Assembly: GCA_034440135.1 (NCBI GenBank)
Contig: JAWXBP010000358.1
Location: 1-48,948, forward strand
Direction: 5' to 3'
Length of the DNA stretch: 48,948 nt
Origin: Planctomycetia bacterium
Lineage (GTDB): Bacteria > Planctomycetota > Planctomycetia > Pirellulales > JALHLM01
The notes beneath the pieces were generated by a model. That model searched no databases. It was not told where the DNA came from and saw nothing but the letters and a program-made list of their open reading frames with translations. Below are positions 1-48,948 of this stretch, in pieces. The position numbers and the translations under genes were made by a program. Each line of letters opens with the position of its first letter. The stretch's first letter is position 1.

Positions 1-1
1 C

Positions 2-493
2 CAAGGCCTCCGCCCCGGCATCCTCACCGGCCTCCACCTCGAAGGAGACCAACTCCTCGTCGCCACCGCCTACGGCACCGTCCTCCAAGTCGATTCGGAA
101 GAGGCGGCATTGCGGTTCCCCAATGTGTCGACGGAGATTGACAACCTGGCTTCGCCGCGCAAGGACGTCGAAAGTGCGCTCGTTGGGGATCTCATGGATG
201 CAATCTTCGCAGCGCCTGAAGTACCCGATTTCGGGGCTGAGAGAGGTCCATTGCCATCGCATGCCGTTGACGGTGCGCTGGCAAGCGCCCGCGTTGAACA
301 GGCGGAGATCGGAAGCAAGGCGGATGAGCTTTCAATGCGACCGAGCGAGGGGCTTTTCGACCTCGCGCCGGTCGATCTTCGACGAAGCTCATCCGACGCT
401 GTCGACGCCGTCTTCCAGACTTTGACGCAGGAACTCCGGAGCACCCAAGACCTATGGCAACCGGAGCGCCGCGGACGGTTTGTCGCACGATAG
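2..493 (+). CDS. 3' end of an unrecognised protein (partial)
   Basis: The frame is open from the first bases of the window to a TAG at 491-493, so this is the last 163 codons of a gene that starts upstream. The first 35 codons (GLRPGILTGLHLEG, then LLVATAYGTVLQ) read like a repeat of a beta-propeller or large secreted protein. They use almost only C- or G-ending codons. After about position 110 the codon choice is more mixed and the sequence is hydrophilic and acidic. The end includes SSSDAVDAVFQTL, a short helix of the kind I recall at the C-terminus of large planctomycete secreted proteins, but I cannot name a family. The stop is followed after about 130 nt by a strong hairpin terminator. 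Confidence 0.6.
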   Translation, partial: QGLRPGILTGLHLEGDQLLVATAYGTVLQVDSEEAALRFPNVSTEIDNLASPRKDVESALVGDLMDAIFAAPEVPDFGAERGPLPSHAVDGALASARVEQAEIGSKADELSMRPSEGLFDLAPVDLRRSSSDAVDAVFQTLTQELRSTQDLWQPERRGRFVAR

Positions 494-925
494 ATGGGCG
501 ATAATCAGGGCGCCCTTGGGCAAGCGCGCGCCAGGCAGGGCTGCGTGTCGCATTGGGTATGAGTCAATTCCCCGTAAGCTGTTATGCAAGCGTATTGAGT
601 TCGCTGCACAGCGACTCACCGTTTCAAGGCTCGTTGACCAAGTCAGTCAGCGAGCCTTTTCTTTTAGCGGGCGCCGCCGACGTCGGAAGAGCCAGAGTAT
701 TGATGCGGCCGCTGAAATGTCCCTTGCCAGCGCCTGCGAGGCAGCCATCGCAAGGCCATCGCTGCCGCTGAAAACCGCGGCTTTTACGGCCTGTACGATG
801 ACCATACCCCCCAGTCCGGGCCTGCCATATCCGCCGTAACCGTGGAAAGCAAGGTGTTTCGACCGCCCGCAACCTATGCTTAAATGACGTGACCGCGCCG
901 TTCCCCACTCCCGGAGTATTCCACT
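494..925. other. Intergenic gap, no gene recognised
   Basis: Between the partial gene and the SgcJ-like gene I see no convincing coding sequence. Open frames on both strands here have no recognisable motif and no ribosome binding site. The only clear element is the hairpin terminator at 626-665. The part from 670 to 840 is GC-rich with little structure. Confidence 0.5.
626..665 (+). terminator. Rho-independent terminator
   Basis: A 13-bp stem (AAGGCTCGTTGAC pairing with GTCAGCGAGCCTT, one G.U pair) encloses a 7-nt loop. A T-rich tail, TTCTTTT, follows on the plus strand. It lies about 130 nt after the stop of the partial gene, so it probably ends that transcript. Confidence 0.75.
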
Positions 926-1891
926 ATGCGCCCCAACACGCTGTTGCCGTTGCTCGCGATCCTGTGCGGCTGGATGACCGCGCCCCCATTAATTCACGCT
1001 GCGGAAGGCGACGAGGCCGCCGTTCGCGCGGCGATCGATTCGTATGTCGAAGCCTACAACCGCGGCGATGTCGAGGCCGTGCTCGCACACTGGGCCGATG
1101 ACGCCGAGTATTTGCTCTCCGGCGGCGAGCGCGTGCAGGGGCGCGACGCGCTGCGGGAGGTGTTCGCCGAATCTTTGGCCGAGGAAAACCGTGCGTCCAT
1201 CACGGTAGCGAATCCGCACGTGCGCATCCTGTCCGATACGGTCGCCACCGAAGAGGGCGCCGCCACGATGACGCGGACGGGCGAAACGCCGGAAGAAACG
1301 TCCTATTTAGCGATCTACGTCAAACAAGGCGACGCGTGGAAACTGACCACGGTACGAGAAACGGAAGTTCAGCCTGTCAGCATTTCGCCCGCCGCGGAGC
1401 AATTGGAACAGCTCGCCTGGCTCGTCGGCGAATGGAAAGATGAGAGCGAGGACGCGAAGGTCTCGATTTCGATTCGCTGGTCGGGCAACAACGCATTTCT
1501 CGTTTACACGTTCAAAGCTGAAGCGCCGGGAACGGAGCCGCTGGAAGGAACGCAGATCATCGGTTGGGATCCAGTGCAGGAGGTGATTCGTTCCTGGATG
1601 TTTGACTCCGACGGCGGCTTTGGTGAAGGCGTCTGGACCAAAGATAACGATCGCTGGGTCGTCACTTTCGAGCAAACGCTGCCCGACGGCGGCCATGCCG
1701 CGGCCACCAACATCTACACGCTGGCGGCTGATAATTCCTTCACCTGGCACGCGTTTCAACGCACTTTGAACGGCGAGACGTTGCCAAACCTGCACGATAT
1801 CTCCATCGTCCGTGTGCAGTCCGAACCGCCTGCCGACACGACTTCCGCCACGCCGCCAGCGCCGGCCGACGATCCGGCTGTCAGCAAGTAA
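926..1891 (+). CDS. Secreted SgcJ/EcaC-type (SnoaL-like fold) protein
   Basis: This 321-residue protein has a signal peptide (residues 1-25, ending near IHAAEG). A region of about 115 residues matches the SgcJ/EcaC (DUF4440, NTF2-like) pattern: AIDSYVEAYNRGDVEAVLAH, then YLLSGGERVQGRDAL, then YLAIYVKQGDAWKLTTVRE. A second domain (about 155-300, from LAWLVGEWKDE) resembles DUF1579-like barrels that often follow SgcJ domains in planctomycete proteins. The tail is Pro/Ala-rich. Start choice: ATG at 926 with GGAG 9 nt upstream. NTF2-like folds can be enzymes or binding proteins, and no substrate can be read from the sequence. The next gene starts 39 nt downstream, so the two may be cotranscribed. 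Confidence 0.75.
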   Translation: MRPNTLLPLLAILCGWMTAPPLIHAAEGDEAAVRAAIDSYVEAYNRGDVEAVLAHWADDAEYLLSGGERVQGRDALREVFAESLAEENRASITVANPHVRILSDTVATEEGAATMTRTGETPEETSYLAIYVKQGDAWKLTTVRETEVQPVSISPAAEQLEQLAWLVGEWKDESEDAKVSISIRWSGNNAFLVYTFKAEAPGTEPLEGTQIIGWDPVQEVIRSWMFDSDGGFGEGVWTKDNDRWVVTFEQTLPDGGHAAATNIYTLAADNSFTWHAFQRTLNGETLPNLHDISIVRVQSEPPADTTSATPPAPADDPAVSK

Positions 1892-1930
1892 TCGCCATAC
1901 TTGAAACACTTGACCACAAGGACCCACACC

Positions 1931-3631
1931 ATGTTTTCTAGAAACGTTGCCGCCGTGTTGGCGATCGCCGTCTTGTTGTTCACCGCTGATTTGGCCGACG
2001 CGCGCGGCGGGCGCGGCGGCGGTGGTGGAGGAGGTGGAGGCCGAGGAGGAGGCGGTGGAGGGGGTGCGTCACGCGGTGGTGGAGGCGCCTCGCGCGGCGG
2101 TGGCGGTGGCGGTGGAGGTATGTCACGTTCGCCGTCGATGAGCCGAGCGTCGGCGCCTTCGCGGCCGCAATCCAGTCGCCCGGCGCCTTCCCGTCCGTCG
2201 ACGGCGAATCGGGCTGGCGGCGGAAACGCTGCGCGCCCGGGAGCAGGCAACTTTTCGCAGTCCGGGGCCGGAAACCGGTCGCGCCCGGGCGGCGCCAATG
2301 TGGCGCGGCCTGGCGGTGGACAAGCCGCCGGCGGTCGCAGCGCGTTTCAAAACAACAGCAACTTCAATCGTCCCAGCCAGGGCCAGGTCAACGATTTCCT
2401 GAACTTGCCGCAGCAATCAGGCCGCGCCGGGACTTTCTCGGGCGCCCAGCAATCGAATCGAGCTGGGAATGCGACGAGCCGCCAACAATCCGTTGGCGAT
2501 GGGAGCAACTCCAAATCCTTCACCACGGACCGCGGTACGACCATCACCGTGGGCGGCGGCGCCGGTTCAGGACAAACAGCCGGCGGAGCGACGATTGGCG
2601 CAGGCGGCGTCGGGGTCAAAGTCGAAGGCGCCGGCGGCAACACGTTCGTGAAAGGCACAGGCGCGATTGGCGCCACCAACGGGACGAACTCGGCGATCGC
2701 CGCGGGTAGCGCGACGGGGGTTCGCGGCGCCAATGGCGCTGGGGCGGCGAATGTCCGCGGAGGCTATGCGGATACGGCCGGAAATCGCGCGATCGGCGGC
2801 GCGACCGCCGCGCAAAATCGCGCCGGCTACACAGCCGCGAATGTGCGCGGCGCGCGCTCCAACGGCAACTTCGCACAGGTGGGCAGCGCCTCGGCGATTC
2901 GTGGCCCGGCCGGGAATACGATTTCCGGCGGACGCGGCGGTTCGTTCGTGAACGGTCAATTCGTGGGCGGCCAAAACTGGGGTGCAGTGAACGGCAACTT
3001 CACGCACTGGAACGCCTTTGGCCCCGGTTGGAACAATGGTTACCCAGGCGCTTGGTGGCCGGGCAAATGGGCGCTTGCCACGACGGCGTGGGCCACCGCG
3101 GCCTGGGCCGTGGCCGGCGGCTACTGCGATTGCTACGGCGAGCCTGTGTATTACGACTACGGCGAGTCGGTCTACAGCGACGGCGAGAACATCTACTACG
3201 ATGATCAGCCGGTCGCCACGAACGACGAGTACTACCAGCAAGCCGAACAAATCGCCGACGCCGGCGCCACGCCGACCGACGAGAACTGGCTGCCGCTGGG
3301 CGTGTTCGGCCTGGTCTCCGACGGACAAACGCAGGCGGACAAGCTGCTGCAATTAGCTGTCAACAAAGAAGGCGCGATCCGCGGCAACTACCAGGATCTG
3401 GCGACCAACCAGGTCACGCCCGTCAGCGGATCCGTCGACAAGGAAAGCCAGCGCGTGGCGATCAAGCTGGAAGGTAACGACAATTTCCTGTTGGAAACCG
3501 GGCTTTACAACCTGACGAACGATGAAGCCCCGGCACTGTTGTACCTCGGCAAAGATGCGCCGCAGACGCGCACGCTGATCCGCTTGCAACAGCCAGCGGA
3601 TGAAACGGCGGCCGCCGCGCCGCAGTCGTAG
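1931..3631 (+). CDS. Secreted glycine-rich protein
   Basis: This 566-residue protein is exported: the signal peptide MFSRNVAAVLAIAVLLFTAD ends near ADA. A run of Gly/Arg repeats follows (residues about 25-75), then a long Ser/Ala/Gly/Asn-rich region with GG-type repeats. Next comes a Trp/Tyr-rich patch (GPGWNNGYPGAWWPGKW) and a short Cys-containing segment (GGYCDCYGEPVYYDYG). A more ordered C-terminal domain of about 115 residues (from ENWLPLGVFGLVSDG to the end) closes the protein. I recall similar proteins in planctomycetes annotated only as hypothetical or protocadherin-like. Start choice: ATG at 1931 with AAGGA 8 nt upstream, in preference to an in-frame TTG at 1901. Function is unknown; an envelope or matrix role is inference. 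Confidence 0.75.
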   Translation: MFSRNVAAVLAIAVLLFTADLADARGGRGGGGGGGGGRGGGGGGGASRGGGGASRGGGGGGGGMSRSPSMSRASAPSRPQSSRPAPSRPSTANRAGGGNAARPGAGNFSQSGAGNRSRPGGANVARPGGGQAAGGRSAFQNNSNFNRPSQGQVNDFLNLPQQSGRAGTFSGAQQSNRAGNATSRQQSVGDGSNSKSFTTDRGTTITVGGGAGSGQTAGGATIGAGGVGVKVEGAGGNTFVKGTGAIGATNGTNSAIAAGSATGVRGANGAGAANVRGGYADTAGNRAIGGATAAQNRAGYTAANVRGARSNGNFAQVGSASAIRGPAGNTISGGRGGSFVNGQFVGGQNWGAVNGNFTHWNAFGPGWNNGYPGAWWPGKWALATTAWATAAWAVAGGYCDCYGEPVYYDYGESVYSDGENIYYDDQPVATNDEYYQQAEQIADAGATPTDENWLPLGVFGLVSDGQTQADKLLQLAVNKEGAIRGNYQDLATNQVTPVSGSVDKESQRVAIKLEGNDNFLLETGLYNLTNDEAPALLYLGKDAPQTRTLIRLQQPADETAAAAPQS

Positions 3632-3663
3632 GCGACGAGCGAAGTGGCGCCGCCAATTGTTCA

Positions 3664-3790
3664 TCCCAATGGGACGACACAATTCCAGCGTCGTCCCGTT
3701 GGGACTCAATGTTCGTCGTGCGCAACTTTTCCAGGCGTTGGCACACCTGGCTATTATCTGCCGCCCCTCCGGGGCTGAGGCAGTCGTCTC
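3664..3790. repeat. Interspersed-repeat-like sequence with hairpin
   Basis: Between two convergent genes there is a 15-bp inverted repeat (TCCCAATGGGACGAC at 3664-3678 with GTCGTCCCGTTGGGA at 3690-3704, one G.T pair). It has no T-tract on either side. About 35 nt further is CTGGCTATTATCTGCCGCCCC followed by TCCGGGGC, which forms a short GC hairpin. I recall very similar wording scattered between genes of other planctomycetes, so this looks like a copy of a widespread non-coding repeat and not a gene. Confidence 0.45.
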
Positions 3791-3819
3791 TGCGTATTCC
3801 TCTCAACGTACCAACTCCT

Positions 3820-4434
3820 TTACTCCTCTACTCCTCCAGCCACCGCCTCCGCTACCGCGGCGTCGATGTCTTCGCGCGAGATCGGATTCTGCGGATCGCT
3901 GAACGTGAATTCCTTCACCAGTTTTCCTGCGCGATCGTAAAGCTGAAAATACGGTAATACCGTACCTTCGCTCATGTTGAAGCCCGCCTGGGCTTCTTCA
4001 GTCGTGCCGTCGGCCTCGTACAGCAGGTTTTCGAAGGTCGCGTTCTGCTTGGTGAGGAAATCGAGCGCCGCCGCCTGCGTCGCTTCATCGGTGGGATCGA
4101 GCTCCATCGCGACCGAGATCACCGCGAGCCCCGCGTCACGATGCTTGTTCGCCAATTCGACGGTGTGCGGGAATTCTTCCATGCAGTTGCCGCACCAAGT
4201 GCCCCAATAGTCGACGAACACGACTTTGCCGCGCTTGCTTTCGAGCAAGTCGCGAAAGTTGTTGTGCGTGGCCTCATGCAGCGCCACGGTTGCGATCGGC
4301 GCTTGTGAAACGGCCGCGGCAGCTGCCGGCGCGGGTGCATCCGTCGCCGACGATGTCGTCGTGACCGTGGGTTGCGGACCGCATCCACTCAAGGCGATGG
4401 CGGAGGCGAAAATCGAAACCGCGAACTTGTACAT
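3820..4434 (-). CDS. Thioredoxin-fold lipoprotein (TlpA-like)
   Basis: This 204-residue protein begins MYKFAVSIFASAIALSGC, a lipoprotein signal with lipobox ALSGC. An Ala/Thr-rich linker of about 40 residues leads to a thioredoxin-like domain with the redox motif WGTWCGNCMEEF. The order FVDYWGTWC, then VISVAME, then FLTKQNATFENLLYE matches TlpA/ResA-type thiol-disulfide proteins. A role in reducing or exchanging disulfides outside the cytoplasm is known for the family; partners here are unknown. The start at 4434 has AGGA 8 nt upstream, and a longer frame would lack a signal. A hairpin terminator lies between it and the similar gene upstream, so it may have its own promoter. Confidence 0.85.
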   Translation of the reverse strand: MYKFAVSIFASAIALSGCGPQPTVTTTSSATDAPAPAAAAAVSQAPIATVALHEATHNNFRDLLESKRGKVVFVDYWGTWCGNCMEEFPHTVELANKHRDAGLAVISVAMELDPTDEATQAAALDFLTKQNATFENLLYEADGTTEEAQAGFNMSEGTVLPYFQLYDRAGKLVKEFTFSDPQNPISREDIDAAVAEAVAGGVEE

Positions 4435-4460
4435 GGAACTTGGTCCTGAAATGAACGCCC

Positions 4461-4498
4461 GAAATAAAAGCGGCCCGGGGCGAACTTCGCCCCGGGCC
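4461..4498 (-). terminator. Rho-independent terminator after the redoxin gene
   Basis: A perfect 13-bp inverted repeat (GGCCCGGGGCGAA / TTCGCCCCGGGCC at 4472-4498) is separated by a single base. On the minus strand it is followed by GCTTTTATTT. It sits 26 nt after the redoxin stop codon and just ahead of the TlpA-like gene, separating the two transcripts. Confidence 0.8.
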
Positions 4499-4523
4499 TG
4501 AAATGCTTCACGTACGGCGGCGG

Positions 4524-5141
4524 TTACTTCTTTTCGTAACGGATACCGCAACCGGCCGGCTTGGTCGACGCGGTCTCCGGCTGGCTGCCGGCGAGCACGG
4601 CGTCGATGGCGTCGCGCAGGTAAGTCTTTTTGACTTCGGCGGCGTCTTGGGGATTGTCGTCGATCGCGCCCACGTAGGCGAGCTTGCGCTCGCTGTCGAG
4701 TAAGAACACGTGCGGCGTCACTTTCGCGCCGTAGGCCTTGCCGCTCTCCTGGCTGACGTCGAACAGGTACGGGAAATTGAAGCCCTTCTGCTCGGCGCGT
4801 TGCTTCATGGCGGGCAAATTGTCGGCTTCGCCGTCTTGGACGTTAATGGCCACGACCTGGACGCCCTTTTCCTCGTAATCCTTCTGCAGCTCGACGAGCC
4901 GGTCCTCATACATCACTGCGACCGGGCAGTGATTGCAGGTGAAGACCATCACGACGGCCTTCTTCTCTTCCAAGTCCTTCAGGCTGTGGTCCTTGTCGTC
5001 GGTGCCCGGGATGCTGCCCCAGTCCGGCGCCTGGGCGCCAATCTCCAATCCTTTGTTTTCCTTGTCCGCGGCATTGACCGCGGCCAGGGAGAGACCAAAA
5101 CTGCAGGCCACGGCGACCAGACAAAACAGGCGACGCTTCAT
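4524..5141 (-). CDS. Secreted thioredoxin-like (redoxin family) protein
   Basis: This 205-residue protein has a signal peptide (MKRRLFCLVAVACSFGLSLA, ending near NAA). The redoxin domain has VVMVFTCNHCPVAVMYEDRL as its active-site strand and helix, later KVTPHVFLLD (the cis-proline loop) and AYVGAIDDNP. The CNHC pair and the TPH loop are typical of thioredoxin-family peroxiredoxin-like proteins common in planctomycetes. The C-terminus carries one more Cys in AGCGIRYEKK. It probably acts on thiols or peroxides in the periplasm; the substrate cannot be read. Start at 5141 with GAGGA 6 nt upstream. Confidence 0.85.
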   Translation of the reverse strand: MKRRLFCLVAVACSFGLSLAAVNAADKENKGLEIGAQAPDWGSIPGTDDKDHSLKDLEEKKAVVMVFTCNHCPVAVMYEDRLVELQKDYEEKGVQVVAINVQDGEADNLPAMKQRAEQKGFNFPYLFDVSQESGKAYGAKVTPHVFLLDSERKLAYVGAIDDNPQDAAEVKKTYLRDAIDAVLAGSQPETASTKPAGCGIRYEKK

Positions 5142-5606
5142 GGGAATCCTCGTTCGGGGGTACAGAAATCAGGGGCAAGAATCGGATATTTCGCCGACAT
5201 CGCGGCGAAAGTGAGTCACAAAAAAACAGCCGTAGGCCAGTTGTTGAACCCCGTCGGCGACCAGAAGTCACGGGGAAAAGTTCCACCATCCTTGGCAAAA
5301 GCCTGGGCTGCATCGTTGGATGCGGCTCGAATGCGGAAGTTTCGCTCCGTCGCCCGCGTCCGTCAACAGCGAATCGCGTACCAGCAGGAAAGACGACCCC
5401 GGCAAACGCAAACGGCCGTCGAGACGTGGCGTCGTTTTGTACGGAGTGATTCCAGCACGCACGCCACATCCCGCCGGCCGTCCACATTACGGAGGGGGAC
5501 ACATCCGCCAATAGATACGCGGCCCGCAGTCAAAGCGTTCAAAGATTTTCGTCGCCGGCAGCAAGGCGGCGCGTAACTGCTTGACATGGCAGGAATTGCG
5601 GCTGGA
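5142..5606. other. Intergenic gap, no gene recognised
   Basis: This stretch of about 460 bp separates the redoxin promoter side from the end of the ComEA-like gene. Frames here are either extensions of reading frames opposite the redoxin gene or short and motif-free. The only suggestive sequence is a plus-strand TTGACA at 5581-5586, but no well-spaced -10 box and no plus-strand gene follow. Confidence 0.5.
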
Positions 5607-6023
5607 CTACGGTGATGCTCGTTCTTTCTCGGCGGCCGCAAAAGGCTGGAGGGCCGGCAGCATCCGCTCCAGCGTTCGCGGACCGATGCCCGGGACATTT
5701 GATAGCTCCGCCGGGCTCCGAAACGGCCCGTGCTGCGTCCGGTATTCCACGATTCGCTGGGCCAGCGTTTCGCCAATCTCGGGAACTTGGGAAAGTTCGG
5801 TCCAAGGAGCCGTGTTGACGTCGACCTGGAAGGTGGCCGACCGCGATGGCAGCCGTTCAACGTCGATCATGCGGCCTTGCCAGCCCCCTTGCCGCCACCA
5901 GTAAAGCGCCATCAATGCTAGCGCCGCGACGACCAACGCGGCCGTCGTGGCTTGTTCCGCGCGCTTAAGCCAAATTCGCGACGCTATGCCCTCGGAATTT
6001 TCCTGGCCATGGTTCTCGCGCAC
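5607..6023 (-). CDS. ComEA-like helix-hairpin-helix membrane protein
   Basis: With a GTG start at 6023 (GGGGAG 6-7 nt upstream) the product is 138 residues. It has an N-terminal membrane segment (ATTAALVVAALALMALYWW). The C-terminal helix-hairpin-helix domain starts VDVNTAPWTELSQVPEIGE and contains a second hairpin, LSNVPGIGPRTLERMLP. That layout is the ComEA family (single TM helix plus HhH DNA-binding domain), which in transformable bacteria binds incoming DNA outside the membrane. A competence role here is inference, since no com genes are nearby. The gene is divergent from nadC, starting 55 bp from it. Confidence 0.8.
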   Translation of the reverse strand: MRENHGQENSEGIASRIWLKRAEQATTAALVVAALALMALYWWRQGGWQGRMIDVERLPSRSATFQVDVNTAPWTELSQVPEIGETLAQRIVEYRTQHGPFRSPAELSNVPGIGPRTLERMLPALQPFAAAEKERASP

Positions 6024-6052
6024 TGATCGCTCCCCGAAGACTGCGACGGCGT

Positions 6053-6058
6053 TACAAT
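6053..6058 (+). promoter_or_regulatory. Candidate -10 box for nadC
   Basis: TACAAT lies 20 nt before the proposed nadC ATG. No good -35 box is visible at the right spacing. It would give a leader of only about 12-15 nt. Confidence 0.3.
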
Positions 6059-6078
6059 CCCTGCGTAAGACGTCCAGT

Positions 6079-7047
6079 ATGAACGACAACCGGAACGAGG
6101 GCGAGCAGCGGCGGCCGATGAAAGATTTTGCTGTGATCACCTGGGACGAGCGGCTCGCGGCGGATTGCCGGGACCTGGTGCGGCTCGCGATTCGAGAAGA
6201 CCTCGATCGCGCCTACGACTGGACGACCGTGGCGTTGGTGCCCGAAGGCGCGACCGCCACGGCACGGATCGTCGCCCGGCAAAGCGGCGTGATTGCGGGA
6301 CTGCCCGCGGCGCGCCTCGCGCTGGTGGAATACGATGAAGCCGCCACGTTCGCGCAACATCTGGACGACGGCGCACGCGTCGAGCGCGGCGATTGCGTGG
6401 CGACCGTCAGCGGCTCGGCCAGGACGCTGTTGACCGCCGAGCGCGTACTGCTCAACTTCCTGGGACGCTTGTCCGGCGTCGCGTCGCTGACCCGGCGATA
6501 TTGCGATGCCGCGGCCGGCGCCAAGGCGCGGATTTATGACACACGCAAGACCACGCCAGGCTGGCGCCGGCTGGAAAAATACGCCGTCCACATCGGCGGC
6601 GGGCACAATCATCGCGCCGGGCTCTACGACGCGGTACTGATCAAAGACAATCATCTCGCGTTCGGCGCGGACGGTGACGTTGGCGCACGCTATTCACCGG
6701 CCGAAGCCGTGCAGCGAGTGCGCGATTTCCTCCGCGAATCGTCGCTGGGCGTGCAATGGGCGTCGTTGATCATCGAGGTGGAAGTCGACTCGCTGGAGCA
6801 ACTTGCCGCGGTGTTGCCGGTTTGTCCGGACATCATATTGCTGGATAATATGTCGCCCGCCACGCTCGCCACGGCCGTCGCGCAGCGAGATGCAATGGCG
6901 CCGAGCGTGGAACTGGAAGCGTCCGGCGGCGTTACGCTTGAAACTGTCGCGGCCATCGCGCAGACCGGCGTGGACCGCATCAGTTCCGGGGCGTTGACGC
7001 ACTCGGCGGTAAATTTCGACGTGGCGCTCGATTGGGGATTGGCGTAG
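6079..7047 (+). CDS. nadC: Nicotinate-nucleotide pyrophosphorylase (carboxylating)
   Basis: NadC converts quinolinate and PRPP to nicotinate mononucleotide, CO2 and pyrophosphate in de novo NAD synthesis. The product is 322 residues (309 if it begins at the in-frame ATG at 6118, which is also plausible because KDFAVITWDERL is the usual N-terminal wording). Family motifs are clear: IREDLDRAYDWTT, LLTAERVLLNFLGRLSG, YDTRKTTPGWRRLEKYAV, GGGHNHRAGLYDAVLIKDNH, then IIEVEVDSLEQL, DIILLDNMSP, LEASGGVTLET and DRISSGALTHS. Length and motif order are complete. It is convergent with the downstream aminotransferase gene, the stop codons lying about 10 nt apart. Confidence 0.95.
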   Translation: MNDNRNEGEQRRPMKDFAVITWDERLAADCRDLVRLAIREDLDRAYDWTTVALVPEGATATARIVARQSGVIAGLPAARLALVEYDEAATFAQHLDDGARVERGDCVATVSGSARTLLTAERVLLNFLGRLSGVASLTRRYCDAAAGAKARIYDTRKTTPGWRRLEKYAVHIGGGHNHRAGLYDAVLIKDNHLAFGADGDVGARYSPAEAVQRVRDFLRESSLGVQWASLIIEVEVDSLEQLAAVLPVCPDIILLDNMSPATLATAVAQRDAMAPSVELEASGGVTLETVAAIAQTGVDRISSGALTHSAVNFDVALDWGLA

Positions 7048-7057
7048 GGAGATTTCT

Positions 7058-8431
7058 CTACCGGCCGCGAGCACCGAGCACTATGTCAATCGACTCGCCG
7101 AGAATTTCCACCATCCGGCCGATTTGTGCTTCGGTCGTGACGAAACTCGGGGCGAGGTTGTAGACGTCGCCGCGCAAGCGCGTGAAGAGTCCCCTGGATT
7201 GCGTCGCATCATGCACGCGTGGCCCGACTTTTTCTGCCGCCGGAAATTCCGCTTTGGTGGCGCGATCGGCGACAAACTCTACCGCCGCCATCAGACCCAG
7301 GCCGCGCACGTCGCCGACGTTTGGATGCGTGCCGAGCGTTTTTAGCTGCCGTAGCAGCCGCACGCCCAATTCCGCAGCGCGCTGGAGGAGCCCTTCGCGT
7401 TCCAGAATTGCCAAGTTGGCGAGTGCCACGGCGCAGCCCACGGGATGCGCTGAGTAAGTGAAAGCGTGCATCCAGGCGCGTTCGCCAACACCGGCGTCGA
7501 TGGCCGCTGCGATTCGATCACTGACGCCCACTCCGCCGAACGGAAAATAGCCGCTGGTGATGCCCTTGGCGAAGGTCACCAGGTCCGGCTCGATGCCGTA
7601 TCGCGAGAGGGCGAACCATTCGCCCGTGCGACCGAACCCCGTAATCACTTCATCCGCGATCAAGAGCACGTTGTGGCGATCGCAGATATTCCGGATCCGT
7701 GGCCAGTAATCGTCCGGCGGCACAATCACGCCGCCGGCGCCTTGAATCGGTTCCCCGATGAATGCCGCCACGGTGTCGGCGCCTTCACGGACGATTGCTG
7801 CTTCCAATAAGTCGGCGGCCATTTCGCCCGGCGTACGACGATCATCCGGCCCGCGACGGTGTTTTTCCGCATCGAAACGATAAGGATAAGGACTTTCGAT
7901 ATGCAGGAACCCCGGCACGCGTGGCTCGAACATCGGCCAGTAGCTGGAAATGCCGGTCGCGGACATGGCGGCCAGCGTGGTGCCGTGGTAGCCCCACTGT
8001 CGTCCGATGACCTTGAATTTGCCCTCGTGGCCCGCGGCGCGCCAGAAATACCGCGCGGTCTTGAAGGCGGTCTCGTTGCTTTCCGCGCCGCCGCTGGTGA
8101 AGAAAAACCGGTTGACGTTCGGGTAACAGATTTCGGCCAGTTTCTCGGCGAGTTGAATTGCCGGCCGATTGCTGCCGCCGGCGTACGCGCTGGCATAAGC
8201 GAGTCGCTTCATTTGGTCCGCCGCGGCGTCGGCCAGCTCTTCCCGGCCGTGACCGACGACGACGTTCCAGAGCCCGGCCAGGCCGTCGAGGAATTCTCGC
8301 CCCGTCTGGTCGATCAGCACCGAGCCCCGCCCCGCGACCCAGATATGCGGATGTTCCTGGGCTTTGGGATTGTGCAACGAATGCAGCAGATGCAAGCGGT
8401 CCTGTCCTTCGTCGTCGAACGTGTCGGTCAT
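7058..8431 (-). CDS. Class III pyridoxal-phosphate aminotransferase
   Basis: This 457-residue protein has the omega-aminotransferase fold. FFFTSGGAESNETAFKTAR binds the cofactor phosphate, and GYHGTT is the ring-stacking region. LLIADEVITGFGRTG holds the Asp that pairs with the pyridine nitrogen (near residue 260). FAKGITSGYFPFGG holds the Schiff-base Lys (near 289). The family moves amino groups from omega-amino acids or polyamines to keto acids; the substrate cannot be read here. Start choice: ATG at 8431 (MTDTFDDEG). A GTG further upstream would add a Cys/Pro-rich stretch not typical of the family. It diverges from the CPBP protease gene. Confidence 0.9.
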   Translation of the reverse strand: MTDTFDDEGQDRLHLLHSLHNPKAQEHPHIWVAGRGSVLIDQTGREFLDGLAGLWNVVVGHGREELADAAADQMKRLAYASAYAGGSNRPAIQLAEKLAEICYPNVNRFFFTSGGAESNETAFKTARYFWRAAGHEGKFKVIGRQWGYHGTTLAAMSATGISSYWPMFEPRVPGFLHIESPYPYRFDAEKHRRGPDDRRTPGEMAADLLEAAIVREGADTVAAFIGEPIQGAGGVIVPPDDYWPRIRNICDRHNVLLIADEVITGFGRTGEWFALSRYGIEPDLVTFAKGITSGYFPFGGVGVSDRIAAAIDAGVGERAWMHAFTYSAHPVGCAVALANLAILEREGLLQRAAELGVRLLRQLKTLGTHPNVGDVRGLGLMAAVEFVADRATKAEFPAAEKVGPRVHDATQSRGLFTRLRGDVYNLAPSFVTTEAQIGRMVEILGESIDIVLGARGR

Positions 8432-8597
8432 GTTTCCAGCTGCCTGGGCGCGAGTTCCGTTTCCGCATAATTCTAACAGGCATGAGAGCGAACTCGGAGG
8501 GCACGGGTTCGCTGACGCCCTCATTGTTTTCACTGGAGGAGTTCAGCAGAATCGCCGCACAAGGTATGCTGGCAAGCCGAAACCACACTCCAATTCT

Positions 8598-9374
8598 ATG
8601 GCGGACATGATGGCGGAATCTTCGAGCGCAACCGGCGGACTGGCGAATTCGCCACGCACCAACCCTTGGTTAGTATTCCTGCTGCCGATGGTCGTGTATT
8701 CGGTCGCCAACATGTTCGAGCCGGCGCCGCCGGGGGCGGAGGTCGCCGAGGCGGCCGTCAACATGTATCGCCACTACCCGGCGATCTACGCCGTGAAGAT
8801 TGCGCTCACCATCATGGCGATTTCATTCGTTTGGCCCGGCTACAAGCAGCTGATGCCGGTTCGCGCCAGTTGGCTCGCCGTCGTGGTTGGCGTTGTCGGT
8901 GTGGTGCTCTGGGTCGGCCTTTGGCGTCTGGATTTGGAATCCCACCTCGGCATCCGCAGGCTGATCGGCGGCATGGGCCAGCGCAGCGCTTTTAATCCAT
9001 TCGACAACCTGGACTCCCCCGCCAAGGCCTGGGCGTTCATGGCCGTTCGACTGTTCGGCTTGACGCTCGTGGTCCCGCTGATCGAAGAAATGTTCCTGCG
9101 CGGCTTCGTGACCCGCTTCGCCATCGAACAGAAGTGGATGGACGTACCGTTCGGCAAACTCACGCCGATCGCGGTCGCCGCGGCCATCGCCGTCCCCGTC
9201 TTGATGCATCCAGCGGAGCTATTCGCCGCGACCGCCTGGTTCGGGTTGATGGTCGGAATGTACGCCAAGACGAAAAACATCTGGGATTGCGTCGTCGCGC
9301 ACATCACGACCAACGGCCTGCTGGGGCTGTATGTGCTGACCTCCGCGAACCCGGCCGCTTGGCAGTTGCTCTAA
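8598..9374 (+). CDS. CPBP-family (CAAX-like) intramembrane protease
   Basis: This 258-residue membrane protein has several hydrophobic helices. The ABI/CPBP motifs are present: PLIEEMFLRGFV (the EExxxR motif), a His in VLMHPAELFAA, and VVAHITTNGLLGLY with a second His and Asn. The wording resembles the CAAX-protease-related subfamily often found beside exosortases (TIGR03008 type), but no exosortase is in this window. Start choice: ATG at 8598; ATGs at 8607 and 8610 are alternatives. It probably cleaves membrane or envelope substrates by metal-dependent intramembrane hydrolysis, which is family knowledge. It ends 80 bp from a convergent gene. Confidence 0.8.
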   Translation: MADMMAESSSATGGLANSPRTNPWLVFLLPMVVYSVANMFEPAPPGAEVAEAAVNMYRHYPAIYAVKIALTIMAISFVWPGYKQLMPVRASWLAVVVGVVGVVLWVGLWRLDLESHLGIRRLIGGMGQRSAFNPFDNLDSPAKAWAFMAVRLFGLTLVVPLIEEMFLRGFVTRFAIEQKWMDVPFGKLTPIAVAAAIAVPVLMHPAELFAATAWFGLMVGMYAKTKNIWDCVVAHITTNGLLGLYVLTSANPAAWQLL

Positions 9375-9454
9375 GTGGTGACTTTTGCAGCGACGTCGCG
9401 CGCAATAAGCCCAGCCCCGTACTTAAGGATAGTCGGGCTACTACGAAATATGAA

Positions 9455-10512
9455 TCACTTCAAGGATGAGTCCGCGAATTGCAAACTCGCGCGGACATTG
9501 CCATCCTCGAAGCGCAGCCGTTCGTCGATACTCTTTCCGGCAATCGTCGGCAGTGCTTCGTTCGACGCATGTTCTCGAACGCGGCGCATCGTCGCGGCTA
9601 AGTCGCTGGCCGGAAGTTTGTCGAACGTGGCCCAATATTTCTCCGTCAAGCACGGCACGCGCAGCGGGTCGCGAGTAATCATTTCCAGGTTCAAGCGAAT
9701 CTCCGGTTGCTTGGCGCGGAGCGATTGCACGATCCGCTTCAAATCGAGGAAACCTTGCCCGAGCGGAACTTCGGACAGCAAAAAGCCGTCGGCATACTCT
9801 TGCAACACCATGTCTTTGAAGTGCGATGTAAAAGCGACCGGGGCATAGGCGTCGACAACTTCATGCGGTTCTTCCAATAGGGCGACGCTGTTCCCGGTGT
9901 CAACGCAAACGCCGATCAGCGGGCAATCGATGCGGCGCAAGATGTCGAGTAGTTCGTCGGTGCGCCAGTCCTTGTGGTTTTCCACTGCGAGTCGTACGCC
10001 GGTTTGCTCTACCGCCGGCTTCGCCCATTCAAGTCTTTGGAAACTCTCCCGTGCAAAGGCCTGGAAACTCGCCAAATCCGCAAAGGTCTCGTAGCGGCGT
10101 CCGGAGAGCATAACGGTCCGAACCACTTGCGCGCCGCAAGCAGCGGACGTGCGCAGCACTTCGGTGAATCGCGCGACATCCCCTTCATCCTCGGGCAGCG
10201 AGACGATGCCCTCCACATACATCTTCGCTTCTGTCGCCGCGGCGCTCATTTTTTCCGCCGCCAAGGCGTCGAGCTTGCCGAGACTGGTTTGAACACCAGC
10301 GGCGCCGAGCTGCCGGCAATATTCGAGGAACACCAGTGGATCGGAAAAGCCCTCCGCACCAGGTTGCCCGGCGCGGATACCGTACGAGTGTATCACGATG
10401 CCGAGCCCCAACTCATGCAAGGGCATGTTGACGCTTTCGGCCCAAGCGCGTCCGGCTCCAAGACAGGCGGCCGCTTGCGCCGCAATGACGGAGAATGTGC
10501 GTCGTGACAGTT

Positions 10513-10516
<4 letters not shown>
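9455..10516 (-). CDS. Tat-exported sugar phosphate isomerase/epimerase-like TIM barrel
   Basis: This 353-residue protein begins MKLSRRTFSVIAAQAAACLG, a twin-arginine signal (SRRTF). The mature part fits the xylose-isomerase-like AP-endonuclease-2 barrel. VRLAVENHKDWRTDELLDIL carries a metal-binding Glu, GVCVDTGNSVALL an Asp, FTSHFKDMV a His, and LNLEMITRD a final acidic residue. Such enzymes isomerise or epimerise sugars or inositols with a divalent metal. The start codon overlaps the stop of the upstream oxidoreductase gene by four bases (ATGA), so the two are translationally coupled and probably act in one sugar pathway in the periplasm. The exact substrate is unknown. Confidence 0.85.
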
Positions 10517-11910
<1,394 letters not shown>

Positions 11911-12159
11911 GTCCGCCTCCGGAAAGTGGGCGATGAGAAGCCGGAGCAGGCGTCATTCTGGACGATCGCCCCAGGGGATTCAACTAACGCGACGCAGTTT
12001 GCCCAGGGAAGCAACGTTCCAGGCAATTCGTCAGGCAGGGGAATTTGCGTAACAGATTCGCCGCCCTCTCGCTTAGTAACTCAGACGCGACAGGGCCAAA
12101 CCTGGCCCGGCGAACTGAAAAAAAGCCTTGAAAACACACTTTTGTGAAGGAATGGAACC

Positions 12160-12576
12160 ATGAACTGCTTCAAGAAAACGTTGATCGCCGCCACGATGAT
12201 CCTTGGCACGCTTGCGGTAATCGGCACGACCAGCACAGCCTCGGCCGGCCATAAGGGCGGACACAATGGTGGGCATGGTGGTGGACACGGTGGAAACGGT
12301 GGAAACGGTGGGCATCACGGTGGACACGATGGTGGACACAATGGTGGACACAATGGACACCACGGCGGACACGGGGGCGGCTATGGCGGTGGCTACGGCG
12401 GCGGTTACGGGGGCGGTTACGGGGGCGGCTATAGCTACAACCGCTGCTACACGCCGAGCTACAACTACTACCCGACCTACAACTACTGCCCGCCGGTGAC
12501 GCCTTGCTATCCCACGTACAACTACGTGGCGCCCTGCTACCCGACGTATACCTGCCCGCCCGTCTACGGTTGGTAG
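12160..12576 (+). CDS. Small secreted Gly/His-rich protein with Tyr/Cys-rich tail
   Basis: This 138-residue protein has a clear signal peptide (MNCFKKTLIAATMILGTLAV, ending near STASA). Residues 30-72 are almost only Gly and His with some Asn/Asp (GGHNGGHGGGHGG style). Five GGGY repeats follow, and then a tail with repeated YNYYPTYNYCPP-like and PCYPTY motifs carrying five Cys. A His-rich stretch of this kind could bind metal ions, and the Tyr/Cys tail could cross-link; both are inference. The base composition of the repeat is low-complexity but clearly in frame. A GGA box lies near the ATG at 12160. A perfect 16-bp hairpin follows the stop. Confidence 0.75.
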   Translation: MNCFKKTLIAATMILGTLAVIGTTSTASAGHKGGHNGGHGGGHGGNGGNGGHHGGHDGGHNGGHNGHHGGHGGGYGGGYGGGYGGGYGGGYSYNRCYTPSYNYYPTYNYCPPVTPCYPTYNYVAPCYPTYTCPPVYGW

Positions 12577-12607
12577 ATTGCGAACGGTGGATCCAATATC
12601 TAATAAC

Positions 12608-12643
12608 GCCACACGCCCGGCGAGCAATCGCCGGGCGTGTGGC
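12608..12643 (+). terminator. Perfect 16-bp hairpin with GCAA tetraloop
   Basis: GCCACACGCCCGGCGA pairs perfectly with TCGCCGGGCGTGTGGC around a GCAA (GNRA) loop, 32 nt after the stop of the Gly/His-rich gene. There is no T-tract, so it may be a factor-dependent terminator, a 3'-end stabiliser or a repeat-type palindrome. Its position suggests a 3'-end function. Confidence 0.5.
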
Positions 12644-12684
12644 ATTGATGGGGCGAAAGTCTTGCTATCCGCGAAGGCGCGGAG

Positions 12685-12730
12685 CGAGCATGACGAATTT
12701 CGAAATCCGAATGACGAATGACGAATGTCG
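12685..12730 (+). repeat. ACGAAT-type interspersed repeat fragment
   Basis: The stretch GAATTTCGAAATCCGAATGA followed by CGAATGACGAATGTC is built from repeats of ACGAATG around a TTCGAA core. I recall near-identical text scattered between genes in many planctomycetes, where it is often mis-translated as MTNFEIRMTND. No gene is evident here. Confidence 0.45.
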
Positions 12731-12817
12731 ATTGGTCTATTGCCTGGCTGCCTATCGCTAACAATCTAGAAGTTCATCGACATTTCTAGTTCAGCCGACT
12801 CCGTGGTGAAAACCGGG

Positions 12818-13663
12818 TCACGCTCCGCGCGCCAAGCGCTTCGCTTCCGCAGCCAGGACGCCGGTGATGATTGCCCGCAGTTTCGGTTCCGCGGCGTTGG
12901 CCGTGGCGATGATCTCCGCCACGTCGACGGGTTTCAATGCGTCGGGGAAACAGACATCGGTGATGGTCGAGACGCCCAGCACGCGCATTCCCGCATGGAC
13001 GGCCACGATGACTTCCGGCACAGTCGACATGCCGACGGCGTCGGCGCCGATCGCGCGGAGGAAGCGGTATTCCGCTCGAGTTTCCAGATTCGGTCCCGTC
13101 ACGGCGACAAAGACTCCCCGATGGGCGGCGAAGTTCTCGTGCCGCGCGATTTCCATGGCCCGCTGGATGAGCGTTGCATCATACGGCTGAGACATGTCCG
13201 GAAAGCGCGTACCGAGGCGATCGTCGTTGACGCCGATCAGCGGATTCAGGCCCATCAGGTTAATGTGATCGTCGATGAGCATGATGTCGCCGGTCGCATA
13301 GACGGGATTCATGCCGCCGGCGGCGTTCGTGACAATCAATAGCTCCGCGCCGAGGGCCTTCATCACACGGACGGGCAGTGTAATCTGATCGAGCGGATAG
13401 CCTTCGTAAGCGTGGAATCGGCCTTCCATCGCCACGACGGGCACGCCGGACAAGCGGCCGCAAATCAACTGGCCGCGGTGGCTCGCGACCGTGGAACACG
13501 GAAAGTGCGGGATCTCGTTGTATTCGATCGTGGCCGCGGCCTCGATCTGCCGCGCCAGGGCGCCAAGCCCCGTGCCAAGAATGATGCCGGCGTGAGGGCG
13601 CTCCGGCCAACGACGTTGGATTTCCGCGACAGCGGCCTGCACTTGATCGAAGAGATGCAACAC
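12818..13663 (-). CDS. Purine nucleoside phosphorylase (trimeric, PNP-I type)
   Basis: The enzyme cleaves inosine or guanosine with phosphate to give the base and ribose-1-phosphate. The proposed product of 281 residues starts at a GTG (MLHLFDQVQ); a TTG at 13723 would add 20 residues and overlap the upstream gene. Motifs: HAGIILGTGLGALA (phosphate loop), GRFHAYEGYPL, LLIVTNAAGGMNP, VAVTGPNLETRAEYRFLR and ADAVGMSTVPEVIVA. The late loop, ITDVCFPDALKPVD, is followed by ANAAEPKLRAII. These fit the human/B. subtilis PunA type and not the hexameric DeoD type. It follows the SDR gene by 43 nt and is probably cotranscribed. Confidence 0.9.
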   Translation of the reverse strand: MLHLFDQVQAAVAEIQRRWPERPHAGIILGTGLGALARQIEAAATIEYNEIPHFPCSTVASHRGQLICGRLSGVPVVAMEGRFHAYEGYPLDQITLPVRVMKALGAELLIVTNAAGGMNPVYATGDIMLIDDHINLMGLNPLIGVNDDRLGTRFPDMSQPYDATLIQRAMEIARHENFAAHRGVFVAVTGPNLETRAEYRFLRAIGADAVGMSTVPEVIVAVHAGMRVLGVSTITDVCFPDALKPVDVAEIIATANAAEPKLRAIITGVLAAEAKRLARGA

Positions 13664-13706
13664 TCTCGCACTTTCAAGAAAGGAGATTGAAGTCGACGAC
13701 GCGTCG

Positions 13707-14504
13707 CTATTCGCCTCGGCCAAGCATGGCGCGGTTGAGCGGATCGGCGATCGTCATGCCGCCGTCGACGACGAGAGTCTGGCCGGTGATGAGTTGCGAA
13801 CCTGCGATCAAACTTAGGATCGCCGCCGAGACATCCTCCGGCGTGCAAACGGCGCGGAGCGGGTTGGTGTTTTCGCAACGCTGCTTAATCGCCTCATAGG
13901 CCCGGCCCAGCCCTTGCTCCAACCAGCGTCCGGCAATGAAGCCCGGCGCCACGGCGTTGATGCGAATCTTGGGCGCGAGCGCACGCGCGAGCGAAATCGT
14001 CATGTTGATGAGCGCCGCTTTGGACGCGGCATATGGTACGGAACTACCGGTTCCAGCGATACCGGCGATGCTGGCCACGTTCACGACGCAGCCGTTCGGC
14101 GAGCTTTGCAGCCAAGGCTGCGCCGCGCGAATGCATTGGAACGGGCCCTTGAGATTGACCGAGAGGATGCGATCCCAATCGGCGTCGGTGACGCGTTCGA
14201 GATCGGCGTGCGTGACGAACGTCGTCGTGCCGGCGCTGTTGACCAGGATGTCGAGACGTCCGAACGTCTCCGCGGCGACGGCGATCATCGCGCGGCACGC
14301 GGCGTCATCGGCCACGTCGGCGGCGAAAGCGATTGCTCGGACGCCATGCGATTGGGCCGCAGCGACGACTTCCTCGGCTGCCTCGCGCGAGCGCTGATAG
14401 TTCACCAACACGTCGCAGCCGCGTCGCGCCAGATCCAACGCCGTCGCGGCGCCGACGCCACTGCTGGCGCCGGTGACGACGGCGGCCTGTCCTCTCAAAT
14501 CCAT
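13707..14504 (-). CDS. Short-chain dehydrogenase/reductase (SDR)
   Basis: This 265-residue protein is a classical SDR. The cofactor motif is TGASSGVG near residue 12, followed by LDILVNSAGT (the NAG-type motif). The catalytic Ser is in VVNVASIAG and the catalytic pair in YAASK. NAVAPGFIAGRW and the C-terminal GQTLVVDGG are typical of the FabG-like subfamily. It reduces or oxidises an alcohol/ketone with NAD(P)H; the substrate is unknown and it need not be a fatty-acid enzyme. It lies just upstream of the PNP gene on the same strand. Confidence 0.9.
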   Translation of the reverse strand: MDLRGQAAVVTGASSGVGAATALDLARRGCDVLVNYQRSREAAEEVVAAAQSHGVRAIAFAADVADDAACRAMIAVAAETFGRLDILVNSAGTTTFVTHADLERVTDADWDRILSVNLKGPFQCIRAAQPWLQSSPNGCVVNVASIAGIAGTGSSVPYAASKAALINMTISLARALAPKIRINAVAPGFIAGRWLEQGLGRAYEAIKQRCENTNPLRAVCTPEDVSAAILSLIAGSQLITGQTLVVDGGMTIADPLNRAMLGRGE

Positions 14505-14583
14505 GCTGTCTCCCTCGTAAGTCCAAGCGAGAGGCCATCGTAGAAGCGGATTTTTTCCCGTACAAGTGCCGTGGACGCGGACG

Positions 14584-15009
14584 CTACTCCGGCTCGCGCA
14601 CGACAGCGAACGTCAGTCGCCAAATCCCGAGCGCGGCGCACGACTTGAGGATCGGCTCGACGTGTCGGTACGGCACGCGGCGATCGGCCCGAATCCGGAC
14701 TTCCAGGTCGCCAGAACTTTTTGCTTGCTCCGCCTTGAGCTCCGTGGTGAGTTGCGCGGCTTCGATTGCCCGTGCGCCGAGCGACAGTTGTCCGTTGGGC
14801 AGCACTTGTAGGACCACGCGGCGCGAAGCGGGTGCTGGCGATTGACGCTCGCCGGTGGTCGCGGCCGGCAAATCGAGCTGCAATTGGACTTCCTGGCGGG
14901 CGAGGTGGCTCGAAAGCAGGAAGAAAATGATCAGATTGAAGACCACGTCGATCATGGGCGTCATGTCGAATCCCAGGCTCCGGCGGTGCTGGCTTATCGG
15001 AATTCGCAT
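14584..15009 (-). CDS. ExbD/TolR-family biopolymer transport protein
   Basis: This 141-residue protein has the ExbD layout: a short cytoplasmic start, one membrane helix beginning FDMTPMIDVVFNLIIFFLL with the essential Asp at residue 21, and a periplasmic domain ending in VEPILKSCAALGIWRLTFAV. ExbD/TolR works with an ExbB/TolQ proton channel to energise outer-membrane transport or envelope constriction. No ExbB-like gene is in this window; upstream there is only non-coding sequence and then a divergent kinase gene. The gene ends 79 bp after the start of the SDR gene on the same strand. Confidence 0.88.
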   Translation of the reverse strand: MRIPISQHRRSLGFDMTPMIDVVFNLIIFFLLSSHLARQEVQLQLDLPAATTGERQSPAPASRRVVLQVLPNGQLSLGARAIEAAQLTTELKAEQAKSSGDLEVRIRADRRVPYRHVEPILKSCAALGIWRLTFAVVREPE

Positions 15010-15352
15010 GAATAAAATGCTAGAAATGGTATGCGTAATGGCGCGGCAGTTGCGGCCAAGCTAGGCAAGCAAAAAAGCCAGCAAATGGCGCGAACTCCCC
15101 CTAACGGGCCACGGGGCGATGCCCTCAAAGGTGTACGGAATGCCTATAAACCGTTGCAGGGACAGAAGTTTTCGCCAGGAAAGAGCGCCAAGATGCTTCA
15201 ATTTGCCGATGCTGAGCGATATAGTAGTACCTGAGTTGACCCGCTGCCCAGTCCTTTTCCCTTATCACGCGGTCTCGTTTTTGCCGCCCTGTTAGTCCGG
15301 CGTGTTGAACGAACGCGGCGAAGCAGGTCCTGGGTCCCGAAGGCATCGTGAG
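15010..15352. other. Divergent intergenic region, no gene recognised
   Basis: This holds the upstream regions of the ExbD gene (minus) and the kinase gene (plus). AT content is higher than in the flanking genes. A plus-strand TTGAC at 15236 and TATCAC at 15263 are too far apart (21 nt) to call a promoter. A GTG at 15302 is in frame with the kinase but lacks a ribosome binding site. Confidence 0.45.
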
Positions 15353-16990
15353 ATGGCTCGATTCGAGAGCAAATCGAAGGTCCCCGCTAGCAAGTTCCTG
15401 GAACTTGCTGGGAAGAGCAATCTCGCCCCGGCTGAAGCGCTCAAGCAAGCTGTCGAAGAATTCAAGGCCCTCAACTCGGGTCAACTTCCCGAAGACGCCG
15501 GCGAAATTGGCGGCTTCCTGATCGACCGCGGGCTGCTGACTCCCTGGCAAGTCGAGAAATTGCTTGAGCTGCGCCATCGCGGATTCTTCCTGGGCAAGCA
15601 CAAATTGCTGGGACATCTCGGCACCGGCGGCATGAGCACCGTGTACCTGGCAGAGCACACGTTGATGCATCGCCGCGACGCCATCAAGGTATTGCCGGGG
15701 CATCGTGTGGAGGATTCCTCGTATCTGGAACGCTTCCATCGCGAGGCGTACGCGCTCACGAAACTCGATCATCCGAATATTGTCCGCGTTTACGACGTGG
15801 GCAGCGAAATTGGCACCGGTGGCGCCGCCCGCGAAGTGCACTTCATCGTGATGGAGTACATCGAAGGGCAAGACTTGCAGCGGCTGGTGGATGCTGCCGG
15901 GGTGATGCCTTACGTGACGGCGGCGAACTACATCGCACAGGCCGCCGATGGCTTGACCCACGCGCATGAGGCGGGGCTGATCCATCGCGATATCAAACCG
16001 GCCAACTTGTTGGTCAATCCCAAGGGGGTCGTCAAGATCCTCGACATGGGTCTCGCCAAGTTCGAGGAAGATGAGAAGAAGGCCTCGCTGACCATCGCGA
16101 ATGATGAAAACGTGATGGGCACGGCCGATTACCTGGCGCCGGAGCAAGCGCTCGACAGTCATGCTGTCGATTCCCGGGCCGATATCTACAGCCTCGGCTG
16201 CACGCTCTACTTTGTATTGACGGGCCATCCGCCGTTCCCCGACGGTACGTTGCCGCAGCGGCTGATGATGCATCAGACGAAGGAACCCGGGGCGATCACC
16301 AAGGATCGCCCGGACTGCCCGCCGGAACTGGTCGCCATCTGCAAGAAGATGATGGCGAAGCGGACCAAAGAGCGGTATCAGTCCGCCGCCGAGGCCCGCG
16401 ACGCATTATCGGCCTGGCTGGCCACGCAAGGCGAGTCGGCCGGCGCAGGCGGGTCGTCGGATCGTTTGGCGCAACTCATCGCACAAGCCGCCAAGCCGCC
16501 TGATGCGACCGGCGCGCCGCCCCGCAAGAAGAAGGGTCGCGGTTCCAGCACCGTCGTACCGCGACGCAAGGAGTACACCGTCGACGAGTTGATCGCGCTG
16601 ACGGACACCGACGCGGATCTGAATCGCCCGACGGTCAAAGAAAGCCGGCCGCTCAATCAAATCATTACCGGCAGCCGCCCGAATCTGGAAGGGGACTCTC
16701 AAGGCCCGCGCTCCAGCGTCGGGTCGGGCATCAACCCCGGCAACGAGTCGACGGTCGTTAAGCGCCGCGACTACGAAGACATCCCCGCGGTGGTGATCAA
16801 GCAGGACAACTGGACGGCCCTCTTGCAGGCCGAAAAGAACGCCCAGCGGGCCGAGCAGACCGAAGAAAAAACGGAGCTCGAAAAGAAAGAAGACGCCGAT
16901 CAGGCGACGTATCTCATCATCGCCGCCATCGCCGGCGCAAGCATTCTCATCATCGGCATCGTCGCCATGATCGTGGTACTCAACCGTTAG
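15353..16990 (+). CDS. Transmembrane Ser/Thr protein kinase (Hanks type)
   Basis: This 545-residue protein begins with about 75 residues of non-kinase sequence (FLIDRGLLTPWQVEKLLELR, a linker helix common in planctomycete kinases). The kinase domain follows at about 80-357. LGHLGTGGMSTVYLA is the nucleotide loop, and DAIKVL has the conserved Lys near residue 112. HRDIKPANLL is the catalytic loop. KILDMGLAK carries DMG in place of DFG, and GTADYLAPEQ is the activation segment. A low-complexity region follows, then a single membrane helix at the very C-terminus (YLIIAAIAGASILIIGIVAM). It phosphorylates Ser/Thr in the cytoplasm; no sensor domain lies beyond the helix. Start: ATG at 15353 with GAAGG about 9 nt upstream. 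Confidence 0.92.
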   Translation: MARFESKSKVPASKFLELAGKSNLAPAEALKQAVEEFKALNSGQLPEDAGEIGGFLIDRGLLTPWQVEKLLELRHRGFFLGKHKLLGHLGTGGMSTVYLAEHTLMHRRDAIKVLPGHRVEDSSYLERFHREAYALTKLDHPNIVRVYDVGSEIGTGGAAREVHFIVMEYIEGQDLQRLVDAAGVMPYVTAANYIAQAADGLTHAHEAGLIHRDIKPANLLVNPKGVVKILDMGLAKFEEDEKKASLTIANDENVMGTADYLAPEQALDSHAVDSRADIYSLGCTLYFVLTGHPPFPDGTLPQRLMMHQTKEPGAITKDRPDCPPELVAICKKMMAKRTKERYQSAAEARDALSAWLATQGESAGAGGSSDRLAQLIAQAAKPPDATGAPPRKKKGRGSSTVVPRRKEYTVDELIALTDTDADLNRPTVKESRPLNQIITGSRPNLEGDSQGPRSSVGSGINPGNESTVVKRRDYEDIPAVVIKQDNWTALLQAEKNAQRAEQTEEKTELEKKEDADQATYLIIAAIAGASILIIGIVAMIVVLNR

Positions 16991-17533
16991 TTTTTGTCGC
17001 GTTCAGGCGATTCATTCTTCGCGTTCCATCTGGGTTCAACGCGACTCACGTGTCCTAGTTGAATGCTCGGTTGGAACGACACGTGTGCTACTTCAAACCG
17101 CGAAGTTTCGGTTGTCTTGATAGTTAGCTTTTGGGAAACTTCCGAGGAAGTGTCCTGCAATCAAATTGGTTTGGCCCGCCAAAAGCTTTTCAATGTGGCG
17201 TTGGTGAGTACGGAAAACACCCGTTTCGCGGCTGCCGCGGGCTTTTTACCAAGTACGTTTGCCACCGTCGATAGAGTGTCATTTCAGTTTGAAGCTTCAA
17301 AAGGTGGCGAATGTGGAATTCTTGCCGAGAGCTTTGAAACGGTGCGATTCTCAGTTGTCGGTCAGGAATCCAATGTACGCCTTCGACAATACTGGCAAGC
17401 AGCATCATTCGCGATCGTAGGTTTTCCAGCGATGCCAACTCGCGGGACGGCGAATCTACCGACTTGACGCCGCGATGAGAACTAACCGCGGAAGATGGCG
17501 GATTCTCGTGGCTCGTATCGCCGAGCGCGGCGA
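16991..17533. other. Long intergenic gap, no gene recognised
   Basis: About 540 bp between the kinase gene and the end of the convergent pseudouridine synthase gene. It is lower in GC than its surroundings. Short open frames exist on both strands: 134 codons on plus at 17063-17467 and 82 codons on minus at 17190-17438. Neither has a ribosome binding site or a known motif. It could be a decayed gene. Confidence 0.4.
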
Positions 17534-18421
17534 TCAGCGCGGCAACATCATTTTGCGCATCGCGCGCGGCATGGGCGACTTGATCACCAGTTGTTCACCC
17601 GACGCGGGATGGACGAGCCGTAGCATCGCGGCGTGCAATGCCATCCTGGTATTCGATCCTTTGCGACCGTAGCGCTTATCGCCTACCACGGGACAACCGA
17701 TGCCGGTGAGCTGGACGCGGATTTGGTGCTTACGGCCGGTCTCCAGTTTCACTTCCAGGAGCGACCGCGCGCCGACCGATTCCAGTAAGCGATAATGCGT
17801 CACCGCGCGCTGGGCGTCGGGGCGACTGGCTTCGCATCGGGAGACTTTGAGAGACTTACTGTCTTCGACCAGGTAATTGTCGATCGTTCCTTGCTCGGAC
17901 ACAGGACGGCCGCGCACAATGGCGAAGTAGGTTTTTTCGATGCCGCCCCATTGCGCTTGCAGGGCGTCCTTGATCTTTTCGCTCTTGGCGAAGAGGACCA
18001 GGCCGGACGTATCCTTGTCCAGGCGATGCACGACAAAGAGCCTTCCGGCAACCTGCTCGCGACGACTGCGCAGATAGTCGTTCAATTGCACGAACAAGGT
18101 TTCGAGCTGCTCTCGATCCGTGGCTACCGTCAGCAGGCCTTCCGGCTTGTCGACGGCGATGAGCGCTTCGTCCTCGTAGACGATGCGAACCTTCGCTTCC
18201 TTGAACCGAGCCTCGGCCGCCATCGTGCGCAAGTCGTTGATGGCGACTTCGTCGCCTGGGCGGAGCTCATGATCGAAGCGCCGCGTGGTGGCGCCGCCCA
18301 CCTGCACAGCGCCGAATTTGAGGAGCTTTTTGGCGGCGGCGCGCTTCAGCCCGAGCGCGCTTAACAAGAAAGCCAACAGCGGCCCGCTTTGCGCTACGTG
18401 GATTCGTCGTGGATTCGTCAA
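17534..18421 (-). CDS. RluA-family RNA pseudouridine synthase
   Basis: This 295-residue protein has an N-terminal S4-like RNA-binding part (LLSALGLKRAAAKKLLKFGA). The catalytic domain has IVYEDEALIAVDKPEGLL, FVVHRLDKDTSGLVLFAKS with the catalytic Asp, LEVKLETGRKHQIRVQL, and GDKRYGRKGSNTRMALHAAM. That order is diagnostic for RluA/RluD enzymes, which turn uridines in rRNA or tRNA into pseudouridine. The target site cannot be predicted. The start is uncertain: TTG at 18421 is the only obvious candidate and lies in an 11-bp tandem repeat (CGTGGATTCGT twice, near 18397-18418). Confidence 0.88.
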   Translation of the reverse strand: MTNPRRIHVAQSGPLLAFLLSALGLKRAAAKKLLKFGAVQVGGATTRRFDHELRPGDEVAINDLRTMAAEARFKEAKVRIVYEDEALIAVDKPEGLLTVATDREQLETLFVQLNDYLRSRREQVAGRLFVVHRLDKDTSGLVLFAKSEKIKDALQAQWGGIEKTYFAIVRGRPVSEQGTIDNYLVEDSKSLKVSRCEASRPDAQRAVTHYRLLESVGARSLLEVKLETGRKHQIRVQLTGIGCPVVGDKRYGRKGSNTRMALHAAMLRLVHPASGEQLVIKSPMPRAMRKMMLPR

Positions 18422-18441
18422 TCGCCGCTCAACTCGGTGAA

Positions 18442-18546
18442 TCAGCTCTTGCCGGACGACTGCTTGCTGTCCGGCTTCTTGGCGCCGCCCTGCTTAGGCT
18501 TCTTGTTCTTCTTGTCGTTCTTCTGGCTGTTGTTGCCTTTGCCCAT
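18442..18546 (-). CDS. Tiny lysine-rich basic protein
   Basis: This 34-residue frame begins MGKGNNSQKNDKKNKKPKQ and is rich in Lys, Asn, Gln and Ser, with no hydrophobic core. Short proteins beginning M(G/A)KG..S..KKPK are known from several bacterial groups as uncharacterised small basic proteins, which supports reading it as a gene. It lies 20 nt upstream of the pseudouridine synthase start on the same strand. That could suggest a shared transcript and an RNA-related role, but this is inference. A longer frame starting at 18669 adds 41 residues without features. Confidence 0.55.
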   Translation of the reverse strand: MGKGNNSQKNDKKNKKPKQGGAKKPDSKQSSGKS

Positions 18547-18690
18547 GTGATTGACTCGCTGAATTCCAGGCTGTTTCGGATCGCCGCGGATCAATCGCCC
18601 TGGTGGCGACTGAAGGACAGCCGCGCGATCCGTCGTCGACTCAGTATAGCAAACCTTCGCGGCAGCCATAGCTGTTTGGCTGCGTTTGCT

Positions 18691-19350
18691 TTACATCCGG
18701 AGCATTTCCCAGAACCCCTGCGTCAGCGCCTGCGGATCGCGCACTAAGTTGGCGCTCACCAGGAGCAGCAACAGGACGGCGGCAACAGCCATCGCGCCGC
18801 CGAGCGGATTCGGCCGGCATCGGACCGCGGTCAGTTCAGCCGCCAGTGTTTGTTCCAACGCGCGCCAGCCCCCCAGGTCCTGGGCGTCGGTCGTGGCCGC
18901 CAGCGTCACGTTTCGCATGCCAGGAAAGGGCTCCACGTGCAGATGTACCTTCAAACGCGGCAAGGCCAGGCTGCCGCCGGCCCACCGGGCGTCGGCGTCG
19001 AGCAACTCGGCGGCCTCGGCTAGCACGGGGCGCAGTTCGTCGGCGCTGATGTTGTAAATCACCAACCGCGGCCGCTGCGAAAGCACGATCAACGTCAGCA
19101 CCAGGGTGCAGAGCACGCCCAGCAATAACCAGAAGACCCACATAAACTCGCTCCAATGCGCCGACGGCCAGTGCGGCATAAACAACTCCAACGGGCCGAT
19201 CAGAATGAACCCAGACAGGGCCACGCCGAGCGCCGCCGTGTCCCGCCCGCCGGTCGTCAGGTAGGGCCGCGGCAGCAGATTGACCAGCCCCAGCAGCAAT
19301 AAGTAGATCGCCAGCGGCCCCAGGGCCACCAGCATGCGAAAGGAATCCAT
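18691..19350 (-). CDS. Membrane protein of unknown function
   Basis: This 219-residue protein has an N-terminal helix (MLVALGPLAIYLLLLGLVNLL) and more helices at GVALSGFILIGPLELFM and FMWVFWLLLGVLCTLVLTLI. A soluble domain of about 90 residues follows, and a last helix near the C-terminus (MAVAAVLLLLLVSANLV). The middle domain, from RPRLVIYNISADELRPVL, ends with a clear Gly/Trp segment. I do not recognise the family; the layout resembles planctomycete-only hypothetical proteins. Start choice: ATG at 19350 with GGAA 7 nt upstream; a GTG directly before it (19353) is also possible. Confidence 0.7.
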   Translation of the reverse strand: MDSFRMLVALGPLAIYLLLLGLVNLLPRPYLTTGGRDTAALGVALSGFILIGPLELFMPHWPSAHWSEFMWVFWLLLGVLCTLVLTLIVLSQRPRLVIYNISADELRPVLAEAAELLDADARWAGGSLALPRLKVHLHVEPFPGMRNVTLAATTDAQDLGGWRALEQTLAAELTAVRCRPNPLGGAMAVAAVLLLLLVSANLVRDPQALTQGFWEMLRM

Positions 19351-19799
19351 CACTCAGTTCCGGTTGAGGACGCGCTGCACCTGACCGTTAATGTAGCTGT
19401 CCCGGCGGTGAGACAACAGCAGATTCACCACAGAGACACGGAGAGGGGGAGTACATTTGAACCGCGGAGGCGCTGAGACGCCGAGGGGCGGAGAACGCAT
19501 GTCGAATCAACGTCAAATGTCTGAATTGCGAATGAGTCGTAGGGCGGGCCGCGCGCGCGAGTGACGCATCATGTTCGACGGCCACGGATGGTAATTCGCA
19601 CGAGTTGCCTCCAAAACTAAGGCCCGCCGGATTCAAAGTATGGCGGGCCTCGCATTACTCGGTCAACAATGACCGGCTTTCGCGTCGCTTTGCTCACTTC
19701 AATGCATCAATCGCGCGCACGGCCCGCCCTACGCGCCCGCTCCAGCCACTGTCACTCCCTCTCCTCCGCGTCTCAGTGCCTCCGACGTGAAAGGCCGGA
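19351..19799. repeat. Repeat-rich intergenic region with three nested inverted repeats
   Basis: Outer arms: CGGAGGCGCTGAGACGC at 19465-19481 against 19768-19784 (16 of 17 match). Middle arms: CGTAGGGCGGGCCGCGCGCGC at 19538-19558 against 19713-19733 (20 of 21, the difference allowing G.U). Inner hairpin: AGGCCCGCC at 19620-19628 with GGCGGGCCT at 19642-19650. A CACCACAGAGACACGGAGAG motif at about 19426-19446 is a further repeat-like word. There is no convincing gene. The inner hairpin could end the hemQ transcript, since hemQ stops at 19800 on the minus strand, but it lacks a T-tract. Confidence 0.6.
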
Positions 19800-20627
19800 T
19801 CAAACTCCAACCTGGCAATGCTCCAGGATCTTCTCCGCGGTCGTGACGAAGCTCGTATAGAACGGGCCGAATTCGGCGTAGCGAGCGCTGGCCTCGTCGA
19901 AGCGCATGGTGTAGACGATTTCCTTGAGAAACTCCGGCTTGCGCGCCCAGAGCGTGACGCCCCATTCCCAGTCGTCGAGGCCGACGGACACCGTGATGAG
20001 TTGCGTGACGCGGCCGCCGAATTTCATTCCGGAGCGGCCATGTTCGGCCATCAGCTTGTTCCGTTCGGCGAAAGAAAGCGTGAACCAGTTCTCGCCGACC
20101 TTGCGCTTCTTGTTCATCGGATAGAAGCAGGTGTTCGGCCAAGGCGGCAGGTCGGGCGTGAGCCGCTGGCGGCGCATCATTTCTTCCCGCGACGCATAGG
20201 CTTTCATCTTGGCCTGATACGCGGCGCCGTTCGGGTCTTCGCCTTCCTCGACCAGCCGCGCGCCGTACTGTTCGACCGTTGGGACATACTCCGAGACTTC
20301 CGTCAACGAGACATATGAGTACGTCGTTTCGAGCGCGGGCCCCAGCGGCGAAGCGAGGAGTCGCTGATGCAGCCCGTCGAGTTTGAGCGGATCGGGGTCG
20401 AGCAGCATCAAGGAGAAATCGGCCTTATGTCCGGCGACGATCGACGGCTGCAATCGCGCAGGCGCATGCGGACCATCCGGCGCAAGCACCGCGAGAAACT
20501 GCTCCCGACCGGCGACCAATTCACCCGGCGCGAGATCGCGCAGTGCGCGGCGATTGAACCGGTAGTACAAGTGCCGGCAATGCCAGCCCTCAGCAGGAAA
20601 CAACGAAACGTCGTCGGCGGAACTCAT
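19800..20627 (-). CDS. hemQ: Coproheme decarboxylase / chlorite dismutase family (HemQ)
   Basis: HemQ (ChdC) removes two propionates from coproheme III with peroxide to give heme b, the last step of the coproporphyrin-dependent pathway. The 275-residue product has the chlorite dismutase fold layout. NTCFYPMNKKRKVGENWFTL contains the Tyr and basic residues of the coproheme site. MAEHGRSGMKF contains the heme-ligand His. Two ferredoxin-like halves are visible (HCRHLYYRFNR at the start, LITVSVGLDDWEWGVTLWA later). The FYPMNKKR wording fits HemQ better than chlorite-degrading enzymes. Start: ATG at 20627, 27 nt downstream of purH, so the two are probably cotranscribed. Confidence 0.9.
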   Translation of the reverse strand: MSSADDVSLFPAEGWHCRHLYYRFNRRALRDLAPGELVAGREQFLAVLAPDGPHAPARLQPSIVAGHKADFSLMLLDPDPLKLDGLHQRLLASPLGPALETTYSYVSLTEVSEYVPTVEQYGARLVEEGEDPNGAAYQAKMKAYASREEMMRRQRLTPDLPPWPNTCFYPMNKKRKVGENWFTLSFAERNKLMAEHGRSGMKFGGRVTQLITVSVGLDDWEWGVTLWARKPEFLKEIVYTMRFDEASARYAEFGPFYTSFVTTAEKILEHCQVGV

Positions 20628-20654
20628 GGAAGCATTTCTGGTAGGGGGCGTGCG

Positions 20655-22226
20655 CTAGTGGCGAAAGTGTCGGCGTCCGGTGAGGATCATCGTCAGGCCG
20701 TGTTGGTTGCACGCCGCGATCGAGGCGTCGTCGTTTTTCGAACCGCCCGGTTGAATGAACGCCCGGACGCCAGCCTTGGCGGCGTGTTCGATTGAATCGG
20801 GAAACGGGAAAAAGGCGTCGGAGGCGAGTACCGATCCTGCTACGCGATCGCCGGATTTCTTCAAAGCGATTTCCACGGAATCCACGCGGCTCATTTGTCC
20901 TGCGCCGACGCCGAGGACCAGGCCGTCCTTGGCGATGACAATGGCGTTCGACTTGACGAACCGCACAATCGCCCAGGCGAATTTGAGCTCGCTAAGCAAC
21001 TCGTCATCCGGCGACTTTTCAGTCGCGACGCGCCATTCGGACTCTGGATCGGCTGCGACGTCGGTATCTTGCACCAGATAGCCGCCGTCGATGCGCCGGA
21101 ATTCCAACGAAGGCGCCGCCGCCACGGCTTTGCCCAGTTCCAGCAGCCGCACGTTGGCCTTCCACTTCGGTTTCGTCGTGAGGATCCTGAGCGCGTCCCG
21201 GTCGAACGACGGCGCGAGGATCGCTTCAACGAATAACCCTGGCTCTGCGAGGACGGTCGCGGTGGCCGCGTCGACGGTGCGATTGAGCGCCAGAATGGAA
21301 CCGAAGGCACTGACCGGATCGCCGTCCAGCGCGCGCCGCGTGGCGACGGACAGTTCCGCCGCCGTGGCTGCGCCGCAGGGATTGTTGTGCTTAATCACCG
21401 TGACTGCCGGTCCGGGAAGCGAGCGAACGATGCTCCAGGCGCTGTCCAGATCGAGCCAATTGTTGTACGACAGCTCTTTGCCGTGCAGTTGCCGGGCATG
21501 GACGAGTTGCTGCGGAGCTGCGCCTTGATTGGCATAAAGCGCCGCGCGCTGGTGCGGGTTCTCCCCGTAACGCAGTTCCGACTGGCGTTCTAACTGCAGC
21601 GTGACCTGAGCGGGAAAGGTTTCGACTTCCGCCTCTGGCTTGGCGAAGTAGTCGGCGATGGCGCGATCGTATTGCGACGTGTGCTCGAACGCCGCGCCGG
21701 CGAGTTCCTTCCGCAGGTCGAACGTCGTGCCGGATTCCTGTTGAAGTTCCGCCAACACTTCCGCGTATTGTCCGGGGCTGGTCACCACGCCGACAAAGGC
21801 GTGATTCTTCGCCGCGGCGCGGACCAGCGACGGCCCGCCGATGTCGATCTGCTCGACGGCTTCTTCCCAAGCGACGTCCGCGCGGGCGACAGTGGCCTCG
21901 AAGGGATAGAGGTTCACGACGACCAACTCGAAACTGCGAATGCCATGCGCTTCGAGGGCCTGCATGTCTTCCGGATGATCGCGACGGCAGAGGATGCCGC
22001 CGTGGATCTTGGGGTGCAGCGTCTTAACCCGGCCGTCCATCATCTCGGGAAAGCCAGTGTAGTCGGCGACGTCGATCGTCGTGACGCCCGCGTCCGCGAG
22101 GTGCTTGCGCGTCCCGCCCGTGCTGTAAAGTTCCACGCCCGCGGCGATCAATCCCTGGGCGAACTCGACGAGGCCTTGCTTGTCACTGACACTGATAATA
22201 GCGCGATGCACGCGGCAAACGGACAT
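20655..22226 (-). CDS. purH: Bifunctional AICAR formyltransferase / IMP cyclohydrolase
   Basis: PurH performs the last two steps of de novo IMP synthesis. The product is 523 residues, the usual length. The N-terminal cyclohydrolase (MGS-like) domain shows RAIISVSDKQGLVEFA, YSTGGTRKHLADAG, DGRVKTLHPKIHGG and VEQIDIGGPSLVRAAAKNHAF. The transformylase domain shows ELRYGENPHQRAALYA, VIKHNNPCGAATA and AGSVLASDAFFPFPDSIEHA, then IQPGGSKNDD and the C-terminus LTMILTGRRHFRH. All active-site motifs are intact. It is followed after 28 nt by hemQ. Confidence 0.97.
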   Translation of the reverse strand: MSVCRVHRAIISVSDKQGLVEFAQGLIAAGVELYSTGGTRKHLADAGVTTIDVADYTGFPEMMDGRVKTLHPKIHGGILCRRDHPEDMQALEAHGIRSFELVVVNLYPFEATVARADVAWEEAVEQIDIGGPSLVRAAAKNHAFVGVVTSPGQYAEVLAELQQESGTTFDLRKELAGAAFEHTSQYDRAIADYFAKPEAEVETFPAQVTLQLERQSELRYGENPHQRAALYANQGAAPQQLVHARQLHGKELSYNNWLDLDSAWSIVRSLPGPAVTVIKHNNPCGAATAAELSVATRRALDGDPVSAFGSILALNRTVDAATATVLAEPGLFVEAILAPSFDRDALRILTTKPKWKANVRLLELGKAVAAAPSLEFRRIDGGYLVQDTDVAADPESEWRVATEKSPDDELLSELKFAWAIVRFVKSNAIVIAKDGLVLGVGAGQMSRVDSVEIALKKSGDRVAGSVLASDAFFPFPDSIEHAAKAGVRAFIQPGGSKNDDASIAACNQHGLTMILTGRRHFRH

Positions 22227-22303
22227 GGGGCGGCAATCTCAACGGGAGCTAGCTGGCGGGAACGAGCGACGCTCACCATCTTAAGCCCGAGAGGCGCAAA
22301 AGT

Positions 22304-22331
22304 AAGGCGCTCGTGATCGCACGAGCGCCTT
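22304..22331 (-). terminator. Rho-independent terminator
   Basis: A 12-bp perfect stem (AAGGCGCTCGTG / CACGAGCGCCTT) has a 4-nt loop. On the minus strand it is followed by ACTTTTGC. It lies about 59 nt after the stop of the secreted 487-residue protein gene and upstream of purH, separating these units. Confidence 0.7.
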
Positions 22332-22389
22332 GCGCAGGTTACTGTTCCGCCGCGATTCCGGCCGCTTGGGAGGTGTTCCGTCGGTCGTC

Positions 22390-23853
22390 TCAGAACTGAA
22401 GCTTGTACTTTTGAGACATCTTGGCCCGCATCGCCGCCGCTTCGTTTTCCAGCTTGACGGCGATCTCGCGGGCCGACCGAGCGCCGGCGGCCTTTTCCTC
22501 GGCGCGGACCTGGCGGCGCTGAGCGCCGGTATCGGAATCAGAATAGTACCAGCCGTCCCAGCCGGAATAGTACGTGTCGCCCCCGTAGATCGCGGCGTTG
22601 CGTTCGGCAGAGTTGATGCCGATGCCTTGGAGCGACGCCGCCATTTCGCGCAGTTCTGTGCTCACACTCGCGCCGTAGGCCACCATCTCGGGGTCAACGT
22701 CCAAGGTGGGCAAACGGTCAATGCGGCGGGCGGCGTTGGTTACCCATTGCGCGACCTGCCCGAAGGTTTTTGCATCCTTGTGCTTGAGTTGCAGCGAGGT
22801 GAACTGCTTATCGACGGTCTTAAAGTACGTGCGCGAGGCCTCGGCCATCGCGGAGACCGGCGTAGTTTTGGGCTTGGGCGCCGCGGCGGCCGATTCGCTG
22901 GCGACGGCCGCCAGGCTGTCGGTGGGCACCGAGACGAGTCCCATCAATTGCCGCATGCTCTCCGGGCCCAAGTCTCCTTCGATGGCCAGCGTGCTCTTGC
23001 CAACCGACGGCTGCCAGTCGGCGAATTCCTCAAGCATGATGCCCGCCCCGCCAATGGCGTTCAGCAACATCGGCTTGGCCAGTTCGCCCAGGCTCGAGGG
23101 ATCCTCGGCGAAATCGACGATCAACTTGCCGTGGCACTTGTCGCCGATCTTGATGCCGAGCCGCACGCCTTGAATGCTGGTCAACAACGCCGCGGTGGCG
23201 GGAATATCCTTGATTTGATCCTTCAATTCTCCATCGCGCAGTCGCTCTTCCAGGAATTTTTGCGGCAGCACATCGGTAAGATCGATCGATAGGATGATGT
23301 CCGTGCCGGCGGTGTCGCTGTAGGAGCTGGCCTTCGTCAAGTACGCGGAGACAGCGCCCTCGCCGGACTTTACGCGCTTAATCCAGCGCGCGGCGAGCTG
23401 CCGGTTCGTCGGCAGCATCGCGCCGACTTGTGAATCACCCAAGTCGACGAGCATGGCTCGGCGGGTGCCGATCGCCTGGGCGCCGGCGATGTTCTCGACC
23501 GTGCTATTCAGCTTTGAAGCAGCGCTTACAAATGCCGGCGGACTGGAAAGTTCCATGATCGCGGCCTCCCAGATCGGCCGATGCCGTTCCAGGTCGAGTT
23601 GTGAAACCATCACGAACTGCGTGGCGTTCGGCGGGATCATGATCTCCCGTTCCTGAAACGCCTCGGCCAGCTTTTCGGCCGTTCCCTGGCTCTTGGCGTA
23701 CTCGCTCTGCATAATCTGCGCGACGTTCACCACGATCGCCACGTTGGCGCCTTCCGGCGACTTCTTCAACAGTTCCTCGAACGTGGCGGCACTTGCCACG
23801 GAAAACGTCCCAGAAATCGCCGCCAATGCCGCCCAAGTAGCCAAGAATCGCAT
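22390..23853 (-). CDS. Large secreted protein of unknown function
   Basis: This 487-residue protein has a signal peptide (MRFLATWAALAAISGTFSVA, ending near SAA). The mature part has alternating helices and strands with few Cys: NVAIVVNVAQIMQSEYAK, GTDIILSIDLTDVLPQ, then LTSIQGVRLGIKIGDKCHGK. A Tyr/Trp-rich patch (YYSGWDGWYYSDSDTGAQR) and a charged C-terminal helix (EEKAAGARSAREIAVKLE) follow. I recall planctomycete-restricted hypothetical proteins of this type but no function. A longer frame begins further upstream; I chose ATG at 23853 because only it puts a signal peptide at the N-terminus. A terminator follows. Confidence 0.7.
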   Translation of the reverse strand: MRFLATWAALAAISGTFSVASAATFEELLKKSPEGANVAIVVNVAQIMQSEYAKSQGTAEKLAEAFQEREIMIPPNATQFVMVSQLDLERHRPIWEAAIMELSSPPAFVSAASKLNSTVENIAGAQAIGTRRAMLVDLGDSQVGAMLPTNRQLAARWIKRVKSGEGAVSAYLTKASSYSDTAGTDIILSIDLTDVLPQKFLEERLRDGELKDQIKDIPATAALLTSIQGVRLGIKIGDKCHGKLIVDFAEDPSSLGELAKPMLLNAIGGAGIMLEEFADWQPSVGKSTLAIEGDLGPESMRQLMGLVSVPTDSLAAVASESAAAAPKPKTTPVSAMAEASRTYFKTVDKQFTSLQLKHKDAKTFGQVAQWVTNAARRIDRLPTLDVDPEMVAYGASVSTELREMAASLQGIGINSAERNAAIYGGDTYYSGWDGWYYSDSDTGAQRRQVRAEEKAAGARSAREIAVKLENEAAAMRAKMSQKYKLQF

Positions 23854-24089
23854 CGAAGCGCCGCCCAAAAGATGGTGAGATGAGTTCGCAACTCGCGCAG
23901 CTATCGTAACTTGCGGCGGAGGGGGTTCGCAAGCTTCCAGTTCGAGCAATTTGCCGCAGAAATGCCACTTACGTCGAGAATGGCCTTGCTGGTCCGGGCC
24001 AGGCTAGCTATCGTCCCCGCCGCTTGGCGGGCGAGGCAGGTCGCCGCACTTGCGCCACCGCATGTTTTGTTGGCCGGAGGTACGCAGCC

Positions 24090-24857
24090 GTGACTCGATC
24101 CACCGTAAATTCGCGGCTGATTTCCGCGCTGGGGACATTCTGTTTAGCGGCGGCCTCCCTTGGGACGGCTGGGTGTACGCAGATGGTAGCCTCGGGGCAG
24201 AACGCTAGTGGCGTAAAGCTCCACCAGCAGGGGCTTTATCAAGGGGCTGTCGAGCGTTTCCAACAGGCGATTTTGTCCGATCCGAACAACGGCGACGGCT
24301 ACTACAACCTGGCGGCGACGTACCATCAGCTTGGGAAGACGCAGAAAAACGACGCCTTCCTGCAGCAGGCCGAGACCTACTATAACCAGTGCCTGGACCG
24401 CAACGCGAATCACCGTGATTGCCACCGCGGGTTGGCGGTACTACTGGTGGAGGAAAATCGGTCCGAAGAGGCGGTGCGGCTGATGGAAGGTTGGGCGCAA
24501 CACAGCCCGGCGGTGGCCGACCCGAAAATTGAGTTGGCCCGGCTATCGGAGGAATTCGGCGACAAGGACGCGTCGCTCAAGCATCTGCAAGACGCCCTGG
24601 CCCTGGAACCGTCCAATTCCCGTGCGTTGATCGCGCTGGGGCATGTCCAGGAAGAGTTGGGGGACCAGGCCCAGGCGCTCGCCAATTATCAGCGAGCGCT
24701 CTCGCTGGACCGCTGGAACACCGAGTTGCAATCCCGTGCAACCGCGATGCGCACGGCGCTCAGCACCGCACCGCTGACGGCCAGCGCAGCCCCGGCGGCA
24801 GCGCCCGGTCCCGGCACGGTGCGCGTCAGTGCGCAACCGGGAACGATCAAGCAATAG
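24090..24857 (+). CDS. TPR-repeat lipoprotein
   Basis: This 255-residue protein has a lipoprotein signal ending in LGTAGCTQ. At least four TPR units follow: GVKLHQQGLYQGAVERFQQA, YYNLAATYHQLGKTQ with its partner helix, CHRGLAVLLVEENRSEEAVR, and ALIALGHVQEELGDQAQALA. The tail is Ala/Pro-rich. TPRs mediate protein binding; the protein would sit in the periplasm or outer membrane. The GTG start at 24090 is well supported by GGAGG about 9 nt upstream. It is 119 nt before a second TPR protein on the same strand, so a shared function is possible but unproven. Confidence 0.85.
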   Translation: MTRSTVNSRLISALGTFCLAAASLGTAGCTQMVASGQNASGVKLHQQGLYQGAVERFQQAILSDPNNGDGYYNLAATYHQLGKTQKNDAFLQQAETYYNQCLDRNANHRDCHRGLAVLLVEENRSEEAVRLMEGWAQHSPAVADPKIELARLSEEFGDKDASLKHLQDALALEPSNSRALIALGHVQEELGDQAQALANYQRALSLDRWNTELQSRATAMRTALSTAPLTASAAPAAAPGPGTVRVSAQPGTIKQ

Positions 24858-24976
24858 CCGTTGCTGGGCGTTGCAGGCCGGGTTCCTGGGCGGCGCAATT
24901 CAGTGCGTTGACACTTCGGCTGCCAGCCTAGACATTGGGCGCAACGAGTTTTCATCGCGTCCCCCCGTTTCGGCCC

Positions 24977-26146
24977 ATGTCATCGGCACCCTCGCTGGAA
25001 GGTATGCGCGTCGCGCTTGTCGGGCGGTTTGCCGGCGCACGTCATTCCGATGCTCGCGAGTTGATCCGAGCGCATGGCGGCAGCAACGTCGAGCTGGGTG
25101 ATCCGGCCGTCGGCCTGATTGTCGTGGGTGAACACAGCCTGCCGCTGGACGAGCACGGCGTGCTCGACCGGGCGTTGGCCGCCTTGGAAGCCGCGACGCC
25201 TGGGGCAGTGAGTCCCGTCGTCATCTCGGAAACGCAGCTCTGGCACCGGTTAGGGCTGGTCGATGCCGAACAACACGTGCATCGATTGCACACGCCGCGC
25301 ATGCTGGCGGAATTGGTCGGCGTGCCGTTGAGCGTTGTGCGACGCTGGCAGCGTCTGGGGCTGATCCGCCCGGTACGAGAGGTGATGCGACTGCCGTATT
25401 TCGACTTTCAGGAAGTCGCGACCGCCCGCCGCTTGGTCGAATTGCTGACGGCCGGCATCCCGCCGCGCGAGATCAAGCGGCAACTCGCGGCGCTGGGGCG
25501 ATTCCTCCCCAGCGTGGAACGGCCGCTGGCGCAGTTGTCGGTGATGCTGGCTGGCAAAGAACTGCTGCTCCGCCAAGGGCAAGGCCTAGTTGAACCTGGC
25601 GGGCAACTGCGCTTCGACTTCGAGCAACTAGACGACGATTTCGACACCGTCGAAGCCACGCCGGCCGTCGCACGGCAAATCTCGGCTGTTTCGCCGGAGC
25701 CGGAGGAGCTGATTGAGGCCGCGAAGGCCCACGAGGACGCTGGCGAGTTGCCGGAGGCGATCGACCTCTATCGCGCGGCGCTCGCCGTCGGCGGGCCGCG
25801 CGCCGAATGGGTTTTTGAGTTAGCCGAGTTACTCTACGCGTCGAACGAGCTGCCCGCAGCGCTCGAACGCTACTACATGGCGGTCGAACTGGACGACAAC
25901 TTCGTGGAAGCCCGCTCGAACCTGGGCTGCTTGCTGGCTGAACTGGGCCAAACCACGCTAGCGGTCGCGGCCTTTCGCGGGGCTTTGGCGCTGCACCCGG
26001 ACTTCCCCGACGCGCACTATCACCTGGCGCTCGCACTGGAACAACAGGGCGATGGCGACCAGGCCCGCACGCATTGGCGCCGTTTCCTCGAAATGTCACC
26101 GGACAGCCCCTGGGCGGAAACGGCGCGCCAACATATCGCGGATTAG
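24977..26146 (+). CDS. BRCT - MerR-type HTH - TPR fusion protein
   Basis: Three parts are visible in 389 residues. At 8-95 is a BRCT-like domain (LEGMRVALVGRFAGARHSDA, then LIRAHGGSNVELGDPAVGLI). At about 104-172 is a MerR-type helix-turn-helix (HTPRMLAELVGVPLSVVRRW, then YFDFQEVATARRLVELLTAG and PPREIKRQLAAL). At about 245-389 are TPR repeats ending YHLALALEQQGDGDQARTHW. MerR-type domains bind DNA, and BRCT and TPR bind proteins, so this looks like a DNA-binding regulator with two partner-binding modules. No Cys-rich effector domain is present. Start: ATG at 24977; an upstream TTG would add 14 residues. The target is unknown. Confidence 0.8.
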   Translation: MSSAPSLEGMRVALVGRFAGARHSDARELIRAHGGSNVELGDPAVGLIVVGEHSLPLDEHGVLDRALAALEAATPGAVSPVVISETQLWHRLGLVDAEQHVHRLHTPRMLAELVGVPLSVVRRWQRLGLIRPVREVMRLPYFDFQEVATARRLVELLTAGIPPREIKRQLAALGRFLPSVERPLAQLSVMLAGKELLLRQGQGLVEPGGQLRFDFEQLDDDFDTVEATPAVARQISAVSPEPEELIEAAKAHEDAGELPEAIDLYRAALAVGGPRAEWVFELAELLYASNELPAALERYYMAVELDDNFVEARSNLGCLLAELGQTTLAVAAFRGALALHPDFPDAHYHLALALEQQGDGDQARTHWRRFLEMSPDSPWAETARQHIAD

Positions 26147-26167
26147 CAGGTCCTAGTTCACGGAAGT

Positions 26168-29100
26168 TCAACGACGCCGGGCCGAATTGCGTCGGGCGAT
26201 GACGGACGTTTCGTCGGGATCTGCGGCGGACCAGCCGAGCAGGTCCGCGTTGCTTTGCCACCGCTCGACGACCTCGTCGACGGCGGCAACACTGTCAGCA
26301 ATTATCGAGGCCGCTGGTTCGGTCACCGGCGCCACGTTACAGAGGAGCTTCAAGCTGCCCGGGATCTGCGGTACCGGTAAAGCTAACCCCGGCGGCGTGT
26401 TTGTCACGACGTTGTCGGACCACATGAAGCGGGAGCATTGTACGTCGTCGAGAAGAAACTCGACGTCAAGCCCATTTACGAGGCTGGCGCTTTTTCCGTG
26501 CAGTTCGCTATCCATCAGCTTGAACGCCGCAGGCGCCATCCATTGAATTCCCGCGACCGAAAAGTGATTCAGAGAAAGGCTCTTTCCCGTGAAGCCGTCC
26601 CAGACGGATAGTTGTTCAATGGCATATTCTCGGTCGCTTGGTTTCGCATCGCGAAACCCTTCGCCGATGGTGACATTTTCCAACTCGATGGATTTGTAAA
26701 TGGGCTCGTCGGTTCGGCCTTCGAAGAACAAATTGCGCGCCAGCCAGGAATTGGTGATCGTGATCTCGCCGATTTGCTGCTTGGCGCCGGTCGGCAACGT
26801 TTCGATGGTGCCCTCAGCGACCCGAATCGAATGCAGCCGCGGCGACGTGTGAACAAAGCGACTATTGTCGATGATCATGTTTTCCACGGCGGCGAATTTC
26901 AGCACATTCCCTTGTCCGGAGACGGGGTCAATACCGTTGGGCCCCCCTACATCGAGGTTTCTCAACTCCACCTTGGTGATGCGCTTTTCGCTGTCCGGAT
27001 CGTCAACAGGCACCGGATCGATCAAGATCGAGGCGGGGGCGTCGCCTCGGCTGCAGTTCACCCCGGTAGTCTCCGTCGAGAAATCCAGCTCGTGGTCGTC
27101 GTCATTCCCGATGATATAGATCGGACCGCCCTCGATCACTTTGCCCCCGACCTCGTCCTCACTCGGCAGTTGCGCGCGAAAGCCGCGACAGCGATATCGC
27201 AAGGCCGCGATGTCATAGTAGTAGTTGTCTCCGCCGACGTTGCGGAACGCCGTATGGCCGGCGTCCAGCGAATCCACCGTCGAGAAGACGTTGTGGTCTC
27301 CCCGCACCAGGATGTTGATCCCAGCCGGCACGTTGGGGTCGGTCGTCGAATCCGGATGGTTCGCGGTGTTCTGCACGGTGAGGTTGCTGATCAGCAGTTG
27401 CTCCCCTTCGACGACCAATCCGATGGCCTTATTGGTGTGCGGAGCCGCGACGTTGCCATCGATCGTGATCCCGTCCACCCAGTTGATCGGCGTGAAGTCG
27501 TCGCGCATGGTCACGGTCTTGGTGATCGCCAGCTCGGGCACTTTCCCGCGAGGATTCACGGTGCTGTCGACCGTCAGCGTGGCGTACGATTTGGACCCCG
27601 GCGCGAGTTTGAGCGTGCCTTCGCCGGTCAGCCCCAGCGCGTAGCCGTGAAACAACAGATTGGCGACGAGGAATTCCCCCTTCGGGACACGGACGTGCGC
27701 CTCGCCGCGCGTACGTGCGTAGTTCATCGCGGCCTGAATCGCCAACGTGTCGTCACCGTCGTCGTTCGGAATAGCGCAATACTTGCGATCGTCTTTGCAC
27801 ACTTGCCAATTCGTGACGTCGATCACTTCGGCCGGCGGCGCGCCGGGAGTGACGACGCAAATGGATCCGAAATTATTGCGGACATTGTTCAGATCCGTGA
27901 TGTCGACATCCCCGTCGCCGTCGGTGTCGCCCAGGATCCCCAGACCGTTGGAGCCGAAATTGTTGCGGACATTGTTGAGATCGGTGATATCGACATCGCA
28001 ATCGTTGTCCGTGTCGCCCAAGACGGTGTCGGGCGGTTCTTGCTCGCGGATGAATTCCACGGCGCCGATATCAATCGAGTCGCCGCGCGGCGCTCCGGTT
28101 TGGTCGTGCGTCGGGGGGCCAGTCTCCTTCGTTCCCGCGCCGATCGCGGGGCTGCCTGCCAAGAGTGCGTGGGTCGGCGTCAGGCCGCCATTGTTCTTCA
28201 AATCTCCCAGCAGCGGATTGCGGAACGTGTAGTCGAAGACGTCCTCTGTACTGCGAACTTGTGGATTCACCGCCCCGGTGACGTCGCCGAACAGATTCCC
28301 GCCGTCGCTTTGCACGTTGCCACGCAAGTTCATGCCCTCGATCAGCTGCACGTTCTCGTATTCTTCGTGCCAGGCAACGTTTCCGGCCACGATGGAATTC
28401 TCGATTCTCACTGATCCGTCGTTGGTCGACTCCCCCTGGGCGTCGATGCCGCCGCCGGCCGTGTCGCCGCGAGCGGTATTCGCGTAAATGGTGCTACTAC
28501 TGACAATCGCCGAGGCGCCGGCGACCACGTAGATCCCGCCGCCCGATTCGCGCGACGTGTTCGTCGAGATCGTGCTGTTGATAATAGTCGCCGATCCCTC
28601 CGTCACCGCCAGTCCGCCCCCTCGCTTACCGGCCGAATTCTTGTAGAGCGTCGAACCCTCGATCGTCAGTTTGCCGCCGGACTGGGAAACGGCGCCGCCA
28701 AGTTCCAGGTCGACGCTATTGTCTTCGAATAGGCTGTCCTTGATCGTGACTTTGTCGGACGCGTTGTCCAATTCAATGGCAATCGCGCCCCCGCGCTTTG
28801 CGGCGCGATTCGAGCGAAAGATGGAATTCGTCACGGACAAGGTGCTGCGGGCATGTATCGCGCCCCCTTTGTCGCTGGTCGAGCCATTTTCCAACGTGAT
28901 CCCCACGATGGCGAGGCTCGCGTCAAGACCCACAGTAATCAAATTGTGTTGCTGGCCGGTCCAGTCGCCGCGAATGACTGTCGATTCGGGGTCGTCTATC
29001 GCGCCCTGCGATCGAATAGTGACGAGCTTGGTCGATCGCTCGGGCCGTTTGACGACGTTCAAATTGCCGCCGCGCAAATCCGCCGGATCCTGGCTCGTCA

Positions 29101-29326
29101 ATCCATAGGTGCCAGGTGGCAAAAGAATGAGATTGCAGTCGGCGTCGAGGTTCGATTCGAGAATGGCTTCCCGTAGGCTCATGAGGCCGTCGTTGGAGAC
29201 GACCGAATCTTCGAAAGTATTGACTAGGTAGGTCGTGGGATTGTTCTGGCAATCCATCAGGCGGCGAACTTCCAGGGACTCGATGCGCAGACCGCGACGA
29301 CGTCGAACCAGGCGACGACGAAACAT
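26168..29326 (-). CDS. Large secreted beta-helix protein with dockerin-like tandem
   Basis: This 1052-residue protein begins with a basic segment and RIESLEVRRLMDC, an LEPRxLL-type motif of planctomycete exported proteins. A CSLREA-type segment (LMSLREAILESNLDADCN) opens a first parallel beta-helix (about 45-425) of the polymorphic outer-membrane-protein style, with RSNRAAKRGGAI-like turns. Two nearly identical dockerin/EF-hand-like units follow at about 437-458 and 466-487 (GDTDGDGDVDITDLNNVRNN). A second beta-helix domain (about 500-1000) resembles pectate-lyase-type folds with no obvious catalytic site. The start at 29326 has GGGGG upstream. It may bind or modify polysaccharide at the surface; this is inference. 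Confidence 0.82.
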   Translation of the reverse strand: MFRRRLVRRRRGLRIESLEVRRLMDCQNNPTTYLVNTFEDSVVSNDGLMSLREAILESNLDADCNLILLPPGTYGLTSQDPADLRGGNLNVVKRPERSTKLVTIRSQGAIDDPESTVIRGDWTGQQHNLITVGLDASLAIVGITLENGSTSDKGGAIHARSTLSVTNSIFRSNRAAKRGGAIAIELDNASDKVTIKDSLFEDNSVDLELGGAVSQSGGKLTIEGSTLYKNSAGKRGGGLAVTEGSATIINSTISTNTSRESGGGIYVVAGASAIVSSSTIYANTARGDTAGGGIDAQGESTNDGSVRIENSIVAGNVAWHEEYENVQLIEGMNLRGNVQSDGGNLFGDVTGAVNPQVRSTEDVFDYTFRNPLLGDLKNNGGLTPTHALLAGSPAIGAGTKETGPPTHDQTGAPRGDSIDIGAVEFIREQEPPDTVLGDTDNDCDVDITDLNNVRNNFGSNGLGILGDTDGDGDVDITDLNNVRNNFGSICVVTPGAPPAEVIDVTNWQVCKDDRKYCAIPNDDGDDTLAIQAAMNYARTRGEAHVRVPKGEFLVANLLFHGYALGLTGEGTLKLAPGSKSYATLTVDSTVNPRGKVPELAITKTVTMRDDFTPINWVDGITIDGNVAAPHTNKAIGLVVEGEQLLISNLTVQNTANHPDSTTDPNVPAGINILVRGDHNVFSTVDSLDAGHTAFRNVGGDNYYYDIAALRYRCRGFRAQLPSEDEVGGKVIEGGPIYIIGNDDDHELDFSTETTGVNCSRGDAPASILIDPVPVDDPDSEKRITKVELRNLDVGGPNGIDPVSGQGNVLKFAAVENMIIDNSRFVHTSPRLHSIRVAEGTIETLPTGAKQQIGEITITNSWLARNLFFEGRTDEPIYKSIELENVTIGEGFRDAKPSDREYAIEQLSVWDGFTGKSLSLNHFSVAGIQWMAPAAFKLMDSELHGKSASLVNGLDVEFLLDDVQCSRFMWSDNVVTNTPPGLALPVPQIPGSLKLLCNVAPVTEPAASIIADSVAAVDEVVERWQSNADLLGWSAADPDETSVIARRNSARRR

Positions 29327-29432
29327 GAGGGACCCCCGAGTGAGTAGTGCGTGTCGGCGTGCTGGTGCTCTACACGCCGGGTACACTTTCCTAAGCGACG
29401 AACCGGGTTGCAAGTGGATTAAAAAAATTCAG

Positions 29433-29465
29433 AAAAAAATCGCGACCGGAATCTCATCCGACGCG
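29433..29465 (-). terminator. Likely terminator of the ABC operon
   Basis: On the minus strand, CGCGTCGGATGAGATTCCGG followed by TCGCG forms two 4-bp helices with an internal loop. ATTTTTTTC comes directly after. It lies about 38 nt after the stop of the ABC permease gene and ahead of the beta-helix gene. Confidence 0.55.
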
Positions 29466-29502
29466 AATCGCTTCCTCATGATCCGGACGCGTGAACGTGA
29501 AA

Positions 29503-31251
29503 CTAGGGCTCAAGCTCGCGGAAGGCGCGCAAACCGGCGCGCAGCGGAACTGCGGTGGCAATGGCGCCCAACGCCAGACTGGCGACAATGCCCAGGCCCA
29601 ACCACCACTGCACGCTTGCGACGCGTGTGGCCCAATCGCTGGTTTCGCGCTGGCTGACTTCGAGGTAGTAGTGGCAAGGAACCGCCACGAGGAGCACGAC
29701 GGCCACGATATATGCGGCCGAAATGACGAGGTTGAGCGTGCCGCCAAAGCCCGCGGCGATCTTCGATGGAGATTCTTCCCGAAGGTTCGGCATCCGGGCC
29801 CCGAGCCCCACGGCGATCCCGGACAGGCCCGTGCACAGGATCAGGCAAATCAGGAGGTGAATGCCGATCACAAAAAGCCTGACGTCTAGCATCAGGTCGC
29901 TGAGCAGCACCAGTACGGTGCAAGGAATCATGGACCCGCAGGCGGCGAACAGGAACTTACTCCATAGCACGGTACCGCGATCGACCGGCATCAGGCCCAG
30001 GATCCAGAACCGGCGGCCTTCCAGGCTGACCATCGGGAAGATGAATCGGGTCGTGAACGTCGACAAGATCAACCCCACCACGGCCAGGTTCAGGAAACTG
30101 ATCATATTGACCCAGGTGACCTTGGTTTCGTCGTAGGTCAGTCGCCGGGTGTTGAGAAAGTACATCGCCAACAGGGCGAAGAAGATGAGGAACTGCGACC
30201 ACTGCAGGGGATCGCGCCGGAACAGTCGCACGTCCTTGACGATCAGCAACCGCATTTCCCGGGAGAGAAACGCCGCGCTGTAGCCCGCCAGCTGATCGAC
30301 CCAGCCCCACCGCGCGCGCCGCCGCCCGGATCGCTCGGCGTGTAACAGACTGTAGCCGGCGCGGTAGTAACGCGACGCCACGGCCGAGGCGATCAAATGC
30401 CAGAACAGGGCGTTCGAGACCGTCAGCGACAGGAACAGCACGCTTTCGCGCCATTGCCCGCGCGAAGCTTGCAACAGGCCAACGCTCAGCCACCAGCTGG
30501 GCAACAGCTTGTGCTCGCTGAACTGCAACCGGGAGACCACCTCCTGGAACCAGTTCGGGGTCAGCAGGTCGCTTTGCGGACTGTTGGCGATGGACCAGAT
30601 GACCCAGCCGCTGATCGCCAGCACGGCGATGACCGTTCCAGCGACAACATATTGGCGTCGATTGGTCAGCCTGTGAATGACCAGCACGCAGGCGATCGCA
30701 CCAAAGCTGCCCGGAATGTAGACGAACGCCCCCATGAAGAACGGCAAGAGCGCGAAGTAGTACCAGGGAGCGTCACCGACCACGCCATAGGCGATCAGCA
30801 TCGGGCTGCCGAGCAGCAAGAAACCCCAACTGGCGAAGAACATCGCCTCCTGAAACTTGTGCTGAAAGATGCGTTCGCCACGCGCCGGCAACGTCAGGAG
30901 ATACTGCGCTTCGCTGGCGCGGTACATGCTGCCATAGAGAATCACCGCCGACGAAAAGAGCAGCATCAATGTCAGCGACGCAAAGAATACGCGGAACACC
31001 ACCCCGACGGTCTGGTCATGCGTCTCGGGATGCTGAATTGTCGTGGCCAGAAAATGAAACCCGTCGGCGAACATGACGAACAGCCCAAACCAGAGCAACA
31101 TGCTCAACACGAGCGCGAGCGCAACGCGCAAACGCGACTGACGCACGGCCTGGCGAATCTGGTTCACGGTCAGCCGACGGCGCAATCGCCAAAAGACCGA
31201 AGCCTCAGCTTCGGGACGCAGTAGGCGGTTCGGTTCAGCGCTGGATGCCAT
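29503..31251 (-). CDS. ABC-2-like transporter permease
   Basis: This 582-residue membrane protein has about 12 hydrophobic helices in two sets of six. It starts with a charged N-terminus and VALALVLSMLLWFGLFVMFA, and ends with ASLALGAIATAVPLRAGLRA. A long loop in the middle holds RYYRAGYSLLHAERSGRRRA and AAFLSREMRLLIVKDVRLFR. The double-length layout resembles the putative ABC exporter family (two fused ABC-2 halves). It is the third gene of a unit with a TM-anchored protein and an ATP-binding subunit, and the ATPase probably powers it. The substrate is unknown. A repeat hairpin lies between it and the ATPase gene. Confidence 0.85.
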   Translation of the reverse strand: MASSAEPNRLLRPEAEASVFWRLRRRLTVNQIRQAVRQSRLRVALALVLSMLLWFGLFVMFADGFHFLATTIQHPETHDQTVGVVFRVFFASLTLMLLFSSAVILYGSMYRASEAQYLLTLPARGERIFQHKFQEAMFFASWGFLLLGSPMLIAYGVVGDAPWYYFALLPFFMGAFVYIPGSFGAIACVLVIHRLTNRRQYVVAGTVIAVLAISGWVIWSIANSPQSDLLTPNWFQEVVSRLQFSEHKLLPSWWLSVGLLQASRGQWRESVLFLSLTVSNALFWHLIASAVASRYYRAGYSLLHAERSGRRRARWGWVDQLAGYSAAFLSREMRLLIVKDVRLFRRDPLQWSQFLIFFALLAMYFLNTRRLTYDETKVTWVNMISFLNLAVVGLILSTFTTRFIFPMVSLEGRRFWILGLMPVDRGTVLWSKFLFAACGSMIPCTVLVLLSDLMLDVRLFVIGIHLLICLILCTGLSGIAVGLGARMPNLREESPSKIAAGFGGTLNLVISAAYIVAVVLLVAVPCHYYLEVSQRETSDWATRVASVQWWLGLGIVASLALGAIATAVPLRAGLRAFRELEP

Positions 31252-31305
31252 TTGGCGGCGTTGATTGAAGTCAAGAACAGGGCGATTTGCAGCCGTCGCT
31301 TACAT

Positions 31306-31402
31306 TAGCCCGTAGCGCCAGCGAGGGAGAGAGGGCGCTGTTGAGAGTTTCTGGTCCTAACCCTCGGCGACGTCAACTCTCCCTCGCTGACGCTACGGGC
31401 TA
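31306..31402. repeat. REP-like inverted repeat spanning the ATPase stop
   Basis: TAGCCCGTAGCG followed by CCAGCGAGGGAGAG (31306-31331) and its reverse complement at 31377-31402 form 26-nt arms with one mismatch. The central 45 nt holds no repeat arm. The wording matches a palindrome I recall as widely scattered between planctomycete genes. The last codons and the stop of the ABC ATPase gene fall inside the right arm. Confidence 0.6.
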
Positions 31403-32163
31403 GTGTCAGGTGAAGTCTGATACGTGTTGCCATTTCCATTCGGCCCGGACGTCAGTTGCAGGAACAAACTCTCCAGGCTGGAATCGCTGCCGGAGATCGA
31501 ACCTCGCAGTTCTTTCAGCGTTCCCACCGAGCGCAAGCAGCCCTGGTCGAGGATGCCGATGCGGTCGGCGATTTCTTCGACCATCGACAGCGAATGCGTG
31601 GAGACGAAGACCGTGGCTCCCGCTTCAGCCTGGGCGCGAATTAGGTTCTTGACGATGCGGGCGGTGCGCGGATCGAGTCCCACCATTGGCTCGTCGATGA
31701 CCAGCACGCGCGGCTTGTGCAGCAGCGCGGCGGCGAACACCAGGCGCTGTTTCATGCCGTGCGAATAGGTTTCCGTGAGGTCGTCGACAAAGTCGCTCAG
31801 GTCCAGTTCAGCGATTGTGCGTTCGATCCCGTCTCGTTCCTCGGCCCTGGTCATGCCGTACATGCCAGCGACGAATTGCAGGAACTCGCGCCCGGTCAGC
31901 TTTTCGTAGAGGTACGGTTCGTCCGGCACATAGCCGATCGATTGAGCTGCCTCGCGATGCTGTGCGGTGAGGTCGTGACCGCAAACGCGAATCGATCCGG
32001 AAGTCGGTCTCAGCAGCCCGACTAGCATTTTGATCGACGTCGTCTTGCCGGCGCCGTTCGGGCCGAGAAAACAGAACAGCTCGCCGGGTTGAACCGTCAG
32101 CGTCAACCGCGCAACCGCCACGCGGTCGCCGTAGGTCCGCGTGACGTTCTGAAACTCGATCAT
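31393..32163 (-). CDS. ABC transporter ATP-binding protein
   Basis: This 256-residue ATPase has all motifs: Walker A GPNGAGKTTSIKML, Q-loop region YVPDEPYLYEKLTGREFL, signature YSHGMKQRL, Walker B VLVIDEPMVGLDP, and switch His in VSTHSL. It couples ATP hydrolysis to export through the permease encoded just downstream. The short tail GNGNTYQTSPDTSP ends inside a repeat hairpin: the codons for Ser, Pro and the stop are repeat sequence. The start overlaps the stop of the preceding gene by four bases (ATGA), indicating translational coupling. Confidence 0.95.
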   Translation of the reverse strand: MIEFQNVTRTYGDRVAVARLTLTVQPGELFCFLGPNGAGKTTSIKMLVGLLRPTSGSIRVCGHDLTAQHREAAQSIGYVPDEPYLYEKLTGREFLQFVAGMYGMTRAEERDGIERTIAELDLSDFVDDLTETYSHGMKQRLVFAAALLHKPRVLVIDEPMVGLDPRTARIVKNLIRAQAEAGATVFVSTHSLSMVEEIADRIGILDQGCLRSVGTLKELRGSISGSDSSLESLFLQLTSGPNGNGNTYQTSPDTSP

Positions 32164-33086
32164 GGCGCGTCGACCTCCAGGTCAACGGGCGCGTCGTTGG
32201 ATGCTTCGTGTTCCAGCCTCGGTCGGTCGGGGACGCTCTCACGCAGGCGTTCTTCGTCGTTAGGCACGCGCGCGAACGTGAGCTTGGTGCTCCAGAGAAA
32301 CGCCTCTTGCCGCAGGACGCGCCCGAGTCGGTCCACCCACGCGCGGCCGCGGATAGCGCCGTTCGCGTCGCCGATTCCCGCCCCTGGATCACTGCGAAAC
32401 ACCACGATCTTGGTCGACACGATTTCGCGGTTCCAAATAATCGGCCCTTCCCCTTCGACTGTCGCTTGCAGTATTTCCATCGGGGCGTTCGGGGCGTAAA
32501 AGGGGCTGTAAACGGGCACGGTCCAAGTCTGCCCATCCTCCAACTGTCCCAACCGCGTGCGTGGCGAGAAGGATTCGCCGATCGCGCCGCCCCGAGGCAG
32601 AAACATTTCGTTGTTGTAGACGAAGTCGCCGGTGCGGGCCGTGATGCTGAGCCGGTCGCCGGATGCCACGCCTTGCATGAGCATCACGTCGCGCATTGAG
32701 GCGAGGTCTACTGCCGTGCGGACCCCGATCAGGCGATCCAGCGGATCGAGCTCGACGGTGCTACGGACTCGCATCTGGGCGATCGAATCCGGTGCGTCGA
32801 CCATGCGGAGCAACCAGGCCGGGCCGAGCTTGCCGAGCGGAAGTTCCTCCAGAAAGACTTCGCTCGCCAACGTCTTCACGCCTTCCTTGTCGATCTCCAC
32901 GGTCGATTCGGCCCAGCCAATCGGTTTGTCATCGAGCAGCAATTGCCACTTCGTATGTGGATCATCGGTGCTGTAGCCGGGCGGACGGCCGACGTCGAGC
33001 GCCGGCCAGATCTTCTGCGTGACCAACCAGGACATGGTGGTCAACCAAATGCCGACGATCGCCACGTTGAACCAGCGAGACGACAT
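32160..33086 (-). CDS. Membrane-anchored protein encoded with an ABC transporter
   Basis: This 308-residue protein starts with a single membrane helix (WFNVAIVGIWLTTMSWLVTQ) followed by a long extracytoplasmic part rich in strands. Segments such as WQLLLDDKPIGWAESTVEID and QMRVRSTVELDPLDRLIG are alternating and hydrophilic. No enzyme motif is visible. The gene overlaps the ABC ATPase start by four bases, so it is probably an accessory subunit or substrate-capturing partner of the transporter; I do not recognise the family. Start: ATG at 33086 (MSSRWF). Confidence 0.75.
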   Translation of the reverse strand: MSSRWFNVAIVGIWLTTMSWLVTQKIWPALDVGRPPGYSTDDPHTKWQLLLDDKPIGWAESTVEIDKEGVKTLASEVFLEELPLGKLGPAWLLRMVDAPDSIAQMRVRSTVELDPLDRLIGVRTAVDLASMRDVMLMQGVASGDRLSITARTGDFVYNNEMFLPRGGAIGESFSPRTRLGQLEDGQTWTVPVYSPFYAPNAPMEILQATVEGEGPIIWNREIVSTKIVVFRSDPGAGIGDANGAIRGRAWVDRLGRVLRQEAFLWSTKLTFARVPNDEERLRESVPDRPRLEHEASNDAPVDLEVDAP

Positions 33087-33393
33087 GCGGCCAGACGCTC
33101 CGTGCGTTGTGCGTTTCCGAGTTGGCGTTGCGCGGGTCAAGGTCCGCGATGCGCCGCCTACATTCTAACAACGTGCGCGGGCGGCGTGTTCCAGGGCAGC
33201 CGCCAAAAATTGGCAGGTTCAACTTGGCTCCCTGGCGACTTGTCCTGGCAATCCGTCGCAACTCCTTGATCGGTATGGTGTTTCCAATTTTGGTTGGTAC
33301 ACTCTGGGGGCCGTGAGCGGCGGCAGCCACGCGGCGCGCTTGGCGGTGGGGCCGGGCGCATCAACCTCACTGGATTACGAGGGGGTCGACGCG
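33087..33393. other. Divergent intergenic region
   Basis: This region of about 300 bp lies between the ABC operon (minus) and the pyrophosphatase gene (plus). It holds a possible plus-strand extended -10 box at 33295-33303 and the ribosome binding site of the pyrophosphatase. No other element was seen. Confidence 0.45.
33295..33303 (+). promoter_or_regulatory. Candidate extended -10 promoter for the pyrophosphatase gene
   Basis: TGGTACACT reads as an extended -10 box (TGn then TACACT). No -35 box is evident. Transcription would start near 33310, giving a leader of about 85 nt before the ATG at 33394. Confidence 0.3.
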
Positions 33394-36084
33394 ATGATGA
33401 GGCGGACACGGACGGTTTTTGTTGGGCTCGCGACTCTGGTGCTGGCTTCGGTCATTGTGCCAGCCAATCTCACTTCCGCAGAGCCGGCGCCCATGTTTTC
33501 GGCCGGGGCGGCCAATCTCGCCTTGTTGGCGCAAGAAGTGACGCCGGTCGTGACGGCGAGCAATGAGCAGACATTTGTGATCGTCTGGGCGTTCTGCTTC
33601 ATCGCGTCCATCGTGGCGTTGATTCAGGCGTTTCGCTTCTACAAGGAGATGATGGCGTCGGACGAGGGAACGCCGCTGATGATCGAGATCGCGGGATATG
33701 TCCGCGAGGGTGCAAATGCCTATTTGACCCAACAATATAAGGTAGTGGCCGTCTTTTTCGCCGTGATTTGCGCGCTGCTCGCGTATGCCGCCTTTGGCTT
33801 GGGCGTGCAAAGCAAGTTCGTGCCGTTCGCCTTTCTGACGGGCGGATTCTTTTCGGGCCTTGCCGGCTGGTTCGGCATGAAGACCGCCACTTGGGCGAGC
33901 AGTCGCACTGCCGCCGGTGCGCGAAAGTCGCTGAACCAAGGCCTCCAGGTCGCGTTTCGCTCGGGCGCCGTGATGGGTTTGACCGTTGTCGGCTTAGGTC
34001 TGCTCGATATCTGCCTGTGGTTCGCGATCCTCTATTGGATCTGGCCGCAAATTACGGGAGAGACCATTTCTCTCGCCGAAATTACCGTCACGATGCTGTG
34101 CTTCGGCATGGGCGCCAGCAGCCAGGCCTTGTTCGCAAGAGTCGGCGGCGGCATCTTCACCAAGGCCGCGGATGTCGGCGCCGATCTCGTGGGTAAGGTT
34201 GAGCAGGGCATCCCCGAAGATGATCCACGCAATCCGGCCACGATTGCGGACAACGTCGGCGATAACGTCGGCGACGTGGCCGGCATGGGCGCCGACTTGT
34301 ACGAATCGTATTGCGGCTCCATTTTGGCTACAGCGGCTCTCGGCGTAGCAGCCTTTGCCAGCGGCGAATTGCTGACCGGCGATGGCAGCATGAGCGTCGT
34401 GGAAGCCCAATTGCGCACACTGTTTCTGCCGATGTCGATCGCGGCCGTCGGCATCTTTCTGTCGATCGCCGGTGTTTACACTGTGCGTACGGAGGAGTCC
34501 GCCACTCAAAAAGTGCTGCTCCAAGCGCTGGCTAGGGGCATTAATCTGTCGACGTTTTTGGTGATGATCGCGGCTATTGGCCTTGCCTGGTGGCTCATGC
34601 CGCCGATCCCGGCCGCCATGGTCTATGGCGTGCCCGGCGTAGCCTTCAGCGTGATCGTTGGCTTGTTGGCCGGGTGGTTGATTGGCAAGTGGACCGAGTA
34701 CTGCACGAGCGACGAGTACAAGCCAACTCAAGAGCTTGCCGCGCAGGCCCTGACCGGCCCGGCGACCGTGATCATCGGCGGCATCGCCGAAGGCATGATG
34801 AGTACCTGGTTCCCGGTGATGGTCGTCTCCGCCGCGACGATTCTTTCGTTCGGCTTTACGAACGGCTGGAATTTCACCGACATGAACTATTTTGCCCTCG
34901 GCCTGTACGGCGTGGGCATCTCCGCGGTCGGGATGTTGAGCACGCTCGGCATCACGCTCGCGACGGACGCGTACGGACCGATTGCCGACAACGCCGGCGG
35001 CAATGCCCAGATGGCCGGACTCGAAGAGCAAGTCCGCGAGCGGACCGATGCGCTGGACAGCCTCGGTAATACCACGGCCGCCACGGGCAAGGGCTTCGCG
35101 ATTGGTTCCGCGGCGCTCACCGCGCTCGCACTACTGGCCGCTTACGTCGAGGAAGTGCGGATCGGCTTCGAGCGTTGGGGCGAAAGCGTGTTGACCGTAG
35201 ACGCAGAACCGGGCTTCTACAAGGTTTCCAATCAGTTCATCCTGCGCGCCAAGGAAGGCGAGTTCAAGACTCCCGCGGAGAAGTTCGAAAAGTACCTCGC
35301 GATTCCCACGCACGTGCGGCATCGCGCCGTCAGAGAAGCTTGGGAAAAGGTTTCGTTCTCCGGCGCTCCGGGACGTGTGCCGGACGGAATTCTCGAACAA
35401 TTCGAAGAAGATGGCGTCACGAAATCGCGATTTGTCGCCAGCGGCGATGAATTGATCGAAGTGCATCGCGCGACGTTGCCGGAGTTCGCGACCTACTACG
35501 ACGCCTCGCTGATGAACCCCAAAGTGCTGGTGGGGATGTTCGTGGGCTCGATGTCCGTGTTTGTCTTCTGTGCGATGACGATGAAGGCCGTGGGTCGCGC
35601 CGCCAAAGGCATGGTCGAAGAGGTGCGCCGGCAATTCAAGGAAAACCCGGGCATCATGCTTGGCACCTCCAAACCGGATTATTCTTCGCCGGTGGCGATC
35701 AGCACCAAAGCGGCTCAAAGGGAGATGATTCTGCCTTCGTTGCTGGGCCTGGTTACGCCCGTTGTCGGTGGCCTGCTGCTCGGCGTCGCTGGCGTGATGG
35801 GCATGTTGGTGGCTGGACTGACGACGGGCTTCTGCGTGGCCATCTTCATGGCCAATTCCGGCGGCTCCTGGGATAACGCCAAGAAGTACATCGAGGCTGG
35901 ACACCACGGCGGCAAAGGCAGTCCCGCACACGCCGCCGGCGTGATCGGCGATACCGTCGGCGATCCGTTCAAGGACACGAGCGGTCCGAGCTTGAATATC
36001 CTGATCAAGCTGATGAGCATGGTGAGTGTTGTGGCCGCAGGGCTCATTGTTCGCTACAGTTTGTTCGCGATGGGTATTTTCTAA
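33394..36084 (+). CDS. hppA: Membrane-bound ion-pumping pyrophosphatase (K+-dependent type)
   Basis: The enzyme uses pyrophosphate hydrolysis to pump H+ or Na+ across the membrane. Signatures: [20 protein letters not shown] (substrate site), [20 protein letters not shown], and [20 protein letters not shown] near the end. Ala and Gly in [10 protein letters not shown] (residues 562 and 565) are the K+-dependent pattern. The Glu in ADLYES is at the position found in Na+-pumping and some K+-dependent H+-pumping types, so the ion is not settled. At 896 residues it is longer than usual: an N-terminal signal-like segment precedes the first helices, and residues about 588-700 are an extra hydrophilic insert. 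The ATG at 33394 has GAGGGGG about 8 nt upstream. Confidence 0.95.
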
Positions 36085-36116
36085 AGCGAGCGACGTACTT
36101 GATCTCGATTCGCATG

Positions 36117-36161
36117 CCCTCGTGCGCAGCGTCCTTCGCAGCGCACGAGGGATTTTTCTTT
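36117..36161 (+). terminator. Rho-independent terminator after the pyrophosphatase gene
   Basis: An 11-bp stem (CCCTCGTGCGC with GCGCACGAGGG) around a 13-nt loop is followed by ATTTTTCTTT on the plus strand, 32 nt after the stop codon. Confidence 0.85.
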
Positions 36162-36261
36162 GGTGCGGCGGCGGCGCGGCAATCAGTCCGCCACCGCCGG
36201 GCGCCGAAATTCGCGCTTTTGGTGCGATTCCTGTAACAGAGTCCCCCGGCACGGCGCTGTT

Positions 36262-36270
36262 TGTTAGAAT
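36262..36270 (+). promoter_or_regulatory. Candidate extended -10 promoter
   Basis: TGTTAGAAT is a TGn-TAGAAT extended -10 box, 67 nt before the ATG of the 1449-residue protein gene and after the pyrophosphatase terminator. No -35 box is obvious. Confidence 0.4.
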
Positions 36271-36337
36271 CGGGCCTGTGCGTCGGCAGGCATGTCGTCG
36301 CCTAAACCGGCTGAATCATCCGCGGAACATCGATCCT

Positions 36338-39300
36338 ATGTCCGATGCACGGCGATCGCGGCCTGCCCGACAACCGAATTGGCGTCCGGGAAGTCAACAG
36401 GAAGTCCATCCTTGGAAGCGCTGGCTTAACCGCCTGGGCTGGACGGCCGTCGCGGGCTGCCTGGCGGGGCTATTCGTGTGGCTGCTGTGGCCTCGGCCGG
36501 TCACCCCGACGGTGTTCGCTTCGATCGTAGTCAGCGACGTCGACGCGGGGCAACTCACAACGCCCGCCTTCGCCAACGCGGATGCGGAGCGCATGGCGCA
36601 ATTGCCTTGGACCAAAAAGCTTATCTCGCAAGACGGAACATTCAACGCCAACGACAAACGCGAGGTTGGTCCCGCCGAGGGCGTGCTGGTCTGCTACATC
36701 GCGGGGCACATTGCGACGCGGCTCGTTGATGGATCGCCTCAACTGGCGTTACTTTCGACGGACTACAGCCAAGCAAGGCTCGCGGACTTCGTGGACAACG
36801 CGCCCCATGGACCGGCCACGCCGTTGCGCGAGTTGCTGCAATCGATCGCGACGCAGTCGTACGCCACCAAGATCGTCCTGCTCGATAGTCCGCGCGCGAG
36901 CGCGGAGCCCTGGTTGGCGGTGGCACAGGCCGATTGGGCTGTCGCGCTCAAATCCGATGTGGAATCCGTCGAATCGGATAGTCTTTGGGTGATCTGCGCC
37001 GGGCCCAGCAATACGCAGTCGCGCATCAATCATCGACTTCGCGGTTCGGTGTTCATGGAGCAGGTTGGCGAAGTCCTACGAGAGAAGCACGCCGCGAATA
37101 AAAATGGTCGGGTTGATCTTCAGGATCTCATGACGCGACTCACGCAGACGCTCGGAGCGTCGCCGGTCGTCGTCACACGAAGCCAGGTTGATCCCGCCGA
37201 GATTTCGCTGCCGGTGGAGTTTACGCAAGCTGCCGCAAAGGTCGTGGAGCCAGTGCCGGAGAAGAAGAAAGAGGAGGAAGGCGCGGCCGAGAAGCCAGCG
37301 GAACCCGTTAAGCCGGTGGAGCCCAAGGGGGACGCGGTTTGGCTCGCGCACGACTACCTGTTGGATGTGGGCCAGCAACTAAAGGCGTCGCCGCTGGATT
37401 ATGCGCCGGCGTCGTGGCGCGAATTGCAAGAAGTGTTGGTCTGGAGCGACTGGCGTCGTCACACCGGCGGCGAGGTGGGCGACGGGCCGCTGGAATCGTC
37501 GTTTCTCGCCGTCAAGGACGCCATCGGCCAGGCAGCCATCGGAGAGTCCAACGACAAGGATTTCACGGAAGATGCGCTGCGGGCCTTCCCCGCTGCGATT
37601 CGGAACTTCCAGCGTACGCGAAAAGAGTTGTGGAGCGATGCGCCGAAGACCTATTTGACCGCGGTGCGGCGCCGCAATTTGCTGTTGTCGAGGCTGCCGG
37701 ACTATTGGCGGTGGCAAGCCGCTTGCGGCAGATTTGAAGCGCAGCAGTGCGACAAGGATATAATCGCATTGAAGACACTTTGCGACGCGATTCAAGACTT
37801 CGAAGGGCAGGACGACCGCTCCCGTGCGGAAGACATTCCTGGGCAAGCGAACGTGGCCGAAGTCGACGCCTTGTTAGCCAAGGTGACGACCGACATCCAG
37901 CAGGAAGTCTCCAGCCTCTATACGACGCACGGTAGTGCTGCCGCCGCTCCGCTGACGGCGGCTACGCAGCATCGCATGGAACAACTTCTGTTGACGCCGC
38001 TGCCGAGCGCGGCGGATCGCGAGCTGCTATGGAAAGTGCTTAAGGAAGCAGAAATCGCGCCGAGCGTTGGTGAAGAAAACGTAGCAATCGCGATGCCAAC
38101 GTCCGTAGCCGGAGATCAGGCGGAGATGGAGGCCCGCTGGGCGAGATTTACAGTGAGCTTGATTCAGGACGGCAACGCCGACGACAAATTGCCCGCGCTG
38201 GCGTCGCAATTGACCGATTCGGCCGCTATGGCGACGAGCCTCGATGAGTGCGCGAAGTTCGTGCGTCTGCTTTCGGAATATCGCACACTGCTGAAATCGC
38301 GGATTCAGTCTGCCCCGCGCAGCGGTAGCGAGGAACTCTTGGCGCGTGCCGGAGACGCACAGCTGGAACGCGACGACAGCGAAGGCGGCATGGCGCCGCT
38401 TAAAAAATGGAATCGGCAGATCACCTTGAAACTGAAGCCGGAATCGCTGGACTTCAGCAACGACACCGTGCTGCAATTCACGCTGGACATCGTCGGGGCC
38501 AGCCACTCGAACACAAATTCGTTGCGATTCGTCGAGATTCCGCCGCAGCTAAAGTTGAGGCACGGCGATTCCGATGTGAGGCCCGAAGATGTCGTATTGT
38601 CCAAAGATCAACGCGTCACGTTGACGGCCACGTATTTGGGCGAGCCGCCAAAGTCCGGGCTGATTCGATTGGTCGTGATTGCCCAGTCCAAGAGTGCTGA
38701 GAATCCTGACCGAGCGGTGGAACTGAGCGCGGAAACTCCGATACCGGTAAAGCTTCCGGCCAAGAGCGCGTTCGCCTTGGTGCGATTGAGTGAGAATTCG
38801 CTGGTTCGCGAGGCGCGCGAACCGTCCTCCGCCTCGGGCGATCGCTGGCTGACCGGAGTGCGGTTGCTGGCGCATCCCAACGACGATTCCGTGTACGACA
38901 TCGGCCTCAGCCGAACAGCCGGTCCGCGCGCCGACGTGAAAGTCGAACTCTATGCATTGAAGGACAAATGGAGTCGGCGGTCGGATGTTCCTTTGACGGT
39001 GGACGCTCTCCAGCGCGACGCGGTAAAGCTAGGAGTCAGCGCCGTCGTGGAACCATCGGGGGAATCAGGCGCACTTAAGTTTAGCCTCGCCGGCGCCGCG
39101 CCTGACGCACTGATGGACGCCGCCGCTACGACTCCCGTCCCGCCTCCCGCTGCGCCCAAGGAAGTGGACTTGCCGTCGCTACAATTAGTGGCCGTGATCA
39201 CCGAAACGAAGGCCGGAGGCGGCGTGGAACATCATCTCGAATGGCTCGGCATCGAACCCTTGCATCCTGATCAGTTCGTTGACGCGGAGGCCGAACAGCC

Positions 39301-40687
39301 TCGCGAAGACGACGGTATCCAGCTACTGCCGTTCAAGCTCAGCTTTGCCGAAAACACACAATCGCCGACCGACTTGCCGCGCGGCGCCGTGTTTGTGAAG
39401 TTGGGTGAGACCAACGATCTCAGCCCTGCCGTTAAAGGGTACGATTTCAGCAGTACTGAGTTACCGAAGGATGGGCTGAAACCAGCTTTGCGCTTCGATC
39501 CGACCTTGGCCAAGGATGGCGAAGGGCTCGTATTTCTTGACGTCGCGAACTACCCTCGGTCCTTCATTTGGCAGTTGCCCGACAATCGGGATTTAAGCCG
39601 CAGGATGCCAAGAGTGCTTGTTGAGGAGCGAATTCACGTTCGCCAGCCACGCGCTTCGACTTCCGCAGAGTCGCTGCCCGGACAACTCGAGTTCGTGGGT
39701 AGGCCGACGGAGCCGATCGTAGTGCAGATCGAAGTCGACAACGTGGCCAGCGAAAAGACAGTGGAAATCGGCCTGCGAAAGACCAACGGCACGGTGATCG
39801 ATGCGCATCAGGTGCGCGGCTCGCGAAGTTATCGTCCGCTGCTTAAAGTCGAGGAAGAAACAGGACGGCTCATCATTCACTGTGATGTTGCCGACTTTAC
39901 GTTCGCGCTCCAGCCCGGCGGTACTGACGGGGAAGCGGAAATCTACGCGACTGTGCTGGGGGAAGACCATTCCGACGGGCCCGCGCTAAGCGATATTGTG
40001 CGCGGTGTCTTGGACGGGACGGCGCCAAGGCTCCCCAATGTGGATCCGGACGTGCCGATCCGCAGAACATCATTGCCCGATGAGCCTGTCATCGTCGAGG
40101 TCAGCGCCGAGGACACGTTGAGCGGCCCGAAATTGCTGGAATACTGGATGCCCGGCTCCCCCAAGCCCGTGATTACGGAGGGCGCGGCCGAACCCAAGGG
40201 GCAAGAAATCTTTGCCCAATTGAATAGCTCTAGCGGGGACGGGTATCGGTTTTACGATTTTCAACTGCAGTTCAACGAATTGAAGGCTGGCGATGCGAAG
40301 GTTTACCTGCGCGTGCAGGACTTCGCCGGCAATTGGTCGCCTCTGACTTCATTGACGATCAGACACAAGTCGGCGATGGCGGCCGCTGCCGAAAAGACTC
40401 CCCAGCCCCGCGACGTGCGGCTCAAGGTCACCTACAAACGCGGCAGCGAGAAAGTGCCCGTGCGGAATCCGACGGCCACGATCATGGGACCGGGCGATCT
40501 ACCTGGCGCCTCGGCAAAGGGAGATACACAGGGCGTCGTAGTGCTCAAGCAACTTCCGCCCGGCCCGCACAAGATCATCGTCGCCGGTCGGCCGCGCAAT
40601 GCCGGCGAAGTCAAGAAGGAGGAAACGGTCGAAGTGCCCGACGACGGCCAGAAAACCCCGATCGAACACGAGGTTTCACTGGATTAG
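36338..40687 (+). CDS. Large membrane-anchored protein with degenerate caspase-like segment
   Basis: This 1449-residue protein has one membrane helix (about residues 33-51), then about 230 residues with the order of a caspase-like domain. GVLVCYIAGHIATRLVDG has His124, KIVLLDSPRASAEPWLA sits at the strand where the catalytic Cys normally lies but has Pro185, and SLWVICAGPSNTQSRIN follows. A charged linker (EKKKEEEGAAEKP) leads to a long extracytoplasmic region of helical and strand-rich domains, including one with SAEDTLSGPKLLEYWMPG. The C-terminal domain (VRLKVTYKRGSEKVPVRNPT) resembles a regulatory beta-sandwich of the CarboxypepD type. Start: ATG at 36338. I recognise no overall family; the caspase-like reading is by pattern only. 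Confidence 0.65.
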   Translation: MSDARRSRPARQPNWRPGSQQEVHPWKRWLNRLGWTAVAGCLAGLFVWLLWPRPVTPTVFASIVVSDVDAGQLTTPAFANADAERMAQLPWTKKLISQDGTFNANDKREVGPAEGVLVCYIAGHIATRLVDGSPQLALLSTDYSQARLADFVDNAPHGPATPLRELLQSIATQSYATKIVLLDSPRASAEPWLAVAQADWAVALKSDVESVESDSLWVICAGPSNTQSRINHRLRGSVFMEQVGEVLREKHAANKNGRVDLQDLMTRLTQTLGASPVVVTRSQVDPAEISLPVEFTQAAAKVVEPVPEKKKEEEGAAEKPAEPVKPVEPKGDAVWLAHDYLLDVGQQLKASPLDYAPASWRELQEVLVWSDWRRHTGGEVGDGPLESSFLAVKDAIGQAAIGESNDKDFTEDALRAFPAAIRNFQRTRKELWSDAPKTYLTAVRRRNLLLSRLPDYWRWQAACGRFEAQQCDKDIIALKTLCDAIQDFEGQDDRSRAEDIPGQANVAEVDALLAKVTTDIQQEVSSLYTTHGSAAAAPLTAATQHRMEQLLLTPLPSAADRELLWKVLKEAEIAPSVGEENVAIAMPTSVAGDQAEMEARWARFTVSLIQDGNADDKLPALASQLTDSAAMATSLDECAKFVRLLSEYRTLLKSRIQSAPRSGSEELLARAGDAQLERDDSEGGMAPLKKWNRQITLKLKPESLDFSNDTVLQFTLDIVGASHSNTNSLRFVEIPPQLKLRHGDSDVRPEDVVLSKDQRVTLTATYLGEPPKSGLIRLVVIAQSKSAENPDRAVELSAETPIPVKLPAKSAFALVRLSENSLVREAREPSSASGDRWLTGVRLLAHPNDDSVYDIGLSRTAGPRADVKVELYALKDKWSRRSDVPLTVDALQRDAVKLGVSAVVEPSGESGALKFSLAGAAPDALMDAAATTPVPPPAAPKEVDLPSLQLVAVITETKAGGGVEHHLEWLGIEPLHPDQFVDAEAEQPREDDGIQLLPFKLSFAENTQSPTDLPRGAVFVKLGETNDLSPAVKGYDFSSTELPKDGLKPALRFDPTLAKDGEGLVFLDVANYPRSFIWQLPDNRDLSRRMPRVLVEERIHVRQPRASTSAESLPGQLEFVGRPTEPIVVQIEVDNVASEKTVEIGLRKTNGTVIDAHQVRGSRSYRPLLKVEEETGRLIIHCDVADFTFALQPGGTDGEAEIYATVLGEDHSDGPALSDIVRGVLDGTAPRLPNVDPDVPIRRTSLPDEPVIVEVSAEDTLSGPKLLEYWMPGSPKPVITEGAAEPKGQEIFAQLNSSSGDGYRFYDFQLQFNELKAGDAKVYLRVQDFAGNWSPLTSLTIRHKSAMAAAAEKTPQPRDVRLKVTYKRGSEKVPVRNPTATIMGPGDLPGASAKGDTQGVVVLKQLPPGPHKIIVAGRPRNAGEVKKEETVEVPDDGQKTPIEHEVSLD

Positions 40688-40813
40688 CAATGCAACGGGG
40701 CAAGCTGGCGAACTTGTGTCGATCAGTACGGAAACTTCGGAATCTGCGAGTCTGACTGCCGAGAATATTGGACAAGGGAAGCGGCGTCGGAACCGTCAGC
40801 CGTTCAAGCCCCG

Positions 40814-40819
40814 TATAAT
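40814..40819 (+). promoter_or_regulatory. Candidate -10 box for the HEAT-repeat protein gene
   Basis: TATAAT lies 28 nt before the ATG at 40848. A -35 box at 17-nt spacing is not consensus. The start would lie near 40826. Confidence 0.4.
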
Positions 40820-40847
40820 TCTTGTGACAAGTCCTCCGAGGTGCGAA

Positions 40848-42494
40848 ATGGAATTCGCCAAGCGTATCGCGGTTCAGGTAGTGTGCCTGGTCGTGGTCAC
40901 TTCGCTCACGCAGTCCGCCGTGGCCCAACCGGCGATTCCCGCACCGGCGCCACCGACTTTGTGGAATTTCCTGGGCATCCCCAAGGGGTTCTTGGGGCAG
41001 ACGCGCGCTCAGATGGTCAACCGGCGCGGCAACCGCCCCGGACTGGAGAAGAAGCCCCCGCTCCGTAATCTCGCGGATCCCGCGAATTTGGAGCCTGAAA
41101 TGCCCAAGGCAATTCAGGAGGCTGCCAAAATCAAGCAGGCGGAGGACGCCGCGCCGCAGAAAATCAAGGCCATCAAGTATCTCGGCCAGATCGGCTGCGG
41201 TTGCTATCCAGGCGTGAAGGAAGGCCTGCTCGAAGCGCTCAGCGACTGCACGGAAGAAGTACGGTACGAAGCCGTGATGGCGTTCATGGCGGCCGCGGGC
41301 AACGTCTGCCAGGCCTGCAGCGAAACGTGCTGCGATGAGGAAGTCGTCGCCAAGCTTCGCGACATGGCCTTCGGCATGGACGAGCAAGGCTGCCCGAAGG
41401 AACCGTCGGCTCGGGTCCGCGGCGTCGCCGCCCAGGCCGCCCAGCGCTGCGAAGCGATGCTGCCGCCGCCGATGGAAGAAATCCGCCCGCGGTTGCAGGA
41501 ATCCGAGAGCGGACCGGGCACGCTGCAACAGCCTGAAACGCATTATCGCCGCACGCCGGCGCCGGGTATGAACGCCACGCGGCAAACGGCAATGCAGGCG
41601 ATTCAGCATCCGCAACGGGCGCTGCGATCGATCATGGACGCCGGCGCCGAATCGGCGCCAGTCCCGAACTCGCGTATCGCACCGCCGCCGATGCCGCGTG
41701 CCGCGGCGCTGCCGCAACCTTTGAGCGCGAACGCCCCGGCGCAAGGCGCGCAACATCACCTCGCGTCCCTGCAAGGACAGCAACCGGTGGTCGTCGCGTT
41801 GCCCAAGGTGACGCCCGACCGTCCCGCGGGCAAGATGCTTAAGGGCAACGTGTCCTGGGTCGCTCCTGGCGGCGGGAACTTCCGCCTCAGCTTTCCGGCG
41901 AATGACACGCCGGTTGTCGGCGAAGAACTTCGCGTTTATCACGACTACCTGACCGGCCGCAGGATGCTGGGCCGCGTGCAGGTCATCGGCATCGGGTCGG
42001 ACGGCGCCTGGGCTCGCCCGCTCGATAACTTCGCCCACGAAGTGGCGAGCGGCGACATGGTCAGCACCGCGCCGACGGCCGCGCCGATCGAAGAAGAAAT
42101 CGTGGAGACGAAGCCCGCTCCGGTGACACGCCCGAAGCCGGTCACGCGCCCCGCGACGTCCGTCGCGATGCCCCAGCGCCCTGCGACGTCGGAGGTGCGA
42201 GTCACGGACGCTCGCCCGGCGCCGCTGCAACAGCCGATCAGGACGGCCTCAGGTCCGCGCCCGGTGGTGGAAAAGCACCTGCCGCCGCGTCCGACCGTCA
42301 CGCGTCAAAGTTCGACCACGCGTACGGCGCCTCCGGTACGAATCTTTGACGCCCCGGGGACGTTGCCCGTCAAGAACCGCCCGATGCCGATCAATATGTC
42401 CGGCCGGTTGCCTAACACCCAACCGGTGACGCCTGTCGCGGCGGCCGCACCGGTCTGGGTCGGCGACGCCGGGAAGCAAACCAAGACGAAATAG
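40848..42494 (+). CDS. Secreted Cys-rich HEAT-repeat protein with Pro/Ala-rich tail
   Basis: This 548-residue protein has a signal peptide (MEFAKRIAVQVVCLVVVTSL, ending near AVAQ). HEAT-like helices follow in a region of about 110 residues: KIKAIKYLGQIGCGCYPGVK, LSDCTEEVRYEAVMAFMAAA and ARVRGVAAQAAQRCEAML. Between them is a Cys cluster (CQACSETCC). A low-complexity linker leads to a small domain containing KGNVSWVAPGGGNFRLSFPA and VGEELRVYHDYLTGRRMLG, and then a Pro/Thr-rich tail. Exported HEAT proteins often mediate protein contacts; the Cys cluster could bind metal or form disulfides. Start: ATG with GAGG 7 nt upstream; a frame starting earlier would lack a signal. A terminator follows. Confidence 0.75.
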   Translation: MEFAKRIAVQVVCLVVVTSLTQSAVAQPAIPAPAPPTLWNFLGIPKGFLGQTRAQMVNRRGNRPGLEKKPPLRNLADPANLEPEMPKAIQEAAKIKQAEDAAPQKIKAIKYLGQIGCGCYPGVKEGLLEALSDCTEEVRYEAVMAFMAAAGNVCQACSETCCDEEVVAKLRDMAFGMDEQGCPKEPSARVRGVAAQAAQRCEAMLPPPMEEIRPRLQESESGPGTLQQPETHYRRTPAPGMNATRQTAMQAIQHPQRALRSIMDAGAESAPVPNSRIAPPPMPRAAALPQPLSANAPAQGAQHHLASLQGQQPVVVALPKVTPDRPAGKMLKGNVSWVAPGGGNFRLSFPANDTPVVGEELRVYHDYLTGRRMLGRVQVIGIGSDGAWARPLDNFAHEVASGDMVSTAPTAAPIEEEIVETKPAPVTRPKPVTRPATSVAMPQRPATSEVRVTDARPAPLQQPIRTASGPRPVVEKHLPPRPTVTRQSSTTRTAPPVRIFDAPGTLPVKNRPMPINMSGRLPNTQPVTPVAAAAPVWVGDAGKQTKTK

Positions 42495-42518
42495 TTCGAC
42501 CTTGGCTTTTCTATAAAC

Positions 42519-42560
42519 AACAAGCCGTGGCGCTGGGCGGCGCCGCGGCTTGTTTGTTTT
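42519..42560 (+). terminator. Rho-independent terminator
   Basis: AACAAGCCG pairs with CGGCTTGTT, with further GGCGC/GCGCC pairing inside. TTGTTTT follows, about 25 nt after the stop of the HEAT-repeat protein gene. Confidence 0.7.
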
Positions 42561-42586
42561 CCGGCCTGTGCAAGTCCAGTAACGGT

Positions 42587-42668
42587 GGGTGGCTGGGGTC
42601 GATTGTACTCATTCGCCCCCAGGTCAAGTGCGCTGGGGGCGAGCGAGTACACTCGACCCCAGCCACCC
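42587..42668. repeat. Long imperfect hairpin, REP-like
   Basis: Two 36-nt arms (GGGTGGCTGGGGTCGATTGT... at 42587-42622 and its complement at 42633-42668) match at 33 of 36 positions around a 10-nt loop. It lies between the terminator of the HEAT-protein gene and the convergent NIPSNAP gene. The wording resembles scattered planctomycete palindromes. No gene overlaps it. Confidence 0.65.
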
Positions 42669-42708
42669 GCGCTTTCAAGCAACCCGACAATCTGGGTTTG
42701 ACGTAGCA

Positions 42709-43497
42709 CTAACGCGACTGCGAGTAATCGGTCGGGATCATCATCACCGACTTCACGCCGTCCGACGTGGTGAGCGAACCGCCCGCGGCCGTTTCCGAAG
42801 CCGTTTTTGCGGCGACCCAATCGGGGTCCTGGCGGAACGCGTCGAAAGACTTGTCGCGGGCTTCCGCCGACGCATGTGACAACAAGTAGACCAACGTTTT
42901 GTCCGCATCGGGCTGGCCTTCGTCGAGCGTCCAGTACGCCAAATTCGTCATGCCGTGCTTCTCGAACAACCTAAGAGTGTGATCGCGGAATCGCGCGTTG
43001 AGCCGGTCCAGGTTGCCGTCCGTGGTCGTGTATGTCCGCAACTCGAAGACGCGCGGCTCGTCGCCGATCTCGGCCTCGATCGCGGGCGAGTAGTCCGTGA
43101 CGTGCAGAAACGTCGACTCCATTTTGGCGACCAACTTCCCGTCCTTCTCCGAGGCGGCAAAGGCCTCCTTCCAGGCTGAATCTGCGCCAAAGGCTTTGAA
43201 CGAAGCATCACGGGCCTCGCGGCTGGGGGCCGAAATTACGTAGTACAGCTTCCGCTCCGGATTGTCGGTCGGCGTCCAGTAGCCCAGGTTCGCCAGGCCG
43301 TGCTTCTCGAACAGCTTGCAGGTATGGTCGCGAAACCGCGCGTTCAGGGCTTCGAGCTTGCCCTCGGCGGCGTAGTACACGCGAAGTTCATAGCAGCGCG
43401 TGTCAGGTTCGGCGGCAACAGCGGGACCGACAGTGCTGGCGATCAATGCGGCGCACATGGCGATTTGGCCTGGAAGTTTCATGGAGAGCGCTTTCAT
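42709..43497 (-). CDS. Secreted protein with two NIPSNAP domains
   Basis: This 262-residue protein has a signal peptide (KLPGQIAMCAALIASTVGPA, ending near VAAE). Two homologous NIPSNAP halves follow. The first has CYELRVYYAAEGKLEALNAR, then LFEKHGLANLGYWTP and YYVISAPSREARDASFKAF. The second has VFELRTYTTTDGNLDRLNAR, then LFEKHGMTNLAYWTL and VYLLSHASAEARDKSFDAF. NIPSNAP is a ferredoxin-like fold of unknown biochemical role, often found in planctomycete secreted proteins with one or two copies. Start: ATG at 43497 or 43482; both keep the signal. Function unknown. Confidence 0.85.
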   Translation of the reverse strand: MKALSMKLPGQIAMCAALIASTVGPAVAAEPDTRCYELRVYYAAEGKLEALNARFRDHTCKLFEKHGLANLGYWTPTDNPERKLYYVISAPSREARDASFKAFGADSAWKEAFAASEKDGKLVAKMESTFLHVTDYSPAIEAEIGDEPRVFELRTYTTTDGNLDRLNARFRDHTLRLFEKHGMTNLAYWTLDEGQPDADKTLVYLLSHASAEARDKSFDAFRQDPDWVAAKTASETAAGGSLTTSDGVKSVMMIPTDYSQSR

Positions 43498-43578
43498 GGT
43501 GATAGAACACGACGGCTTCACAGGCCGGATTCTAGCCCACAGTTGCGACGGATAGAAGCCGCGACCGCGGGCGAACGG

Positions 43579-45060
43579 CTAGCGCATCAACAGCGCGCCA
43601 CGAGCGATTTCCCGAATTGCGCTCTCATAGTTGGCCGTCCCCCGCGCGAACTCCGCCGAATCGCCATGCTCGGCGAGCCGGGGCAACAACTCTCGCGCCG
43701 CCGCGCTGAGCCGCACCAGATCGTGCCGGAGATTCGTCACCAAGGGCGAAGTTAGCGCCTGCCGGCGCGCCAAGGGACTGGCCGTCGGTCTCTTACTTGG
43801 AACCACACTGAACGGCGGCGCTGCGACGTGCAATTCAACCGCCCGCTCGGCGAAGCATCCCAACAAGAACGTGGCTAATTCGGTGCGACGTGTTGCGAGC
43901 TTCTCTTCTGATAGCGATTGTCCTTGATTGCTCAATGCGCTCCGACCCGCCTCTACCAGCGTGTCGAAATTGACCCAAGCCGGCCACACTTCCGCCAAGT
44001 AATTCAGCGCGGCCGCAAGCAATGGCTCGTTTACGGCGATCGCAAAGCCGTTTGCTGCTCGAAACGTCGTTGTGCCTTGTTCCGTGCTGGCGGCCTTCAG
44101 AGGGCTGCCGACGTACATCCGTTCGACAACGCGCGGATCGATCGATCGCGGTACTTTGCGATCGGCGCGAATGACCAACGACTGGCGGAACTCCCGGTTG
44201 GTGAGTACATCGAACAGCTGCTCTCGCTCCGCAGCGCCGGACGAGCGCACTTGCACGGCTTGCGCGATGGGGCTCGGCAGACCTTGTCCGACCATCGTTG
44301 GAAAATCCGCCTCGGCAAGAAATTGCAGGCCGTGCTGGTTCAAGTGTTCATTGAATTGGCGAAAGGTCACCGGCTGGTTGTGATCCTCCAGCAAGTCGTG
44401 CCGGAGATAGCCGTCGCTCCATTCCAGCAAGCGAGCGAGTTCCGTGCGCAACGCGTTACTGCGCTGTGTTGTGTCACTTTGGAGCAGCTCGCTTAACTGG
44501 TGCATCAATCGGCGGGCTTCCGCGACGCGCTCGGTTCCGGAGCGCGTCGCACCGACGGCCGTTAAGAGCCATTCGCGAACTGCCAGCCGATTGCTCCAGC
44601 CTGGCAGTGCGTTGTAGCTGATGAAGCCGATGCCGGTTGGCGATAGTCGCTTTTGAATCAGCGCCAACAGCGCGTCCCGCACGTCGGGCGGCGTCCAGGA
44701 GTAAACCCCATGGGCGATGATATAGTCGAACGCTCCGTCGTCGTCGTTCAAATCGCGCAAATCGCGAACCGCTAGACGGACTTGGTGGAGTTGGAGCGCC
44801 CGCACAGTCGCGAGGCCGGCTTCAATCTGCCGTGGCGCGAGATCGATGCCGTGCAACTCCGCGCCGGGCATCGTGAAGGCGAGCGGCAATAGGTTCGCGC
44901 CGTCGCCACAACCAATCTCCAGCACCCGCGCACCGGCAAGCGGCGGGAACTCCAGTCCCATCAAGCAGGCCAGCGTCGCCAGATGTTCCGGCTGCGATTG
45001 CGGATAAGGCGAACATGGATAGGGCAGCTCGTCGTAGCCAAGCGGATCGACGACTGCCAT
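43579..45060 (-). CDS. SAM-dependent methyltransferase with C-terminal regulatory domain
   Basis: This 493-residue protein begins with a class I methyltransferase domain: VLEIGCGDGANLLPLAFTMP is motif I, LHGIDLAPRQIEAGLATVRA binds the cofactor ribose, and DYIIAHGVYSWTPPDVRDAL is motif IV. FISYNALPGWSNR is the later part of the core. The second half (about 210-490, with LLEWSDGYLRHDLLEDHNQP and FDVLTNREFRQSLVIRA) matches the methyltransferase-regulatory-domain type. The substrate cannot be read. Start: ATG at 45060 with GGGGCAG just upstream. It follows the repeat protein gene on the same strand by 47 nt. Confidence 0.85.
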   Translation of the reverse strand: MAVVDPLGYDELPYPCSPYPQSQPEHLATLACLMGLEFPPLAGARVLEIGCGDGANLLPLAFTMPGAELHGIDLAPRQIEAGLATVRALQLHQVRLAVRDLRDLNDDDGAFDYIIAHGVYSWTPPDVRDALLALIQKRLSPTGIGFISYNALPGWSNRLAVREWLLTAVGATRSGTERVAEARRLMHQLSELLQSDTTQRSNALRTELARLLEWSDGYLRHDLLEDHNQPVTFRQFNEHLNQHGLQFLAEADFPTMVGQGLPSPIAQAVQVRSSGAAEREQLFDVLTNREFRQSLVIRADRKVPRSIDPRVVERMYVGSPLKAASTEQGTTTFRAANGFAIAVNEPLLAAALNYLAEVWPAWVNFDTLVEAGRSALSNQGQSLSEEKLATRRTELATFLLGCFAERAVELHVAAPPFSVVPSKRPTASPLARRQALTSPLVTNLRHDLVRLSAAARELLPRLAEHGDSAEFARGTANYESAIREIARGALLMR

Positions 45061-45107
45061 ATCTGCCCCACTACCTTGGAACACTCAACATCACTGTCCG
45101 CCTGCCA

Positions 45108-46694
45108 TCAGGCGGGAAGCAGCCGCGCGGCGCGGCTCAACGCGCGGGCGCCGGTTGGGCCCGGCTCGTCATCGAGCGAATCGATCACCAAGTCCACCAG
45201 ATCATAACCTGCGATGCGGTGGCGAATGGTATCGTTTCCCGCGCCGAGATTGACGTGAACGTGGGCTTCGGAGTGAACGTCCTCGCGCACCGCCGGGAGC
45301 AGCAGGCCGATCAACACGTGATCGTCGCCCGCGCCGGCGTCGACATCGAGATTCACCAGCGGGTAACCGACCCCGTTGAGGGCCAGCCGGTCGTTCCCTT
45401 CGCCCAGGTCGACGCGCATCCGGGCGGCGGCTTCGCGCACTTTTTGCACGGCCGGTAACAGCAACCCGATGCCCACGTTGTCATCTCCACCGCCGGCATC
45501 GAACACGGCGTCGACATGGTCAATGCCGTGCAGATTCGCACGCAGGGCGTCGTTGCCTGCGCCCAAGTCGACGTGCATCCGGGCCGCGGCGTCGCGCACC
45601 TTTTGCACTGCCGGCAGGAGCAGGCCGATCAAGACGTTGTCGTCCCCTTCGCCGGCGGTCAAGTCCAACCCGACGCGGTCGTAGCCCGAAGTGTTCACTC
45701 GGGCGGTGTCGTCGCCAGCCGCGAGATCGACGTGAATTCGTGCTGCGGCTTCACGCACCTTTTGCACGGCCGGCAGCAACATGCCGATCAGGATTCTGTC
45801 TTCACCTTGGCCAGCCGTGAGATCGAGCTCAGGAAGGTCGAACCCGGTCGTGCTCGAACGCAGGTAGTCGTCTCCGTCGCCCAACTCGACCTTCATACGT
45901 GCAGCCGCTTCGCGCACTTTCTGGACAGCCGGCAGCAGCAATCCCGTCACAACTTCGTCGTCGCCTCCGCCCGCGGACACGTCAAGATCGACGTCGTCGA
46001 TGCCGGACGTATTCACGCGCAGCCGGTCGTTTCCTTCCCCCAGCCCGAGATTCAGGCGTGCCGCGGCTTCGCGCACTTTTTGAACGGCCGGCAGCAATAG
46101 ACCGATTCCGACTCCGTCATCGCCACCGCCGGCACGCAAATCGAGTTTCACGTCCGGCAGATTCGCCGATTGCAGGCCGAAGCGATCGTTGTCGTCTCCC
46201 AAATCCACGGACAATGACGCGCCCGGTTTGCCCGGCCGCACGTTGGGGATCGATCGAGCGCCCAAGTCGATGTCGACGTGGTCCTGCCCCTGTTGCCCGA
46301 TGATCGATAGATCGATGTGCTGTTCCAGCGGCGCCGCGTCAAGCAGCACGCCCCGAACCAGCAAAAAATCGTCGCCAGCGCCCAGGTCGATGCCGACCGG
46401 AATCACCGGTGCCCGTCCGGCTTCGCGGCGGTACAGAAACTTGTCGTCGCCCGCCAAGAGGTCCACTTTGATCTGCCTGACGCCGCGGAATTCCCAGTGC
46501 GTCTCGCCCTCCCCACGGGTGTTGACGATCACTTTGCCCTGGCCGTCGTCGATGACGTTGGCACTATCCGCTTCGCGGGTGCCGACGATCGACAGCAGTC
46601 CGTCGGTCAGCACGGGCTGAACCGACATGCAGATGCGGTCCTCAAGCCGTTCCGTGGCAGTCCAACGAGAGCGAAGACGATGACGGCGTGACAT
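45108..46694 (-). CDS. Secreted repeat protein: acidic calcium-type repeats fused to prepilin-like motif
   Basis: This 528-residue protein has an N-terminal ERLEDRICMSV motif (LEPRxLL-like export/anchor segment). Residues 75-190 are Gly/Asp-rich repeats (VDLLAGDDKF, IDLGAGDDFLLV). From residue 198 there are six copies with an exact 53-residue period. Each begins with GLLLPAVQKVREAAAR (starts 198, 251, 304, 357, 410, 463; the last degenerates after PAV). Each continues with an acidic stretch such as VDLGAGNDALRANLHGIDHV and AGGGDDNV. The first 16 residues resemble the core of the DUF1559 prepilin-like N-terminal helix; the rest resembles RTX-type calcium repeats. Surface or extracellular location and calcium binding are inferred. 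Codons differ between copies. Confidence 0.8.
   Translation of the reverse strand: MSRRHRLRSRWTATERLEDRICMSVQPVLTDGLLSIVGTREADSANVIDDGQGKVIVNTRGEGETHWEFRGVRQIKVDLLAGDDKFLYRREAGRAPVIPVGIDLGAGDDFLLVRGVLLDAAPLEQHIDLSIIGQQGQDHVDIDLGARSIPNVRPGKPGASLSVDLGDDNDRFGLQSANLPDVKLDLRAGGGDDGVGIGLLLPAVQKVREAAARLNLGLGEGNDRLRVNTSGIDDVDLDVSAGGGDDEVVTGLLLPAVQKVREAAARMKVELGDGDDYLRSSTTGFDLPELDLTAGQGEDRILIGMLLPAVQKVREAAARIHVDLAAGDDTARVNTSGYDRVGLDLTAGEGDDNVLIGLLLPAVQKVRDAAARMHVDLGAGNDALRANLHGIDHVDAVFDAGGGDDNVGIGLLLPAVQKVREAAARMRVDLGEGNDRLALNGVGYPLVNLDVDAGAGDDHVLIGLLLPAVREDVHSEAHVHVNLGAGNDTIRHRIAGYDLVDLVIDSLDDEPGPTGARALSRAARLLPA
45261..46103 (-). repeat. Six 159-bp tandem repeat units inside the secreted repeat protein gene
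   Basis: Copies start at residues 198, 251, 304, 357, 410 and 463, an exact 159-bp period. Amino-acid identity of the 16-residue core is near total in five copies, while the DNA of the same core varies at many third positions (for example CTTTTTGCACGGCCGGTAAC against CCTTTTGCACTGCCGGCAGG). This points to selection on the protein sequence, not a recent duplication. Confidence 0.8.
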
Positions 46695-46987
46695 GGGCAG
46701 ACTCCAAAGGGTCGTTCAGCGGACGCGCGACGTTAGCCAAGACAGCGTTAAGGGGAAGATGGCGATCCTTCCAACCAATCGAGGAACCATACACGGGTCG
46801 ATCGGAAGACACGGAAAAATCACCGGGCGGTGTTCCCCCTACACTGAATACCGAAGGGAAGCCGGGACGTTACAGAAAAATGGACGGATTTTTTATGAAG
46901 GTCTGCAATCAGGCCGCCATGCGTGACGGAAGTCGTTACTGTATTTAAGGATGCGGCAGATTCGAAATATCCGCCGCTGCGGCATAT
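46695..46987. other. Intergenic region upstream of the repeat protein gene
   Basis: Between the MFS gene end and the repeat protein start. It contains a minus-strand sequence resembling an extracytoplasmic-function sigma promoter at 46846-46874 and an AT-rich dyad (AAAAAT...ATTTTTT) just upstream of it. No gene recognised. Confidence 0.45.
46846..46874 (-). promoter_or_regulatory. Candidate ECF-sigma-type promoter
   Basis: On the minus strand TGTAACG is followed by a 16-nt spacer and GTATTC, close to the spacing of ECF sigma promoters. It would drive the repeat protein gene with a leader of about 145 nt. The motif assignment is by eye. Confidence 0.35.
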
Positions 46988-48322
46988 TCAGCGATCTGAA
47001 ATTTGCCAATCGCGAAGATATTCCAGGCTTCGGCGGTAATGTTTCTGGCCCAACCCAAGGAGTACAGCAGCCGGAAAGTGCGTGATGGCCCCCACGACGA
47101 CCAGGGAATAGTGCAGTGCCTGCTGGTCCTGGAAGACGTGCTCCGTGAACAACGCCACCACAGTTGCACCGGAACCCAGCCCGATCAGATTGATCACGAA
47201 CAAATAGATCGCAGTGGCCTGGGCCCGCATCGTGTTCGGCATCATCCGCTGAATTGCGGCCGGGGCGACGCCAAAGGGCATACTGAGGAAGAAAATCGCC
47301 GGGGTCAACAAGATCGCCGCCCAGGTTGCGTTCGGCGCCAACGGGAACGCTAGCCCGAAGGGCAGCCAACCGACGGCGCCCAACAAGGCCGCGCGGAGAT
47401 TGCCGTCCGAGTGGCCGCGCTGGTGGAGCCAGTCGGCCAATTTGCCGCCAAACACCACGCCGCACGTACCGGCGATACCCACGATCAATCCAAAAAGCAT
47501 GCCGACTTCGCCCGCCTTCCATCCATAGCGGCGCACGAACATCGTCGGAATCCAGGCGGTGCCGCCATAGGCGTTGAGCGTGACCAGGGCGATACCAAGA
47601 TTCAAACAACTGAACGTCGCCGCGTTGTCGCGCACATAGGCCCAGACTTCGCCAAGGGAAGCGGTCGTGGCCACGCCGCGCCGGGCAGGCTCGCGGACCG
47701 TCAGCCAGGTCAGCAAAGCGACCGGCAAACCAGGCAGGCCGACTAGCAGAAACACCAATTGCCAGGAGCGAATCGATCCCAGCCAAGGCAATTCGATCGA
47801 CTCCTGCTGCGCCGCGAACTTGACGACGATTCCTCCTAAGACAAACGCCAGGCCCGACCCGATGTAGATGCCCATCGAGTAGACGCTCATCGCGGTGGAG
47901 CGCCGCTCGGGGCGAAAATAGTCGGCGATCATCGAATACGCTGACGGGGACAACGTGGCCTCGCCAATGCCAACGCCCATGCGCATCAGCGCCAACGTCC
48001 AATATTGCCGTGCCAGCCCGCAACCCGCGGTCATCACGCTCCAAAAAGCAATGCCGACGGCGATCACATTGCGACGATTCTTCGTATCCGCCAATCGCCC
48101 GAGCGGAATGCCGAACAGCGTATAGAAGACGGCAAAACTCACGCCCATCAGCAGACTCATCCAGGTATCGTTGATGGCCAGGTCCCGCTGGATCGGTCCG
48201 ACGAGCAAGCTCAGAATCTGGCGATCGATAAACGAGAACACGTAGGCCAGCGTGAGCACGCCCACGACATACCAGGCCTCGCCGGGCGAAGGATAGGGGG
48301 CGTCGGTTTGCTCGTCGCTCAT
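46988..48322 (-). CDS. MFS transporter (Spinster-like)
   Basis: This 444-residue protein has 12 hydrophobic helices. The typical MFS loop between helices 2 and 3 reads GIPLGRLADTKNRRNVIAVG. Helix 1 ends YVFSFIDRQILSLLVGPIQR, the pattern of Spinster-like transporters, and helix 4 contains MRMGVGIGEATLSPSAYSMI. The C-terminal half repeats the fold, with FGGKLADWLHQRG in the equivalent loop. Such proteins move small organic molecules by H+ or substrate gradients; the substrate is unknown. Start: ATG at 48322 (MSDEQTDA); a longer in-frame start adds 17 residues of poor signal. It diverges from the acyl-CoA dehydrogenase gene. Confidence 0.88.
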   Translation of the reverse strand: MSDEQTDAPYPSPGEAWYVVGVLTLAYVFSFIDRQILSLLVGPIQRDLAINDTWMSLLMGVSFAVFYTLFGIPLGRLADTKNRRNVIAVGIAFWSVMTAGCGLARQYWTLALMRMGVGIGEATLSPSAYSMIADYFRPERRSTAMSVYSMGIYIGSGLAFVLGGIVVKFAAQQESIELPWLGSIRSWQLVFLLVGLPGLPVALLTWLTVREPARRGVATTASLGEVWAYVRDNAATFSCLNLGIALVTLNAYGGTAWIPTMFVRRYGWKAGEVGMLFGLIVGIAGTCGVVFGGKLADWLHQRGHSDGNLRAALLGAVGWLPFGLAFPLAPNATWAAILLTPAIFFLSMPFGVAPAAIQRMMPNTMRAQATAIYLFVINLIGLGSGATVVALFTEHVFQDQQALHYSLVVVGAITHFPAAVLLGLGQKHYRRSLEYLRDWQISDR

Positions 48323-48447
48323 GGGCGGCCGTTGGTGGCAAGAAAAAGTGCGCGAATGAAATCCAGGGTGCATGAGCGTAGCATGCCCGCCGCGCCGTGG
48401 TAAGCTTACGCACGGAAATGATCGCCGCGCCGGGAGCTTGAGCCACG

Positions 48448-48948
48448 ATGGAGTCCGCGCAGGAGTTGTTCGCTTTATCGCCGCGCGCGGAGGATCTCCG
48501 CGGCCGGCTGCTGCAGTTCTTCGAGCAGCACATCTATCCCCACGAGGCGACCTATCGCGCGCAAGGCGTGAGCGCCGAGCGCTGGCAACCGCGGCCGATC
48601 ATCGAGGAATTGAAAGCGCTCGCCAGGCAGGCGGGGCTATGGAATCTCTTCCTCCCCGAAAGCAAATGGGGTGCCGGGCTGACGAACCTGGAGTACGCCC
48701 CGCTTTGCGAAATCATGGGGCGAGTCCTCTGGTCGGCGGAGGTCTTCAATTGCTCCGCGCCCGATACGGGCAACATGGAGGTCCTCGCCCGCTACGGCAC
48801 GTCGGAGCAACAAGAGCGCTGGCTCAAGCCGCTGCTGGGGGGCGAAATCCGCTCGTGCTTCGCGATGACGGAACCGGACGTGGCCTCGTCGGACGCCACG
48901 AATATTCGCGCGCGAATCGAGCGGCAAGGCGACGACTACATCCTGAAC
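48448..48948 (+). CDS. Acyl-CoA dehydrogenase, N-terminal part (runs off the window)
   Basis: The first 167 codons have no stop before the end of the window. The N-terminal helical domain starts [40 protein letters not shown] and APLCEIMGR follow, then [18 protein letters not shown], the FAD/substrate-binding loop of acyl-CoA dehydrogenases (ACAD10/11-like wording). Such enzymes oxidise acyl-CoA to enoyl-CoA with FAD. The catalytic base and C-terminal domain lie outside. Start: ATG at 48448; a GGGAG box is about 12 nt upstream. It is divergent from the MFS gene, with about 125 bp between starts. Confidence 0.85.

What the first reader, a model, noticed from the sequence alone, without database searches (positions are those of the whole stretch)
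36338..40687. Membrane-anchored giant protein with a caspase-like segment lacking the catalytic Cys
Residues 115-270 follow the order of caspase-like proteases: a His after a strand (AGHI), then LLDS at the strand where D-x-C usually sits, then a substrate-side strand and an acidic EF-like stretch (NKNGRVDLQDLM). The expected Cys is replaced by Pro (DSPRA). This could be a pseudo-protease used as a binding module attached to a large periplasmic part.
Basis: inference. Interest (0 to 1): 0.55.

Follow-up and report, generated by a model that had tools for sequence, protein, structure and literature searches.

The report
Dead-caspase giant of planctomycete T6SS
A huge membrane-anchored bacterial protein carries a caspase-shaped domain that has lost its cutting residue, and its relatives occur almost only in bacteria with a toxin-injecting type VI secretion machine whose usual envelope-spanning parts are missing, so it may be the replacement part.

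Summary
Window 36338-40687 encodes a 1449-aa protein with a basic N-tail, one transmembrane helix and a caspase-fold domain (residues 54-284; best match caspase-7, Z 17.3). His124 is kept; the Cys position is Pro185. In 56 full-length relatives scored, one has Cys there, and it lacks the His. So this is a pseudo-caspase family.

The new point is context. In 396 genomes of the window's order, 121 have the type VI secretion marker TssK; 113 of these have such a giant. None of the 275 TssK-negative genomes has a strong hit with the first profile. Giants lie within 2 kb of tssK, always divergently, in 34 of 113 genomes (0.3 expected). These systems lack TssJ and TssM's periplasmic half (79 of 80 genomes); eight TssM proteins read end 2-11 residues after their last membrane helix. 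Other orders of the class repeat the pattern; T6SS genomes outside the class mostly keep TssJ and lack giants.

Best explanation: the giants are periplasmic parts of a divergent T6SS membrane complex, doing what TssM-C/TssJ do elsewhere, with the dead caspase as a binding or assembly module. The link is statistical; interaction is unshown, and the window gene has no tss gene on its contig.

The parts
36338..40687 (+). Giant pseudo-caspase protein, 1449 aa, predicted type II (N-in) membrane protein
36377..36391 (+). Cytoplasmic N-tail motif NWRPG (W16-R17); W[RKQ] is found in the N-tail of 50 of 55 giants (8.3 expected from the same proteins' bodies)
36434..36490 (+). Single transmembrane helix, residues 33-51
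   Evidence: hydropathy
36497..37189 (+). Pseudo-caspase domain, residues 54-284
36707..36709 (+). His124, at the catalytic His position (AGHI)
36884..36892 (+). Asp183-Ser184-Pro185: Pro stands where active relatives have the nucleophilic Cys (D-x-C)
37097..37132 (+). EF-hand-like loop NKNGRVDLQDLM, residues 254-265 (degenerate in this copy)
37331..38380 (+). Predicted helical region, residues about 332-681 (low-confidence model)
38471..40684 (+). Predicted string of beta/Ig-like domains, residues about 712-1449 (low-confidence model; the family profile matches solved Ig-like domains and some relatives match CarboxypepD_reg or Big_13)
40848..42494 (+). Downstream gene starting at MEFAKR..., a signal-peptide-like start by reading, weak HEAT-repeat similarity; this gene family sits beside giants in 19 of 48 loci compared, often between an A-type and a B-type giant

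Best explanation
The gene belongs to a family of giant, single-span inner-membrane proteins that form the periplasmic part of a divergent type VI secretion system (T6SS) membrane complex in planctomycetes of the class Planctomycetia (class name from recall and record titles). In this T6SS, TssM stops right after its third membrane helix and no TssJ lipoprotein is found. The giant supplies a periplasmic arm in trans: its short basic N-tail with a conserved Trp docks on the cytoplasmic side (TssK/TssL/short TssM or the baseplate), the caspase-fold domain just outside the inner membrane acts as a non-catalytic binding or oligomerisation module, and the helical and Ig-like domains reach across the periplasm. 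A-type and B-type paralogues, often with a secreted HEAT-like protein between them, would build the complex together. Shown here: caspase fold, loss of the Cys, membrane helix, co-occurrence and linkage with T6SS, truncated TssM, missing TssJ. Inferred: membership in the complex, docking by the Trp motif, spanning of the periplasm, heteromeric assembly.
For: Fold: pTM 0.76; Z 17.3, rmsd 2.9, 182 aligned to caspase-7. Dead active site: Cys in 1 of 56 giants of 1300 aa or more, and that one lacks the His. Co-occurrence: TssK in 121 of 396 genomes; first-profile hits at E<=1e-25 in 63 of 121 TssK+ and 0 of 275 TssK-; with the wider profile, 50 of the other 58 TssK+ genomes have a hit in a frame of 1300 aa or more, so 113 of 121. 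Linkage: 87 of 113 on one contig, 34 within 2 kb and all divergent, against 0.3 expected. Partner loss: IcmF_C and TssJ in 1 of 80 TssK+ genomes each, both in G391, which also holds a second, canonical-looking T6SS; 8 of 8 TssM proteins read end 2-11 residues after the last membrane helix, the own genome's 528-aa one included. Second sample: in other orders of the class, 15 of 16 TssK+ genomes have giants of 1500 aa or more (the 16th has 1313 aa), 1 of 23 TssK- does, and none of the 16 has TssJ or IcmF_C, while 5 of 7 TssK+ genomes outside the class have each. Within-genus loss: in six genera (g73, g44, g30, g13, g8, g71) a genome without TssK has no giant although most TssK+ congeners do. N-tail: W[RKQ] in 50 of 55. 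The own genome has four giants and two TssK loci.
Against: The window gene has no tss gene on its 48.9-kb contig in the ORFs scanned; its link to T6SS is through the family and through T6SS loci on other contigs of the genome. Eight of 121 TssK+ genomes show no full-size giant (G147, G203, G268, G119, G201, G317, G342, G356; all fragmented assemblies, though G317 and G342 are 98-99% complete). One TssK- genome has a clear giant (G380, 1632 aa, 86% complete) and two have borderline ones (G003, G707). Two TssK+ genomes outside the class (G420, G550) lack TssJ and giants alike. No sequence homology of the C-terminal part to TssM's periplasmic part was found (hhalign probability 0.3). Fisher values ignore phylogeny. 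No interaction data exist.
Confidence: 0.66

Rival explanations
1. The giants are T6SS accessory sensors or regulators rather than structural parts: the pseudo-caspase domain binds a periplasmic ligand or an incoming attack signal and licenses firing through the cytoplasmic tail.
For: Pseudo-enzymes are often binding modules (general knowledge); divergent pairing with tssK suggests shared control; some giants lie tens of kb from tssK or on other contigs.
Against: A regulator would not be expected to be present in 113 of 121 TssK+ genomes or to go with loss of TssJ and TssM-C.
Confidence: 0.2
2. The giants are envelope proteins unrelated to T6SS in function; the link reflects shared ancestry and gene neighbourhood only.
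For: The window copy lies near no tss gene; Fisher tests do not correct for phylogeny.
Against: TssK-negative genomes in six genera lack the giants that most TssK+ congeners have; 34 of 113 adjacent and divergent against 0.3 expected; repeated in other orders.
Confidence: 0.1
3. The caspase domain is an active protease with a relocated nucleophile (for example the Cys at D+1 in many B-type giants).
For: Several B-type giants read D-C-N-R, with Cys one residue early.
Against: The D+1 Cys is not conserved (DAN, DTG, DSN, DSG also occur); the window copy has DSP; the His is lost in 10 of 56 giants.
Confidence: 0.04

Closest known systems
Caspase-like peptidases, clan CD family C14 / NCBIfam NF047832 caspase_w_EACC1
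   Same: Same fold; 41 of 45 family domains match NF047832 and 4 of 45 match PF00656; His kept in 46 of 56
   Different: Catalytic Cys absent; window score far under the NF047832 cut-off; fused to a membrane anchor and about 1150 more residues; T6SS context
Bacterial pseudo-orthocaspases (PMC6426788, PMC7889975; abstract starts seen in the search listing)
   Same: Caspase-fold proteins that lost the His-Cys dyad
   Different: In PMC6426788 Tyr and Ser replace His and Cys; the titles propose roles in photosynthesis and oxidative stress. Here His is usually kept, Gly/Asn/Pro and others replace Cys, and the proteins are giant envelope proteins going with T6SS
T6SS membrane complex TssJ-TssL-TssM
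   Same: TssL, the TssM N-terminal part and TssK are present beside giants
   Different: TssM lacks its periplasmic part and TssJ is not found; the giants show no TssM homology
Acinetobacter non-canonical T6SS membrane complex (PMC10564176; abstract and outline seen)
   Same: A T6SS without TssJ that uses lineage-specific envelope proteins instead
   Different: There TssM has evolved a new domain for homo-oligomerisation and the helper is TsmK; here TssM itself is cut and the candidate helper is a giant pseudo-caspase protein
Citrobacter rodentium short TssM (PMC4256274; abstract and outline seen)
   Same: A tssM gene that stops early
   Different: There slippage makes a full-length form as well; here a six-frame search finds no IcmF_C in 79 of 80 genomes

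Membership tests
Caspase/C14 peptidase (clan CD) | Caspase-haemoglobinase fold | tested here: met
Caspase/C14 peptidase (clan CD) | Catalytic His-Cys dyad | tested here: not met
   His124 present, Pro185 at the Cys position; dyad complete in 0 of 56 giants, present in 7 ordinary-size C14 proteins
NCBIfam NF047832 caspase_w_EACC1 | Score over the curated cut-off (140 bits) | tested here: not met
   23.8 and 27.5 bits
T6SS membrane-complex component (functional role) | Present where T6SS core genes are present and absent where they are absent | tested here: met
   113 of 121 TssK+; TssK- exceptions G380 (clear), G003 and G707 (borderline); the wider profile A6 was run on only part of the TssK- genomes
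T6SS membrane-complex component (functional role) | Gene in or beside a tss cluster | tested here: met
   For the family: 34 of 113 within 2 kb, 68 of 113 within 35 kb. For the window gene itself: not seen on its contig
T6SS membrane-complex component (functional role) | Physical interaction with TssL/TssM/TssK | not testable with these tools
   none
TssM/IcmF by homology | Sequence homology to the TssM periplasmic part | tested here: not met
   hhalign probability 0.3 against one canonical-looking TssM
TssJ/SciN by homology | Match to PF12790 | tested here: not met
   No Pfam match in the window protein; PF12790 in 1 of 80 and 0 of 16 in-class T6SS genomes

The most novel reading that the evidence does not exclude
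Planctomycetia run a distinct class of T6SS in which the trans-envelope conduit is rebuilt from giant, paired, single-span proteins with a dead caspase domain next to the inner membrane: a split TssM whose periplasmic half was replaced by an unrelated protein, and a structural use of the caspase fold in a contractile injection machine.
Probability: 0.5. Interest if true: 0.85.

Novelty: new variant of a known kind. Interest (0 to 1): 0.74.

Why it matters
How T6SSs cross cell envelopes unlike the proteobacterial one is open, and T6SS in planctomycetes is hardly described: the papers seen only note that the genes exist (PMC2660368, PMC5394234, PMC6461901; passages seen). A replaced membrane complex would define a new T6SS type and give a function to a large family of unannotated giant proteins. 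It would also show a caspase fold used as a structural or binding part of an injection machine. The claim can be tested by gene removal in culturable species; a Stieleria strain carries a giant pair (L097).

Tried and rejected
The search for related loci with the window protein alone found no relative in genome contigs; alignments A1 and A2 were not conserved enough to scan with; A3 gave 10 loci. Single-protein genome search reached only 8 of 97 genomes, the own one included, so profiles were needed. The C-terminal structure is too poor (pLDDT 52.9, pTM 0.37) for a fold search, and none was run. The idea that the missing TssM periplasmic part hides in another frame was tested by six-frame search and rejected. 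Homology of the giant's C-terminal part to TssM was looked for and not found. A conventional lipoprotein reading was considered: the window copy has a lipobox-like VAGC inside its membrane helix, but most relatives listed have no Cys there (read by eye). An ordinary metacaspase reading was rejected on the Cys column. Literature searches that returned no paper joining caspase-like proteins with a T6SS membrane complex in planctomycetes: (titles and abstract starts seen; passages or outlines seen for PMC4793230, PMC2660368, PMC10564176, PMC5394234, PMC6461901, PMC3501461, PMC13373197, PMC4256274). These cover open-licence PMC papers only.

Limits of the counts: giants were counted by eye from a listing that ends with 'more matches are not listed', and the coordinates were copied by hand. 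The 63 strong first-profile genomes include some hits cut by contig ends. First looks scored only 6 candidates a genome and 7. One search's own class 'giant' excluded proteins with Cys by construction, so only its count over proteins of 1300 aa or more is used here (57 proteins, one without the column). Of 48 loci compared for neighbours (47 fetched plus the window), all were chosen because they hold a caspase-type hit. TssM, TssJ and IcmF_C were sought in 80 of the 121 TssK+ genomes of the order (the 63 strong ones and 17 others).
Full report
What is there. Window 36338-40687 (+) encodes a 1449-aa protein. By hydropathy it has one membrane helix (residues 33-51) after a basic tail. Pfam finds nothing in it; NCBIfam's caspase model NF047832 matches residues 112-274 at E=2.5e-5, far below its curated cut-off.

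Fold. An AlphaFold2 model of residues 54-308, made with 13 relatives from the search for related loci, has mean pLDDT 71.1 and pTM 0.76. Foldseek's top PDB matches are MALT1 and caspases (E=4e-8 for the best). VIA-align 2 gives Z 17.3, rmsd 2.9, 182 aligned residues to caspase-7 and Z 16.5, rmsd 3.0, 187 aligned to a caspase-8:c-FLIP(L) entry. The domain is a caspase fold.

Active site. Relatives were collected with profiles. On a profile alignment, 57 distinct proteins of 1300 aa or more could be compared, 56 at the relevant columns. The Cys column holds Gly in 31, Asn in 14 and Cys in 1 (L078), which has Leu instead of His; His is kept in 46 of 56. Seven ordinary-size C14 proteins from the same fetches keep both residues, so the alignment finds the dyad where it exists. 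The window copy has Pro. The family is a pseudo-caspase family, 41 of 45 of whose aligned domains still match NF047832.

Anatomy. 55 of 57 giants have a membrane helix just before the domain; one of the two others starts at a contig end. The tail before it is net positive in all 55, which predicts N-in topology, and it holds W[RKQ] in 50 of 55 against 8.3 expected from windows of the same proteins (phylogeny not corrected). The C-terminal 1150 residues gave a poor model (pTM 0.37) that suggests helices and then beta-sandwiches; the profile matches Ig-like domains of a PDB entry at E=1.5e-7 (that the entry's domains are Ig-like is recall) and two of eight relatives match CarboxypepD_reg.

Surroundings. 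Comparison of 48 loci with Pfam naming showed TssK, TssL/DotU, TssM, VgrG, an FHA/DUF6931 protein and sheath proteins beside giants. A HEAT-like gene family, which includes the window's downstream gene, sits beside giants in 19 of 48 loci, often between an A-type giant (D-A/T/S-G) and a B-type giant (often D-C-N-R). The window contig itself carries no other T6SS gene by Pfam in the ORFs scanned. The own genome has a T6SS locus with TssG, TssF, two TssC-type genes, TssA, a sigma-70 gene and TssM on contig C497, TssK there and on C288, and four giants.

Co-occurrence. TssK is in 121 of 396 genomes of the order. First-profile hits at E<=1e-25 are in 63 of 121 TssK+ and 0 of 275 TssK- genomes (Fisher 1.4e-39, phylogeny ignored). 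At E<=1e-20 it is 74 TssK+ and 8 TssK-, and all first-profile hits at E<=1e-3 are in 115 TssK+ and 101 TssK- genomes, because ordinary C14 proteins match weakly. A 45-member profile found giants of 1300 aa or more in 50 of the remaining 58 TssK+ genomes; of 22 TssK- genomes tested with it, G380 has a clear one and G003 a borderline one. In six genera, genomes without TssK have no giant although most TssK+ congeners do: g73 (G220), g44 (G094), g30 (G100), g13 (G013), g8 (G008), g71 (G112, G116; there G317 and G342 are TssK+ without a giant). In other orders of the class, 15 of 16 TssK+ genomes have giants of 1500 aa or more and the 16th has 1313 aa, while 1 of 23 TssK- has one (G707, E=1.2e-17).

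Linkage. For 113 TssK+ genomes with a giant, 87 have both on one contig, 34 within 2 kb (all 34 divergent), 46 within 10 kb and 68 within 35 kb; about 0.3 genomes would be within 3 kb by chance (distances are between match edges).

What the T6SS lacks. In 80 TssK+ genomes the TssM N-terminal domain is found in 78. Apart from one 1045-aa frame in G391, the frames listed are 404-822 aa. IcmF_C and TssJ are each found in 1 of 80, G391, which carries a second, canonical-looking T6SS. Eight TssM proteins read whole end 2-11 residues after the last membrane helix. In the class outside the order, 0 of 16 TssK+ genomes have IcmF_C or TssJ; outside the class, 5 of 7 have IcmF_C (3 over cut-off) and 5 of 7 have TssJ, and none of those 7 shows a full-size giant. 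Two of these 7 (G420, G550) have neither TssJ nor giant. So the giant and the standard periplasmic parts are close to complementary.

Interpretation. The TssM C-terminal part is needed for TssJ binding and for function in Citrobacter (PMC4256274, abstract), and Acinetobacter replaces TssJ with its own envelope proteins (PMC10564176, abstract). By analogy, the giants are the best candidates for the missing periplasmic part. The caspase domain, dead but kept, is then a binding or assembly module. That the giants touch Tss proteins, span the periplasm and pair A with B is inference. Rivals are a T6SS-linked sensor, a bystander and a non-canonical protease.

Literature. T6SS in Rhodopirellula was noted in 2009 and 2017 (PMC2660368, PMC5394234; passages) and in freshwater planctomycetes in 2019 (PMC6461901; passage). 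A 2012 survey gives 64% for the cysteine-histidine conservation among planctomycete metacaspases (PMC3501461; passages). None of the searches returned a paper that links the two in its title or listed abstract; only open-licence PMC texts were searched.

Noticed in passing
L109:3710-9940 (G000:C497): The own T6SS locus has two adjacent TssC-type (VipB) genes and a sigma-70 family gene beside tssM; a sigma-70 gene also follows tssM in L114, so the sigma factor may be a fixed part of this T6SS.
   Followed up: partly
G391:C250, C263, C338: One genome of the order carries both the giant-type T6SS and a canonical-looking one with TssJ and long TssM; recent transfer or contamination.
   Followed up: no
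L011:13721-18001, L012:3-4625, L015:1-4617: B-type giants of one genus end their membrane helix with IIGC, a lipobox-like string, so some B-type giants might be lipidated.
   Followed up: no
window 26168-29413 (-): A 1081-aa ORF with weak pectate-lyase-like and Chlamydia PMP-repeat matches, a possible surface beta-helix protein.
   Followed up: no
G420 and G550 (other classes of the phylum): TssK-positive genomes with neither TssJ nor a detected giant; they may hold a third solution for the periplasmic part.
   Followed up: no
L011, L070, L083 and others, gene between or beside giants; window 40848-42494: A HEAT-like protein family beside giants in 19 of 48 loci; one member has a weak rotamase match. 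It may belong to the same complex.
   Followed up: partly
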